From: Tubulanus polymorphus
Lineage: Eukaryota; Nemertea; Palaeonemertea; Tubulaniformes; Tubulanidae
Assembly (NCBI RefSeq): GCF_964204645.1
Contig: NC_134028.1
Location: 20,930,153-20,994,152, forward strand
Length of the DNA: 64,000 nucleotides
Direction: 5' to 3'
The translations under genes and the position numbers were made by a program. Shown here piece by piece: positions 1 to 64,000 of this stretch; position 1 is the first letter of the stretch; each line of letters begins with the position of its first letter. The notes beneath the pieces were generated by a model, which did not search any database, was not told where the DNA came from, and saw nothing but the letters and a program-made list of their open reading frames with translations.

Positions 1-640
1 ATCAGTACCGCGTTCAGTTTTCTATCTAATAGATTCAATCAATTATAAAATCTTTATCCGCTAAATTATACCAGTAACTCTCCAATAAAAATGGCATTCT
101 CTGCCGGTCGAAGATGAGGAAATATTATGCAGTTTCGGGTTCTGTCTTCGACATAAGTACAAATGCCATATACGTTGAACGGAGCCCCCTCTGCCACACG
201 ACAATGATCCATTGACATAGGGGGGCCATCAATTTTTGAAAAGTGCCCTTTCTCCAAATATTTGTGTCATATCAAACGGCCTATAGAACGGCCCCTTTTC
301 GAGTCTCCCTTAAAAAAAGATATTCAAATGCGACGTACGGCCCTGACTTCCAGAATCAGTTAGCATTTACAGGGATAATCGGGGACTGAAATTCGGCGGC
401 ACCTGTGTGAATTTGACTGTTACAAGTAGAAACTGACAAAAAAATTCAGAACACATCAAAGCCTGTGCCCGAAGCGTAATTTATCGTCTCCAGCAATTTC
501 AGTGACATTATCAATACGCTATCAGATGAAGCTCATGGAAAAAAGGTAATGAGTGCTTGGACCGTCTACTTCATGGCGCAATCGATTGAGTAAAACTAAG
601 TTTAGAGAGCTTACAGATGCTAACAAAAATTATCACGTGC
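1..640. other. Intergenic, no gene recognised
   Basis: No open frame here resembles a known protein on either strand. A short stretch near 390-420 contains a FGGTC-like peptide reminiscent of a VWD domain start, but it is too short to call. Confidence 0.4.
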
Positions 641-850
641 TGCAAACGGAACATCTCTATGAAGCCCGATGGATAACGAAGATACGATGATTGTAACGAG
701 TTTAGTTCTGACAGTCGGATACGGATGATAATCATTCATGACGCGGATGTTAATCAGACGATCTGCGACGTCTTGAAGTAAAGTGTAGTGACAAGTTCCG
801 CCGAATTTGTAATTGAACCCGTCAAACGAGGCGTACGATAGATCATCTTA
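641..850 (-). pseudogene. Decayed partial copy of the VWD exon of the neighbouring BMPER-like gene
   Basis: This 200-bp stretch matches about 2495-2690, part of the large VWD exon of the gene at 1598-4713, in the same orientation, with scattered substitutions and small indels. The rest of the exon and its splice sites are not recognisable nearby. It is therefore a truncated duplicate rather than an extra exon. The similarity is read directly; that it is non-functional is inferred from the missing remainder. It lies downstream of the parent, consistent with a local tandem duplication that has since eroded. Confidence 0.7.
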
Positions 851-999
851 GTTCTGATCAGATAGGGTCTACTTTCTTCGCTTTTTGAAATCAACTTAAG
901 CAAAATTTCTACGATTTCTTTTTTACGACGGCGCCCGGGGCTGGACAGAGCATACCATCTCTTAACATGATGACGAATTTTGTGCATACTACGACGAGT

Positions 1000-1597
1000 G
1001 AAGTTTCACGATAAATTATTATAAAACAACGATAAAAAAGTGTTTTATTTCAAACATATCTGTAGATATAAAAACATTGATCATATTTACATTCAAACCT
1101 GAAAGAAATAGATATGTTATTAACAAACAAATACAATTTGAAATCCTTATAAAAGCACAGTGTATGAAAATTATAACATCACAAAAATTCAAAACGTCGA
1201 ATTTGCACTAAATTATTATGAAAAGTTGCATAAATTTACATAAATTACACCCTGCAAAACCAAGTCATGACATGATAACAAAGTTACATAAAACGATATT
1301 GAAGATAAACGTATTGAAAACAATCTACAAAATATGAAACTATTCTGAAATCATTCACTACAAAATAAACAAAAATCCTGAAAAAGCAAAAACTCTGAAA
1401 TAGAAAATTTAATTAGTAACAACAAGAAAAACAACAGGAGCAGCGACATAAATATAACATCAATCATCATTAATGATGCACATCACTTAAAACAGAGTAA
1501 CATTTTATTTTTACTTAATCTAAGTCATCAGGAACATCAGGAATCTAAGTCATCAGTTTGAGAACAGGTTTTATCATTATGTAGGATCTCGCTGGTT
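1000..1597. other. AT-rich 3' flank / probable 3' UTR of the BMPER-like gene
   Basis: AT-rich, no coding potential seen. On the minus strand an AATAAA lies at 1509-1504, about 90 bases beyond the stop codon of the BMPER-like gene, and could serve as its poly(A) signal. Further copies occur beyond it. Confidence 0.4.
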
Positions 1598-4500
1598 CTA
1601 ATCCAATATGGCGTTCTCCGACTCATCACCAACTACAACACCTCCTAACGATCGTAACAACAACGGCATTTTCCCTCTTCTTTTCTGCTTGTGTTGTTTC
1701 TTCAAGTTTTTCTTGTTCTTCGAAGAGTTAGAGTCGTGTTGTTTCTGCCGAGTAGAATGGTCACATTGAGAATGTTTAGGTAGTTTGAGTTGTATGTTGT
1801 GCTCGGCGCATTCTTTTACGTAAAACTTCACGATAGCGCATTCGCAGTTTCTACCCGAAGGACATTCACAAACGTTATCAGTACAAGCCCTGAAAATGAA
1901 ATAGAAATAAACCATTACCAGTCTAGTTTTTCTTTCATTATTTTCGTAACTCTCCTTACTCGGTACCAGCCAAATGAGGAAACTGATGGTGTAATTATAC
2001 CGAAAATATATTACTCAAAACGTGGAAGTAAGAACTTTACTATAGAATTAGATATTTACCTGAGAAATGGTTGGACGGGGACTTTCTTGTGGCATTTTTT
2101 GAACGCCGGACTCTTTAAGACAGCACATTTCTGATGAGCGCGAACTCGCTAATCCACAGTTTTACACGACGACTTTCTACTATTAAACGGTTCGTCGCAG
2201 TTACATTTACCACCGACTCGCCACGACTTTGCGAAAACCTCCGAATCCGAGACAATTTCCTGCTTGAATTTCATTTTACTATCGTCTTTTACGACTTGAT
2301 TGAAATTACCGCAAAGACCGCCTAATTTATTCTGCCAATTCGCAGTTACGTAAACATTGATATCGCCTTGTTTACTCCAGGTTAATCTGAATCCGTTTAT
2401 CATATTGACGACCACTGTCGCGTTTTTGACGACTTCAATAGTAAAGTTTTCATGTTTGAACGGAACAGCGATTTTACTACGATTCACTCTGATATCCAGA
2501 TCTCGATGAAGCCCGATAGATAACGAAGATACGATGATTGTAACGAGTTTTGTTCTGACAGTCGGATACGGATGATACTCATTCTTGACGCGGATGTTTA
2601 TCAGGCGATCTGCGACGTCTTGAAGTAAGGTGTAGCGACAAGTTCCGCCGAATTTGTAATTGAACCCGTCAAATGAAGCGTACGATAAATAATCCTTGTT
2701 CGAGTTAGTAACTGAACAGATACTATGAGCCGCGACACATAGTGGGCAACATTCTCCATGAGGCCGATAGAGAATAGATTTCTGAAAAAAAATGAAAAGA
2801 TGTAATGTATTCAAGTTTCATGATTTCACGAAAACATTAAATGATTTAAACGCCAACGAAAAACAAATGGATGACGGGCAGCAACAAAACATATCAAACT
2901 AAAATAAATCCCCACATTTAGAATAAAAAAGCCCGAAAGTATCCCTGCAAAAAAAGTATTAGGATATGGTCGAAACATCGAGTAGGTATTCGCTCAAGAA
3001 ATAATGGAACAATAATTATTTGTTTTTTCAATCACTGATGATTTTAATATCAATTCCTCAATTGTATCAGGATTTCAACCATGAAAACTTAGATATTTAC
3101 CTGTGAACATTTAGGAGTTGAACCACACGTTATTTCTTGGCAGGTGACGTTTCCATCTTTACAACTACAATCAGTACAGGATCCATCCTTCCAGATCTGA
3201 TCAATCTGTAAATAGAATACTACTGAGTTCAAGGTTGGAATAAAGGACGGATTAGCATCGAAGATAGGGATTTAATTCAAATTTTAAAAGACAGTTTCTT
3301 CCTCTTTTATGAAAAATATACTACAATGTACAGGGATATTTCGTCTATGCTTAACCTATGGTTATTCGAATATCTGTTTCAAATAATGGTCTTATGCCCT
3401 TAACTCAAATAGTAAGATATTTACCTTGTACATTTTGCCTTTGTATGCACATCCAGCTGGACGCTTACATTTCGGACAACACGATTTCTTATCGTAGACC
3501 AAGAATTGTTTCGGGCAATTCAGATCTGGACACGATTTACGATAACACTGCATCCCGCCCTTGTAACAAGAACATTTCGTGCATTTATCCGGCATGAAAT
3601 GTCGATTTTCTTGATGAAGATGACCGCGAAATAAACAACTGCCGTGAATAGAACTGACCGATACGGCTTCTTTACCTGCAAGAAAAATTGAATTCGATTT
3701 AATAGGCAAATCCACAAAAATTATTTTTCTTAACCCTTGGGTTAGATGCCGAGGGAGGGTAGAGAATAGAAGAAACTTTGGCCAAAGAATTGTGCAACCA
3801 CCAGGACTCGAACCCATGTGCCCTGGACATCTTAAAAGATTACTTACCTTTACAAATTGGACAGCACTCGTTTTCTTCGTGTACTTGATATTTTTGTGGA
3901 CAATTTAAAACTGGGCAAACTTTCCGAATACACGTCAATTCACCCGACTGAAATACAATGATAACAATGACAATGACAAATTGAACGTGTATATATCAGT
4001 GAAATACGTATGAAGTGCTCTAAAATTTTAGAACTAAACATGATTATTCGTTTATACCTGGCATTTACATGTTGTGCACTTTTCACCGGGTTTTGTCATT
4101 GATTTCCCATCTTCGACGGTAATTCCGTCCAGAACGCAACCTTTAGTGTTCTCTTTCTCGCTGCTACAGGCCGGGCAACATTGACCCGGTTTATATATCT
4201 GTTCACGACATCCCGCGCGACATTGTACTTTACTATGAGTTAGAACACCGGACTGAAGAAAATATTTTTAAAAAAATTTTAACATACGTTTTGAACATGT
4301 AACAATCAGGATCCAGTGAGTTAGAATCAGATATTTTTCATTCGGTTTAGTGAATTAAATTTCTAACGCCTTACACTGCGGAACTGGGTCGTAGCACTAC
4401 CAGCACCAGCAACAGATATTTTCAGACGAACGTGACATAGGCCTATTATTTGAGAAATCCAGATTAAATTTACTTACCGAACACGAGTGCTGTTTACAGG

Positions 4501-4713
4501 GATCTTTTTCGTCAATCCATTCAGCTCCACTTTTATATTCTTTATTCCGATATTTACAGCCTATGATTATCAAAGAATCAGCATTTATATATCATCTGAT
4601 AATATGTTAATTTATGTGTCATTATCATTAGATATGATAAGATATGAAGACTAACCCGTTACTGAATAGATTACTGAAATCAACACAATCATTTTCAAGA
4701 TGTAATAATCCAT
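1598..4713 (-). CDS. Crossveinless-2/BMPER-like secreted VWC-VWD-C8 protein, interrupted by one in-frame stop
   Basis: Eight exons join in frame: 4713-4656, 4560-4478, 4252-4058, 3947-3848, 3675-3425, 3205-3101, 2781-2060 and 1889-1598, giving 602 codons. Exon 1 encodes a signal peptide beginning MDYYILKM. Four cysteine-rich VWC modules follow with CxxCxC and CCPxC motifs, then a VWD domain (FGGTCRYT to LGGLCGNFN), then a C8 domain (HQKCAVLKSPAFKKCH, ECPSGRNCEC) and a basic Lys/Arg tail. This order matches BMPER/crossveinless-2 and kielin/chordin-like extracellular BMP regulators; those usually have five or more VWCs and a TIL module, which I do not see. Codon 2151-2149 is TAG, between VWD and C8, yet the frame stays clean after it through a correct splice to the last exon. 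It may be a recent null allele, a read-through stop or a sequence error. Family certain, orthology less so. Confidence 0.85.
2149..2151 (-). other. In-frame TAG inside the BMPER-like reading frame
   Basis: The codon sits between KTVD and RVRAHQKC in the large exon. The downstream C8 signature is intact in the same frame for about 29 further codons before the splice donor at 2059-2058 and continues across the junction. Confidence 0.85.
3735..3830 (-). repeat. tRNA-derived SINE remnant in intron 4 of the BMPER-like gene
   Basis: On the minus strand there is a perfect Pol III B-box-like GGTTCGAGTCC near 3800, without a recognisable A box. It is probably a 5'-truncated SINE or a tRNA-like relic. 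Confidence 0.35.
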
Positions 4714-4867
4714 TGTAATCTTTCAATTCTTTGAGTGGTAATCCGTCAATCATCGATTGAATGTTAATTCGTTAATCTCGCGTTTACTGATTATCCGCTA
4801 ATCCAATGATAGTGATGATGATGACTAGTCATTGACTGAACTGATTTGTTGATGTCGCATCAGATTG

Positions 4868-4874
4868 TTTTATA
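4868..4874 (-). promoter_or_regulatory. TATA box candidate for the BMPER-like gene
   Basis: TATAAAA on the minus strand about 155 bases upstream of the start codon. It would place transcription start near 4840 and give a 5' UTR of about 125 bases. No exon boundary is visible in between. Confidence 0.45.
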
Positions 4875-4879
4875 CCGGG

Positions 4880-5560
4880 ATCATCTGTCACTCAAACCCG
4901 ACACGTGAGAGAGGAGCACATGTCATTAATTAAACACTGGCGACTGACATTAATTACCTGATTACATATTTTCGACTTCTGTGAACTGTTCTGATGCTGT
5001 TCTAATTATTGTAATTGAGTAAAATCAATTAAGCTCTAATTGACTCTAAAACGACGTACGATATAGATTGATTATTCACATCCAGTAATTACAACGTGAC
5101 GAACTCTACTTTCGTCGAATGAAAAATTCGATGTTTTCATACGCATCCAATTAACTCCCTTTCAAAGTTTGAAAACCAACTATACACAAATTTTAAAACA
5201 GTTAAAGCGAATTTCATTCATCAAATATTAGAATCAAAAGACATGACGCTTCCAACTCGCACTAGAGTCAGGTGTCTACTCTCCACGTCAGAGTGTGGCT
5301 ATTCTACTATCACCTCCTTCGGGGTTTGTGTTTTAGTTTTTGGGTGTTTGTCGGTTGTTTTCCGCTTTTCTTGGGCGTGTGTTTGGTGGAGTCGCCTGGA
5401 AGCTGGTCTCGGTTTTTCAATGTCTCGTCTATTTGTGTAGTAAATTCGCACAGCAGGAAGTGATAATATGTTTCTTTGTTAGGCAACTGTGAACATCTTA
5501 ATATGCATATGAAATAAATGCATGTACAACGTATTCATTTCCTCAGCAACGACAAAAAGT
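4880..5560. other. Intergenic, nothing recognised
   Basis: AT-rich except for a GT-rich stretch at 5240-5460 whose open frames show no protein-like composition or similarity that I recognise. Confidence 0.4.
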
Positions 5561-5569
5561 ATAAAGCAG

Positions 5570-5878
5570 GACCCAGTTCTACAGTTGTGAGTGAGTTAAA
5601 GTTCAATGAGTTAACTCGGAGTTTAATCTGAACTCGAAACTGTTTAACTGGACCCAGGACAATATATTATGATATTAATCGCACCATACACATGTCGATT
5701 TATTTGATAAGCCAGTTGAAAATAGAACAAAACCCAACTTGTCGCTTACCGGTTCAGGGTTCAATTCCACAGTTCCAAGTTAGGATTTAGCTCCGAGTTA
5801 ACTCATTGAAAATGAACTAGCTTGAACTCAAGAGTTAACTCTAACTCACAACTGGTGAACTGGGCCCTGGTAAGATAA
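5570..5878. mobile_element. Imperfect fold-back (MITE-like) element
   Basis: The left arm (about 5570-5652) and right arm (about 5760-5877) are inverted copies. Both carry a CTCCGAGTTAACTCATTGA block in opposite orientation and end in a CCCAGTT/AACTGGG terminus. The same terminal motif occurs on the element at 30087-30193. The arms have diverged by small indels. There is no coding capacity. Confidence 0.6.
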
Positions 5879-6383
5879 AAGATTGGTTACACGAACCAGA
5901 AATTCCAATTGTGTAGTTCGTTTTTTTTCAGGTTCGCTTCCAGCTCGTGTTGCTATTATTTCAATGGGCAGAAAATCCATACTACTCTCGCTGTGTTAAT
6001 TGCGGCTATATGTATTGTGTTCATTCAGTATTTGACATCGTGGGTGGTTTAAGTATAAATCATTGTTCATGAAAAGAGTAAATTCAATGTTGTCTATAAT
6101 CGGAACAAGATTGATTCGTAAATACGAAATGCGCGTGTTGTATGATAAATATATATATAACTACTCAAAAGTTCTATTTAAAAAGATGAAAATGTTTGTT
6201 TTTTTCAAAAACATCTATTTCAACTCATCTAACATTTGACGTATACATGTATGTATGTTTCTAGAGATAATTGCACCCTGCTGAACGACCGTGCCGTATC
6301 ACGACACAGGTATCAAATTTGATTTAGAAGTTTAATTGGGCGTGTTGGGTAATCCGCGACGAAATTCCTATAGCAGCTCGAGA

Positions 6384-7398
6384 ATGAATGGTAGTATGAA
6401 CTACAGCAGCAGCAATAGCAGCAGCAGCGGTAATGGTGACGGATTGAGATGTCCTGTGATGAAAATCAGTGAAATCCTTACGATGTTAAACATATTTTAT
6501 GTCGGGCCGATTTGTGTCGTCGGCATCGCATTGAATGTCTTAAACATACTTATTTTACGGTCGTTTCGTTCGCCGATCGTATCCGTTTACCTTTTACAGT
6601 TACTAGCGGCAGCCGACATATTTTACCTGGTCAGTTCTTTTTTTCTATTTCACCGTCAGATTTTCGGCTTATTACTTCATGAAAGGTGAAATCGTCTTCC
6701 GTCTCAATGGCGGTAACATCTTTCCGCGGTTCTACATACCGGCGCTTGAAATTTACGGCTTTTCGATTCTATTTCGCAACATCTTCGTGCCAGTCGTTTC
6801 GGTTGACCGGGCGGTGAATTTGTATTTTCCGTTTTTCGCCCGCCGCCACGTCACAAAAAGGCGGGTGACGACCGTATTCGTGATCCTATTGGTTGTCTGT
6901 TTTTTCGGCCGTGGTTACTATATGCTATTCGGAGTCGGGAAATTTGGATACCGACCGAACAAATGCGACCAAACGATGGAAATCTACGCGCTGAAACGAA
7001 GTCCTTTCATCAAGAAAATGCATAATTTGAGATACTACCTTTGCGTGTCGTTCGGACCAATGCTCGTACTTATAACTTTGAACTGCCTGATTACATATAA
7101 AGTCGTATTTCGAACCGGAATCGGGGCGGCTCCGTCGAAAGCACGCTCACCATCTAACGCGCAAGCCACGAAAACCGTATTAACGATCGTGTCGTTGTTT
7201 ATCGTTTGTGAAATGGGCCCTGTTATCGATCGGTTGAGTCAGCTGATTTTGGGCCGCCGATATACATGGCATCCGCATCTCCGGAAAGCGTCGCTCTATT
7301 TGTCCGTGAATGATTCTTTTTTGAATTTTTTTGTCTATGTGGCAGCAAATTCGCGATTCCGCAAGATATTCGTGAATATGCTAAAACGGGCGAAATAA
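6384..7398 (+). pseudogene. Rhodopsin-family GPCR with a frameshift in TM2-TM3 (receptor 1)
   Basis: A single-exon class A receptor read in two frames. From ATG 6384 a Ser/Asn-rich N-tail precedes TM1 (GIALNVLNIL) and TM2 (LLQLLAAAD). The frame then stops at 6689. A second frame picks up the homologous continuation (AYYFMKGEIVFRLNGG, aligning with AYVFVVLGDIVFR of receptor 2) and runs through VDRAVNLYFP (DRY-equivalent), TM5, TM6 and a TM7 NDSFLNFFVYVAANSRFRK to TAA at 7396-7398. The switch falls in or just after a T7 run at 6638-6644. One indel there explains it: either real inactivation or a homopolymer error. TM motifs resemble invertebrate peptide (FMRFamide-type) receptors; the ligand is unknown. 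Confidence 0.75.
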
Positions 7399-7444
7399 GA
7401 AATTCATTCCAATTCCGGATTACAAACTCTCTACCAGCCGCTTC

Positions 7445-7835
7445 TATCAGGTGCCAAAATTAGGCTCGGGCCTGGTCCGACGTTTTTGGTCGGGCCAAAT
7501 TTGGCCCGGGCCAAACAGGCTCGGGCCCATTTGGCACCCGTGTGAACAGTTTTTCCGGGCCAAATTTGACACGGGCCAAAAATGCATGTGTGATCGCGGC
7601 TATAGAGACGCATGGCTTACCAAAGAGCGCGCCGATTTTCATGTTCAAATTCAAACCCATTCAGTCAATACTAAACAATGCATAAACCATGGAATCTAAA
7701 ACGAGTCCATACTTAAACAAAGCGAAGTGACTGACTTCTAGAACCAGTTTAAGTTAACACGCTTAATTTGACTCAGGTCTGGTCCGTCGTTTTTGGTCGG
7801 GCAATTAGGCACGGGTCCATTTTGCAGATTTTTTT
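7445..7835. repeat. Imperfect GGCCAAATTTGGC-type direct and inverted repeats
   Basis: Motifs of the type TTTTTGGTCGGGC and GGGCCAAATTTG recur in both orientations at 7455-7580, and a further copy of TTTTTGGTCGGGC occurs at 7791-7803. Overlapping open frames on both strands are by-products of the palindromic composition. Confidence 0.45.
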
Positions 7836-7839
7836 TCGC

Positions 7840-8340
7840 CAGATCTCTCCACCCCTACACCTTCTAACTTGATTTTTATCATCCACGTATTTACATTTCG
7901 ATTTTGTCAGCTTGTGTTAATTTTATACTCCTGTAAAGCACACTGATTACAATTTACAGCAGTGTGCTATATAATGAAATAAGTAATATTGATTATTAAT
8001 ATCAATTTCAAGTGTGAATTTGTAGTTGAAAAATAATTGATTTGATTAACAATATAATTTGATCTAGACATCCCAGCGTCAATCAATCAAGAAAAAATTT
8101 AACTAGTCAAAGACTCAAGATCAAGTAAAGAAAAAGGAAGATGCATTCTAACAACTGATTGCGATGTGAAGACTATATTAGGCTCATTATTAGAACCTAC
8201 ACTACAGCTATTTAACTTTCTAAAGATGATTCGTCGCAGACCCTCACATACCGTGTACATTATCACTCAAATTGCCTAAATATGTCTGGTGTCGTCGCTA
8301 TAGTATACTACTTATTAAAAACAATGATTACACCAATATA
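7840..8340. other. AT-rich intergenic, nothing recognised
   Basis: No coding, RNA or repeat signature beyond simple AT-richness. Confidence 0.4.
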
Positions 8341-8369
8341 ATTAATATAAGCTCAGGTTTTTAGCGTTT

Positions 8370-8625
8370 AGTGGTTTGGAAGAACATTGATCCCAAAGGC
8401 TATATTTCGAATAACAGACCAGGTCCAGTTTCCTTCGTTTGACATTCGGAGGAACATTCCTCCCGAAGTCGATACTTTGAATATCAGACCTGAAGGTCAA
8501 ATTCTCCTCGTTTGACCTTGGGAGGAATATTCCTCCCAAAGTCAATTGTTAGAATATCGGACAGGTTTCCATCGATTGACTTTGGGAGGAATATTCCTCC
8601 CAAGGTCAATTTTCACAATAGCGGT
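8370..8625. repeat. Tandem repeat of 64-73 bp with a GGAGGAATATTCCTCC palindrome in each unit
   Basis: About four units. The palindromic core appears at 8448, 8521 and 8585, and a degenerate copy near 8385. In the last units the symmetry extends to TTGACTTTGGGAGG on one side and its complement on the other, so each unit could form a cruciform or bind a dimeric factor. Confidence 0.75.
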
Positions 8626-9095
8626 CCTCTTAATTGATGACACTCAATGAACGAGCGGCTCAGATTTCGATTGTGCGCCTATCGCGCTTTCTGTAAATGT
8701 GAAGACCTCGGGGGCATTATGTTCTCTATAGCCCGACACAATCCCACATTCCGGACTGTTAATAGGTCGATTTTACGGCAGAGTCGACATGTTTCACCAA
8801 TTCTTAACTGTTCATTTATGAATATGTGAGGACTTATGAACTAAAAATTAGTTAAATTTTTGATACATTTTGAGAAAGTCACAAAACATTTGAGACTGCG
8901 TTAGAAATGATAAATTCACACGTAAATGTATGACATAATGCTGCGTTATATTTCACGGTCCAGCAACATCCGGGCACCTAAAGTATGTGATTTACTTATC
9001 GACTTGATTATGGTAATATGTGGTAAGGGAAGAGATAATACGAGCCATGAGACGGGAAAATACACAATATACACAATACAAACCGTGTATGATTA

Positions 9096-9262
9096 ATAAC
9101 GAGAGAAATCCCACAATAAATACAGCCAAAAATGAAAAGTTCTATATTAAAATGATTATATTTCGAGCAACGTTTCGGATAAATGCTAGCGCCATCATCA
9201 GGCGTACTGAGAACAAAATAAAAAAATATTTTGTTCCATTTTGTTCCCAGTACGCCTGATGT
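9096..9262 (-). mobile_element. Non-autonomous repeat with hammerhead-like core, copy A
   Basis: On the minus strand the element reads AGTACGC, CTGATGA (9201-9195), a 19-nt spacer, GAAAC (9176-9172), then GTTGCTCG, and ends in TTATTGTGGGATTTCTCTCG (9119-9100). Copy B at 11196-11317 is the same element in the opposite orientation. An additional inverted piece of the CTGATG end lies at 9240-9262. CTGATGA/GAAAC is the hammerhead-ribozyme core order, but stem II is degenerate in this copy. Confidence 0.6.
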
Positions 9263-9649
9263 TGGCTAATAGCATTTAACTTTATTGTCAAAGAAGAATA
9301 CTTTTATGACAAGTACATAATTGTACAATATTTGTACAACGATGACGGATAACCGCATACAAGGATAATGTGGATATTAGTACGGATAGTAGAAATAGTA
9401 CAGGAAATAATAGATAACATTGTATCTTTAGAGTTATAAATTAACAGACTCCCGTTTGACTTTAACTCTATATAAGTACTGGTGGAGGATGTTCATGTTA
9501 CATGATTTACTTAAACATTTTACACATTTGGAAGTGTTAGGATTACTGCGTATGTTTTTCTCGGAATGAATCTCTCCCGTTCTTCTCTGTAGAAAGGGCA
9601 GATTAAGAGTGCAAGAAATTCGTCTTCTACTACATTCATGTTACAAAAC

Positions 9650-10993
9650 TGACAATAAATTACGCCCGTATATGGATGTGATAATTAATGACTGTATATA
9701 CGCAGCCGAGCTACTAAATTCACGACGTTAGATGATAAAAAATCATATCATTAATGAGAAATTTTATACATACCCCTAATCGGATACACGGTGAACGTTC
9801 GTTCTATCCTATCGTCATAACTAATCGGATTCGTTTTTGAAAGGTGTCGTGGATAGTACAGTTCTACTGCAGCTTGGTCGCTCACAGGTCGTGGGATGCT
9901 CGTCGAAAACATTACTAACACGGGCCGAACACCGACAACACCGCAACTCAACGTGTGCCAGAGAATTAAAACTCTCCCTGTTCTATGGATTAACAAACTC
10001 AATGTTTCTGTATATTTAGGCTGGTATCTACCGGCATCTATACTGGGTTTGATATTCAACGCATTCACGTTATTAGTTCTAAAACGGTTTAAATCTGATA
10101 ACTATTTTCTCATCAAAATTCTCGCTCTAAACGATCTTTTCTTTATGATCGCTACATTCATTCTTTATCCGCTGAGAACTGCGTACGTTTTCGTCGTTTT
10201 GGGAGATATTGTATTTCGCAAGAACGATTGGAATTTTGGTTGGATCTTCATCTCAGTCGCTTTGCCATTTTTTTATATATTTCAGATGACGCGTAACTGG
10301 TGCACTGTACTGCTCAGTCTAGAGCGGTTGATCGTCGTTTTATTTCCAATTAAATCTCGAAACTTTCCCAAGAAGTTAATTTCACAATGCGCAATGGTGT
10401 TTATTTCACTTTTAAGTTTTTTTGGCCATTTCATTCGTTTCATTCCTAACCAACAACTTGGATTTATGGATTGCCCGGTTGAGTGGCCATATGTGACAAT
10501 ACGTATTAAGTATTATGACTACCCCGAGTGGTTTAAACAATACAGATGGCGATCTGCAATTTCTAGGGTCTATCTCTTCATGTATCTTACTGTTATAATC
10601 CCAATATGTGTTTTAGTCGTTATCAATGTTATTCTTATTTCGGCGATATTTTTGGATCGGCTTAATCGACGTTCAGTGCTCGGTGTAACAGATGAAACGT
10701 CTAGAAGGGAAATAAGGGTTTTAAGAATGGTTTTATCAGTAGTTTTGTTGTTCATCTTCTGTGAAGGTTTTGGATTCATTGATCGTTTAATGAATTTAAA
10801 CCGTATCCCCGCCATTCCGGGTATGAGCCTGATAGCGCTGGGATTTTCAATCATCGATTCGTCCGTAAATTTCATCGTGTATTGCGCGACGGATGAAAGA
10901 TTTAGGAAAGTAGCTTTTGATATTTTAGGCAACGTTTGCCGCGAACGACGGGTACCGATAAAAGAAAAAGGATAAAAAATGCCGAATATGGAG
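9650..10993 (+). repeat. Left arm of a 1.35-kb inverted duplication containing GPCR 2
   Basis: Homology to 13853-15200 in opposite orientation begins about 245 bases upstream of the receptor start (matching TACGCCCG and TTCACGACG blocks) and ends just after the stop codon (AAATGCCGAATATGG). It therefore covers the gene plus its putative promoter. Confidence 0.85.
9896..10975 (+). CDS. Rhodopsin-family GPCR, intact (receptor 2)
   Basis: An uninterrupted single exon of 359 residues from ATG 9896. The N-tail carries N-glycosylation sites (NIT, NVS). Seven hydrophobic segments follow. TM1 has LGLIFNAFTLLVLKRF, TM2 LALNDLFF, TM3 ends SLERLIVVLFP (ER replaces DRY), and TM7 is SIIDSSVNFIVYCATDERFRK, an NPxxY variant. 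This pattern is typical of invertebrate FMRFamide/peptide-receptor-like class A GPCRs; the ligand cannot be read from sequence. The protein is 94% identical (21 differences by my count) to receptor 3 at 13868-14944, its inverted duplicate, and more distantly related to receptors 1 and 4. An upstream in-frame TTG-containing frame is not needed. No TATA box is evident. Confidence 0.9.
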   Translation: MLVENITNTGRTPTTPQLNVCQRIKTLPVLWINKLNVSVYLGWYLPASILGLIFNAFTLLVLKRFKSDNYFLIKILALNDLFFMIATFILYPLRTAYVFVVLGDIVFRKNDWNFGWIFISVALPFFYIFQMTRNWCTVLLSLERLIVVLFPIKSRNFPKKLISQCAMVFISLLSFFGHFIRFIPNQQLGFMDCPVEWPYVTIRIKYYDYPEWFKQYRWRSAISRVYLFMYLTVIIPICVLVVINVILISAIFLDRLNRRSVLGVTDETSRREIRVLRMVLSVVLLFIFCEGFGFIDRLMNLNRIPAIPGMSLIALGFSIIDSSVNFIVYCATDERFRKVAFDILGNVCRERRVPIKEKG

Positions 10994-11195
10994 CGATGTT
11001 AGAATTATAGTGGAAATACCCCCCATAGCATACGTCATTATACGACTGACCAAATAAGACCATACCGCTTGCCCATTGCATTTAACACGCACAAGACGTG
11101 TAAACTCATGAGACATAGTTGTTTTGTTCATTACAATCTTGGAGGTTGATATTTCAAAGGGGAAATGATTATACCTAAGGGGTTGTCCTTATTTG

Positions 11196-11320
11196 ATTTT
11201 GTTCTCAGTACGCCTGATGAGGGCTAACAGTTATTAGCCGAAACGTCGCTACTCAAATATAATCATTCTGATAGAGAATTTTTCAATCTTGGCTTCGTTA
11301 TTGTGGGATTTCTCTCGTCA
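11196..11320 (+). mobile_element. Hammerhead-like repeat element, copy B
   Basis: Contains AGTACGC, CTGATGA (11214-11220), a perfect 6-bp stem GGCTAA/TTAGCC with a 6-nt loop, GAAAC (11240-11244), GTC, then GCTACT. AGTA(C)GC can pair with GCTACT as stem I with one bulged C. Stem III would be only ACGT, too short to close alone but self-complementary, as in dimer-acting minimal hammerheads. One extra G follows CTGATGA, unlike the canonical core. Similar motifs are known from the terminal repeats of Penelope-like retroelements, which suggests an origin. Confidence 0.55.
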
Positions 11321-11639
11321 TACTATGCCTTTACATGTCACTTGTTGACAGGCGTCCGCAAATTTTTTCTATTTGAACCAGTTTTCATTTTCCAAAGAAC
11401 TAATTTGAAACCTGTTGCAATAGCATTATGCAATAATTTCCAACAAATATCTGCTCTTTATCGTTTGTCAATATATATATATTTATTATAAACCTCGTTC
11501 ACAATTTCCGGCCAGTGCAAAACCATCATTTTCTGTTCGCCCCCAATCGATGTTTTTTATGGAGATGTTTGAACAATAGAATTGTATATAAATGTGAGGT
11601 GTTAAAATATGTATAATAATAATAATGATAATAATAAGT

Positions 11640-12230
11640 GTCTTATATAGCGCTAAATACAGCTCACGAAAAAAAAGCCGCTCAGAGCGCTTCACATAAA
11701 AGCCTCATTAAAGAGGAAATGTTTAAGTTGCCTCTTGAAGATTTCCAAAGATTTTATAGACCGGAGGTCTCCAGGAAGCTGATTCCACAAGGGCGGGCCA
11801 TTGATGGAAAAGGCTCGAGAACCGAAAGGCTTTCTATTGTATCTATGATGATATGATGATATGATTTATTTTCAAGTAAAGTTTTTACAAAATTAATGAA
11901 TCTAGGGACTGTCAGTGAGATAAAGACAGAAGAACGGAGAGGACGGCAAGGGGCATGAATATGAATGAGGTCACAGAGATGTTTAGGAGCCAAATTATGT
12001 ATGCACTGGATGATGAAAATGAGAACTTGGTACTTGATTCTTTGTTCAATGGGTAACCAATGTAATTCCATAAGGACACAGGTTTGATTGATTTATATTT
12101 TCTGGTTTTACTAACTAGACGGGCTGCTGTGTTTCGTACTCGCTGGAGAGGTTTCGTTGAGGATTTTGGTAATTCAGCGTGAACAGAGTTACAAAAGTCA
12201 AGACGGGTTGCGATGAGTGCCTGCACATAA
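11640..12230 (-). mobile_element. Relic of a non-LTR retrotransposon (reverse transcriptase C-terminal region)
   Basis: Two overlapping minus-strand frames carry LINE hallmarks: LIATRLDFCNSVHAELP then LQRVRNTAARLV (12226-12130), and after a frameshift ELHWLPIEQRIKYQVLIF then LAPKHLCDLI (12071-11950). These are the distal thumb/connection motifs of CR1/L2-type reverse transcriptases. The element is 5'-truncated and frameshifted. Downstream on the same strand come TTTATGTGAAGCGCTCTGAG and GCGCTATATAAGACA, typical of LINE 3' ends. It lies in the spacer between the inverted GPCR copies and is not functional. Confidence 0.75.
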
Positions 12231-13850
12231 ATTCTTGTGGCATCAACAGATAGATATTGACGGATTTTACCAATGTTGCGAATGTAAAAAATTAGCAGAC
12301 TTCACACAGCTTGAAATGTGGTCTCTAAATGTATTAGTAAATATTGCTATGTATCAAATTGGACATAGATTTCTGGTAAATCACCACGATTTACATTTCC
12401 GTCAGATAGAATTAGCTTCCAACGATGCGGTATCGAATCGCGTCCATATTAGTGTGCGTTGTAATCCATTTTCAGGGGTATTTCGTCAAGGCAGCTTGTA
12501 ATTGCCGCGATGATCATCGAATGAATGTTGCAGATCCGTGATGTATGTATTCTGTGGAATCGGTTTCGTCCAGTTCCGACACGCCGATCAGCGCACGTGG
12601 GAGGTAGCTGCTTGTAAAAATTACAATACACAAATTGCAAATGCTGTCAAAATAGAATATTGTGTAAAAGTTATTTTCAAATATGTGATAATCCACAAAT
12701 ATCAAATATGCAACTGGTTTGAATTGTAGTTCAGCCATTACTGAGAAATTCGACTTTTAAATCGGAAATTTCAGCACGTGCTCACTGTTATTGTTAATGT
12801 TAGCATTTCACCTCGATAAGAAATCGCGGAAAGTACAATTTTGATAGTAGTATATATATTTGTTTCAAGTCCGTACATCGCCGTTAGCCCATACACACAC
12901 GTACGGATCAGCATTTTCCACACTAAATCCTCTTGAAGAAGTCATTTAATGCTGGTTTCTTTTAAGTTTTCCTCATCACAATTTTAGCTACAATTCTGCA
13001 ATCGATTGCGTTTACAAAATATGCCTAGTTACCAAATATATGGAAAGCAATGCCATGTTATTCAGGTGGCATCAGACCACAATTAGGTTAGTAGCTCGAA
13101 GATGCGTAGGGCCAGACCCCAAAAATAGTACCTAGAGTGAAGAAGAGGTTCCCCATAGATGTTGCCATAATTTCTGCAAATGGGATAGGTAACGAATTTC
13201 GGTTATATGTATGAAATCCATTGATCCTGAGTGACAGATTGATGATGAAATAAGGGATTCCCTGGACTTTTTTTGCTTGGAGTAAGGGTACCAAACACGG
13301 TGGGGGATTCCCTTAGATATTTGGCTCGGATGTACTGGCATACCTGTACTGGGATACCCCTCCTTTCTAAAGGTTTGATTATTTCAAAAGTTAGGTTGGG
13401 TATGTGGGGCGAAAACCACTTCAATGCGTAGCTAAGATGCTGGCCTATGAGCCATAAGCAGGATTTCCCCTGAATTTACGCGCTTATATATGAACTAAAC
13501 TCTCGAATTTCTTGTTTTTACTATAGGATATAGAAGATTTTGGAATAGTGGTCTGAGCTCAGGTATTCAACGCCAACTGGTGAACATATACAGAACCCAA
13601 CGACCTTGATACTCAACCATAAACTCAACATAATGATAGACCATGTCATTAGCTGCAATTGATTTAAATATAAAATATCCATATGTACTAATATAAATGG
13701 AAGATATATCGGTATAATGCAGGTTTTTCCTAGAAAAAAAAAATGAGTCCAATATGATACTCAAATCATCATTTTATTGTGGGAAAGTTTAGTGGGAATA
13801 ACTTATTCCATATAATTGAAATGTATGAAAGAAAGGAACCCATCGACGTG
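12230..13850. other. Spacer of the inverted duplication, no gene recognised
   Basis: Several open frames of 60-94 codons occur but none has protein-like conservation I can recognise and none is bounded by convincing splice sites. The composition is AT-rich, similar to the other intergenic DNA. Confidence 0.4.
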
Positions 13851-13852
13851 CC

Positions 13853-15200
13853 ATATTCGGCATTTTATCATTTTTCTTTTATCGGTACCCGTTGTTCGCG
13901 ACAAACGTTGCCTAAAATATCAAAAGCTACTTTTCTAAATCTTTCATCCGTCGCGCAATACACGATGAAATTTACCGACGAATCGACGATAGAAAATCCC
14001 AGCGCTATCAGGCTCATACCCGATATGGCGGGGATATGGTTTAAATTCATTAAACGATCGATGAATCCAAAACCTTCACAAAAGATGAACAACAAAACTA
14101 CTGATAAAACCATTCTTAAAACCCTTATTTCCCTTCTAGACGTTTCATCTGTTACACCGAGCACTGAACGTCGATTAAGCCGATCCAAAAATATTGCCGA
14201 AATAAGAATAACATTGATAACGACTAAGGCACATATTGGGATTATAACAGTAAGATACATGAAGAGAAAGACCCTAGAAATCTCGGATCGCCATCTGTAT
14301 TGTTTAAACCACTCGGGGTAGTCATAATACTTAATACGTATTGTCACATATGGCCACTCAACCGGGCAATCCATAAATCCAAGTTGTTGGTTAGGAATGA
14401 AACGAATGAAATGGCCAAAAAAACTTAAAAGTGAAATAAACGCCATTGCGCATTGTGAAATTAACTTCTTGGGCAAGTTGCGGGATTTAATAGGGAATAA
14501 TACAACGATTAACCGCTCTAGACTGAGCAGTACAGTACACCAGTTACGCGTCATCTGAAGTATGTAGAAAAATGGCAAAGCGACTGAAATCAAAATCCAA
14601 CCGAAATTCCAATCGTTCTTGCGAAATATAATATCTCCCAAAACGACGAAAACGTACGCAGTTCTCAGCGGATAAAGAATGAATGTAGCGATCATAAAGA
14701 AAAGATCGTTTAGAGCGAGAATTTTGATGAGAAAATAGTTATCAGATTTAAACCGTTTTAGAACTAATAACGTGAATGCGTTGAATATTAAACCCAGTGT
14801 AGACGCCGGTAGATACCAGCCTAAATATACAGCAACATTGAGTTTGTTCATCCATTGAACAGGGAGAGTTTTGATTCTCTGGCACACGTTGAGCTGCGGT
14901 GTAGTCAATGCAGGACCCGCGTTTGTAAAGTTTTCGACGAGCATCCGCCAATCTGTACGCGACCAAGGTCCAATCGAACTGTGGTATCCACGACACCTTC
15001 CAAAAACACATCCAATTAGTTATGACGATAGGATAGAACGTCCACGGAGTAATTGATAGCTAATTAGATTATTCTATCAGTTCATCGGTATGTGTAAAAT
15101 TTCCCATTAATGATATCATTTTTTTTTCATCTACCGTCGTGAATATAGTAGTACGTACATTCATTATCAAATACATATAGAACGGGCGTAGTTTATGATT
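13853..15200 (-). repeat. Right arm of the inverted GPCR duplication
   Basis: The reverse complement matches 9650-10993 over the receptor, about 245 bases upstream and about 15 bases downstream. Similarity outside the coding region is lower but still collinear. Confidence 0.85.
13868..14944 (-). CDS. Rhodopsin-family GPCR, intact (receptor 3)
   Basis: A single exon of 358 residues from ATG 14944. Same architecture as receptor 2: SLERLIVVLFPIK at the end of TM3, FCEGFGFIDRL in TM6, SIVDSSVNFIVYCATDERFRK in TM7. Most of the 21 differences are conservative, but they are denser in the N-tail (NFTNAGPALTTP against NITNTGRTPTTP), the presumed ligand-facing region. The tail ends one residue earlier because a GATAA stop context shifted. 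The intact frame indicates both copies are probably expressed or the duplication is young. The two genes point toward each other across a 2.9-kb spacer. Ligand unknown. Confidence 0.9.
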   Translation of the reverse strand: MLVENFTNAGPALTTPQLNVCQRIKTLPVQWMNKLNVAVYLGWYLPASTLGLIFNAFTLLVLKRFKSDNYFLIKILALNDLFFMIATFILYPLRTAYVFVVLGDIIFRKNDWNFGWILISVALPFFYILQMTRNWCTVLLSLERLIVVLFPIKSRNLPKKLISQCAMAFISLLSFFGHFIRFIPNQQLGFMDCPVEWPYVTIRIKYYDYPEWFKQYRWRSEISRVFLFMYLTVIIPICALVVINVILISAIFLDRLNRRSVLGVTDETSRREIRVLRMVLSVVLLFIFCEGFGFIDRLMNLNHIPAISGMSLIALGFSIVDSSVNFIVYCATDERFRKVAFDILGNVCREQRVPIKEK

Positions 15201-15334
15201 AAGTTTATCGAAGCTTTTGCGGTACAGGGTGCGTATTTAGCGTATTTGGGTGACATTCAGTTTATTCATTTATTTATTGCAGAAATGAATTGCAACTGTT
15301 TGTAAAATGAGGCTATCAATACATAATCGATCCT

Positions 15335-15520
15335 ATGGCTACGAAGGGCCCAAGTGTAGAATACGGGGTAACAGTGCAAGTTTTGAAGACGCTACAGTGG
15401 ATTGGATTGATATTTGGTTTATACGCATTTCTACCCCAGATACATCTTCAGAAAAAAACTGGACCTGTCGGTATCAAGATGGCCGACTGGCGAGTCTACA
15501 TATCTAGCCAATCAGATGCG
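15335..15520. repeat. Fragment of the dispersed repeat also found at 54040-55270
   Basis: GATATTTGG, CAGATACATCTTCAG, AAAACTGG and ATCAAGATGGCCGAC blocks occur in the same order as at 54125-54242. The 204-codon open frame 15335-15949 runs across this and the following repeat and is therefore unlikely to be a gene. Confidence 0.65.
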
Positions 15521-15674
15521 ATTTTACCGGCACGAAGTTTGCTCTATAAATACCGCGCATCTGATAGGCTAGACTGGTGGGCGCTGAGCGGGAACCTGTC
15601 CGCCCAAGAAATCGTGGGCGATGTAATAGACCAACGAACGGTTTTCGAATCGGCCAGGGTTTGTGTTGGCGGCA

Positions 15675-15990
15675 ACCCGTTATCGCTGCTTTGCAGTTAT
15701 ATTCGAGATTCTTCATTCCAGAGAAATTTTGATATCGCTCCTATTTTAGAAGATTCGATGAGATGCCATCTTAACCCCATTTGCCTCAGCGATTATACAA
15801 CGAGCAATCTGATTGGAGCCGCAAGTTTTAGCGCGGCAAAGCTGCGCGTGTACCTGCACACCCGGTCTACCCGGTGGCAGGGTTTCGTGCCGTGGCCGAG
15901 TGCAGCGATGCCATCAGGTTCGAATCCCTGCCGAGAGAAGATGTCTTAACCCGAAAGTATCGAGTATAAACGAGTAAGCAAATAGAACGC
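15675..15990. repeat. Local duplicate of 16680-16825 with a tRNA-like insert
   Basis: CTGCTTTGCAG, ATTCTTCATTCCAG, GATATCGCTCCT and CATCTTAACCCGAAAGTA occur here and at 16692-16800. The copy here is interrupted at 15780-15943 by extra sequence with TGGCCGAGTGC (A-box-like, 15893) and GGTTCGAATCC (perfect B box, 15919). The box spacing of about 25 is shorter than a functional tRNA gene's, so this looks like a SINE fragment. Confidence 0.55.
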
Positions 15991-15999
15991 CCTATAGGC

Positions 16000-17215
16000 C
16001 TACGTGTTTGACCTTGTTTGACATGCGTCGAAAATGTAAAATGGAACCCCAATGAAGTTCATTACTTGTTCCTTATTCCTTGTTCCGTTACTTATTGAGA
16101 ATTCATCTCCCAATAAGGAACAAGTAATTATTACGGTATTTCGTGATGATGCAATGAAAGCCCTGATAGATCTCAATAAAATGAAAAAAAGAATTACTTC
16201 CACAACTAAAACTCTTTTGTTTTATTCACAGTTTAGTCAATGATGCAATTTTAGTTCCATCACCTGACAATATGTGGGCGTTAACCCATTTCCTCGTCAC
16301 CTGTTTTCACCAGAACCGTACATGAACCCTTATCACAAACAATAATATCGAGCAGAGCAAATATGTCTGCTGACCATGAGAATTTCAAACTCCCCCGGTC
16401 TGCTCTCCTCTACTATGTCACTTTCTGCCTATCCCGAAAAAAGTTACGGATTTAGATGATTCTTACATCAATATACCTTTCCAACAATCTTAAACTTTCA
16501 TTTTGTTTGTTGATTACATTTATGATTTTCGGCTGCTAAAATGCTGTAGAACACATTTCCATCTATCTAATAACAGAATATTCTAATCATAAAAATTGCT
16601 CCAGTTACATTTCTCAGTATGTTTGGCATCTCCGGCAATGATGTTTTCCATTTCAATCCCTTCGGATGACATGTGAAAGGCAGAAAACCCGTCATCGCTG
16701 CTTTGCAGCTATATGTGTAATTCTTCATTCCAGCAGGGCAAGTTTGATATCGCTCCTAGCTTAGAAGATTCGAAGAGACGCCATCTTAACCCGAAAGTAA
16801 CTCGGGTATGAGCGAGTAAGCAAATTAGTTCGGGGCTAGATTGAATTCTTTTGTTCATCACACTTGTACGCGGTATATCTGGAAACGATATTAACTCATT
16901 CGACAGGTTTTTAACAGTCTAATACACTCAAAACACGATATTAAAACCAAATAGAAATAATGAAATCAGATAAAAGTAACTAAATTTACACTTAATTTCG
17001 AATACACTATTTGGCTTTAATATCGTGTTTGGAGTGTATAAGACTTGTGAAGTGTATCAAATATCAAATACCTGCCTATGACGTCACCAATCCTAGTAAA
17101 ATGGATCGAAAGTGCGTACAGTAGTCAAACGAAAAGATCCGACGCTTCTCATTTTCATAGTAAATTCAAATTGAAACTCCGTTGACGAAAATGACTTAAA
17201 CATAATGTTTCCGTT
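16000..17215. other. Intergenic with a duplicated repeat copy at 16680-16825
   Basis: Also contains CACGATATTAAAACCAAATAG (16933) mirrored by CTATTTGGCTTTAATATCGTG (17008), an imperfect 21-bp inverted pair about 55 bases apart. No coding signal. Confidence 0.4.
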
Positions 17216-17224
17216 ATTCCTCCT

Positions 17225-17795
17225 TAGGTTTAGTTGTTTATTCCTAACCTCTATCCTGTAACATGTTACCTGTAAGCTCTAACATGTTAGCTCTAACCTG
17301 TTAGCTCTAACATGTAAGCTCTAACCCGTAACCTCTCAAACCGGTAACTTTCAACCCGTAACTTTTTTCCTGTTACTTGTAACATGTAATCTCTAAACTT
17401 TAACTTGTAACATGTACCCTCTAAACTGTAACTTGTAACCATTACTTCTTACTTGTAACTTTTAGTCTGTAAACACTTACCTGTAACTTGTAACCTCTAA
17501 CCTCTAACCTGTTAAGTGTAGCATAAAACCTCTAACGTGTAACTTATAACCTGTAACTTTTTACCTGTAACTTGTAGCCATAACCTCTAACCTGTAACTT
17601 GTTACTTGTAGTCTGTAACAACTAACCTATAACTTGTAACATAACCCCTAACCTGTAACGTGTAGCATATAACCTGTAACCTATAACGTGTAGCATATAA
17701 CTTGTAACCTGTAACTTGTAAACTGTAACTGTAGCCCATTAACTGTAGCAGGTAGACTGTATAGCCGGTAACCTGTACCTTGTAGCCTGAATGTA
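17225..17795. repeat. Degenerate tandem array of TAACCTGTAACTTG-type units
   Basis: Roughly 570 bases of short units of about 9-14 bp built on TAACCTGTAAC and CTTGTAAC, with frequent variation. Minus-strand open frames such as 17602-17802 are repeat artefacts. Confidence 0.8.
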
Positions 17796-17859
17796 ATTTC
17801 AAGATAGCCGCAAGCAGCCACAGAGAATTTCTCTACCGTTAAACTGACCCATTCTTACT

Positions 17860-18150
17860 GTATATAACCGACTCACCCTTACTGTAACCGGTCCTCCCTT
17901 ACTGTAACTAACCCACTGTTACTGCAGCTGAACCATTCTTATTTTGAATTACTAACCTATTCTTGCTGTAAATGATTCATTTTTACTGTACTGTAACAGA
18001 CTCATTCCTAGTCTAACCATGACTTATTCCTACTGTTACTGACGCATTCATTCTTTGTCACATACCCATTCCTCTTGTCACATACCCATTCCTTATGTAA
18101 CTGGCCCATTCTTATTCATTGACCTATTCCTAGTTATCCCTATCAATCTT
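17860..18150. repeat. Degenerate array of CCCATTCTTACTGTAACTGA-like units
   Basis: About ten imperfect units built on CATTCTTACTGTAAC, then CACATACCCATTCCT units at the right end. Confidence 0.65.
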
Positions 18151-18279
18151 TCGAATACCGCTAACCACAAAATATAGATGCAATTATATTTAACTCGCGA
18201 ATCAGATGTTTCATCTCATCAACAACTGTCGACAGGATCTCATATAGTATATCGATATTGCGTGTATTGAGATGAGAGT

Positions 18280-18420
18280 TATCAGATGATATTGAGATTA
18301 CAGTTATTAGATGATATTGAGGTCAGAGTTGATTGATGATATTGAGATGAGAGCTAATAAATGATATTGAAATTATATTTATCAGATGATATTGAGATTA
18401 TCGAGTTTTTAGATGATATA
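18280..18420. repeat. Short tandem array of ATCAGATGATATTGAGAT-like units of about 29 bp
   Basis: Five units built on GATGATATTGAGATTA and TTATCAGATGATATTGAG. Confidence 0.65.
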
Positions 18421-18628
18421 AATGCATCATCGAATCATGCATTCAGATAATCTGTATGTAGCCGCTGTTCGAAATAGAACCACATTAGTATAGTTCGGTA
18501 AGGTAGGTTCATATCAAAGCTGTTTTAGTTGTAAAGTTACCCTGTTGTTAAGTTGGCCTGTTATAGTTGTATTGTAAGCTTGTTAGTTGTTTATTGTACT
18601 ATTCAGGTTTAAAGCTGAACCCGTCATA

Positions 18629-19833
18629 ATGAAGTTGATGTTGAGTTTGATGTTGATGTTATTTGTAACCCTGCAGCTCTGTAAGGCCGCAGTCGGAACC
18701 ACATCCGAAGGTTAATGATACAATCAACGAGATTTAAGTTTTCATATATTATTTCACTGAACTAACAACATGCATTATTAACATTGATATCAGACTGGGA
18801 GTTGGTATTTCTTGCCGATCAAGGAACTGGAGATCATGTCTATACTAAATGGGTAGACCCACCGAGCAACCATGCACAAGAGGACACATCATGCGCATGC
18901 GAATGGAGGCAACAGCTACCTTGTAAACACTGCACTTGGAAAAGTGATCAAGTCGACGCTTGGGCTAACGTGAATGAGGTGACGGAAGCTCAACACAAGT
19001 CAAATTAGATTGCTGAATTTCAAATTCTCTAATTTCACTGTACAATTGAACTGTGTCATGTTTTTATTGGAATGTTGTTGCAGGTGAAAGTAGTTTATTA
19101 TGCAAATTGTAAAGAGGTTGCGTTCATCGTGTTTAATGCCGTAGGTACAGATAAAATGAACTGGTTTAACGTTACCAAGGTTACGGACAGTTCCTGGACT
19201 TTCCTCGGTTCTTCTTCCTACGTGAACCAGTTCTTTGGGATAGGTGGAGAGTAAGTTATAGGAAATTACTCCTAACCGTCCCTAAACCGATAGGTAACCC
19301 TAGCTCCACCCCTCTCTAGAATCAAAATCAGACCTTAATTAATTCTACACTTGATTAGTTCCATTTGCTTTTGTTAAGAGTCAGTGTATATTTTAGAAAT
19401 CCCATATCTAGCAAACAAAATCGCCAATAGGGACTAGCGGCACTTGCAGGGACTAGCAGGACTAACTCCTAAAATTCACATCTACAGACCGGCTAACACA
19501 CAAAGATTCTACGCAGTTCAATCTTATAACGGCTGTGAAGAAGATTGGACGTGGATGGCGGTGTTTGATCCCGGTACCCATGGCCCGTGCGATTACGATC
19601 AAAGACCTCTAAGTGTTCCTTATTTCCTCTATAACCCGACAAACGCTACAAACTTCGTTCGTAAGTAGATAAAATGCACACGACTTTCTAAAACTTAATG
19701 TTTTATTTTTATCATATTATAATTTGTTCTAATCATATTATAATTTATTCTAATCATATTATTTTCAGGTACTGATCAACTGTTGGTCGCCGATACGATT
19801 GCGATTTATATCAAACATAGAAATTCCTGTTGA
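18629..19833 (+). CDS. Small secreted protein of unknown family, five exons
   Basis: Exons 18629-18710, 18794-18978, 19084-19250, 19488-19660 and 19769-19833 have GT..AG borders and join in frame to 223 residues. A clear signal peptide (MKLMLSLMLMLFVTLQLCKA) precedes DWELVFLADQGTGDHVYTKW, a Cys cluster (SCACEWRQQLPCKHC), a Trp- and aromatic-rich middle (KMNWFNVTKVTDSSWTF) and a C-terminal part with EEDWTWMAVFDPGTHGPCDYD. Predicted N-glycosylation sites are NVT and NAT. An AATAAA lies at 19839-19844, only 5 bases after the stop codon, so the 3' UTR is minimal. I do not recognise the fold; the Cys/Trp pattern suits an extracellular, disulfide-bonded binding or matrix protein. The gene model is good, the function unknown. 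Confidence 0.75.
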
Positions 19834-20008
19834 TGACGAATAAAAAGTCGATCGAATCATTATTCATTAATTTTGTTTATCGTTATATTTTGTATCTGTT
19901 TTTCTCGATGACATCAGCGACACTATTAATCTGACATTCCAAATTTTGCCTGAAGACTTCAGCCCGATCGGTCGATTCCTGTCTGGTAGTGGTGAGCGTT
20001 CCGTTCTT

Positions 20009-20135
20009 TGCCAACTAGTGAGGTTTGGCAATGAGGATTGTGCCAACTAGTGAGGTTGGGCAGTGAGGATATTGTGCCAACTAGTGAGGTTGGGAGTGAA
20101 GATTGTGTGCCAACTAGTGAGGTTGGGCAGTGAGC
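20009..20135. repeat. Tandem repeat TGCCAACTAGTGAGGTTGGG, about 32 bp, four units
   Basis: Units start near 20009, 20040, 20075 and 20109. The minus-strand frame 19959-20261 is produced by it. Confidence 0.8.
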
Positions 20136-20258
20136 CAGGAACCTGCCAGGATATATGATTGAAACCACAATTCGAGTAAGAAAGTTAACCCCGTTCGTGA
20201 AACCAGGGGGACTAGTATCATGATCCTTACATTCACAATTCCATGCCATATTTGCAGG

Positions 20259-20500
20259 CATTTATCTCAGTTCCGGAACATGAGCCAGCTGGCCGCCGCG
20301 CAGTAAAAGCGGAAAACGAAGCGATACGCTGTTCACTTGACATCAACTCAATCGACATCCCCGAGCCGGTTTACTACTTTCGGATTTTCATAAACTTTAC
20401 TCGCCAGTCCGAACGCGCTCTGAACGTAGAGGCCTACGCCACGAACCGGCCTTTATCGGGACTGGGTGAATGGTGGCAATGCTCGGCCTTGTTCAGTTAA
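20259..20500 (+). CDS. Possible orphan terminal coding exon
   Basis: A TTTGCAG acceptor at 20252-20258 opens a GC-richer frame of about 80 codons ending in TAA (20498-20500). The text reads protein-like: SVPEHEPAGRR, DIPEPVYYFRIFINF, GLGEWWQCSALFS. No upstream partner exon could be assigned, and the previous gene already has its own stop codon and poly(A) signal. It could be an alternative 3' exon of that gene, a single-exon remnant or chance. Not recognised. Confidence 0.25.
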
Positions 20501-20974
20501 TTTTGGACTAGGTATGCTGAGTCCCAGGAAGTCTCGTAAATTGCAACCCCGATTTTGAAATCAGCAAATGGTGACGTAACCTTCGTCAACTGACTGAATC
20601 AGAATTTAGAGATATTGAATGTATCGCAAAACTGCCGTTAACTTATGAGTCAAATTCAACATTTGAAACGCATCAGCAGTGAACTTCAGATTGTAATGGA
20701 TATTTCTATAGATCACCCGCGTGAGCTAATGTGTGTGTTACTGTGTCGATGTGTTACTGTTCGTCTCCGTACTGTACTGTTCTGTGTTCATAAATCCGTT
20801 CTATTTTTCGGCTTCTTATCCGTAATATTTTTCAGGGCCGATTTCTCTGTCGATTTTCAACGTTCTATGGAACAAAACTAATGTCCGAAAGCGTCGGTTC
20901 CTTCGCCGGTCATGTGCAGACGATGTCAGAAAAAGAGTCGGTCAGGACATGCTGCGATGAAAGGATGCTACAAC

Positions 20975-21265
20975 AAGACGATATTGAACTCGGCAATCTT
21001 GAGAAAGTTAAGTTGATACACGTGTAAATTACAATTAAGCAGAGAATTGTGTGACTACAGAATGTTGTTCTTTTACTAATTTCAGGTAAACTTAATCTGA
21101 ACAGTTTCACCATGATTAAGAAGATGACGGAGACACCATAGGACGATGAAAAAGGATGCTTGGCAACCTTAAGAAAGTTAAGTTGATACACATGTCAATT
21201 ACAATTATTCAAAGAATTGTGTGACTACAGAATGTAATTCTTTTACTCATTGCAGCTAAACGTGA
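20975..21265 (+). repeat. Tandem duplication of about 177 bp carrying a splice-acceptor-like exon start
   Basis: GAGAAAGTTAAGTTGATACAC, AATTGTGTGACTACAGAATG and TTCTTTTACT..TTTCAG occur at 20990-21085 and again at 21170-21255. A third, more diverged TTTCAGCTAAAC lies at 23154-23165. Confidence 0.7.
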
Positions 21266-21429
21266 ATCTGGAAAGGCCCAGCGTGAGATACATTTAGATC
21301 CTACCGACCAGAAGTGACCACCGAAGACTCCAGCTTGAAATTGACATCGACAAAACACCAAGAGACCTTTCGAAACTGAACCTGGCAGTCTTGATAAAAA
21401 ACTCAATTGATTTATCATTTCTGGGTTTG

Positions 21430-23140
21430 CATCAAGGGCAGGATGCGTGTAGCACTGGAGAGAACAGAGACGGTGGTGAAGTTCTCAATTTTTCTCAACT
21501 TTAATATAGACTGATTGAAGATAGAAGTTCTGTGGCCGGTGGTTATTAGTGGGTTGAAATCTAAAACAATCATCGCTCTAATATTACTCGTTAGGTCTCA
21601 TATGAATATTCTTGGCTGAGTATTGAAGTGTAGATAGGCCAGTTATTAATCAACAGATTTTTCATAATCGTATGTACAATAAGTATCTTATAGTATCAAA
21701 ATATTTTCTAGTGTAGACATTTCGCGCCTCAACAATGAAAATATAAATAGGAAAATATTCTAATTGACCAATCGCTTAGATATTAAATATGATTCTAATA
21801 AAGTTGGATACGAAATTATTGGTAGATATTTCAGGGCCTGCTGAAATATACATGCAGGCAAATTTTACCTGTTAAGATCAGACAGCGATAAACTAGTTAT
21901 ACATATATTATTTATCAATTAAAGTTTATCGTCGGTTAATAGATTATTTTTGCAAATACTATATCGATACTTTTAGAAGATTGAGGTAATACTTTACACC
22001 ACTTGTCGTGTGCTGTTTTACCATTTTCATAAATGGATTTCTCGGCGGATATAGTGTCTAGGGCAATATCGAGATCTGGACGTATCGGCCCCACTCCCCG
22101 CGGTGGCGCCACCCCGCGGGATTTACGCGAAGCAGCTGAACACAAACACGGCCATTCTCTCAATTTTCAATGATAGAAATCGTGTGTGCATTTCAATTAT
22201 TTCGGTTGTTAGGGTTTTAAGGCACAATATAAGTTGACGATGTGATATGGCGATGTTAATTAATGATAATTCCGCAGTGAAGCTAGTCACGAACGGTGCC
22301 GATTGAGTGTACAGCTGCCAAAAACACTGAAATGTGCGTAGTTGCGTAACTATTTGCAGTGAATTGCAGACGAAACATGAAGCCTTAACGGCCGTTTAAA
22401 ACAAAATTATACCAATCGCAATTGTAAAATAAAAATGAGATAGAACCTAAGTTAAAATTCTGGCCATTTCTAAAATGTTATTGATTATTATTACTAATTT
22501 TTAGTCAGTGCGGAACGTTTAGTTTTCCAACAATAATGAGGGGTGGTAGGTAGTCATGCAATTCAAGTCATCATTTATTACACGTTACTTCCGTGTTGTT
22601 GAAAATCTCGCGAGTCCTGGACTAAACCCCAATGAACAATGTGATCTGTGTGCTGGCCACCAAAATGCACACAGATCACACTACACTACCCATTACACAC
22701 TCCAGTACCCACGGCTTTCATATATCCATCCAAATATTTAGTGGCTTTCTTCCTGGGTATTACATGTGGGGAAGTAGACTTAGGGTATAGTTGCTATATG
22801 TGATTTTAGAAACCGTAATTCGGTCTCTACACCTTGACGAATTCGAGATAAACCAAAGCTTTAATTGATTCATTTCGTGTTAGTCGTGTTTGGATGAAGT
22901 ATAATGATTAACCAACGGTTAGAATATAGCTAGGACACATTAGGACAATTAGCCAATTACTTAATATCTAGTGAATTCAATATCTAAGATTAAAAATTAT
23001 TTTCATGTTATTGTATATAGATATTATCAAACTGATAAGATATAGCTGACAGATATGTATTTCAACACATTTATTTGTATCTAAGTGAATCCATCACATC
23101 CATCTACTAGTTTATTAGGATGGTCTGCCTCAAAAGATGT
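21430..23140. other. Gene-poor AT-rich stretch
   Basis: No convincing gene. It contains a minus-strand frame at 21936-22163 of moderately protein-like text that I do not recognise, and a perfect 13-bp inverted repeat at 22641-22679 (separate entry). Confidence 0.35.
22641..22679. repeat. Perfect 13-bp hairpin
   Basis: GTGATCTGTGTGC (22641-22653) and GCACACAGATCAC (22667-22679) are exact complements around a 13-nt loop. Confidence 0.8.
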
Positions 23141-23294
23141 TCTTTTTTCTTATTTCAGCTAAACTCTATCCTGGAAATAATGGTCCTCAATTGGTAAACG
23201 ACAACCAAAAGTAGACGACGACTGATGCCGATGAAAACTGATGATGTCCAGATGAGAAGTTGAGGAGCCAGCAGCAGCGAGTTACCGCCCAACG

Positions 23295-23528
23295 ATGGAT
23301 TTCTTCAACAAGGTGGTGGATTTCTACAAACATTATGATTCAGGAGCTGCAGTAGCGGATCTTATAAACACTCGAGGAGCAGCGTGGACAATAGCGCATC
23401 TTAAAAACACTGATCAAGGAGCAGCAGAGACAATAGTGTACATAAACACTGATTCCGAAGGAGCAAAGATATTAGTCCATCTTATAAACACTGACTCAGG
23501 AGCAGCTAGTGCATGTTATAAACACTAA
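23295..23528 (+). CDS. Short ORF with a repeated 13-14-residue motif, doubtful
   Basis: A 77-residue frame from ATG 23295 made of about five units related to HLINTDSGAAxTIV, encoded by a 39-42-bp nucleotide repeat (ATAAACACTGATTCAGGAGCAG type). A TTTCAG acceptor lies upstream at 23154-23159. All repeat units stay in frame with no stop codon until the array ends, which is compatible with coding but could also follow from the unit length being a multiple of three. No signal peptide, no known family. Confidence 0.3.
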   Translation: MDFFNKVVDFYKHYDSGAAVADLINTRGAAWTIAHLKNTDQGAAETIVYINTDSEGAKILVHLINTDSGAASACYKH

Positions 23529-23579
23529 GGATCAACATAGACAATAGTGGACTTCAAAGTATAGTCAAGTAATGATTTA

Positions 23580-26370
23580 CGTATTTATACTCTTCATACT
23601 TGTACATACTGGTCTAGTCAGATATGTAGTTCACGAAATTTACCAGATCACAGACTACTTGTTGGTAGTGGTATAGAACAGAGTATGAATCATTTAATGA
23701 AATTGAAGTTAGGATAATTAGGGTTCTGTGGTCTTAGAAGGAACTATCTACGTTTGAATATTTCAATAAAATCCCATCCAAATACTGTATATTGATTGGG
23801 TGAACTATTTTCGAGAGGACTAATGAATTTGTTTAGTCATTCTGTTTTGTAATCTGATTTAAGTTCCTTCTTAGTCTCATAAAATCTAGCTGCATGACTT
23901 TGATCTTTGCTCCCAGATAGATTAGTTAAGTTTAGGTTGGTGACGCTGTTTAATTGATCGCATCCACTGCCTAGTTTCAACTCATAGGTCGGTTGAGTTA
24001 CGCCTTAACAGAGATATCATATCAACATGATATTGGGAACTTAAGTTCAGATAGTTTTTGATACTTTTGAGCATAGTTTTGAATGATTTATGATAATGAT
24101 GACATATAAACCTGTATGAATTGGTCTTTTAGTCTTCTATCAACCTATCTCAGAAATAGTGGTTCATTTCATATTTCCTTAGTATGATAACGTGCTTAGC
24201 CTGAACCTTAAGTAGTCAGGATTTTAAAGAGTTGTATGTGCGAAAATATGTCGACATAAAATTTTAGACTTTTAGACGCAATAAAAAAGTTAATATGCGT
24301 AATATTCTCGTTTTTGGATTTCAATGATGTTTCAAAAATCATGACTTAGCCAAAAAGTGTGGGGCCCCGCCTACAGTTCCGTACATACTGGCTACGCTTT
24401 TTAAACATTTGTTTGAAAACCAATTTCTTTGATTGGAAATCATTTGAATGTACCTTGGACGACTGACCAATCCAATGCGTCTTAAAAGTTGTACCAAATT
24501 TTAGAGCAGATATATAACGTTAACGCTTTGAGTTAATAACGTTAGGCGGTGTTCTGCGTACAAATGAGTATTTACTGAACTGTAAAATGTGCTATTCACA
24601 TGGCTTTGATTTTTCAAAGGCCCATATTAGGGAAGTTGTATAACATGACGGATTTCACCAATGAGTTGACTATTTCGCCTAGAGTTCTAACTTAAGAGCT
24701 TTCATAGCTCTGTACGATGAACATTCCTGTTTACTTGAAAACCGTAACTTCATCTTAAAGGAGACTTTTATATTCACATAAGAGAGGTATAGCCAGGAAG
24801 AACTTGGTCTTAAGTGAAAGCTAAGAATAACTTTGAACGTTTAATTTGTTGATAGCTGTTGGTTGAGTAGCTTTCGTAAATGATCACTTAGCTTCAAATA
24901 TGGGTGTTTAATTGTAAACGATTATTTACATACAGCAGTGAATTGATATCGCTTTTCGAAAAATGGGCCCGGTAGAGAAAATGCTTGATGATGTAAACAG
25001 AGGAGTATAAATGATACACAATACAAAATATATAGTACATTAATAGATAAAAAATAAACAAAACCCTAAATGAAATAAATAATTAATAATTAAATAAACA
25101 ATTATTAACAATTGATAGATATTTTATTTACATCAATCATCGGGCATTTTTTCAAATAATCTTATTTAGTAAATATTACATTATAATTCCTCAAGCACGT
25201 AATCTGGCATTTTCTATAATTGTTGTATGAAAATAAATATGATTCACGTTAAAACCTTTCAATCGTTTCATGAAGTTTTTAGCAACAATCAAAGGTTGAA
25301 TCAGATGCTTGGCCCTGCTTTGTTTATTTCACCGTTGTTTCTACCATGAGTTTTCTTCGAATAAATAATATTGACTTCTATCACTTGTGGTGACTCTTTC
25401 TCATATACAAGAAGTTTGAATTGGTCAGTGTGGTCGATTTATGAATTCACAATGGTGAATCCTTTTTAGTCTGACACTAAACGCGGTATATCGTTCTCAT
25501 GTTCCAGAAGTTTGAATTGGTCAGTGATGGTCCATTTATGAACTTATTAAAGAAATGTATGGTTTGAATAGAACAGCGATCTATTGGCTGACTTGGCCAA
25601 CTTGTCACACCCCGCGCAATCAAAATGACTTTATATATTATGGCTGCTGACTAGCTTTATCTTCCGATAGCTGTCATCATAAAGTAATTCTGTTGTTTTT
25701 AGTAGCAATAAAAAGCGATAAAGATCTTAATAGATCCCCGAAATAGCCGTATTAGGATCGTAGTCGATCGGCATGTTCTACGGTGATTCGATCGAACGAA
25801 ATCGGCAATAACATTTTCTACGCACACAGAAAAATGGAACTGTACGGCATTTGTGAATGGTTTGTGAAAGTAATTGTTATTTTAAAACGCAATTTCATTT
25901 GATACGGAGTCCCGAGGGTCAACTCACCGTTCTCGGCCGGAGGATCAAGAAAATGGTTTTGTGTGATACATAGCAAACCAGTCATTGGTGGTCAGAAATA
26001 AGTCCGTACCAAACACGCAATATGTACTGAAATAAACCGACTGAATTATGAATTATTTGTGATAATATCCAATGATTTACACCATGTGATTATTTGCATA
26101 CGACCCGTTTATATTCAATCATGATTCAATTTCCAGATTTTCGTGAAAATGAAACGTGCATGTCGGGAGGGCAGTTAATGCTTTCAACGGACCAGCCGCA
26201 CAAACTCGAGAATCAGACGTTTTGACAATCGTCACAATCCAATGACGTTAAGAAGAGTAAAAATGTGAAAAACAGAAAACAGAAAGTTAGTTGCTGTATT
26301 AAGTAGGCGTCTTTTTGTGACCACACTCCGCCCGCCGGATGACCGCGCTCTATTTTTCACTCCCAGTCCC
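23580..26370. other. Gene-poor AT-rich stretch of 2.8 kb
   Basis: No coding region recognised. A direct duplication of about 40 bp (GAAGTTTGAATTGGTCAGTG) occurs at 25409 and 25507. Near 26380 a CATATAAGG TATA-like motif is followed by CT-rich DNA, conceivably a promoter, but the following segment belongs to a dispersed repeat. Confidence 0.4.
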
Positions 26371-26489
26371 TGTCCTGGCATATAAGGCCCCTTCTCTCTA
26401 AGACTCTACACTACCAACCACCACCTAAAAGTCAATAGTGTCGTGAGTGACAGTAGACTTAGACTAGAGTAACCTGTCTGTCTGTTGTT

Positions 26490-27056
26490 GGTTTAGTTCC
26501 ACGATCGGGTATTTTTACAAGCCATAGGCATAAGTAAGAGGTATAAGCCCATCCGATTAAAAGCGGTCCTCAGGCTATTTTTATGACATCATCATCATCG
26601 AATGACACCAGCTATATTTATGACGCCTCATTCTGATTGGCTTATTCACGTTGCGCATGCGCGCTAAGGTGCACAACTTAGAAAATTCAAAGAAAGTGTG
26701 GAGAACAGAGTTAGAGAAAGTAGCGGATGCGCTATCATACAGCTAGACTCGAACCCGGGCCTGTAAATTACTAGCGCAGCGTCATCCCTCTAGACCACCA
26801 AGCTCGCTGAAAACCAACCAAATGTTTTAACTGGTACATATAGCCTCACCTTACCCTAACTCTAACCCTAGGAACCCTAATCCTAACCCTAACCCTCTGG
26901 ACCTCTTCTCACCCTCTTGACACTAATCCTCTCCCCTAAAGACCATAATCCTAAGTTCAATATAAACCATCGTAAAAATAGAATTTACGACCGCTTTACG
27001 TCGAAGCCACTTCAAATAAAAAGCTTACCACCAACGATTAGGTAACTAACTATACC
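26490..27056. repeat. Dispersed repeat family R1, split by a nested insertion
   Basis: The outer parts, 26490-26565 (GTTTAGTTCCACGATCGG, GTATAAGCCCATCCGATTAA) and 27015-27050 (AAGCTTACCACCAACGATTA, GGTAACTAAC), are contiguous in the related copies at 50865-51120 (opposite strand) and 56478-56530. Here they are separated by the 436-bp element at 26573-27008. Confidence 0.65.
26573..27008 (-). mobile_element. Fold-back element with tRNA-like head and CCCTAA runs, copy 1
   Basis: Ends GGCTATTTTTATGACATC / CGTCGAAGCC are diverged inverted repeats compared with copy 2 at 43839-44263. Internally, minus-strand TGGTCTAGAGG (A-box-like) and GGGTTCGAGTC (B box) lie about 40 bases apart at 26747-26802, the layout of a tRNA gene. 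Telomere-like CCCTAA runs follow at 26870-26900. There is no ORF. This is probably a non-autonomous transposon that captured, or was built on, a SINE. Confidence 0.7.
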
Positions 27057-27058
27057 AG

Positions 27059-29368
27059 GCTTTGACTCCCTCTTCCGCTCCACACCGAGAGTGACTCCTA
27101 ACCTCCCCGGGCTGTGACTCCCTCTTCCGCTCCACACCGAGAGTGACTCCTAATCTCCCCGGGCTGTGACTCCCTCTTCCGCTCAACCCCGAGAGTGACT
27201 CCTAATCTCCCCGGGCTGTGACTCCCTCTTCCGCTCCACACCGAGAGTGACTCCTAATCTCCCCGGGCTGTGACTCCCTCTTCCGCTCCACACCGAGAGT
27301 GACTCCTAATCTCCCCGGGCTGTGACTCCCTCTTCCACTCCACACCGAGAGTGACTCCTAATCTCCCCGGGCTGTGACTCCCTCTTCCGCTCCACACCGA
27401 GAGTGTCTCCTAATCTCCCCGGGCTGTGACTCCCTCTTCCGCTCAACCCCGAGAGTGACTCCTAATCTCCCCGGGCTGTGACTCCCTCTTCCGCTCCACA
27501 CCGAGAGTGACTCCTAATCTCCCCGGGCTGTGACTCCCTCTTCCGCTCCACACCGAGAGTGACTCCTAATCTCCCCGGGCTGTGACTCCCTCTTCCACTC
27601 CACACCGAGAGTGACTCTTAATCTCCCCGGGCTGTGACTCCCTCTTCCGCTCCACACCGAGAGTGACTCCTAATCTCCCCGGGCTGTGACTCCCTCTTCC
27701 GCTCCACACCGAGAGTGACTCCTAATCTCCCCGGGCTGTGACTCCCTCTTCCACTCCACACCGAGAGTGACTCCTAATCTCCCCGGGCTGTGACTCCCTC
27801 TTCCGCTCCACCCCGAGAGTGACTCCTAATCTCCCCGGGCTGTGACTCCCTCTTCCACTCCACACCGAGAGTGACTCCTAATCTCCCCGGGCTGTGACTC
27901 CCTCTTCCGCTCCACACCGAGAGTGACTCCTAATCTCCCCGGGCTGTGACTCCCTCTTCCACTCCACACCGAGAGTGACTCCTAATCTCCCCGGGCTGTG
28001 ACTCCCTCTTCCGCTCCACACCGAGAGTGACTCCTAATCTCCCCGGGCTGTGACTCCCTCTTCCGCTCCACACCGAGAGTGACTCCTAATCTCCCCGGGC
28101 TGTGACTCCCTCTTCCACTCCACACCGAGAGTGACTCCTAATCTCCCCGGGCTGTGACTCCCTCTTCCGCTCCACACCGAGAGTGACTCCTAATCTCCCC
28201 GGGCTGTGACTCCCTCTTCCACTCCACACCAAGAGTGTCTCCTAATCTCCCCGGGCTGTGACTCCCTCTTCCGCTCCACACCGAGAGTGACTCCTAATCT
28301 CCCCGGGCTGTGACTCCCTCTTCCGCTCCACACCGAGAGTGACTCCTAATCTCCCCGGGCTGTGACTCCCTCTTCCACTCCACACCGAGAGTGACTCCTA
28401 ATCTCCCCGGGCTGTGACTCCCTCTTCCGCTCCACCCCGAGAGTGACTCCTAATCTCCCCGGGCTGTGACTCCCTCTTCCGCTCCACACCGAGAGTGACT
28501 CCTAATCTCCCCGGGCTGTGACTCCCTCTTCCGCTCCACCCCGAGAGTGACTCCTAATCTCCCCGGGCTGTGACTCCCTCTTCCACTCCACACCGAGAGT
28601 GACTCCTAATCTCCCCGGGCTGTGACTCCCTCTTCCACTCCACACCAAGAGTGTCTCCTAATCTCCCCGGGCTGTGACTCCCTCTTCCGCTCCACACCAA
28701 GAGTGACTCCTAATCTCCCCGGGCTGTGACTCCCTCTTCCGCTCCACACCGAGAGTGACTCCTAATCTCCCCGGGCTGTGACTCCCTCTTCCGCTCCACA
28801 CTGAGATTGACTCCTAATCTCCCCGGGCTGTGACTCCCTCTTCCACTCCACACCGAGAGTGACTCCTAATCTCCCCGGGCTGTGACTCCCTCTTCCGCTC
28901 CACACCGAGAGTGACTCCTAATCTCCCCGGGCTGTGACTCCCTCTTCCGCTCCACACCGAGAGTGACTCCTAATCTCCCCGAGCTGTGACTCCCTCTTCC
29001 GCTCCACACCGAGAGTGACTCCTAATCTCCCCGGGCTGTGACTCCCTCTTCCACTCCACACCGAGAGTGACTCCTAATCTCCCCGGGCTGTGACTCCCTC
29101 TTCCACTCCACACCGAGAGTGACTCCTAATCTCCCCGGGCTGTGACTCCCTCTTCCACTCCACACCGAGAGTGACTCCTAATCTCCCCGGGCTGTGACTC
29201 CCTCTTCCGCTCCACACCGAGAGTGACTCCTAATCTCCCCGGGCTGTGACTCCCTCTTCCACTCCACACCGAGAGTGACTCCTAATCTCCCCGGGCTGTG
29301 ACTCCCTCTTCCGCTCAACCCCGAGAGTGACTCTTAATCTCCCCGGGCTGTGACTCCCTCTTCCACCC
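27059..29368. repeat. 52-bp satellite, 44 complete units plus a partial, no net indels
   Basis: The period is exactly 52: GCTGTG/GCTTTG unit starts at 27059 and 29347 are 2288 = 44 x 52 bases apart, and intermediate units (27111, 28203) keep register. Each unit contains CTCCCCGGGCTGTGACTCCC and CACACCGAGAGTGACTCC. Variation is mostly substitution at a few positions (CGCTCC/CACTCC, CACACC/CAACCC). It is GC-rich with a CCCGGG palindrome in each unit, and ends about 155 bases before the first BTBD9 coding exon. Confidence 0.95.
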
Positions 29369-29525
29369 TGAGTACCAGCAGAATAATCAGCCTGTTGATT
29401 GAGGCTGGTTACCAGGTTGATTATGATGATGACGACGCCCTCTTCCACCCACCCTGAGTATGACTCCGCGTCCCCGCCCCCCGGGTTTGTGAGACTATCA
29501 TGCGTTGTATTTGTTTATTTACAGA

Positions 29526-32500
29526 ATGAGTAACAATTCGACTGGAGTGACATCAGCCGGAGCTGGAGCAGCCGGAGTCGATTCAATCGATCATGTGACC
29601 AATCTATCTGAAGATTTCAGTAATTTATTACAATCTACAGAATATAGCGATCTGATATTGAAAGTAGAACAAACTCGATTCCCGGTTCATAGAGTCGTTT
29701 TAGCCGCAAGATCTGAATATTTCAGGTAACAGAGACATTTCACCAACCGCTGCACCAGGCACGGGTTCACTTTCACCTAAAACCTTAGTGTCTGTTGTAC
29801 CATTGTATTTTGGTGATGATATTTTCAGGGCTCTACTTTACGGAGGTTTAAAAGAATCGGATCCAACTTGTCACGAAATAGAATTACAAGGAGCCTCTTC
29901 CGCTGCATTTCAATTATTACTCAAATATATTTACACCGGACGAATAAAACTGGCGAATATGAAGGTACGAGAAATATCTCAGTTGAATATTTTAAAACAT
30001 GTGGAGAACTCTTGTGTTTTATCAAATAAGGCTAAAGGGAAATGATGCCTTGTTTCTCCTTATCGACGGGGTCACTTTTGAGCTCTGGCCCAGTTTCACA
30101 AGAAGGATTAAGGCCTAAATCGATTTAAGATAAACTGAATTAATGAAGTAATTGAATTGATTTTAGAGTGTAACCTTTTTATGAAACTGGGCCCCCTGTG
30201 CAGAATGTAGAAACAAGGTATCAATTTTTTAGCTTAACGATTCTTATTTTGTAGGAGGAGCAACTTCTAGACGTTTTAGATCTCGTTCATCAGTACGGAT
30301 TTCTCGATTTAGAAATAGCGATCTCGGAATATTTAAAAGCTAATTTGAATCTGCGAAATGTCTGTATGATTTACAATATAGCGAATCTTTACAATCTGAA
30401 TACGCTATCGGCAACGTGTTTAAAACATATCGATCAAAACGCTAAAGATATCATCCAATCAGACGGCTTCATTTCATTAACAGAGGTTAGTTACATTTTA
30501 TCATGGCTGTCATGTTTTGGATGCCATAGAATGACAATAGAAATTGCATTTGTCCAGGGGTGTCCATGGGGGTCCGGACACCTCCACTACAATTATTTTG
30601 AAGTCCCTTGAAATTTCCCATCTCAAATATTCCGCACTGAATATTTTCTGAAGAAAGATCAAAATCATGATTGAACAACTGAATAAGACAGCAAAATTGT
30701 AGTAGCGATAAGCTGTTTACTTGTTCTAGAAGATCTAAAACATCATTGTGTATGTGAACGACAAAATTGTGGCAAAGCTTAGAAAAAGGCCCTAAATTTC
30801 TTAAGAGGACACCTTCTCCTCTAACCCTGGATACGGCCCCTGTTGTCCACATGTTGACTGTAACCAACTTTTGAGCAGCTACAGCCTGGAACTGGGTAAG
30901 GGACATACGGTATGCAGGTGTGGATCCAGAGGTGGTTTCAGGGGTCGTGACCCCCCCCCTGCTCAGCTACCAAAGAATTATTTTTGTGGTTTTCTTAAAC
31001 CCTTTCAGTGCTGACTAAGTAACACCCAAAGTGCTGGAGATAAATTGAAATTTTCTAGAAATTCCGCCCCAGTGTGTTGAATAATGGGTATACCGCTATA
31101 ATGCGTCTACACTGCAGAGCCGTGTATCATTACTAATATTTCACTATGTTTGACAGGTGCTGCCATCTTTCATTAGAAATTAAACTAATTACATCAATAC
31201 ACCACGTTGCGGTGTACTAGCAATGTCCATCACTGATTTATACACCGCACTGCGGTGTAGACGCACTGAAAGGGTTAAGGAATGTACTCAAGACAAAAGC
31301 GGACAGTACCACATAATCAGTACCACATCATCTTATGTTTGGCCAAACAATATCAACATTTTTTCATGAACCCCGCCTGGAAAAAATCCTGGATCCGCGC
31401 CTGTTACGGTACCGTGCTGGTGGCTCCATCTTTATTGTATTTTTCAGAATGCGTTGTACGAAATCGTGCGTCGCGATTCGTTCTACGCGAATGAGAACGA
31501 TATATTCACGGCTGTTTGTAACTGGGCCGATAATAACCCCGAGTTACCGCGCGATCGCGTGATTCATTGCGTACGGTTACCTCTGATGGATCTAGACGAG
31601 ATTCTTACCAAAGTTCGACCGACGACTTTGGTCTCGCCGGACGCATTACTAGACGCGATACAAACTAAAACTAAATGTAAAGATATGGATCTCGGTTATA
31701 GAGGCATCTTAGGTAGGTTCGAGGGAGAATGGGAGGGAGGGAGTGACAGAGTGAGAACTCAGTAGTGGGGTACCGGCACCGCTGCTGTGGCAATCTAGGA
31801 TTCCACGTATGGGGTAGACGAGGATCCACCAGGTTCGCTAGTGTTTACTCGATAACCGTGCTTCAATTTGTTCTATACATTTCAATTAAATTCGGGTCAA
31901 ATTTTCTTGTTAGTAAATCAATTTCTAATAAAACTATACCATTCACTACTTATCGGGAACGTCGATCTTACATCTATTCGACGACTTATTCGTCAACATT
32001 TCCATTTGGAAGCCTAAAAATTCAGTTAAAAAATCATTGAAAAAAAAATAATTTTCACCATCCGAGTGTATTGTAGCACCATCTGGTTTGTGCCGATACC
32101 CCGTTATTGTATTATATAATGATGTTTACAGCGAGTGATGAGAATGTCGCTACGAGTCGTCACGGAGCTGAAGGAGAGGAGGAGGTGCTGGAAGGGGAGT
32201 TTTGAGAGAATCAGTGATGTTTATCGTAGTATTGTTGTATTTACAGTAAGTGACGAGAATGTCGCTACTAGTCGTCACGGAGCTGAAGTCATCCACGGTG
32301 AGATTAAATCTGCGTTGTTAGACGAAGACGTCACGACGTATGATTTAGATCGTGGATTTAGTCGACATTTAATCGATGAATCTTGCGCTAATCCTGGAAT
32401 AGTCGTTCAGTTAAAGGAGCCACATATTATAAACACTATCAGATTGTTATTGTGGGATAGAGATCAGAGGTTAGTGAGTGCAGCAGCAGTTCAACTGTTT

Positions 32501-35318
32501 CAAAGTCAAATTTAAACCTAGCCCTGGTTGAACTTGATCCAGGAATCTACGGTAGTTAGAATTTGACTCATTGTAATGAGACATTCGAAAGGAACTAACT
32601 CAAACTCTATAGTCAATGATATATTTCATGTGTCTATTTTACAGATCTTACTCGTACTATATTGAATGTTCTATGGATAATAAAGACTGGGTCTGCATCG
32701 TTGATCATTCCAAATATTTCTGTCGTTCGTGGCAAAAACTACACTTTCCAACTCGCGTCGCAAAGTAAGTACAAGTTTAATTCACTCGCCAGGCCTCAGT
32801 TCTCACTAGCCAGGGTTCAGTTCTACTCACTTGCCGGGGCTCAGTTCTACTTACTCGCCAGGGCTCAGTTTTACTTACTCACCAGGGCCCAGTTCTACTC
32901 ACTCACCAGGGCCCAGTTCTACTCACTCACCAGGGCTCAGTTCTACTCACTCACCAGGGCCCAGTTCTACTTACTCACCAGGGCTCAGTTCTACTTACTC
33001 ACCAGGGCTCAGTTCTACTTACTCGTCAGGGCTCAGTTCTACTTACTCACCAGGGCCCAGTTCTACTTACTCGCCAGGGCACAGTTCTACTTACTCGCCA
33101 GGGCACAGTTCTACTTAGTCGCCAGGGCTCAGTTCTACTTACTCGCCAAGGCTCAGTTCTACTCACTCACCAGGGTTCAGTTCTACTCACTCGCCAGGGC
33201 TCAGTTCTACTTACTCGCCAGGACTCAGTTCTACTCACTCACCAGGGTTCAGTTCTACTCACTCGCCAGGGCTCAGTTCTACTTTACTCACCAAAGAGGC
33301 GCATTTGTTTGAAACTGGTTTGCACAAACTGATACGGTTTGTGGAAAAATTGTTTTTGTTCATACCGGTTTGCGTAAACTGGCGTCTCTGTTCAGGCGTA
33401 AACCTAAACGGTTTGTGCAAACCGACTAAACCGCTTTGCGATCGGTTTGCAACATCAAACCGACTTCCAACCTGGCCGCATGAGGAAATTTCCGCGGTCA
33501 GCTGACTCAAACCGAATTTTCGTTCTGTCGCATTTGCTCACTCAATGGCAAACCAGTTCGTGACGCAATAAACCAATATGAGTTCTACTCACTTGCCAGG
33601 GCTCAGTTTTACTCACGCGCCAGGGCTCAGTTACTGTTTTTATATTTGTAGGTATTTCCGTATTGTTGGGACTCATAATACTGTGAACAGAGTCTTCCAC
33701 GCAATCGCATTTGAATGTTATTTCACTTACTCGACATTTGTTTTAGACAATGGAATTATCGGTAAGTTAAAACAATTCATTTTATTCATGGAACTACAGA
33801 CTGGGTCTACTGCAACATCCAACTCAGATATCACTCTCAAGTAAAAGATCCGACTTGAGCGGAGTCTACTGTATCATCCAACTCAGATATCATTCTCAAG
33901 TCAAAAGATCTGACGGATCTGACTTGAGCGGAGTCTACTGTAATCCAACTCAGATATCACTCTCAAGTCAATAGATCCGACTTGAGCGGAGTCTACTGTA
34001 TCATCCAACTCAGATATCACAAGTCAATAGATCCGACTTGAGCAGAGTCTACTGTATCATCCAACTCAGATATCACTCTCAAGTCAAAAGATCTTACTTG
34101 GAGTGGAGTCTACTGTATCATCCAACTCAGATATCACTCTCAAGTCAAAAGATCCAACTTGAGCGGAGTCTACTGTATCATCCAACTCAGATATCACTCT
34201 CAAGTCAATAGATCTGACTTGAGCGGAGTCTACTGTATCATCCAACTTAGATATCACTCTCAAGTCAAAAGATCTTACTTGGAGTGGAGTCTACTGTATC
34301 ATCCAACTTAGATATCACTCTCAAGTCAAAAGATCCAACTTGAGTGGAGTCTACTGTATCATCCAACTCAGTATTCTAAAAGACCCCTTATTATGACCGG
34401 TATTATCAGCTGTTTATTGTTTTAGTTCCCCGTATGAATGTAGCTACATTAGACTGCAGCGCATGTGTACTAGAAGGCGTCAGTAGAAGTCGTAATGCAC
34501 TTATAAATGGTGATACTAAGAACTACGACTGGGATAGCGGATATACCTGTCATCAGTTAGGTAGTGGATGTATTATCATACAGTTAGCTCAGCCGTACAT
34601 GTTAGATTCTATGAGGTTTGTACATCGTTATTCCGTTTCTAAAGCGACTGCTGCCATTGTTGCTATGTTGTATATGACACTGAAATCGTTGTTACAGATT
34701 GTTGCTGTGGGACTGTGATGACCGCAGGTATAGTTACACTATAGAGGTTTCAGTGAATCAACAAAACTGGGAAACAGTAGCTAAACGCGAGAACTGTAGG
34801 TAAGCAATTCAGGAGAGGTGTGGGTGGGTGATGAGATAGGGTGTGGGTGGAGGATGAGATAGGGTGTGGGTGGAGGATGAGATAGGGTGTGGGTGGAGGA
34901 TGAGATAGGGTGTGGGTGGAGGATGAGATATGGTGTGTTGGGGAGAGAGGGAGGGAAATTAGGTGTGCTGGGGGAATACCAATGAAAATTAATACAAATG
35001 ATGTCGATTAACTTTTCAGATCTTGGGAAATTCTTACATTTCCAAAACGGCCGGTAGCATTTGTGAAATTAATTGGAATGCACAATACTGCTAATGAGGT
35101 AATAGACTAATGAGCTACTACACTGTATGTCTGTCTCTTGTGAACGTGTCTGTCGTCGTCAGGGAATTACTTAACTGAATTGATTGTTGTGTTTAAAATT
35201 GCAGGTTTTCCATTGCGTTCATTTTGAGTGCCCGGCAGATCAAGAAGCATTGAATCAATATAAACAAACGCTACTAACGCCATCTATTGATATATCGGAG
35301 AATGTAAAGGATATATAG
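29526..35318 (+). CDS. BTBD9: BTB/POZ domain-containing protein 9
   Basis: Eleven exons: 29526-29725, 29829-29964, 30255-30485, 31448-31712, 32247-32469, 32645-32764, 33652-33761, 34426-34615, 34698-34799, 35020-35098 and 35205-35318. They join in frame to 589 residues, close to the usual ~612. Order: BTB/POZ (SDLILKVEQTRFPVHRVVLAARSEYFR, residues ~40-140), BACK (residues ~145-270) and two discoidin/F5-8C modules (residues ~300-425 and ~435-570), each with a LLLWD..R.YSYxIE motif. BTBD9 is a Cullin-3 adaptor candidate acting in neurons; in humans it is linked to restless legs syndrome. An acceptor precedes the ATG by one base, so an upstream 5' UTR exon exists, probably beyond the satellite. 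Introns carry three minisatellites and several MITEs. Poly(A) signal candidate AATAAA at 35580-35585. Confidence 0.95.
30087..30193. mobile_element. 107-bp MITE in BTBD9 intron 2
   Basis: Terminal inverted repeats GGCCCAGTTTCA and TGAAACTGGGCC are perfect over 12 bp. No ORF. The terminal motif is shared with the fold-back at 5570-5878. Confidence 0.75.
30915..31403. mobile_element. Element with CAGG..GGATCC termini, interrupted by a second MITE
   Basis: Ends CAGGTGTGGATCC and GGATCCGCGCCTG form an imperfect inverted repeat. TGTTTGGCCAAACA-flanked sequence is shared, in opposite orientation, with the 265-bp copy at 58609-58873. A lone related terminus is at 52028-52041. The copy here is split by the TTAA-flanked element at 30995-31278. 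Confidence 0.65.
30995..31278. mobile_element. piggyBac-like MITE nested in the preceding element
   Basis: CCCTTTCAGTGC at the left end and GCACTGAAAGGG at the right end are perfect 12-bp inverted repeats, flanked by TTAA (30995-30998; 31275-31278). TTAA target duplication and CCYT-type ends are the hallmark of piggyBac elements. Internally there are further short inverted CACCGC/GCGGTG motifs. No ORF. Confidence 0.75.
32119..32172 (+). pseudogene. Duplicated 5' part of BTBD9 exon 5 with its own splice acceptor
   Basis: TTTACAG followed by sequence 90% identical to the first 45 bases of exon 5 (GAGAATGTCGCTAC, AGTCGTCACGGAGCTGAAG) lies 120 bases upstream of the real exon. It diverges into purine-rich DNA afterwards. 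Splicing to it would destroy the frame unless it acts as a short cassette. Confidence 0.7.
32780..33292. repeat. 24-bp minisatellite in BTBD9 intron 6
   Basis: About 21 units of the type GGGCTCAGTTCTACTTACTC plus GCCA; two more units at 33580-33632 after an interruption. Because 24 is a multiple of three, an open frame of over 200 codons runs through it, but it is out of frame with BTBD9 and is an artefact. Confidence 0.9.
33300..33572. mobile_element. Possible fold-back element inserted in the 24-bp array
   Basis: Repeated GGTTTGCACAAACTG / CGGTTTGTGCAAACCG motifs in both orientations interrupt the minisatellite. Exact termini are unclear. Confidence 0.45.
33800..34375. repeat. 60-bp minisatellite in BTBD9 intron 7
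   Basis: About nine units containing GACTTGAGCGGAGTCTACTG and ATCCAACTCAGATATCACTC, with length variants. Confidence 0.9.
34815..34940. repeat. 23-bp minisatellite in BTBD9 intron 9
   Basis: About five units of GTGTGGGTGGAGGATGAGAT plus AGG. Confidence 0.85.
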
Positions 35319-35639
35319 TGTCGATCCTGCGCTCACTAGGGGTCTCTACGATCTTTGTCTATATTTGGTGCTGTTATTCTGTGATTCTGTTTTGTTAATA
35401 CTCGATTATTATTGTGTCAAGACTTAGTTTTACAGTGGATTGTTCAAGAGGGCATTGGTGAGGGGAGGAGTGAGTGGAGGGCTAAAGGGAAGGGGCAGGC
35501 AGACCCCTCAATCGTTCATGTTTAGTGATTAACATTGTTTGTACAGTGAAATAATATTTATCGCATACAATTATTTTTCAATAAAATAGAATACATTGTA
35601 CTAAGATTTAATTCTGTTATGTTTTATTTTGCTTGCATT

Positions 35640-35905
35640 TAAGATTCTGAAGCTGTATAGCGAATGTACAAGGGGGTACCAGGTTCGAACCCCGGCATTT
35701 ATTGAAGCCCTGGTACTGGATAGATGATGCACAGGGGTGTGTCGGGTTCATACACAGTGAAAACTGATGATGATTCAGAGTTGTCCTGATGCTGAATAGA
35801 GGATGAACAGAGATGTCCTGGGTTAGAACCCAGTAATTATCGATATCCTGGTCCTGTTGAATAGAGGTGTCTCGGTTTAGAACCCAAGGATACTGTGGTA
35901 TCATC
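35640..35905. repeat. Degenerate repeats downstream of BTBD9, with B-box-like motif
   Basis: Three imperfect units of about 70-80 bp built on CTGGTACTG..TAGA..GATG..AGGGGTGT and GTTAGAACCCA; the first contains GGTTCGAACCC, similar to a Pol III B box. No A box was found at the right distance. Confidence 0.4.
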
Positions 35906-36667
35906 CATCCACTATCATATTGTGACGAGTCCCTGTCGATGAATTATCAATAACTCATTGATTACTGTACAATCTATTTGACACAGTTCCAGTTAGAATC
36001 AGCATCTAAAATTGAATTGATTGTCCGGTTAAAATCCCACAATGCAAAAAGAATGACGAATTAGAGGAGAAATACGCGCATCTGAGGCTGGGATGTATGT
36101 ATTTTCACATAACATAAATTCGTCTTCGCCCTATTGGAGCAGGTCCTATAGTACTTATCAATCTTCCAGACTTTTTGATGTGTGATCTTCCTCTGAGTGG
36201 TCGCCAGTCGGATGGGTATATCCCACCAGTAAATGAACTTAAAACATCATCTATTGATAAATAACCTCCGTCACAACCTCGGAAGATGAATGACGACGAC
36301 ATTTTATTTCAAGTTACAATAATTTAATGCATAATTGTTCATTTCACAGACTTCTCAAGTTTGATTTATTTCACACACAACCTGTTACTATTTAGAATGC
36401 CAGAAACTAAATCAGCCGGATCTGGTGCCGAAAAACCCAGCTCTGATCTGGTGCAGCTAAACCCAGCCCTGATCTGGTGCAGCTAAACCTAGCCCTGATC
36501 ACGCAGGTAGCCTGTAGATTTCTGGGCCAAACAAACTGGACGGATGGACTTGCGAAAACTAGTCGATATACTAGTGGAAACAAGTCGATGGACTTGTGGA
36601 AACTAGTCGTTACTCGTGAACACAGTTTTCAGGTATTGACTAGGGTATCAACACTTCAAACGAAAGT
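35906..36667. other. Intergenic / 3' flank of the C22orf23-like gene
   Basis: Minus-strand AATAAA candidates at 36370-36365 and 36307-36302 lie 300-360 bases beyond the stop codon of the minus-strand gene. A 29-bp repeat (GATCTGGTGCAGCTAAACCC) occurs three times at 36417-36500. No coding signal otherwise. Confidence 0.4.
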
Positions 36668-38384
36668 TTATGTATCGGGTGTCGAAGCTGCAGCGATAAT
36701 TTTTTCCAGTTCTGCCGTTTGTTTCTTATCAATTACTTCCATTTCACGAATTTTCTGGAAAAAATCATTGTGTCAATCGTCATTAGCTGATAATTGTTTT
36801 ATTTCGTTGTATCAATTTTTCACCCGGTGGGACCGAAGTATCAGCCTCTGTTGGTTCTTTGTTACAGCAATATATTTGAAAGTACCGGTAAACTATATTT
36901 CGATTGTTACTAACCTGTGAAATTTCCGTCTCGACGATCGGACGATATTTCGGACCTTGACCAACTGATTCCATTTCTGACAAAAACTTTCTTCTGTCAT
37001 CGATCTCTTCGAGCACTGAAAATACAAAATGATCAAATCAGCAATCAGTCTGCAGTCAGTTTGTCATCTACAGTCAATTATCTACACTCAGCAATCTACA
37101 AAGTCAACAATCTACACACAGCAAAGTCAACAATCAAGTCTCGACGGTCAAAGTTTTGAGAAACATAAAGTTGCTAGTCTACATCAGAATTTTCATTTTG
37201 TTTTGCATGGTTTAAATGTCCGTTCTGGGAGATGGTATATCTTCTGCCTGTAACGTTTTTAAGTCTTACATTCATCAAATCGATCTTTATTTGGTTTTAC
37301 TTCGGACTCATTTTCATCGGATCCTTGTTTCAAACGGCGTAGCTGTCTCGGTGAAGGGATGTCCTCTCCGTACGCCATCAAATAGCCTAATCGTTTTTTC
37401 TCTCGGTCGGTCATCGGTGGACCTTTCGGCGCTGGACGGTAAATAGGTTTTTCGTAAGCACCCGATGATTCTATCGTTTCTAGTGATCTGATTCCACCTG
37501 AATATGACCTGAAAAATGATATTGAAACTGTTCACTCCTATAGATAGAATATAGCCTAAATGAACTGCTGTTCAGTTTTCTAGACAATTCTGTCCTATGG
37601 AAAATGAATGACAAAAACATACGACACGCACCTTGGATTTAGAATTTTCTGTTCCCTCGGTTTTGCTGGTGTTCGTTTATGGGGTTGAGCGCTTGATGTA
37701 GGATTACATTGGACAGGAAGAGTTTCTCCATCTGTAAGAGAAATAAGCAATACGCATAAACTAGTACACTAACGCCTCATGAAACTTGTCCCAGGTAATC
37801 AAAAGAGCTTACTTTTCATTTTAGACGAAAGTTGCCGTTGTTGAAAATTTGTAAGCTTCGATTCTTTCATCATTTCTGAAAAATTTAAACACGGGTCAAG
37901 GAAATCAACATTTTGAAATAAGATGTGGGCTTCCTGAATTAGATCTAAGGCAAAGTATGTCGAGAAAAAGGTTGGATCGGAGGAGGCACAACAATTGATA
38001 AAATGAATTATCAACATTACAAAACCAGAAGACTGACCGACCAGGGCCGGGGCACAGGGGCTTTTCTAATATCTATTTCAACTTGATTTGAGAGGACAGC
38101 GGGTATCCTAGCTCAGTGGGTGGTGCATACAATCAAGTGGTACATACAATATGAATCAAATGTAAGATTTTTGCCATTTTTGTTTTGGGGGTAAAAAAGG
38201 CACTGATTTTGAATCCCCGCGTTCTTGACATGTTTACTTTTAGAAGGGGGTACGAAAGTGCAATAATCAGGACTAAGTATTTACCCTTCAAAAGCTGTTG
38301 GGTTCCCTGACTGTACGATACTTTAGGGCTATTCCAAAACCCTCCTTGCTCAACTTGATGACGATTGCCCCTTCTGTCCGCCAT
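36668..38384 (-). CDS. UPF0193 (EVG1/C22orf23) family protein
   Basis: Six exons, 38384-38285, 37875-37813, 37731-37632, 37508-37270, 37015-36915 and 36754-36668, join in frame to 229 residues (family members are near 217). Recognised by GGFWNSPKVSYS..TQQLLK then MMKESKLTNFQQRQL at the N-terminus, YRPAPKGPP..REKKRLGYLMAYGED in the middle, and LEEIDDRRKFLSEMESVGQG..Y..IVETEISQKIREME at the C-terminus. The family has no established biochemical function; it is widespread in ciliated animals. Soluble, charged, no signal peptide or membrane segment. Its start lies 164 bases from that of CISD2 on the other strand. Confidence 0.88.
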
Positions 38385-38548
38385 TTTGACGCTTTAATCG
38401 TAACTAAGAGCATATAGTCCGGTCGTCAGGTGCTGCCACCTTTCGTGTTGGACGGCTCCGGATATCTGTCCTTTCCCGACCAAGGAGGAGGTGAGGATTC
38501 GAACCCATTCCATTCGATTCGATTCGGTCGAGCAGTGAAACAAACATC
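38385..38548. promoter_or_regulatory. Divergent promoter region shared by the C22orf23-like gene and CISD2
   Basis: Only 164 bases separate the two opposed start codons, so both promoters and 5' UTRs must lie here or overlap the coding starts. No TATA box is visible. A GGATTCGAACCC segment (38484-38497), a B-box-like motif on the minus strand, suggests a SINE fragment inside the region. Confidence 0.7.
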
Positions 38549-39863
38549 ATGGAGGCCATCGCTCAGTTTCTACACAAATCTCTTCCAAAATATTTGGAAA
38601 GGATGCCTTTTCCGGACTCTATTTCTGATATTGCAGAGATGTCAGGTAAGGATAGAATACCTGGTACTTTCTGAATAGAATTGAAGCCAAGCCCGGTCTC
38701 CCGGTCCAGCAGTCAGGAACACTTTCCTGATTCTGCCGTAATTGGCGGAAAACGCCGAAATTGGCAGAATAAGCCGTTTTTGGAAAGTGTTCCTGACTGT
38801 CCAGGAGGAGGAAGAGGGGAAGATGACCCTCGTCGCAATTTCATTCAAATCAATGTCTATTTCAACCTGAGTTGAGTCGAGAGAATTCCTGGTGGCCTAG
38901 CTCAGTCAGTTTTGGTAGTACATACCTGATAGAAGTCTTATTAGGAACATAATGCATTGGCAGCTGACCTGAAATATCTCGTTTTTTATTTTTAATCCAC
39001 TTAAAACTGTATTGAAGGATATCCAAAAAATCTGCATTGAGAGGGGTTCCTGGGAGAAAAGAGACTCCATGGTTAGAAAGTTTAACAATATGCCTCCATG
39101 CCTACCAACTGAGGTACCACCATATTGACCTAATTAATAATCATAATTTAAAAAAATCCTTGATTGATGTTTCAGGACAGGATTGGATGAGGTTGCTTCC
39201 ATTTCTGGGTATTGTGTCATTTTTAACTTATGCGACAGTTCGAGTTTTTATACCAAACCAATCGTCTACCGCAGAAGATCCACGCTCCAAATGGGTGAAC
39301 GAGGATATTCAAAAAGATTGTCCAAAAGTGGCGGATGTGATGAACATAGAGGACCTTGGTAACAAAACAGCTTACTGTCGCTGTTGGAAATCGAAGAAGG
39401 TAGGCGACGCATAGGGGAACTAAGGGACAGAGGGCGTAAAAGTTTGAGACATATAAATAACCACTAATTAGGGTTCAGTCAAACCACCAGATACGTGAGG
39501 GAAGGGGAACCACCTAAGATCATTTTGATAAAATTGAGGGATTTGCATTGCTTTCAGAAAAATACATGTCCATTACATAAAGCTTCCTAATAACACAATT
39601 CAATCTGATAGTCTGATATGTTTAAGTCAAATTGAATGTTAGTTTTTGTTTTTTCAGTTTCCCTACTGCGATGGCTCCCATACTGCGCACAATAAGGCCA
39701 CTGGCGACAATGTCGGACCTGTAGTGTTGAAAAGGTCGGTATTTTTCTACTGCTAGTACGATATCTAACTATGTCCTACTTACACGACTGACCGTTTAAA
39801 TAAACCGTGATTAGATATTGACAATCTTACCTTGAACTTGTATCTTTTTTCAGGGATGGCTAA
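38549..39863 (+). CDS. CISD2: CDGSH iron-sulfur domain protein 2 (NAF-1/Miner1)
   Basis: Exons 38549-38645, 39176-39399, 39658-39734 and 39854-39863 give 135 residues, the exact length of vertebrate CISD2. The N-terminal region ([20 protein letters not shown]) is followed by one membrane anchor ([19 protein letters not shown], residues ~36-55) and the cytosolic CDGSH domain: the CRC pair at about 94-96 and CDGSH, supplying the three Cys and one His that bind the 2Fe-2S cluster. The last codons RDG sit in a 10-base final exon. CISD2 is an ER/outer mitochondrial membrane homodimer acting in Ca2+ and redox homeostasis and autophagy. Intron 1 carries a perfect hairpin element. Poly(A) signal AATAAA at 40174-40179. 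Confidence 0.94.
38710..38799. mobile_element. 90-bp hairpin element in CISD2 intron 1
   Basis: CAGTCAGGAACACTTTCC and its exact complement (38782-38799) form 18-bp arms; inside, ATTCTGCC and GGCAGAAT and a GGCGG/CGCC pair extend the fold. The inner arms are imperfect. Confidence 0.75.
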
Positions 39864-40242
39864 ATTAGATAAGTAAATCACACGACTGATAACCCTTCAA
39901 ATACTCCCGATACCAACATTGATAAAGTTTATTCTTGAAATATTGTGTACTATTATTGCCAGTAGTCGGATATTTTCCACATTCCACTGTTGTATGATAT
40001 CAGTTTTTTTACGATCGTGTAAAATATTCTGCTCGACGATTCTAGAATCATAGTTTGTGATTTGATATTTTACGAGTAAAACATTGGGTACTACTTTCTA
40101 TCGGTCACCTATAGCTACATAGATACCAGTAATTTAATGAGAAAACTTTGTTATTGTAATTTATGTACAAAAGAATAAATTTGATTAAAATTTTGAAAAT
40201 GATGTCTCTTAGTGAAGTGGTTCGGTAAATCATGAGTTAGTA

Positions 40243-40396
40243 CAGTGGAACCTCGTTAATGAACTCAAATATTATAAATATAAAATTGTGTCACAAGTAA
40301 GAGAATTGATTATTTCTATACTGGATATAAAGAACTATCGGTTATAACGAACAGATTTTCTGGTCCGGTGAAGTTCATTGTAACGAGGTTCCACTG
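40243..40396. mobile_element. 154-bp pogo/Tigger-like MITE
   Basis: CAGTGGAACCTCGTTA at the left and TAACGAGGTTCCACTG at the right are perfect inverted repeats of 16 bp, flanked by TA (40241-40242, 40397-40398). TA duplication and CAGT..CCTCG ends are typical of the Tc1/mariner superfamily, pogo branch. Internal AT-rich DNA, no ORF. Confidence 0.85.
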
Positions 40397-40399
40397 TAG

Positions 40400-41665
40400 T
40401 TGGATAAACGCTGCAGTCGGTTGAAGGAAAATGTTTGGTCCTATTTCTTTTAATCATTTCCAAATGAATTTCTGTCCCAAAATCGTATTTTTTGTCAAGT
40501 TGAACTTGGAAGTAATTTTTTGGTCCGAATCATTGGAAACAAATTCATGACAACCGAAAAGACATTAGAAACAAATTTATGAAAGAAATCGACCTTCCAC
40601 TCAGTAGGGAGAATAATCATCCTGTTCTCTAAAACATCAAATTAACATTCATCTATCGGCCTAGGGTACCGGTATACGATGTGCGGAAGACAAGTGGTTT
40701 TAGTTCCACGTGGAGTTTCTACCTACAATGCAACGCCAGGTGTGCACAGTACAAGTGGATTTTATAGGTCTCAAATTCAACATTAGCTTCCTTGTACGAC
40801 ACAATAGTTGTATAGGAAGCGATTAAGACTCGGACAGGGAGCCACTTAATTTAGCCTTATTCAATTGTCAAGCACTAAACAAATGTATTCATGGAGTCAT
40901 TCAGGTATAGCCGAAGACAAAAAGTACATGGTGGTATTGAAAAATGACAGCGAACCGTTAGCCCCAGCCCGGCAAGTCAGAGCCTATATTTGTCTCAGGC
41001 TTTTAGATAGTGTTGAACAAAATGATAAAAGCAAAGAACACTTCACCCTAGTGCATGAATTACATAAGTGAGACTTATTGGTCTCGTGAGATCCGAGGAA
41101 AATGCACTTTTTTCATTGTGGTCAAATGACGGACTGCAATGAAACTCTCGTGGACTGCTGACCAATGAAAAACATCAGTGGCAATGGCGAATTGGCGTTG
41201 AAAGAGTGGTACTTTTATTGTATTGGAATTAAGATTGAGCAAATTGTCCTCTGAAAACGTCGCGTTAAATGAGCAGTGACATTCAAAATGATGGTACCGG
41301 ACTTTGACCGTGGTCGATGACTGTAGTCTGAAATTCCTGTAAAATAAAATCAAATTTGCTTTTCAATTCTTCCTGTGTGGCATGCGAGTTTGCCGCTTTA
41401 TCGAATGCTAATACATGTATATACGCTGAGCAAAGAGTTCTATTAAAGTGGCTTGAAAATTGATTTCAAAGTATACTTCCCTAAAAGATGCCTTTATCTT
41501 GATAAAATCAAACAAACTAGTGTTGAATGATGTTAGAAATTTGACGTAGAAAAACATCAGTATTCCTCACATGCCACAGTAGAATAGCAAGAGACCTTAA
41601 CAGTTCAGGGATATTTGTGAACTAAAATATTAGGAATTACACTGCCCCGTGGTCGTGTTTGAATC
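40400..41665. other. Intergenic between CISD2 and BUD31, no gene recognised
   Basis: Frames of 60-90 codons (for example 40865-41071) show no recognisable protein features. Ordinary AT-rich DNA. Confidence 0.4.
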
Positions 41666-41669
41666 CAGA

Positions 41670-41786
41670 CACAGGGACCTGACACAAAAAGTGTTTGACC
41701 CCAGTATCTTAGGTACTATATATAAACTTTTTATATATAGTTCCTAGGATACTGGGATCAAAAAATTTTTGTGTCAGGTCCCTGTG
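41670..41786. mobile_element. 117-bp near-perfect fold-back
   Basis: CACAGGGACCTGACACAAAAA at 41670 and its complement ending at 41786, then ACCCCAGTATC..TAGG and CCTAGGATACTGGGA, then TATATATA arms around a 5-nt loop. Nearly the whole element is one long hairpin. Confidence 0.85.
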
Positions 41787-42327
41787 AATCCGAAGTCAAT
41801 ATTAGAGGAATTTTCTAAGGCAGAAACAAGAAATCCTCCACTCAACAAAATGCGGACCATTTTGAACACCTGATTGTTGGTCGATGTTCCGTAGTCTAAA
41901 AGTTAAACATAAGTTTTGATTCTTCTTGTGCCATTGAAATAAAATTAAATAAGACCTACAACAATGAACAAACAAATATTAAAGCAAGAGACATGACTTG
42001 AAATAAATTCATGTTTTCACGTTTATATATATATATAGGTTTATTTACAGACATTTTCATACATTATCATTATATTTCAACGAGTAACATCGACACTGGA
42101 AGTTCTGAGAATGTTCTATGGCTGAATAACGCTCTTGACAGAACAGACCAGTGATTGCTCTTTAGGAACGGACCAATAAGACGAGTACATCATCTGAAAT
42201 CACTTTCACCGAACTCTTTACAATATGTCTTTAGTTTCGAACCGCTGAAATCAGATGTGATGTCATCAATCTTTCTATCTGTCGTTAGTTATAAATGCTG
42301 CTTTGTTGTATCACCACACATCTCTGA

Positions 42328-44751
42328 CTATCCAGAACATCCACGACACCCGCAATGAATGCACTCGACTATTTTACCCTAAAAAATATTCAAATAAAAT
42401 AAAAAATATTCAAATGTGTTATTTTTACTGAAACAACAAGATTTGTGAATGAAATACAGAAGAACAAACTTCAGAGCCCAGTTGTATCGACAAAGTTACC
42501 CCTAAGGGTAAATCCTTAATCAGGGCAACTACCACCATTTTAACAATGAGAAAACATGGTAAAAACTTGACAAATTTCAAAATGTCCCCAGCAGCAATTA
42601 AGTTGCCTGCAAAACTATAAAATTTTGCTAGGGAGACCAGAAAATCTGTTTGTTATAACCCATCGGTAAAATCGATAGTTCTAAACACAGCGAAACCTTG
42701 TTCAACAACTATGATATGAGGCTGATCCCCTCTGAATGCCGCATATTCTAAGTTCAATCTCTACAATATGAGGCTGATCCCATCTGAATGCCACGTATTC
42801 TAAGTTCAATCTCTATGATATGAGGCTGATCCCCTCTGAATACCACGTATTTTAAGTTCAATCTCTACAATATGAGGCTGATCCCCTCTGAATGCCACGT
42901 ATTCTAAGTTCAATCTCTATGATATGAGGCTGATCCCCTCTGAATACCACGTATTCTAAGTTCAATCTCTACAATATGAGGCTGATCCTCTGAATGCGGT
43001 TCTGCGTATTCTATGATACTTACCTCTTCAAGCTTTGCTTTGGGCACACGACAAATACAGTTCGTTCCAAAGTTAGTATCTCGTGCTTGTATACATCGTA
43101 GACAGCACAGGTTTTCATAGCCTTGTTTTTTCCACTTTGCGATCAGATTCTTATCAGCTATTCCCTCCTTTAAACAGTAGTCATACAACTCTGCAATGAT
43201 AAAAACTTTTTTAGTACATAGTTACACAATAATGAGGTTGGTACTACAACGTACATTTTAGAATATGAGACACCACGCACGAAGGCTGATGATAACTGTA
43301 ATTAATTATTTTACCTCTGCTTATAGCCCTACGTTTGTAGTAAAGGTCATAGATATATCTGGACTTCTGGTGGTGAATTCTGAATATCGGCCATAATCCT
43401 TCTACCTTCCGTTTGCCTTCATGCGGATCTATTTCAGCTGCAAATGAATAAAGAGATTTATGCAAAAACAACTGACACAATTAGGTCTAGAGGTTTATAT
43501 TATTTAAATACTCATTCCTACGCTTTTATTTTATAGACCCCCTAAAGCTGCAGTTTGTGGGTCTACAATAGACAGGGAAAGTAGTAGTCAGAAGTAGTCA
43601 GTGATCTGTCTGTGGTTTAGTTTCACGATCAGGGGCCAGAAGTTGGTAAAAGATAACCAATGAATGAATGAATACCATAGTAAGTAACAATAAAGTCTTA
43701 ATTATTACTATGTCAACCATCCACTGGTTAACTCTAACTTGGCTGCTTAATATAAATATTGGCTAACATAAAACATCCAAGATTTTGGAAATAAAAATCC
43801 TACAAGGTTGAAGATTATTTTTGTCCATTTTAATATTCGCTCGGGCTATTTTTACGACGCCGTAAACGGATGACACTAGCTATATTTACGACGTTTCATT
43901 CTGATTGGCTAATCACGTTGCGCACGCGCACCAAAAATTCAAGGCAAGTGTGGAGAGTTAGAGAAAATAGAGCGGATCGAGCGAGACTCGAACCCGGGCC
44001 AGTAAATTACTAGTGCAGCATCATACCACTAGACCACCGAGCTCGCTGGTAATCGGTCGAATGTTTTAACTAGATATAGCCTCACCTTACCCTAATCCTA
44101 TCCCTAGGGGGTAAAACGGACCCTTACCCTAACCCTAACCCTCTTCTCACCCTCTTGACACTAATCCTCCCCTCTCTAGACCATAATCCTAAATTCAATA
44201 TAAAACCGTCGTAATTATAGAATTCACGACCGCTTTACGACACCGTAAATATAGCCACCTTGTTTAATATTCTTTGACAGTTCATTTTCCATGTGTAAAT
44301 GGCCACCAAGTTTATTGTAGTTTTTCAGTTTAGTTCAGTCCAGTTCAGAAGATGGTGCAGGATAACCCATACGGGTCTTAAGCAAATTTGATATATATCG
44401 TAAAAAAACTCGAGAAAAATAATTTGAGCGTCGAGAGGCAAGCTTTTATGTTAAAAATTAAAAACAGTGATTTGACCCTGTTACTTATTCGATCGGTAGA
44501 TTTCGTTTGATTTTATGATTTGGTGTCCCTTGCAAACCTACCATACCTGCCGGAAGCGAAGCGACATACTTTTAATGTCGACAAAGAAGGAGAATGCAAT
44601 AAATACAAATTAATTGAATTTGTATTGAATTTAAACACTCGAGTTTTTCATTTTTACCTTCTCTCATTTTCTGATCGAGTTCGTCAAGTGTTGGTTCGAT
44701 GAGTTCCCATCCGTCCGGAGGAGGTTTTCTACTCTTTCTCACTTTCGGCAT
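42328..44751 (-). CDS. BUD31: BUD31 (G10) spliceosomal protein
   Basis: Exons 44751-44658, 43437-43315, 43190-43024 and 42378-42328 join to 144 residues, the same as human BUD31. N-terminus [20 protein letters not shown], middle [20 protein letters not shown], then [28 protein letters not shown] and the terminal [11 protein letters not shown]. The nine cysteines in the C-terminal half build the characteristic zinc cluster. BUD31 belongs to the activated spliceosome (Bact complex) and is nuclear. The strong conservation against the surrounding DNA makes this a secure call. Intron 3 contains a 52-bp minisatellite; intron 1 contains the fold-back element copy 2. A minus-strand AATAAA lies at 42045-42040, about 285 bases past the stop codon. 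Confidence 0.97.
42714..42990. repeat. 52-bp minisatellite in BUD31 intron 3
   Basis: ATATGAGGCTGATCCCCTCT recurs at 42714, 42766, 42818, 42870, 42922 and 42974, an exact 52-base period over five units and a partial. The sequence is unrelated to the 52-bp satellite at 27059. Confidence 0.9.
43520..43640. repeat. Partial R1-family repeat with hairpin
   Basis: TAGACCCCCTAAAGCTGCAG..GTGGGTCTA forms an imperfect hairpin at 43534-43566, followed by GTGGTTTAGTTTCACGATC at 43612, the motif shared with 26500 and (inverted) 51105. Confidence 0.5.
43839..44263 (-). mobile_element. Fold-back element with tRNA-like head and CCCTAA runs, copy 2 (best preserved)
   Basis: Flanked by an exact 10-bp direct repeat TTTAATATTC (43829-43838 and 44264-44273), the target-site duplication. 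GGCTATTTTTACGACGCCGT at the left and ACGACACCGTAAATATAGCC at the right are inverted repeats with few mismatches. Internally, minus strand: TGGTCTAGTGG and GGGTTCGAGTC, tRNA A/B-box-like, spaced as in a tRNA; then on the plus strand CTTACCCTAACCCTAACCCT. It lies in intron 1 of BUD31. No ORF; must depend on enzymes supplied elsewhere. Confidence 0.8.
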
Positions 44752-44861
44752 TTTCACAATAATTAAAATAAGGCCTATAAACAAAAAATTTACCAAACAC
44801 TAACTAGCGATCACAAGCAATGGATATTTCACAACCACCAGGCGCGGAGAGCAATGGAATC

Positions 44862-45110
44862 CAATTAATCTTTATTGATCCTACATGTGATACGCGGGTT
44901 AATCGCCGGAACACTAATGATAAAGAATAAACAGCATAACAATAACGATAAACACATCTTTAAAAGAAAAATAGATTATGAATGATAAATGATTAAGGAT
45001 TTACAAAACACTAGAACAGCATGTAGAAACTAAGAGAGAGGCTGGAATGGGCTCCATGATTCCGGCCCGGCGCCGAAACTATTAAAATGAATTATAAACC
45101 TATATTCATA
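44862..45110 (-). mobile_element. Possible non-LTR retrotransposon or SINE 3' end
   Basis: On the minus strand the sequence ends GTAGGATCAATAAAGATTAA, matching the AATAAGGATCAATAAAGAAT tail at 60946-60965 on the plus strand. Shared tails of this kind mark LINE/SINE 3' ends. No reverse transcriptase motif is visible next to either. Confidence 0.4.
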
Positions 45111-45289
45111 ACTTTTATCTTAATTCATAGAATCGTATTAACTGCGACGAAAAATATACACGGACAAGCAGTATGCGCGCTCACGACCAAACATATTTTC
45201 TTAAATCTTTTCTGTTAATTACGAATTCTGGCTTAAGTTCTTGGATGTCTGGCACCAGTTACATCCGATGTAACTGTCTGAGCTAGCCT

Positions 45290-45425
45290 CTATCCGCCGG
45301 GCCAGCACTTCGCTGGAAGTGACCTAGCCTTTCGAGGGAGGCTAGGGATTGCTCATGGTTCACCTGCCATGACCCCAAGACCATGGAGGGCGCAGATTGT
45401 CTCACTGTCTGCGTCCTAGGCTCAG
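45290..45425. other. Cluster of four consecutive short hairpins
   Basis: In order: CCAGC/GCTGG, CCTAGCCT/AGGCTAGG (8 bp, perfect), TCATGG/CCATGA and CGCAGA/TCTGCG. The region is GC-richer than its flanks. It may be part of a structured repeat RNA or of a LINE/SINE whose tail is at 44862. Confidence 0.45.
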
Positions 45426-45778
45426 TATCGAACTGGTCAAGCCCGTACCCTTCACAAACACTGTTTCAATATAGAGTGTGCTCCGATTCACAACAAACTA
45501 ACACAGGACAGTCTCAGTATCTCCCTCTGTAATAGAAATCTTTTCTAGCTATTGAAAAGAATTCACTCACCAAGTGAGAATTTGGTATTTGGCCCATCCA
45601 AAATGTTGCGCCGATGGCTTGAATGGAAGATGATAGGTATATATATAAATCTCAATATGTTGTTAAAAATGAATACTATGTTCTGGTAATTTCTCCCTCA
45701 AAAAGCAAATCCATGAATCCATAGGAGAAGACCTTACTGGTTCGACCAGTTTACGAAAATGTAAATGTTTTTTTTTTT

Positions 45779-46816
45779 TCAATTAACATTTGCCACAAGT
45801 CTGTGCCTCCGATGTAGGCAACTGTTGAATGCAAGAGATCGGAATCTTTTACTCGATAAACAATAAACAACGAAATTGACAGAAGAATCAATTTGAACAA
45901 ACAGGGCCGCTACATAGAAGAAATTAAGATTTGGGATAAAACCTTTGAATTTGAAAGAAATATTAAGCAATTTGTGCATGGCCATTGGCATCTCGAACAA
46001 AGAAAATGCTGTTATAACCGAAATCGCTAGTAATACAGCTTGGTTGTCATTTATTTTTTTAGTACTGATTTTTGAACGCCTTTTGGAAGCTATATATAAT
46101 GAAATTACTAGAATTACATTTGCAAAAGCTATGCCAAAAAATGGTACAAATATACCTAACAAGAGTATCAGGCCTATTATTTTTGAAATTTGGGGAGGGG
46201 CGCGCACGAAGAACAGCAGGTTTCGTCTACTAGGGCAAAGAACATTAATTTGTTTAAGATCTTTAGTGAAATAATGCCAGCCTTGAGTGCCGAAACTCAT
46301 AATAACTATGAACAATAGATAAATGTTACACTTGGTTTTTGTGCAAAGGATTTTAGATTTTAATGGGAAGAACACGACAGTCAATCGCTCTAAACTAATC
46401 AACATCGTTATTAGGTTTCTAATCATTTTGAAAATGTCCATTACAACAGCTACATGACGTCGGAGAGCTGGACCGATTAAATCACTGTTGTCAAAATAAT
46501 AAATGTCGTCACCAAACTTAAGCAATCCGTCAAAATATGCTCCAGACCTTGCGACGGCAACACTCAACAGAAACAGATTATCAGCTATTGTCAGCAGTCG
46601 TAGAATGTAATACGTGGTAACATCTGATTTAAATCGAGAGAGAACGAAATATGTGTAAACATTGAGGACAAATCCCGAGACCCAAATTGCAGGTAAACAA
46701 TAAACAAACACTATAACAATGTTAACGTTTTGCTTGTTAAGAGGACAATCATTTTCAGCTGTGGTAGAATTTTGCGTCAACCAGTTTGAGTCGTTTCTAA
46801 TCGTTTTAGTTGTCAT
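45779..46816 (-). CDS. Rhodopsin-family GPCR, intact (receptor 4)
   Basis: A single exon of 345 residues from ATG 46816. The N-tail has glycosylation sites (NDS, NST). TM1 contains VSGFVLNVYTYFVLSRF, TM2 LRLLTIADNLFLLS, TM3 ends MLISLERLTVVFFPLKSK, TM6 AISVITAFSLFEMP and TM7 QIDSSVNFVVYCLSSKRFR. The SLERL..FFPLKSK and DSSVNFVVY signatures place it in the same family as receptors 2 and 3, about 31 kb away, so these are dispersed members of one expanded family resembling FMRFamide/peptide receptors. A GA-dinucleotide run lies just upstream (46826-46860). Ligand unknown. Confidence 0.9.
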   Translation of the reverse strand: MTTKTIRNDSNWLTQNSTTAENDCPLNKQNVNIVIVFVYCLPAIWVSGFVLNVYTYFVLSRFKSDVTTYYILRLLTIADNLFLLSVAVARSGAYFDGLLKFGDDIYYFDNSDLIGPALRRHVAVVMDIFKMIRNLITMLISLERLTVVFFPLKSKILCTKTKCNIYLLFIVIMSFGTQGWHYFTKDLKQINVLCPSRRNLLFFVRAPPQISKIIGLILLLGIFVPFFGIAFANVILVISLYIASKRRSKISTKKINDNQAVLLAISVITAFSLFEMPMAMHKLLNISFKFKGFIPNLNFFYVAALFVQIDSSVNFVVYCLSSKRFRSLAFNSCLHRRHRLVANVN

Positions 46817-46825
46817 ACTAAGTGA

Positions 46826-46862
46826 GAAAGAGAGAGAGAGAGAGCACGCGAGAGAGAGGGAT
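46826..46862. repeat. GA microsatellite upstream of receptor 4
   Basis: GAGAAAGAGAGAGAGAGAGA followed by GCACGCGAGAGAGAGGG, 10-45 bases upstream of the start codon on the minus strand. Confidence 0.8.
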
Positions 46863-46864
46863 CC

Positions 46865-47560
46865 GCCTCTTAGATTTACTTACAGCATAATGGAAATATT
46901 CGCTGAATAGTTTAACCAATTTTCCGATTTTCAGAAGAATAGCGCTTTCGGGTGCAAATTAGAGTTTCATTTAACGAATCCACCTCTGACCGTCAACTTA
47001 CAGCGGTGGATAGTGAAATATTGAGGCATATTAGAATTGCACGGAATGATATAATATGGTGTTTGACGATTGGGTGAAAAATGTTGTGTTACATTTACTC
47101 TAACGCTCATTTTATTGATGAAACTTGAAACCTTGCACATCTTTAAGATATTATTCTACATATAAATGTAGAACGAGAGCAATTCCACAATAGATTCAGC
47201 CGACTTTAAATTTTGGTTGATTGTTCAAAACTTTCTACTGTATTTGGCGGTGCCACAATTACGGTGTCCATTTTTCGCTACGTGTATGGCTACAGTGATG
47301 ACCTTGTCTGATCGTCATTTAAGTATAATTGTTGTCCAAGAACAAAATGGCATTTATATGTTCATTAAATTCTTCGATCGTCCTAAGTTGTAAGTCAATA
47401 ATTTCAATGTGGTGCTTGACATCGGTTCATAAAATGCTGATTTACTTTACGGTTTTATCGATATGAACAGCGTGTCCTCGATCTCATGTTATTTCTAGCA
47501 TTTCATCACATTCATCATTTCAAAACACACAATTAAATAAAAGCATTGAATTACACAAAC
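46865..47560. other. Intergenic, nothing recognised
   Basis: AT-rich; no exon, repeat or RNA signature that I can support. Confidence 0.4.
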
Positions 47561-47568
47561 ACATTTAA

Positions 47569-47716
47569 CAGTCAACCCCTGATATACCGCCCTCCCATAT
47601 ACCGCTACCCCGCCTACCGCCAGGTTTTCTCAATGTACATCACAATACAAACACTAAGTAAAACATCCCGTTATACCGACGTACTCTCTTTACTCTCTAT
47701 ACCGCCAAAATCTTCA
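47569..47716. mobile_element. Truncated pogo-like MITE, relative of 60043-60213
   Basis: CAGTCAACCCCTGATATACC at the left matches the terminal repeat of the element at 60043, and GGTTTTCTCAATGTACATC is shared internally. The right terminus is missing or highly diverged. Confidence 0.65.
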
Positions 47717-47778
47717 TGAGATACATATAGAACCGTAGTTTAGAAGAGATCTAATAACGTAATTTAATTGTTTTGCAG

Positions 47779-49406
47779 AGAAGTACACCGGACGATGAAT
47801 GCAGGCTAGATTTACCCGGTATCGTGGTTCTAGACGTCGCCACGAGAAAAGTAGGAAAATCGGGAAAAGTTGAACTGCGTTTTTATTGTAAACCGGACAT
47901 TTCTGGATTTTTGACGAGATTTTCATCCGCGGTAAATAACTCGTATTCCAGATCATATCCGCCGAATTACACAGGTATCACACCAAATTCACTGAACTAC
48001 GTACTTCTACGAAATGTATATAGCCAAAAACTATGAGAACTTAAAAAGCATTTAACTATAGATTGGTGAAACACTTGTGTCCGTGCTCTGACGATATATT
48101 GAGAATCCCGCACCGGTTTAACAAGAAAATTAAGCTTATAATCTATTGGTCCGATGTTTCGACTATTAAATAGTCATCTTCAGGAATCTTCGAAATGGCT
48201 ATTAGGTTAGAATCAATGTGGGATTCTCTGTCTAAAAGCATTTAACTAATTCTGAAAATTACATCCTCACTTCTTTTTCCGAAATAAGCGTCTAGTATAC
48301 AATTTACAAAGGAATGACCAGAACATCGTTTCAAACAAAACTAATGGCAAATTAGAAGTAGATTTGTGTGTCTTATTGCTGTCATCGTAGTCTTCAAAAT
48401 GTCTCGCGGTAATTTTTGATTTGGTCAATTACAGATAAAGATGGCATTTCTGGATACTTTGATCGAAAAGGAAAACTGTGTTCGATCGGCGTGAAAATAC
48501 CGTCGATCAAATCCGATGAGTTTTTGGAGTCGATGCGATACGCCGCCGTATTGAGGAAGAAGTCGTGTCGAGGTTTACATATACTTTATATATCGAGGGG
48601 CGGTCTAGACGCGGGAACGTACGCAGTGAACGCGCCTTCGCTCTCCAGTCATATCCCGATGGATATAAGCGGTCGGCCAACATTCGATATCAAAGCCGAG
48701 ATGAAGTTCAAGTCGGAGCCTACTTCGCATACGGGGAGTGCCGAAACTTCAGTTTCATCATTCGATCCGAGAGCCGGGGTGACGCATATGATTACTGAAT
48801 ACATGTTCGGCTAAGCAGCGAGTGTTGCCTGTAATTTTGCAGAAAAAAAGGCAACGTCGTTAAAATGAATTTAAGAATCAACAACAACGATTTCAAAGGC
48901 GAACATCCTTGGTTAGTTTGCGTTCAGTTATCGCATACCCAGAAATACACGAAAAAGCACAGTTCCCTTATCACGCAACGGGACTTGTGCACGGAAACCA
49001 ATTACGACAAGACGAAATCACTCGAGGCAAAACCGTCTGTCATATCCCGGGGGAACATTCATAAAATGAACGACAACAAAAAGTACTATATCAAATTCAA
49101 CCCTGGTGAATTAGTGAATATCGGCTGTGTCTACACGGGAAACGTGGTGCATCCGCCTAAAGTTCGAATTCAGTATAAAAATGGCACCGAAAAGGAATTA
49201 CCTCAGTATTACGTCTCGTCTACGACGGGTTAACCGTTCAATTCGGCGCGGGGCTGTGGGAGGCGAAATCGTTCTCGATCGGAGATCGAATCGTGTGTTC
49301 GTCTCCTAAGATACAGACAAAAGACTGGGTCGAAGTCGCGTTATCGCCGACGAAGGAACACATCCTCATATTTCGCAATTATACGCAATTTTCATACGTC
49401 AGTTAA
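47779..49406 (+). CDS. Unrecognised gene, reading frame disturbed
   Basis: Exon 47779-47974 (acceptor TTTTGCAG, donor at 47975) splices in frame to 48435-48814, giving DDECRLDLPGIVVLDV, NYTDKDGISGYFDRKGK and KFKSEPTSHTGSAETSVS. The frame then stops (TAA 48812-48814). A second block after TTTTGCAG at 48842 (GNVVKMNLRINNNDFKGEHP, KYYIKFNPGELVNIGCVYTG, PPKVRIQYKNGTEK) stops at 49233, and a third block in another frame (LTVQFGAGLWEAKSFSIGDR to FRNYTQFSYVS) ends at TAA 49404-49406. The text is clearly protein-like throughout. The switches at about 48780-48842 and 49205-49230 need either unseen introns or frameshifts; I found no splice pair that joins them in phase. Beta-rich, Ig-like flavour in the second block; family not recognised. 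The 5' exons are not located. Confidence 0.5.
48095..48225 (-). mobile_element. Hammerhead-like repeat element, copy C, inside the unrecognised gene's intron
   Basis: On the minus strand: GATTC, CTGAAGA (48183-48177), T, a perfect 5-bp stem GACTA/TAGTC, GAAAC (48160-48156), ATC, GGACC. CTGANGA..GAAA is the hammerhead core, again with one extra base after the A. The element ends in a TGCGGGATTCTC motif similar to the TGTGGGATTTCTC end of copies A and B. Confidence 0.5.
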
Positions 49407-49409
49407 TAC

Positions 49410-50500
49410 AGCTGAAATAGGAACCAGTATAATGTGTGTGCTAATTGTATAAATGCCACAGCAGGCCACGTATCGAATATTCCTCAAATAATTGTATTCA
49501 TAAAATTCCAGTGGACTTTTTTTTCTTTGCAGCCGAGTTTAACTAGAAAAGATGATAAATCGCCGCCATTTTGTCAACGTTTTTGTATGTTTGCAATTTT
49601 TTCCAGTATACCAAATACTGATAATATGAATAAAGGCAACATTAAAAGGATTTCTCTTGTCATGTTATTATTGATGATGGGAGAAGGATTGAGGATAATC
49701 CACCGCTGATATAAAGAGGATATCATTCGATTCAAGTTACTTCGTCTTTCAAAACTGTTGTACATGTAGTGGCCATATAAAGCGAGAAATAAGGACATTT
49801 TAGGTAAAGTTAAAAGAAAAAATCGTAGTTTCTGCAGCTGCTTTTGACGCTCTGGAGATCTTCGTAATTTGTTTTTGGTTTATCATTCGTCGTGAAATTG
49901 ATCGTCGGATCGGCCTACGCCTAATTAGGTCAATATTTACAAGAGGTCTACCCCCCCCCCCCTCCCACTTTTATACAGTGAACGTCCTACAGTGCCACTG
50001 TTTGGACCTGGAACACTAGCATTATAACGAAATAGGCATTGCATTAGAATGGCATTTTCTATTGTATTCATTTTTTCGCTGAATTGGCTCGTTAACAGTG
50101 AGTGTGGCATCAAGAAGGGTCGACATTATGACTTTGACTTGCTGTACTATATGCTGCCTAGTCTCAATTGCGACGCCTAATTTCAAATCGTCCTTGAAAC
50201 TTGATCTAGGATCTAGTCCTATCAAGTGTGCCGGGGGACGGAAAGTGCCTTTTGGCCAATTGAGTGAACTAAGGACGACGCCGATCAGTCACACGATCGT
50301 TCAGTCACGGTAGTTGGTAACATGTCTGTGGTACAGCTGCCGTGAAAATGAACGGCCCGGGAGTCGCGGGTACCTTCGTATACATGCATATTCTCGGAGA
50401 CATCCTTCATAAGTAAATTAGTTACATCTACTCGACAACAATGTTTTAATATTAATTCTGCTATTCATTTCCATTTCCTGACGCAGCCGTTCAATAATAA
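49410..50500. other. Intergenic 5' of ECI1
   Basis: No coding signal. A C13 homopolymer near 49950 and scattered AT-rich DNA; frames at 49434-49709 and 50098-50313 are not supported. Confidence 0.4.
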
Positions 50501-50506
50501 TAGAAT

Positions 50507-53500
50507 ATGGACAAAATAAGGAGAATTACGCCGATTCTATCCATTTGTAGGTTAATTACTTTGACAACATTTTCCACAAGTCAGCCTACACTAAAAATCG
50601 CAGGTGTGGTGGGTCTGTATAAGGGACACTCAATCAAAAATCAAACGAAATTTACCACCCAACAAATGAAAAACAGGGACTATCCCTATTTTAAGATAAA
50701 AAAATCGAGTTATCAAACAAACCCAAATCGCTAATTATTTCATTCATACAATCCCAGATGGCCTTTTAAAATTTTTAGGACCTAAAATTTAAAAAGTAGC
50801 AGTTTTCTCAGACAGTCGCAGGGCTCACCCTGTCAAATTAAGGCCTTATGACTGTTATGTAGTTGGTTACCTAATCGTTGTTGGTAAGCTTTTTATAATT
50901 GGATGGGCTTATACCAACGTTAGGGATGACAAGGGCCATATTATACTTTCTAGCGACTTCAGTCCACAATTAATGGCTTAATTCACGAACTAACACCGGT
51001 ACATTTCGAAATAATCCAATTTTATGTATGTTTCGAGCGATTAATCAACATTTTTTTGAGAAATTAATCAATTTCTCCACAAATTCTACCATTGGCCGCC
51101 AATCCGATCGTGAAACTAAACCACAGATTGGTTACTGACAATATGTTATGGAAAAGCTACCATCTATTTGATACGTGATACCAACATAATGTTCTTTCCA
51201 GCTCAAAAGTCAAAATGTTTCCAGAAGATGTTGTCCTCTTCACCTGCTGGGAATGTTACTGTTGATAAACAGGAGGGTAAGTTTTAGGGGTAAATTGTAG
51301 ATCCTAAAACCGAGTCGTACACAAAATGGCAGCTTTTTCAACCCATAATACTAGGTCTGAAGAGCAGAAGGGTTAGTATCAAAAGGGTTTAGGGTAAAGG
51401 GGTAGGTGAGGCTTAGCGGTTTTTTACTATAAGGTAGCCTAGGGTAAGGCTACAAGTAGTCATAAAATCGGTGGTTCCGGTAGCTAGCACCGCTAGCGCT
51501 GTGGGAAAATGTTGCGCTTACACTCTCGTGTCTGCGTGTACGAATCCCGATTTTTAGTTCATTTTCAAGAGTTTTCTAAGTCCAGACTATTGCACATGCA
51601 GCACGTGCGGTAGTCACAGTTTTCAAATGTCCTTGAAAAATTTATGTTTCGGGAAAAAAGTAAATAAAAGGGCACACAATTTGTGCGCCATAAAAATAAT
51701 TGCTTTTCTGTACTTGGCCTAAAGCAAAATGTGAATGAGATAAATTGCCCAAAATCATAAAAGGCAATCTAAGGCATTTTTTTTTTTATTCAAAGGGGCA
51801 CTATTCTTAAAGAGACATTATTGTTGCTCTATAAATTTAATCGAAAACAGGCAAATTTCGTCAAAAATCTAAAAAAAAGGCATAAGCAAATTGAATGTGA
51901 AGGCAAATTTAGTGGCATGATACCAATGAATGGCACTCAAACTCAAACTCACTCGCTGGGCATTAATACTGGCCCTTTCCCAAAATTGATGCCCTTTTTT
52001 CACTGTGCTGTAGTCACTGTATGGCCCTGGATCCGCGCCTGCTGCGGTAGTCTCGTTTCTAGCCATTGTACAGGAACCACAACGTCTGGTATTCAGATTA
52101 CTGATGTGAGGCGCTAGGGCAAGGTTCTACAATATCCCTCTATATGTACTGGGGTAGAGTCTACTCTAAATGAATAATATTTGTAATATTATGTACCGGT
52201 AATATGAAACATTTCATTTTCATGTAATCATTGCCTGCATACATAATAATATTGATTATTTGTAGGATTGGCTGTTCTGAAGATGCATCGTAAGCCTGTG
52301 AACAGTTTGAATACAGAGTTTCTAAAAGAGCTCACCGAAACATTAGATTCATTGGAGAAAGATAAGGAGACGAAAGGTGTCATTTTAACATCAGTAAGGC
52401 CCCAAACCTGTATCTCTGATCCTAATCCTAACCCTAAGCCTAAGCCTAGCATTACAGTTCAATTTCTTATTTCAAGCTCAGAACAGGCCTTATAAGCGTG
52501 ACCAACTTAAGGTACTGTGAGAAACCTGAGTTCATTTTTCTGGCGGGTTTTATAAATGTTTCTAGGCTATGTTTGTCATTGGGACAATAAAGCCTTCCGC
52601 GGGATGTCCCATTAAGTTGCAATCATTCGTTGAATTTTTCTGCTTCACCCAATGATTAAAATGGTGATATGCTTTTTACAGGGTATCCCAAAAATATTCA
52701 GCGCTGGATTGGACATAATGGAGATGTATAATAGTACCGACGAAAAGGTGCGAGATTTCTGGTTCCATCATCAGTCATTTTGGATGAAACTTTACGGATC
52801 GAAATTATTCACAATTGCTCAAATAAATGTAAGTACTATGTCCTCATAACGCGTTCAACTATGTCCTCATAACAAAATCAACTATGTCCTCATATTGAGT
52901 TCAACAATGTCCTCATATCGAGTTCAAATATGTCCTTGTATCAGGTTCAACTATGACCTTGTATCGAGTTCAACTATGTGTTTAACTATCTCCTCTTTTC
53001 GAGTTAAAATATGTCCTCATATCAGGTTCAAATATGTCCTCCTATCAAGTTCAACTATGTCCTCGTATCGAGTTCAACTATGTCCTCGTTTCGAGTTCAA
53101 ATATGTCCTCCTATCAGGTTCAACTATGTCCTCGTATCTGTTTCAACTATGTCCTCGTATCGGGTTCAAATTTGTCCTCTTATCAGATTCAATTATGTCC
53201 TCGTATTGGGTTCAACTTTGTCCTCGTATCAGGTTCAAATATGTCCTTGTATCAAGTTCAACTTTGTCCTCGTATCAAGTTCAACTATGTCTTCATATCA
53301 GGTTCAACTATGTCCTCCTATCGAGGTCAAATATGTCCTCATAGCAGGGTCAACTATCGAGTTCAAGATCACAAAGTAAATAATGAAATTAGTTTCGTTC
53401 CATGTCCGTGATAAAATGGGCTTGGTTTGAAAAAACGAAATTTAGAAATTACGACATTTAGAAATTGACTGTATAATGAACTAATTTTGATTTTTTTAAT

Positions 53501-55630
53501 CCAGGGACAAAGTCCTGCTGGAGGTTGTGCTATGGCAATTTCATGCGATTATCGCGTAATGGGCTCCGAATTTCGCATAGGACTAAACGAAACTCATCTC
53601 GGTATCGTTGCTCCTACCATGTAAGTATCGTTAAAATACACTTGGGTGTCTTGAAATAAATTTCATTTCAATTTGCCGGTAATGTTCACTCCTTTAGGTA
53701 TCAAGATACACTAGTGAGTACTGTCGGTCAGGCTCAAGCCGAGTTAGTTCTAGGTTTGGGTGAAATGTGGACTGCAGATGAAGCTCAGAAGATCGGTATG
53801 GTGAATGTCGTATGCCCCGTTAAAGATATCGAAGAGAAAACTCGCGCTGCTGCTGCAAAATGGATGAACATTCCAGGTACACTGAACTCCAAGCCAATGG
53901 GGTGGCTCCAAACGTAGCCAAAAGGGCAATTTCTGCAGGTGGATGAAAATTTAAATTACGATGGCACGTGAATACCCTCCAAAACAGCGCACCATTTCAA
54001 CAAGTATAGTTTTTTGATAAAATCTGCCCCTTTTTAGCCCACTTGGGACTTTAGTCCCAGCGGGCTATTGCGTTCACTTTTCGTCAGTCGTCCGTCCGTC
54101 CGTCCGTAGACGGAATCCAGTTATTTTGGGAAGTTTTGAAGACGCTTCAAGGTAACGTCTTGATATTTGGGTTACACATGTATCTACCCTAGACACATCT
54201 TCAGCCCAAAAACTGGCCCTGTCAGAATCAAGATGGCCGACTAGCAGCCATTGTTATTCGCCAAAATCATCACTTTTTACACATTTTTGAACTTTTTGAG
54301 GGAAATTTTGAAGACGCTTTAATAAATTACCTTGATCTTTCGGATATATGTGAATCCCCCCAGGGCCCATCAACATAACAAAAATTGGGTCGGTCGGACT
54401 CAAAATGGCCGTCCTATGACCTTTTTAGTGCCCAAAAATGTTAATTTTGGCCCGAATTCTGAGTCCTGTAGCTTCCTACTGGTTTGCCATTTCTCATTGC
54501 AATTTGTGATGGGTATTCTTTGGAAAGGGATGTTTTATACCTGAGACAGGTATTTTTCATCAGCCAATTATGACGCAATTGGCGGCCATCTTTGTGTCAC
54601 CAGTACTCATTCATAAGTGGGAAAAAGTTTTTCCACATTATATTGATACCTAAGCGTATTTTGTTACCACAATCAATTAGAAAGTTGTAGCTCATAACGT
54701 GTTCTATGATTGTGGTGAGTTTCAAGGTAATTGGATTTTGTATATGGCCACCAGGGGGCGTTGAATAATACAATATCTTCGCATTTCTTTATTATATTCG
54801 TACCTATGCATATTTTGTAACCACAATCAATTGGAAAGTTGTAGCTCATGACATCATCTATGATTGTTGCAAGTTTTAAGGACATTAGTTTTTCTATATG
54901 GTCACCAGGGGGCGTTGAATAGTAGAATAACTTAGTATTTCCTTATTATATTGGTACCTAGGCATATTTTGTTACCATGATCAATTGCAAAGTTGTAGTT
55001 CATGACATGTTCTATGATTGTGGTGAGTTTCGAGGTCATTGGGTTTTGAATATGGTCACCGGGGGCCTTGAATAGTAGAATGACTTAGTATTTCCGTATT
55101 AAATTGGTAACGAGGCATATTTTGTTATCACAATCAATTACAAAATCGTAGCTGCTGACATGTTCTATGATTTTGGTGAGTTTCAAAGTCGTTGGTTTTT
55201 GTAAATGGTCACCAGGGGGCATTGAATATTGAAATTGTTAGATTGTTGAGCATTTGAAACCACTTCCCAAGTGGGCATGGTGTCCCTGGACCCCTAGTTG
55301 ATGTGAATTGGTACGGGTGAATCTTTGCAACAAAGTTCTTTCTGGGGGTTTAGAGGTTAGCCCTCTGGCGTGGATAACCTTGATTTTCAATGAATACTAA
55401 AAATTACAGAGGAATTCACATGAATTGCGATTACTTTGCATCATCCTATTTTCTACATTTCAGTGAAAGCTCGATACCTATCGAAGATTGCGCTTCGTCA
55501 GCCGGTATTAGACAAACTGATGAATAATCGTCAAGCTGATATCGACTACTTCGCGCAATTCATACAAACTCCTGCCGTACAGAAATCTATAGAAGTTTAT
55601 TTGCAAAATCTGAAAAAGAAATCCAAGTAA
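50507..55630 (+). CDS. ECI1: Enoyl-CoA delta isomerase 1, mitochondrial
   Basis: Exons 50507-50603, 51202-51276, 52266-52393, 52682-52828, 53505-53620, 53698-53876 and 55464-55630 join in frame to 302 residues, the same as human ECI1. The N-terminus MDKIRRITPILSICRLITL is Arg-rich and amphipathic, a mitochondrial targeting peptide. The crotonase fold shows LKMHRKPVNSLNTEFL, FSAGLDIMEM (oxyanion hole), GQSPAGGCAMAISCDYR and GLNETHLGIVAP, the last with the catalytic Glu of the NET motif. The enzyme converts 3-enoyl-CoA to trans-2-enoyl-CoA for beta-oxidation of unsaturated fatty acids. The first two exons are the least certain part, but phase agrees. Intron 4 is filled by a 23-bp minisatellite and intron 6 by a large repeat. 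Poly(A) candidate AATAAA at 56057-56062. Confidence 0.94.
50815..51120 (-). repeat. R1-family dispersed repeat in ECI1 intron 1 (uninterrupted site)
   Basis: TTGGTTACCTAATCGTTGTTGGTAAGC, shown here in part, continues directly into ATTGGATGGGCTTATACC at 50899-50916, and ends near 51120 with GATCGTGAAACTAAACCACAG. It is the reverse complement of the split copy at 26490-27056 and so shows the pre-insertion arrangement. Confidence 0.65.
52835..53365. repeat. 23-bp minisatellite in ECI1 intron 4
   Basis: About 22 units of TATGTCCTCGTATCGAGTTC plus AAC, with substitutions. No stop codon occurs in any plus-strand frame over long stretches, so three overlapping 120-150-codon frames appear; all are artefacts. 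Confidence 0.9.
54035..55275. mobile_element. Large dispersed repeat in ECI1 intron 6, with internal tandem units
   Basis: Begins AGCCCACTTGGGACTTTAGT and ends near CCAAGTGGGCATGGTGTCC, an inverted CCCACTTGG/CCAAGTGGG terminal pair. Between 54640 and 55240 about four tandem units of about 145 bp contain GTTACCACAATCAATTA, AGTTGTAGCTCATGACAT, TTCTATGATTGTGGTGAGTT and CACCAGGGGGCGTTGAATA. A fragment of its left part occurs at 15370-15510. No reading frame resembles a transposase. Confidence 0.7.
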
Positions 55631-55639
55631 AACTGTGGG

Positions 55640-57050
55640 CACAGCACGGGAAGAAAATCGTTTCTAAGAACTCCTGAATTTACAATATTTATCAACGAAC
55701 TTCCTAAATTTTTCTGATCTGATCCAATTAGACTGATAGACGACTGAGTTCATTGATTAGATTCCAATGTGTGTTTGTTTATCAAATCTATCAACACAAC
55801 CCTCAGAGTTTGACCATACGATCAAGTAAATATAACAGTAAAATGAATTTAGCGTCAGTCAAAACTTGCTCAAGTTGTCACCAGATAAGTCGTCGTATTA
55901 TTGAGGAGTTCCATTTGTGTATTTCCGATTCCATTTACTAAACATTTGGTTTTCGTCATCAATGTAAATGATCGACTTGAGCCAATTTTCACTGTATTAT
56001 GGAACCAATGGTATTTTTATTGAAGTTTAGTAATAGTTAGATTTGGCTTAGACTGAAATAAAACCATGATATAACCTGTTTTATTTACATGTATTATGTA
56101 ACCTATTTTTCTATACATTATGTACATTCAACTGGTTCATTCAGCGTTATAAGACAAGTATCCATAATATGAATTGAACTGAATGGAATGTAGTTCCTTG
56201 AATAAATTTATCTTTAGTTTATAATTATTGTACCCAAGTAAATATATTATTTTTTGCAAGATCTGCAGAGGATTTTATGGGGCAGCTTCCTCAGAGGATC
56301 AGTGACAATTTCAATTGGATGGTAGAAACTATCAAACTGTTGTCATGAACCCCCCCATCATCTGGTTGAATGGTAATCTGGGGTCTGTAGTGCTCAACAG
56401 GGATCAGTTACTCAAAAAGGTATCAAATGCTGTAGTGACAATTGAAATTGTATTGTAACTGGATAGCATTTGTCTCGTTAGTTACCTAATCGTTGAGGGT
56501 AAGCTTTTATTATCGGATAGGCTTATATCAACTGAAAATATCTGATTGCGACTACATTACTAATATTTGCCCTGAGCAGTCAACTCTTAACCAATTTACC
56601 CCAGGTTTTCTGTCCCTTTTCGCCACTTCTGGTGCGGAAAAAAAAGCACTTTCATAGTGAATCAAGCTCATGATTGTAGATCGAGTGATAAATGGATCCA
56701 GGCAGCTGATCGATAACGACAACTGATACCAGCTGGTTGTCAAATAGATTTTAAATCAAATAAACTTTATCTCACGAATAATTCATTTATTTTCTTATAA
56801 AAATACAAAATTTTTCATACATTGTATGAATGATCTATTCAGTGTAAGAAACATAGGGCAGATGGAGTTTATATTCAACAGTCCAACGACAAAACGTTCA
56901 AGAAGTTTATCGCAATAAGTTCCAGTGCACAGATTTGTGATTACGATACAGTAAATCGTAATGTCCTGTATTTTTCTCCTCACTTAGATATTTCTGAAGA
57001 TTCCATAATTTAACTTCTTTCTCATGCGCTATCAAACTTTTTCAGCTTAA
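55640..57050. other. 3' flanks of ECI1 and TAF5L, with R1 repeat at 56478-56530
   Basis: Convergent gene ends. Contains a short R1 copy (GTTACCTAATCGTTGAGGGTAAGC, given in part, then GGATAGGCTTATAT) which again lacks the insertion seen at 26573. No additional gene. Confidence 0.45.
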
Positions 57051-57053
57051 ACA

Positions 57054-57362
57054 GGGTCCCTACAGATCAGTCATTCCTGAATTCAAGGAGAAAATTTCAA
57101 ATTTCTAGTAGAGTATGTATCACTTTCATATCCCAATTGCAGTAGACTTCTACTAAATCGGTAATGTCTATCTTGGTCAAACCATTTAATTCAGTGGAAT
57201 CTGTGCGTATGATAACTAGGCCTAAAACCTCAAAATTTTCCAATTGCCAATTTCTAAAAATTCAAGGAATTTTCAAAGACTTTTGGGCATTTTGCTCAAA
57301 TTAAAGGATATTCAAGGCTTTTTTTTAGTTTAAAGGGGGTTTTCAAGGAGTCGTAGGGACCC
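57054..57362. mobile_element. TIR element family T1, copy 1
   Basis: GGGTCCCTAC and GTAGGGACCC are perfect 10-bp terminal inverted repeats. Internal blocks AGATCAGTCATTCCTGAATT, TAATTCAGTGGAATCTGTGC and TTTTCAAGGAGTC are shared with the copy at 62251-62650. No ORF. Confidence 0.75.
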
Positions 57363-57475
57363 AGTTAAACTGTTAAAGCTTAAACCACCATCATGAAATT
57401 ATATAAATAAATGCGCTTCTGTACTAGGTAATTTCACCAGGTTGGAATAAACTCCAACCTCTCCGGTACACACTA

Positions 57476-60400
57476 TCAGCTGGTTATTCCTCCAGCTGCT
57501 AATAGTAAATTGTTTTTCGTGTATTGTAGATATTGCACGGACGTAGATTTGGTCGGAAATGCTCCGAGCAATTCGGCTGAAGTTGAAATATCCGATTTCT
57601 CCGCCCTGGAAAAATAATCATAAAAACATTTTCAAACTCTCAAACAACATTACATTAACTGCACAGATTATAGAAGCAGGGTTCGATCGAAGCATTTGCA
57701 CGATTGCCCTGCACAAGTATATTTTCATGAGGGCAAGTTGGTTATCATTATCACTTGTCCTACTCGATAAGCGAATGATCAATCGAACAGCCTGAGTAGA
57801 GCAAGTTGCTTTTTGAGGGGGCAAACGGAATTTCAGATATACTTGCCCCCTTAGATCGAAACCTGAAGATGTATGAATAACTTACATGTGAGAATTATGA
57901 TTGTTGTTAGTCGAACTGATATCCCACACTCGAACTGAACAGTCTAATCCACCCGACGCTAATAACGTAGTATCGCGATTAAAACTCAGACTATGAACAC
58001 ATTCCGTATGTCCTCGTAATTCCTTCAACAGTTTCCCAGTTCCCAATTCCCACAGTTTAATGTGTCGATCTTCACCTGAAATAAGACATTAAGTTATAAG
58101 GTTGAAGGCAACAATCCAATCAAATCAATCATCAAAAGATAGCAGCATAGCAGCATGTGTTCACAACAGGCAACAGGTTTTAGAAGGGTGGCCACCCGTT
58201 TCATTTTCTCCACCCCTCTAAAAATCAGCCACCCCTTATAAAATATCTGGTGCCCCCTACCAGAGTGCATGTCAATATTCTACCAATGCTGATAATTGCT
58301 TTGAAATGTAATGTGAAAGATGACTAATGACTGTGCAAGATAGAAGATTATACCAAAACGAAGCTTAATTTTCTGTACTTTTTGGGGGATTGAAAGCCTA
58401 GCTACTTCACAGCAGCCATGATTTCAAATTATCTGCTGCCCCTTCCACAGTGGATGTTAATTTTCTATCAGTGCTGATAATTGCTTCGAAATATATCGAG
58501 CTAATGTGAAAAATAGAAGATTACACCAAAGTTAAGATTAATAATTTTTGGGGAATCCAAATCCTAGCTACTTCAGCAGCCATGTTTTCATACACTTAAC
58601 AATGAATGCAGGCCCGTATCCAGGATTTTTTCCAGGAAGGGGTTCATAACAAATGTTCATGTTACACTGCTGACTAAAATATCTAATGATAGGGGGCCCA
58701 CACGGCATATTGTTTGGCCAAACATAAGATGTTACAGCACCGATTATGTGGTACTGCCCGCATTTGTCTTCAGGACATATCTTCAAGAAAACTATTCAAA
58801 TTTTTTTTGGTAGCTGAACAATGAATGGGGGATCATGACCCCTGAAACCCCCCACCCTCGGGATCCGCGCCTGATATACGTAGAACACCACACCAGTGCT
58901 ATAATAGAGAAATAATCGATACGTACCGGCCGAAGCGAGATATTTTCCATTCGGGGAGAACGCTAAACAGTAAATTCCCGCGTGATGTCCTTTAAACAGA
59001 CGGACGGAACGAGCGTCGTTAACCGTCCACAATCGGATAGTCGAATCACTCGAACCCGTAGCTATATAATTACCATTAGGATGAAACTTGATACACTGAA
59101 AACAAAACAAACATCGATAATAATTCATTCAGTTACACGCTGGTTTACCCTCATTGTATCTCAGGGAGCATCTCAATTTCAATAGTTGTGTCAATTAGAA
59201 TAACTGTCTAATTCTTTCTTACCCCCAACCCCACCCTTTGATTCCACACATCACCCTTTGATTCGACACATGCCAAAGCTGGAAATATTGATTTTCTAAT
59301 TTTCTACTGAGAGACTACAGACAAAAATAAGTTCTCACGAGTGTATTTTGAGCACAACTTTTAATTGAAAATGTAATAGGGAAATTACGCGTGAAAAACC
59401 TATTAAACTCTTACATAAACAAATAAATAGGCCTCCACAAACTTCTCGTAAAGAGTGCATGGTTTCTCGAACAAACATCTTTTTGATGAATGTTCGAATC
59501 CTATAGCAATGATCGATAGTTCGGTAGTCATAATCAATCCGCGGTAGGCCTTCATCCCCGCACCCACTTCCGCAAGTTATATTCTAATTGAAACAACTAT
59601 CGAAATTCTGAGATGCTCCCTAAGTTAAAGAGAAAATCGAGATAAATGCTTACATCTACGTCTGAAGTGTGGCCGATAAAACTGCGCAAAGGATAAATAC
59701 AATCAGTAGACCATAGTTTAGCGGTTCTATCAGCGCTACAGCTAGCGAAGTAATATCCTAAATTTCTAGAAAATACAAATAAGTTTAGATAAGTAAATAA
59801 AAACCGCTATGAAATTTGCAAGTGGTTTTACATTTGGATATGATATAAACATGAAATCAGATAAAGGAAATTCCAACCAGCACAGTTACGCACATAAAGA
59901 TAGAACACTAAAAAGAACTTCGCATAATACTCACCCTGTATCTAAACCCCAAACTGGGTATGTATGTCCCTGGTAACAGACTTTGTTAGTTCGATTTTTT
60001 AGATCCCACAAACGAACTGAAAGTGGAGACAAACAGTAAATGTACAGTGAACCCCGATATACTGCCCTCGCAAATAGCGCCACCCCCGCTTACTGCCGGG
60101 TTTTCTCAATGTACATCTCTATACAAAGTCAAACACTCGATATACTGCCATATTCTCTATACGGCCAAAATCATTCTGCACTGATGTGGGTGGTGTATCG
60201 GGGGTTGAGTGTATAACTGTAATCTGTTTAAATAATGGACTGGTGTACCGGTATTTAAGGAAGAATAGACTTACTGGTCGTATCGTCGGAACACGATACG
60301 ATGTATCTATTATCGCCGATAAACTGAGAAGAATAAACCGCTCCGCTGTGACCTTGCAATGTCACCATCTCGCATACTTTACTGAAACAAACAAGAAAAT

Positions 60401-63400
60401 TAATTTTAGAAAATTATTTGACGCCTGAGAAAAAAGTGTCGAATTTCTGGGCTAAGCTAATGTGGAATTGCAAATTTGAAATCGAAGTTTTAAGAAATTT
60501 GGGGAATGATGAGATTTGGCGATTGGGTAGATGATACAGGTCTTCGACTCTAGTAGTGGTTTAAATTTTTTTATTGAAAATTCTCAATAATTGATCGCGA
60601 ACTTGCGACCGACTTCATTTACTTATGCCTCTAAGCTGGTCTGCAACTTCATTGCCTCCATGGATGAAGAAAGAGCTCTTCTGATGTCTGCTTCATCATG
60701 ACTTCGAGCATATCGTGTGGCCTAGCCAGCCGGCCCGGTCCCCGGGCCCGGGCCACGGGTTTGGCTGTCACTCGATATCCTAGAGTCTTGAGTCTGGGTG
60801 GGTTGAAGTAGACATTGTCATTTAAAATAACATGCTTATGTTGTTCTGTATGAATTACCCGTGTGTCATGTATGTTGTATTAATTTATTTTAAAATTTGT
60901 ATTTATTGAATTTGGGAATTTTATCCCGGAATTTCAATGTAATAAGGATCAATAAAGAATTGAATTGAATTGTCACCTAATACACATGCCATCAGAGGAC
61001 ACGGAGCCGTATATGACAGCTATGCTATTATAAATTGCTAATCTCACGAAACTTGCATACTCCTAATATCAAACATATTTTCACAAACGATTGAATATTG
61101 AAATTATATGTTTACACATTTTCATATTGACCGCTTGTAGCCGCTGATGAAATTCACGCCGGCCCTACACACATCGTAGATAGCTTCGTCATTCCACCGG
61201 CATGCCCACGTCAGGGTCTGACTTTTATATCAGACTTCTGCATCGTATATACATCCGCCATTTAACCGAATAATCCGATTTACTTATCATTTCTATTTAT
61301 GCCTGCCGCTTCTGATATAATCATACATCCTTTACTATTACAATACGTCTTCTAATGATATTTAATGCAATATAACATTTCGACGTTCAAATATAGGTCA
61401 TTATATAAAAACTAACAGATGAAATATTGTCGACCCACATTTTGCGCACAAATTGAAACACATACATTGTAGTCTCAGGTTATAGTTTGATAGTGGAATT
61501 TACCATCTGACAAATGAAATCATTTTAAAAGAGACCTGAAGGTTTTGAAAAAAGAGGGGCGCAAATGAAAGCAATCTGAGTGAAGCCATTCCAAAGCGAG
61601 TGCCAAAGGCGCGAAGGCACTTAGGGGGGAAAATTTCCAGAGAAATTGGGGAAAATAGACGCAATTCTGGGCTAATTTTTGCAATATACATGTAATAGAA
61701 AGAAAATTATTTATTTGATGATGAAGATTTGGTCAATCCTCCATATCGCAATTCAAATTTGCAAACTAAGCTCATTGCAAACTAGCAAACATCCAGCAAA
61801 CTAGTTTTTTTCATATACACCTACATTGTATATAGTGGCTTGAAAAAAATCTATGCTCGACAAAAATGGGGGCGCACGCTGCGTACGCCCCCATCTGTTT
61901 AGATGATTAGATCTAGTTTACCTCGTTTTCTCTGGTTCTTCGACGAAATCCTCGCTGAGATGGATTTTCGAGACGTCGATTTCCGCGTTGTCGACGGTGA
62001 GCAGGTCCGGGGTTAAACTCCACAGTCGAATATTCGAATCTTCGAAACCGCCGCATAAATAACGTCTGTCGTTCGAAACATTCGAACAACTCAATCTACA
62101 GTTTAATAGAATCATTCAGTATCAGTTCAACATGTTAAAAGATATTCCATTATTCAAGGCAGTTAGGGATTGGCACCGCTGAAGGCATTATCAAGAAACT
62201 GAATACGCGACATTTTCTGTGAAAACGGTTCCTTTATGAAACGCAGCGTTAACAGGTTCCCTACAGATCAGTCATTCCAGAATTCAAGGACTTTTCAAGG
62301 AGTTTTCTAACTAAGAGAAAATTTCAAATTTTTAGGAGTGCATGTTTGTCACTCATATCCCCATTATTGTAAACTCCTCCTAAATCGGTACTGTTTATCT
62401 TAGTGAACCATTAATTCAGTGGAATCTGTGCGTATAAAGCCTATGACTACTAACACCTAAATAACCGAAGCCTACTAGAAGGCATAAAACCTAAAAATAT
62501 TTTAGTTGCCAATTTCTCTAAATTCAATGAGTTTTAAAGGAGATTAGGGCGCATTGTGCTCCAAGGACATTCAAGGACCTTTTGGAAAAAACATTTTTGG
62601 TTTAGAAGGCGTTTTCAAGGAATCAAGGAGTTGCGGGGATCCGGGTTAACAAGGTTCATACCCTTGATACGTGTTGATGAACGTGTAGAAACAAATGGAC
62701 GTCAAACACGGAGGAGTTTCGTGAACGCGCTGGATACATTTACGCAACGAAGTCATCGATACGTCGTTCGTGATGACTTTATTCTCGGGCGGCAGCGGAG
62801 GCGACGTTTGGGGCGTATCGTTTTTCGTATCGCTCTGTAATTCATCGCTACAAACGCCGACATCTACAAAACATTATTGAAATATAATCTCGACCCTTTT
62901 AGAGCTGCCAACCTCTGAAAAGTGCTATCGGTAACGAATTTATACTTTTTCCGTAATAATTCATTTTAAAATGGAAATGTTCAAATTAATCAGTAATCAA
63001 CAGTTATGACCTTCAGTAACATCTTTCACATTTCCATATGCATTGAAATAATCAAATCAGTATTTCTCATCATGGAATAGTAACGAATACTGAAAATCAG
63101 GAACAGTTGGCAGCGCTCGGTGCATAATTTGTGAGGCTAAAACAGCTTGTCCTGGCGGATGTTATTGACTGGTTACAAAGCTTAATCAAGTTGTATTTTT
63201 GGTAAATTAATGAATTTAAACATGACCTGTTTTTGAAACTTGGTCCGACAGTTTGTAATGCACTCTGAATACTAAGGGGTATTCAGTGAATTGTTGCCAA
63301 TCACCTGATGAATTATAGGTTGACTGCCCAGAGTCAGGCATAAACCCCATGGTTTCCACAGTTACATTGACTAAAAATTCCCAGGTTTTTCCCAAGTACT

Positions 63401-63904
63401 TCATGAGTGATTTTTCAATTTTCCATAATGGGAAATGGGGACTTCATAAAAATGAACAGATATCGTCATGCTACAGTCAACATTTTAAATGTGAATGAAT
63501 TTCCCAATTATTTCCCTGATTTGAGGAAAACTTCTCAAATTCCCAAATATTTCCAAACTGGGAATTATCATTTCGAAATTTCCCAAGTTTTTCCCAATTT
63601 CACTGTTCTGTGGTGGGAACCACGCAACCCTCATCCAGACACCTCAACTTCTTACCTTTAACATGAATATACTGATTCAACATTTGTAGAATAACCATAT
63701 TATCGCCGTTTTTCAGCTGACGTAGAAGAAACTGAATCGCGTCGGTCGAGATGTTCACCGTGAATTTGTGTTCGCGGAAACACTGAACCGCGGAACGTTT
63801 CTCGATGTCGTCCTTCGACGAGATTTCTTTCAACAATTCGAGAAATTTCGATTTCTCTTTTTGGTCATCGAAAATTCCGTGATGACGAGTGTAAAATTTG
63901 TGAG
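57476..63904 (-). CDS. TAF5L: TAF5-like (TAF5L/PAF65-beta) WD40 subunit of the SAGA/PCAF complex, 5' partial
   Basis: Nine visible exons: 63904-63656, 62863-62662, 62095-61922, 60381-60275, 60016-59935, 59765-59654, 59095-58927, 58075-57886 and 57605-57476, in frame to 470 residues plus stop. The first encodes the TAF5 NTD2 helical domain (FYTRHHGIF, FLLRQLKNGDN); the next links through SICFYTFINTYQG to the beta-propeller. WD repeats: GGFEDSNIRLWSL, SCSDDTTIRLWDL, SCSADRTAKLWS, TGSSDSTIRLW, SAGEDRHIKLWEL and SGGLDCSVRVWDI. EIDVSKIHL matches TAF5L rather than TAF5. About 120 N-terminal residues are missing; no further exon is visible up to 64000, so they lie beyond the window. The product is a nuclear histone acetyltransferase coactivator scaffold. 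Confidence 0.94.
58237..58586. repeat. Tandem duplication of about 180 bp in a TAF5L intron
   Basis: CTGATAATTGCTT, AATAGAAGATTA and CCTAGCTACTTCA..CAGCAGCCATG recur in order at 58237-58415 and 58428-58586. Confidence 0.7.
58609..58873. mobile_element. 265-bp element with CAGGCCCGTATCC..GGATCCGCGCCTG ends
   Basis: Inverted termini; internal TGTTTGGCCAAACATAAG shared in opposite orientation with the split copy at 30915-31403. No ORF. Confidence 0.7.
60043..60213. mobile_element. pogo-like MITE in a TAF5L intron
   Basis: The left end TACAGTGAACCCCGATATAC and the right end GTGTATCGGGGGTTGAGTGTA are inverted repeats with TA flanks. Shares GGTTTTCTCAATGTACATC with the truncated copy at 47569. 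Confidence 0.75.
60600..60975 (+). mobile_element. Probable LINE/SINE 3' fragment
   Basis: Ends AATAAGGATCAATAAAGAAT followed by TTGAATTGAATTG, a simple-repeat tail typical of some LINE 3' ends. The tail core matches the minus-strand copy at 44862. A GC-rich CCGGTCCCCGGGCCCGGG stretch lies at 60738-60756. Confidence 0.4.
60980..61910. other. TAF5L intron, nothing recognised
   Basis: AT-rich intron DNA; a GGGGGCGCACG..CGTACGCCCCC short inverted repeat at 61868-61892 is the only feature seen. Confidence 0.45.
62251..62650. mobile_element. TIR element family T1, copy 2
   Basis: Shares CCCTACAGATCAGTCATTCC, TCAGTGGAATCTGTGCGTAT and TTTTCAAGGA with the copy at 57054-57362 but is longer and has degraded termini. 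It ends almost at a splice site of TAF5L (exon end at 62662). Confidence 0.7.
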
Positions 63905-64000
63905 CTGAAATTATTAAAATCAATACAATCACAAACTATCACATGTCAGTTTACATAATACATATCATATCATATATCATATGATTTAGTATCATAATAT

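Follow-up and report, generated by a model that had tools for sequence, protein, structure and literature searches.

In a 64,000-nucleotide stretch of the Tubulanus polymorphus genome (hereafter the window), a repeat element of 425 bp was located together with the features given below by window position. The initial annotation had placed here a repeat with terminal inverted repeats (TIRs), a target-site duplication (TSD), a tRNA-like block and CCCTAA-type runs, and such an element is indeed present.

43838–44262, plus strand: probable non-autonomous Mutator-like MITE, a copy of family A, 425 bp (family consensus ~450 bp)
43829–43837, no strand: left target-site duplication TTTAATATT, 9 bp
44263–44271, no strand: right target-site duplication TTTAATATT, 9 bp
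43844–43893, plus strand: 5' terminal inverted repeat, holding two GCTATNTTTACGACG units 34 bp apart
44206–44256, minus strand: 3' terminal inverted repeat
43920–44106, minus strand: tRNA-bearing core common to families A–D, with a consensus length of ~205 bp, about 25 bp of which are absent from the window copy
43973–44043, minus strand: degenerate tRNA-like block, which matches Rfam tRNA RF00005 over the whole model at 20.9 bits (gathering score 29)
44026–44036, minus strand: A box TGGTCTAGTGG, read against the Pol III consensus TRGYNNANNNG
43985–43994, minus strand: B box GGTTCGAGTC, read against the Pol III consensus GGTTCGANTCC
43964–43967, minus strand: TTTT, ~18 nt beyond the B box, a putative Pol III terminator
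44085–44145, plus strand: CCCTAA-type telomere-like runs
26569–27003, plus strand: second family A copy, older and damaged, 84% identical to the consensus

Elsewhere in the window, four open frames (6607–7395, 9857–10972, 13871–15019 and 45782–46879) matched PF00001 (rhodopsin-type seven-transmembrane receptors). Two of the four scored slightly below the curated cut-off, and the group may be a receptor cluster. Open frames at 1601–2817 matched C8 and von Willebrand type D domains and are likely exons of one gene.

Family A, its inverted repeats and its target-site duplication

The genome was searched over 268 Mb in 77 contigs. Family A yielded at least 46 scored matches among 490 candidates, and a search for its ends with up to three mismatches allowed gave at least 36 matches for the 5' end and at least 32 for the 3' end, both counts being lower bounds, compared with none for reversed control patterns. 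Twenty or more near full-length copies were found genome-wide, and the full-length copies were 84–97% identical to the ~450-bp consensus. Copies with 0.8–1.8 kb between their ends were rejected as autonomous partners, the extra DNA being mostly other repeats; judging from their sequence, they look like nested insertions.

The two arms of family A begin with GGCTATTTTTACGACGCCGTAGACGG and GGCTATATTTACGGCGTCGTAAAGCGG, respectively. About 50 bp of the arms align well, if imperfectly, with weaker similarity extending further, and the outermost ~5 bases of the two ends are unlike each other. The inverted-repeat alignment score of the consensus was 38, compared with a maximum of 24 in 200 shuffles. 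Similar TIRs were found in three further families, B, C and D, described below. The ends of the genome-wide consensus coincided with the inverted repeats, and the mismatch between the two that had been named beforehand as counting against the element was not seen.

A fold-back element is one in which very long inverted repeats form most of the element. Here, arms of ~50 bp stand in an element of ~450 bp, which is the anatomy of a MITE, and the single-stranded DNA fold was only moderately stable (z = −2.5). Of the long imperfect TIRs initially described, the imperfect TIRs were therefore retained and the long fold-back arms were not, and the assignment to the fold-back class was given up.

The length of the TSD was determined from flanks compared across copies, with family A ends set by the consensus. 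In family A, the flanks agreed in 14–20 of 23 copies at each of positions 1–9, while outside the duplication agreement fell to 4 of 23 copies at position 0 and 10 of 23 at position 10. In family B, tabulated with one row per copy (n = 11), agreement was found in 10–11 copies at positions 1–9 and in a single copy at positions 0 and 10. The TSD thus measures 9 bp in families A (n = 23) and B (n = 11), not the 10 bp given by the initial annotation; the tenth base, C at 43838, already belongs to the element, as its first base, and agrees with the right flank of the window copy by chance. The 9-bp duplications were made in targets that are mostly A+T-rich.

The 9-bp length was confirmed by paralogous empty sites. 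The joined flanks of one family A copy (L013) and one family B copy (L104) aligned without gaps across the junction to paralogous repeats, which lack the insert and contain the 9-bp target once; one of these paralogs lies in the window at 39112–38959. The flanks of two other copies (L028 and L005) were rejected as further empty sites, as their alignments were gapped or of low identity.

As a separate observation, the sequence at 38959–39112 is related to a repeat that is present in both orientations in L004 and L104, and that repeat is an insertion target of family A and B elements.

The tRNA-like block and the shared core

The initial annotation had described a tRNA-like head with A and B boxes. 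The block and its boxes were recovered, both boxes fitting the Pol III consensus at tRNA spacing, and the position at one end was not, the block being internal, on the minus strand and degenerate. ARAGORN called no tRNA genes, either in the window or in 20 further copies. The anticodon loop, CTAGTAA, presumably resembles that of tRNA-Thr(AGT) and is taken as a lead only. Judging from the boxes, a short Pol III transcript from the block is possible, and it would be unnecessary for movement.

With CpG left out, the block showed 0.049 substitutions per site, slightly fewer than the 0.058–0.077 observed elsewhere in family A, and only 1 of 375 windows in this comparison was as low in variation. 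As evidence of selection this is weak, since the copies share ancestry and family B was assembled by way of its core. For the CCCTAA-like runs, the initial observation was substantiated: the window copy contains 14 hexamers that are rotations of CCCTAA, compared with a shuffle mean of 2.1, and 14 was reached in none of 1000 shuffles. The runs are part of the element and are clearest in families A and C.

When the middle of the element alone was used for searching, a core of ~205 bp was found to be common to at least four TIR families, A to D; these letters are labels of the present analysis, and the families may already bear names. Family B is ~399 bp long with ends CGCTGTGGCTACTCGTACGG and CGAAGTGGCTACTCGTACGG, family C is ~478 bp long (two sequenced copies), and family D is 363 bp long, with TTTATTGAA on both sides of its one sequenced copy (L097). 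In every family, the core extends ~60 bp upstream of the tRNA-like block, with nearly the same edges.

Between families, the cores were 88–97% identical, compared with 48–70% for the 55-bp ends (shuffle mean 44–46%, gaps counted). Most end pairs lay above the 99th percentile of shuffles, and on these alignments the ends of families A–D are related, yet far more diverged than the cores. For families B and D, the corresponding values were 97% for the core and 66–70% for the ends. Fast evolution of the ends is not an obvious cause, since within family A the 5' end varied no faster than the core (0.058 compared with 0.066–0.077 substitutions per site).

In total, 100 core 60-mers were collected with up to three mismatches allowed. 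For 62 of them, a recognised end lay nearby or the copy was read inside a TIR family. A sample of seven drawn from the remaining 38 was read over 72 bases per copy. End sequence of the B type was recognised in four and of the C type in one; the last two contained nothing known. Of the core copies checked, the majority are inside TIR elements, and neither a SINE-type tail nor a second duplication was seen around them. Nothing in the data points to a SINE life cycle.

The proposed chimera of two classes stands as a union of a TIR DNA transposon with tRNA-derived sequence, although not as a one-off event, given that the core occurs in at least four TIR families. Because the ends of the carrier families differ far more than the module, the sequences suggest that the tRNA-like module is a passenger that changed vehicles.

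Two further arrangements were observed during the core and end searches. Three core copies with identical matched sequence (G000 C4:8950696, 8958316 and 8965936) are spaced exactly 7620 bp apart, which suggests a tandem array of a 7.6-kb unit with one element each. At G000 C2:29321041-29321117, two inward-facing B-type ends stand only 77 bp apart and may form a minimal element that has hardly any interior.

Candidate MULE transposases

MULE TSDs are commonly 9 bp long. Lengths of 8–11 bp have been reported (PMC6446971). Both the 9-bp TSD (families A and B, with empty sites) and TIRs (families A–D) were found in the present elements.

The genome contained 56 PF10551 (MULE) domains, and the generic end gave 134 matches compared with 6 in the control. 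In four elements, a PF10551 domain lay within 4 kb of an inward-facing CRAAGTGGCTAYNYKTACG-type end, where 0.07 were expected (P about 1e-6). No match to SWIM or FLYWCH was found beside these four linked domains, and open frames at orphan ends contained nothing transposase-like by eye. Between one pair of ends (C1) lie 7.9 kb, including two PF10551 matches, and the pair has an 8-of-9 duplication.

The end of another MULE (C5) was 90% identical to the 3' end of family D over 60 bp. Local scores of the family A ends against the same MULE end were 23 and 25, the shuffle maximum being 13, and by this comparison the family A ends appear clearly related to MULE ends. The MULE matched by D-type ends differs from those matched by B-type ends. 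With regard to the autonomous partner with the same ends, whose search had been proposed initially, the match to MULE ends is strong for family D and for B-type ends and amounts to relatedness for family A; an autonomous element with exactly the ends of family A was not found in the genome search.

Origin of the composite and related systems

Most probably (roughly 80%), the element belongs to the Mutator-like (MULE) superfamily as a non-autonomous MITE, with a tRNA-derived module inside it as a passenger. Related MULE transposases would act on the MITEs in trans, recognising their TIRs and making the 9-bp duplications. The core may stem from a single capture of tRNA or tRNA-SINE sequence by an ancestral MITE, and would later have come to lie in MITEs with different ends, the probable route being interrupted gap repair, or else template switching, following excision. 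Interrupted gap repair is preferred because ends and core vary alike within families and very differently between them.

A serious rival to such exchange, though on balance an unlikely one, is ordinary descent of families A–D from a core-bearing ancestral MITE, with the ends changing faster, for example by following diverging transposases. It agrees with the persisting relationship of most end pairs (57–70%, shuffles 44–46%), with a GGCTA-type terminal motif common to the ends and with the slightly lower variability of the tRNA block. It accounts poorly for families B and D, whose cores differ by ~3% and whose ends differ by 30–34% despite similar end and core rates within families, and for the match of D-type and B-type ends to different MULEs.

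It is distinctly improbable that several independent insertions brought a tRNA-derived SINE, mobilised by LINE machinery, into different MITE families. The tRNA spacing of the boxes, the presence of the core in TIR families with strongly diverged ends and the two of seven sampled unassigned cores that lacked a known TIR at the expected place would fit this course. However, a transcript starting at the tRNA would omit the ~60 bp upstream of the block that all families have in common; the core edges are nearly the same in all families, the core copies checked show neither tail nor second duplication, and most of them are inside TIR elements.

Equally doubtful is the reading of the tRNA-derived module as a modular parasite of DNA transposons, which would have entered MITEs with various Mutator-type ends on repeated occasions and raised the success of its carriers, for example if Pol III factors bound to it kept copies open or protected. 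A true fold-back element of the Rehavkus or FB type, with inverted repeats of tandem units as its active structure, is very improbable, given the short arms, long centre and only moderately stable fold, even though tandem units of ~34–35 bp occur at the family A 5' end as well as at the C1 MULE end and Rehavkus likewise combines 9-bp TSDs with minisatellite sequence (PMC6446971).

The preferred reading, a Mutator-like MITE with a tRNA-derived passenger, was compared with known systems. MULEs and their non-autonomous derivatives share with the present families the TIRs, the 9-bp TSDs and the MULE transposase domains beside related ends. MULEs are known to acquire host sequence; the present cargo differs in being a tRNA-derived module common to TIR families with strongly diverged ends. 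The tRNA-derived SINEs have a tRNA-like block with A and B boxes as well, but their units begin with the Pol III promoter, lack TIRs, and have TSDs of variable length and a 3' tail, whereas the present element has TIRs, fixed 9-bp TSDs, an internal block preceded by ~60 bp of core, and no tail. The Rehavkus transposase has a PHD finger. Rehavkus has been reported from arthropods and annelids; its TSD measures 9 bp, and repeated units lie within or close to its ends (PMC6446971). The present element resembles it in both respects and differs in its short arms.

SINE-in-MITE composites are already known, and literature searches on IS4EU TSDs, Nematostella MITEs and insertion into MITEs returned nothing. 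The nearest precedent is MER6: MER6/MER6A is a Tc1/Mariner MITE with a V-SINE body (PMC6887750), and thus also a TIR DNA element with SINE-derived sequence that was spread by DNA transposition. MER6 lacks the tRNA-related head of the SINE, whereas the present element carries a tRNA-like block; furthermore, the present vehicle is of the Mutator type and its TSDs measure 9 bp, and a single core is common to at least four TIR families.

Repeat annotation may label such families as SINEs owing to their tRNA boxes. The occurrence of a single tRNA-derived core in several Mutator-type MITE families with strongly diverged ends offers a natural test of how MITEs acquire and exchange their interiors.
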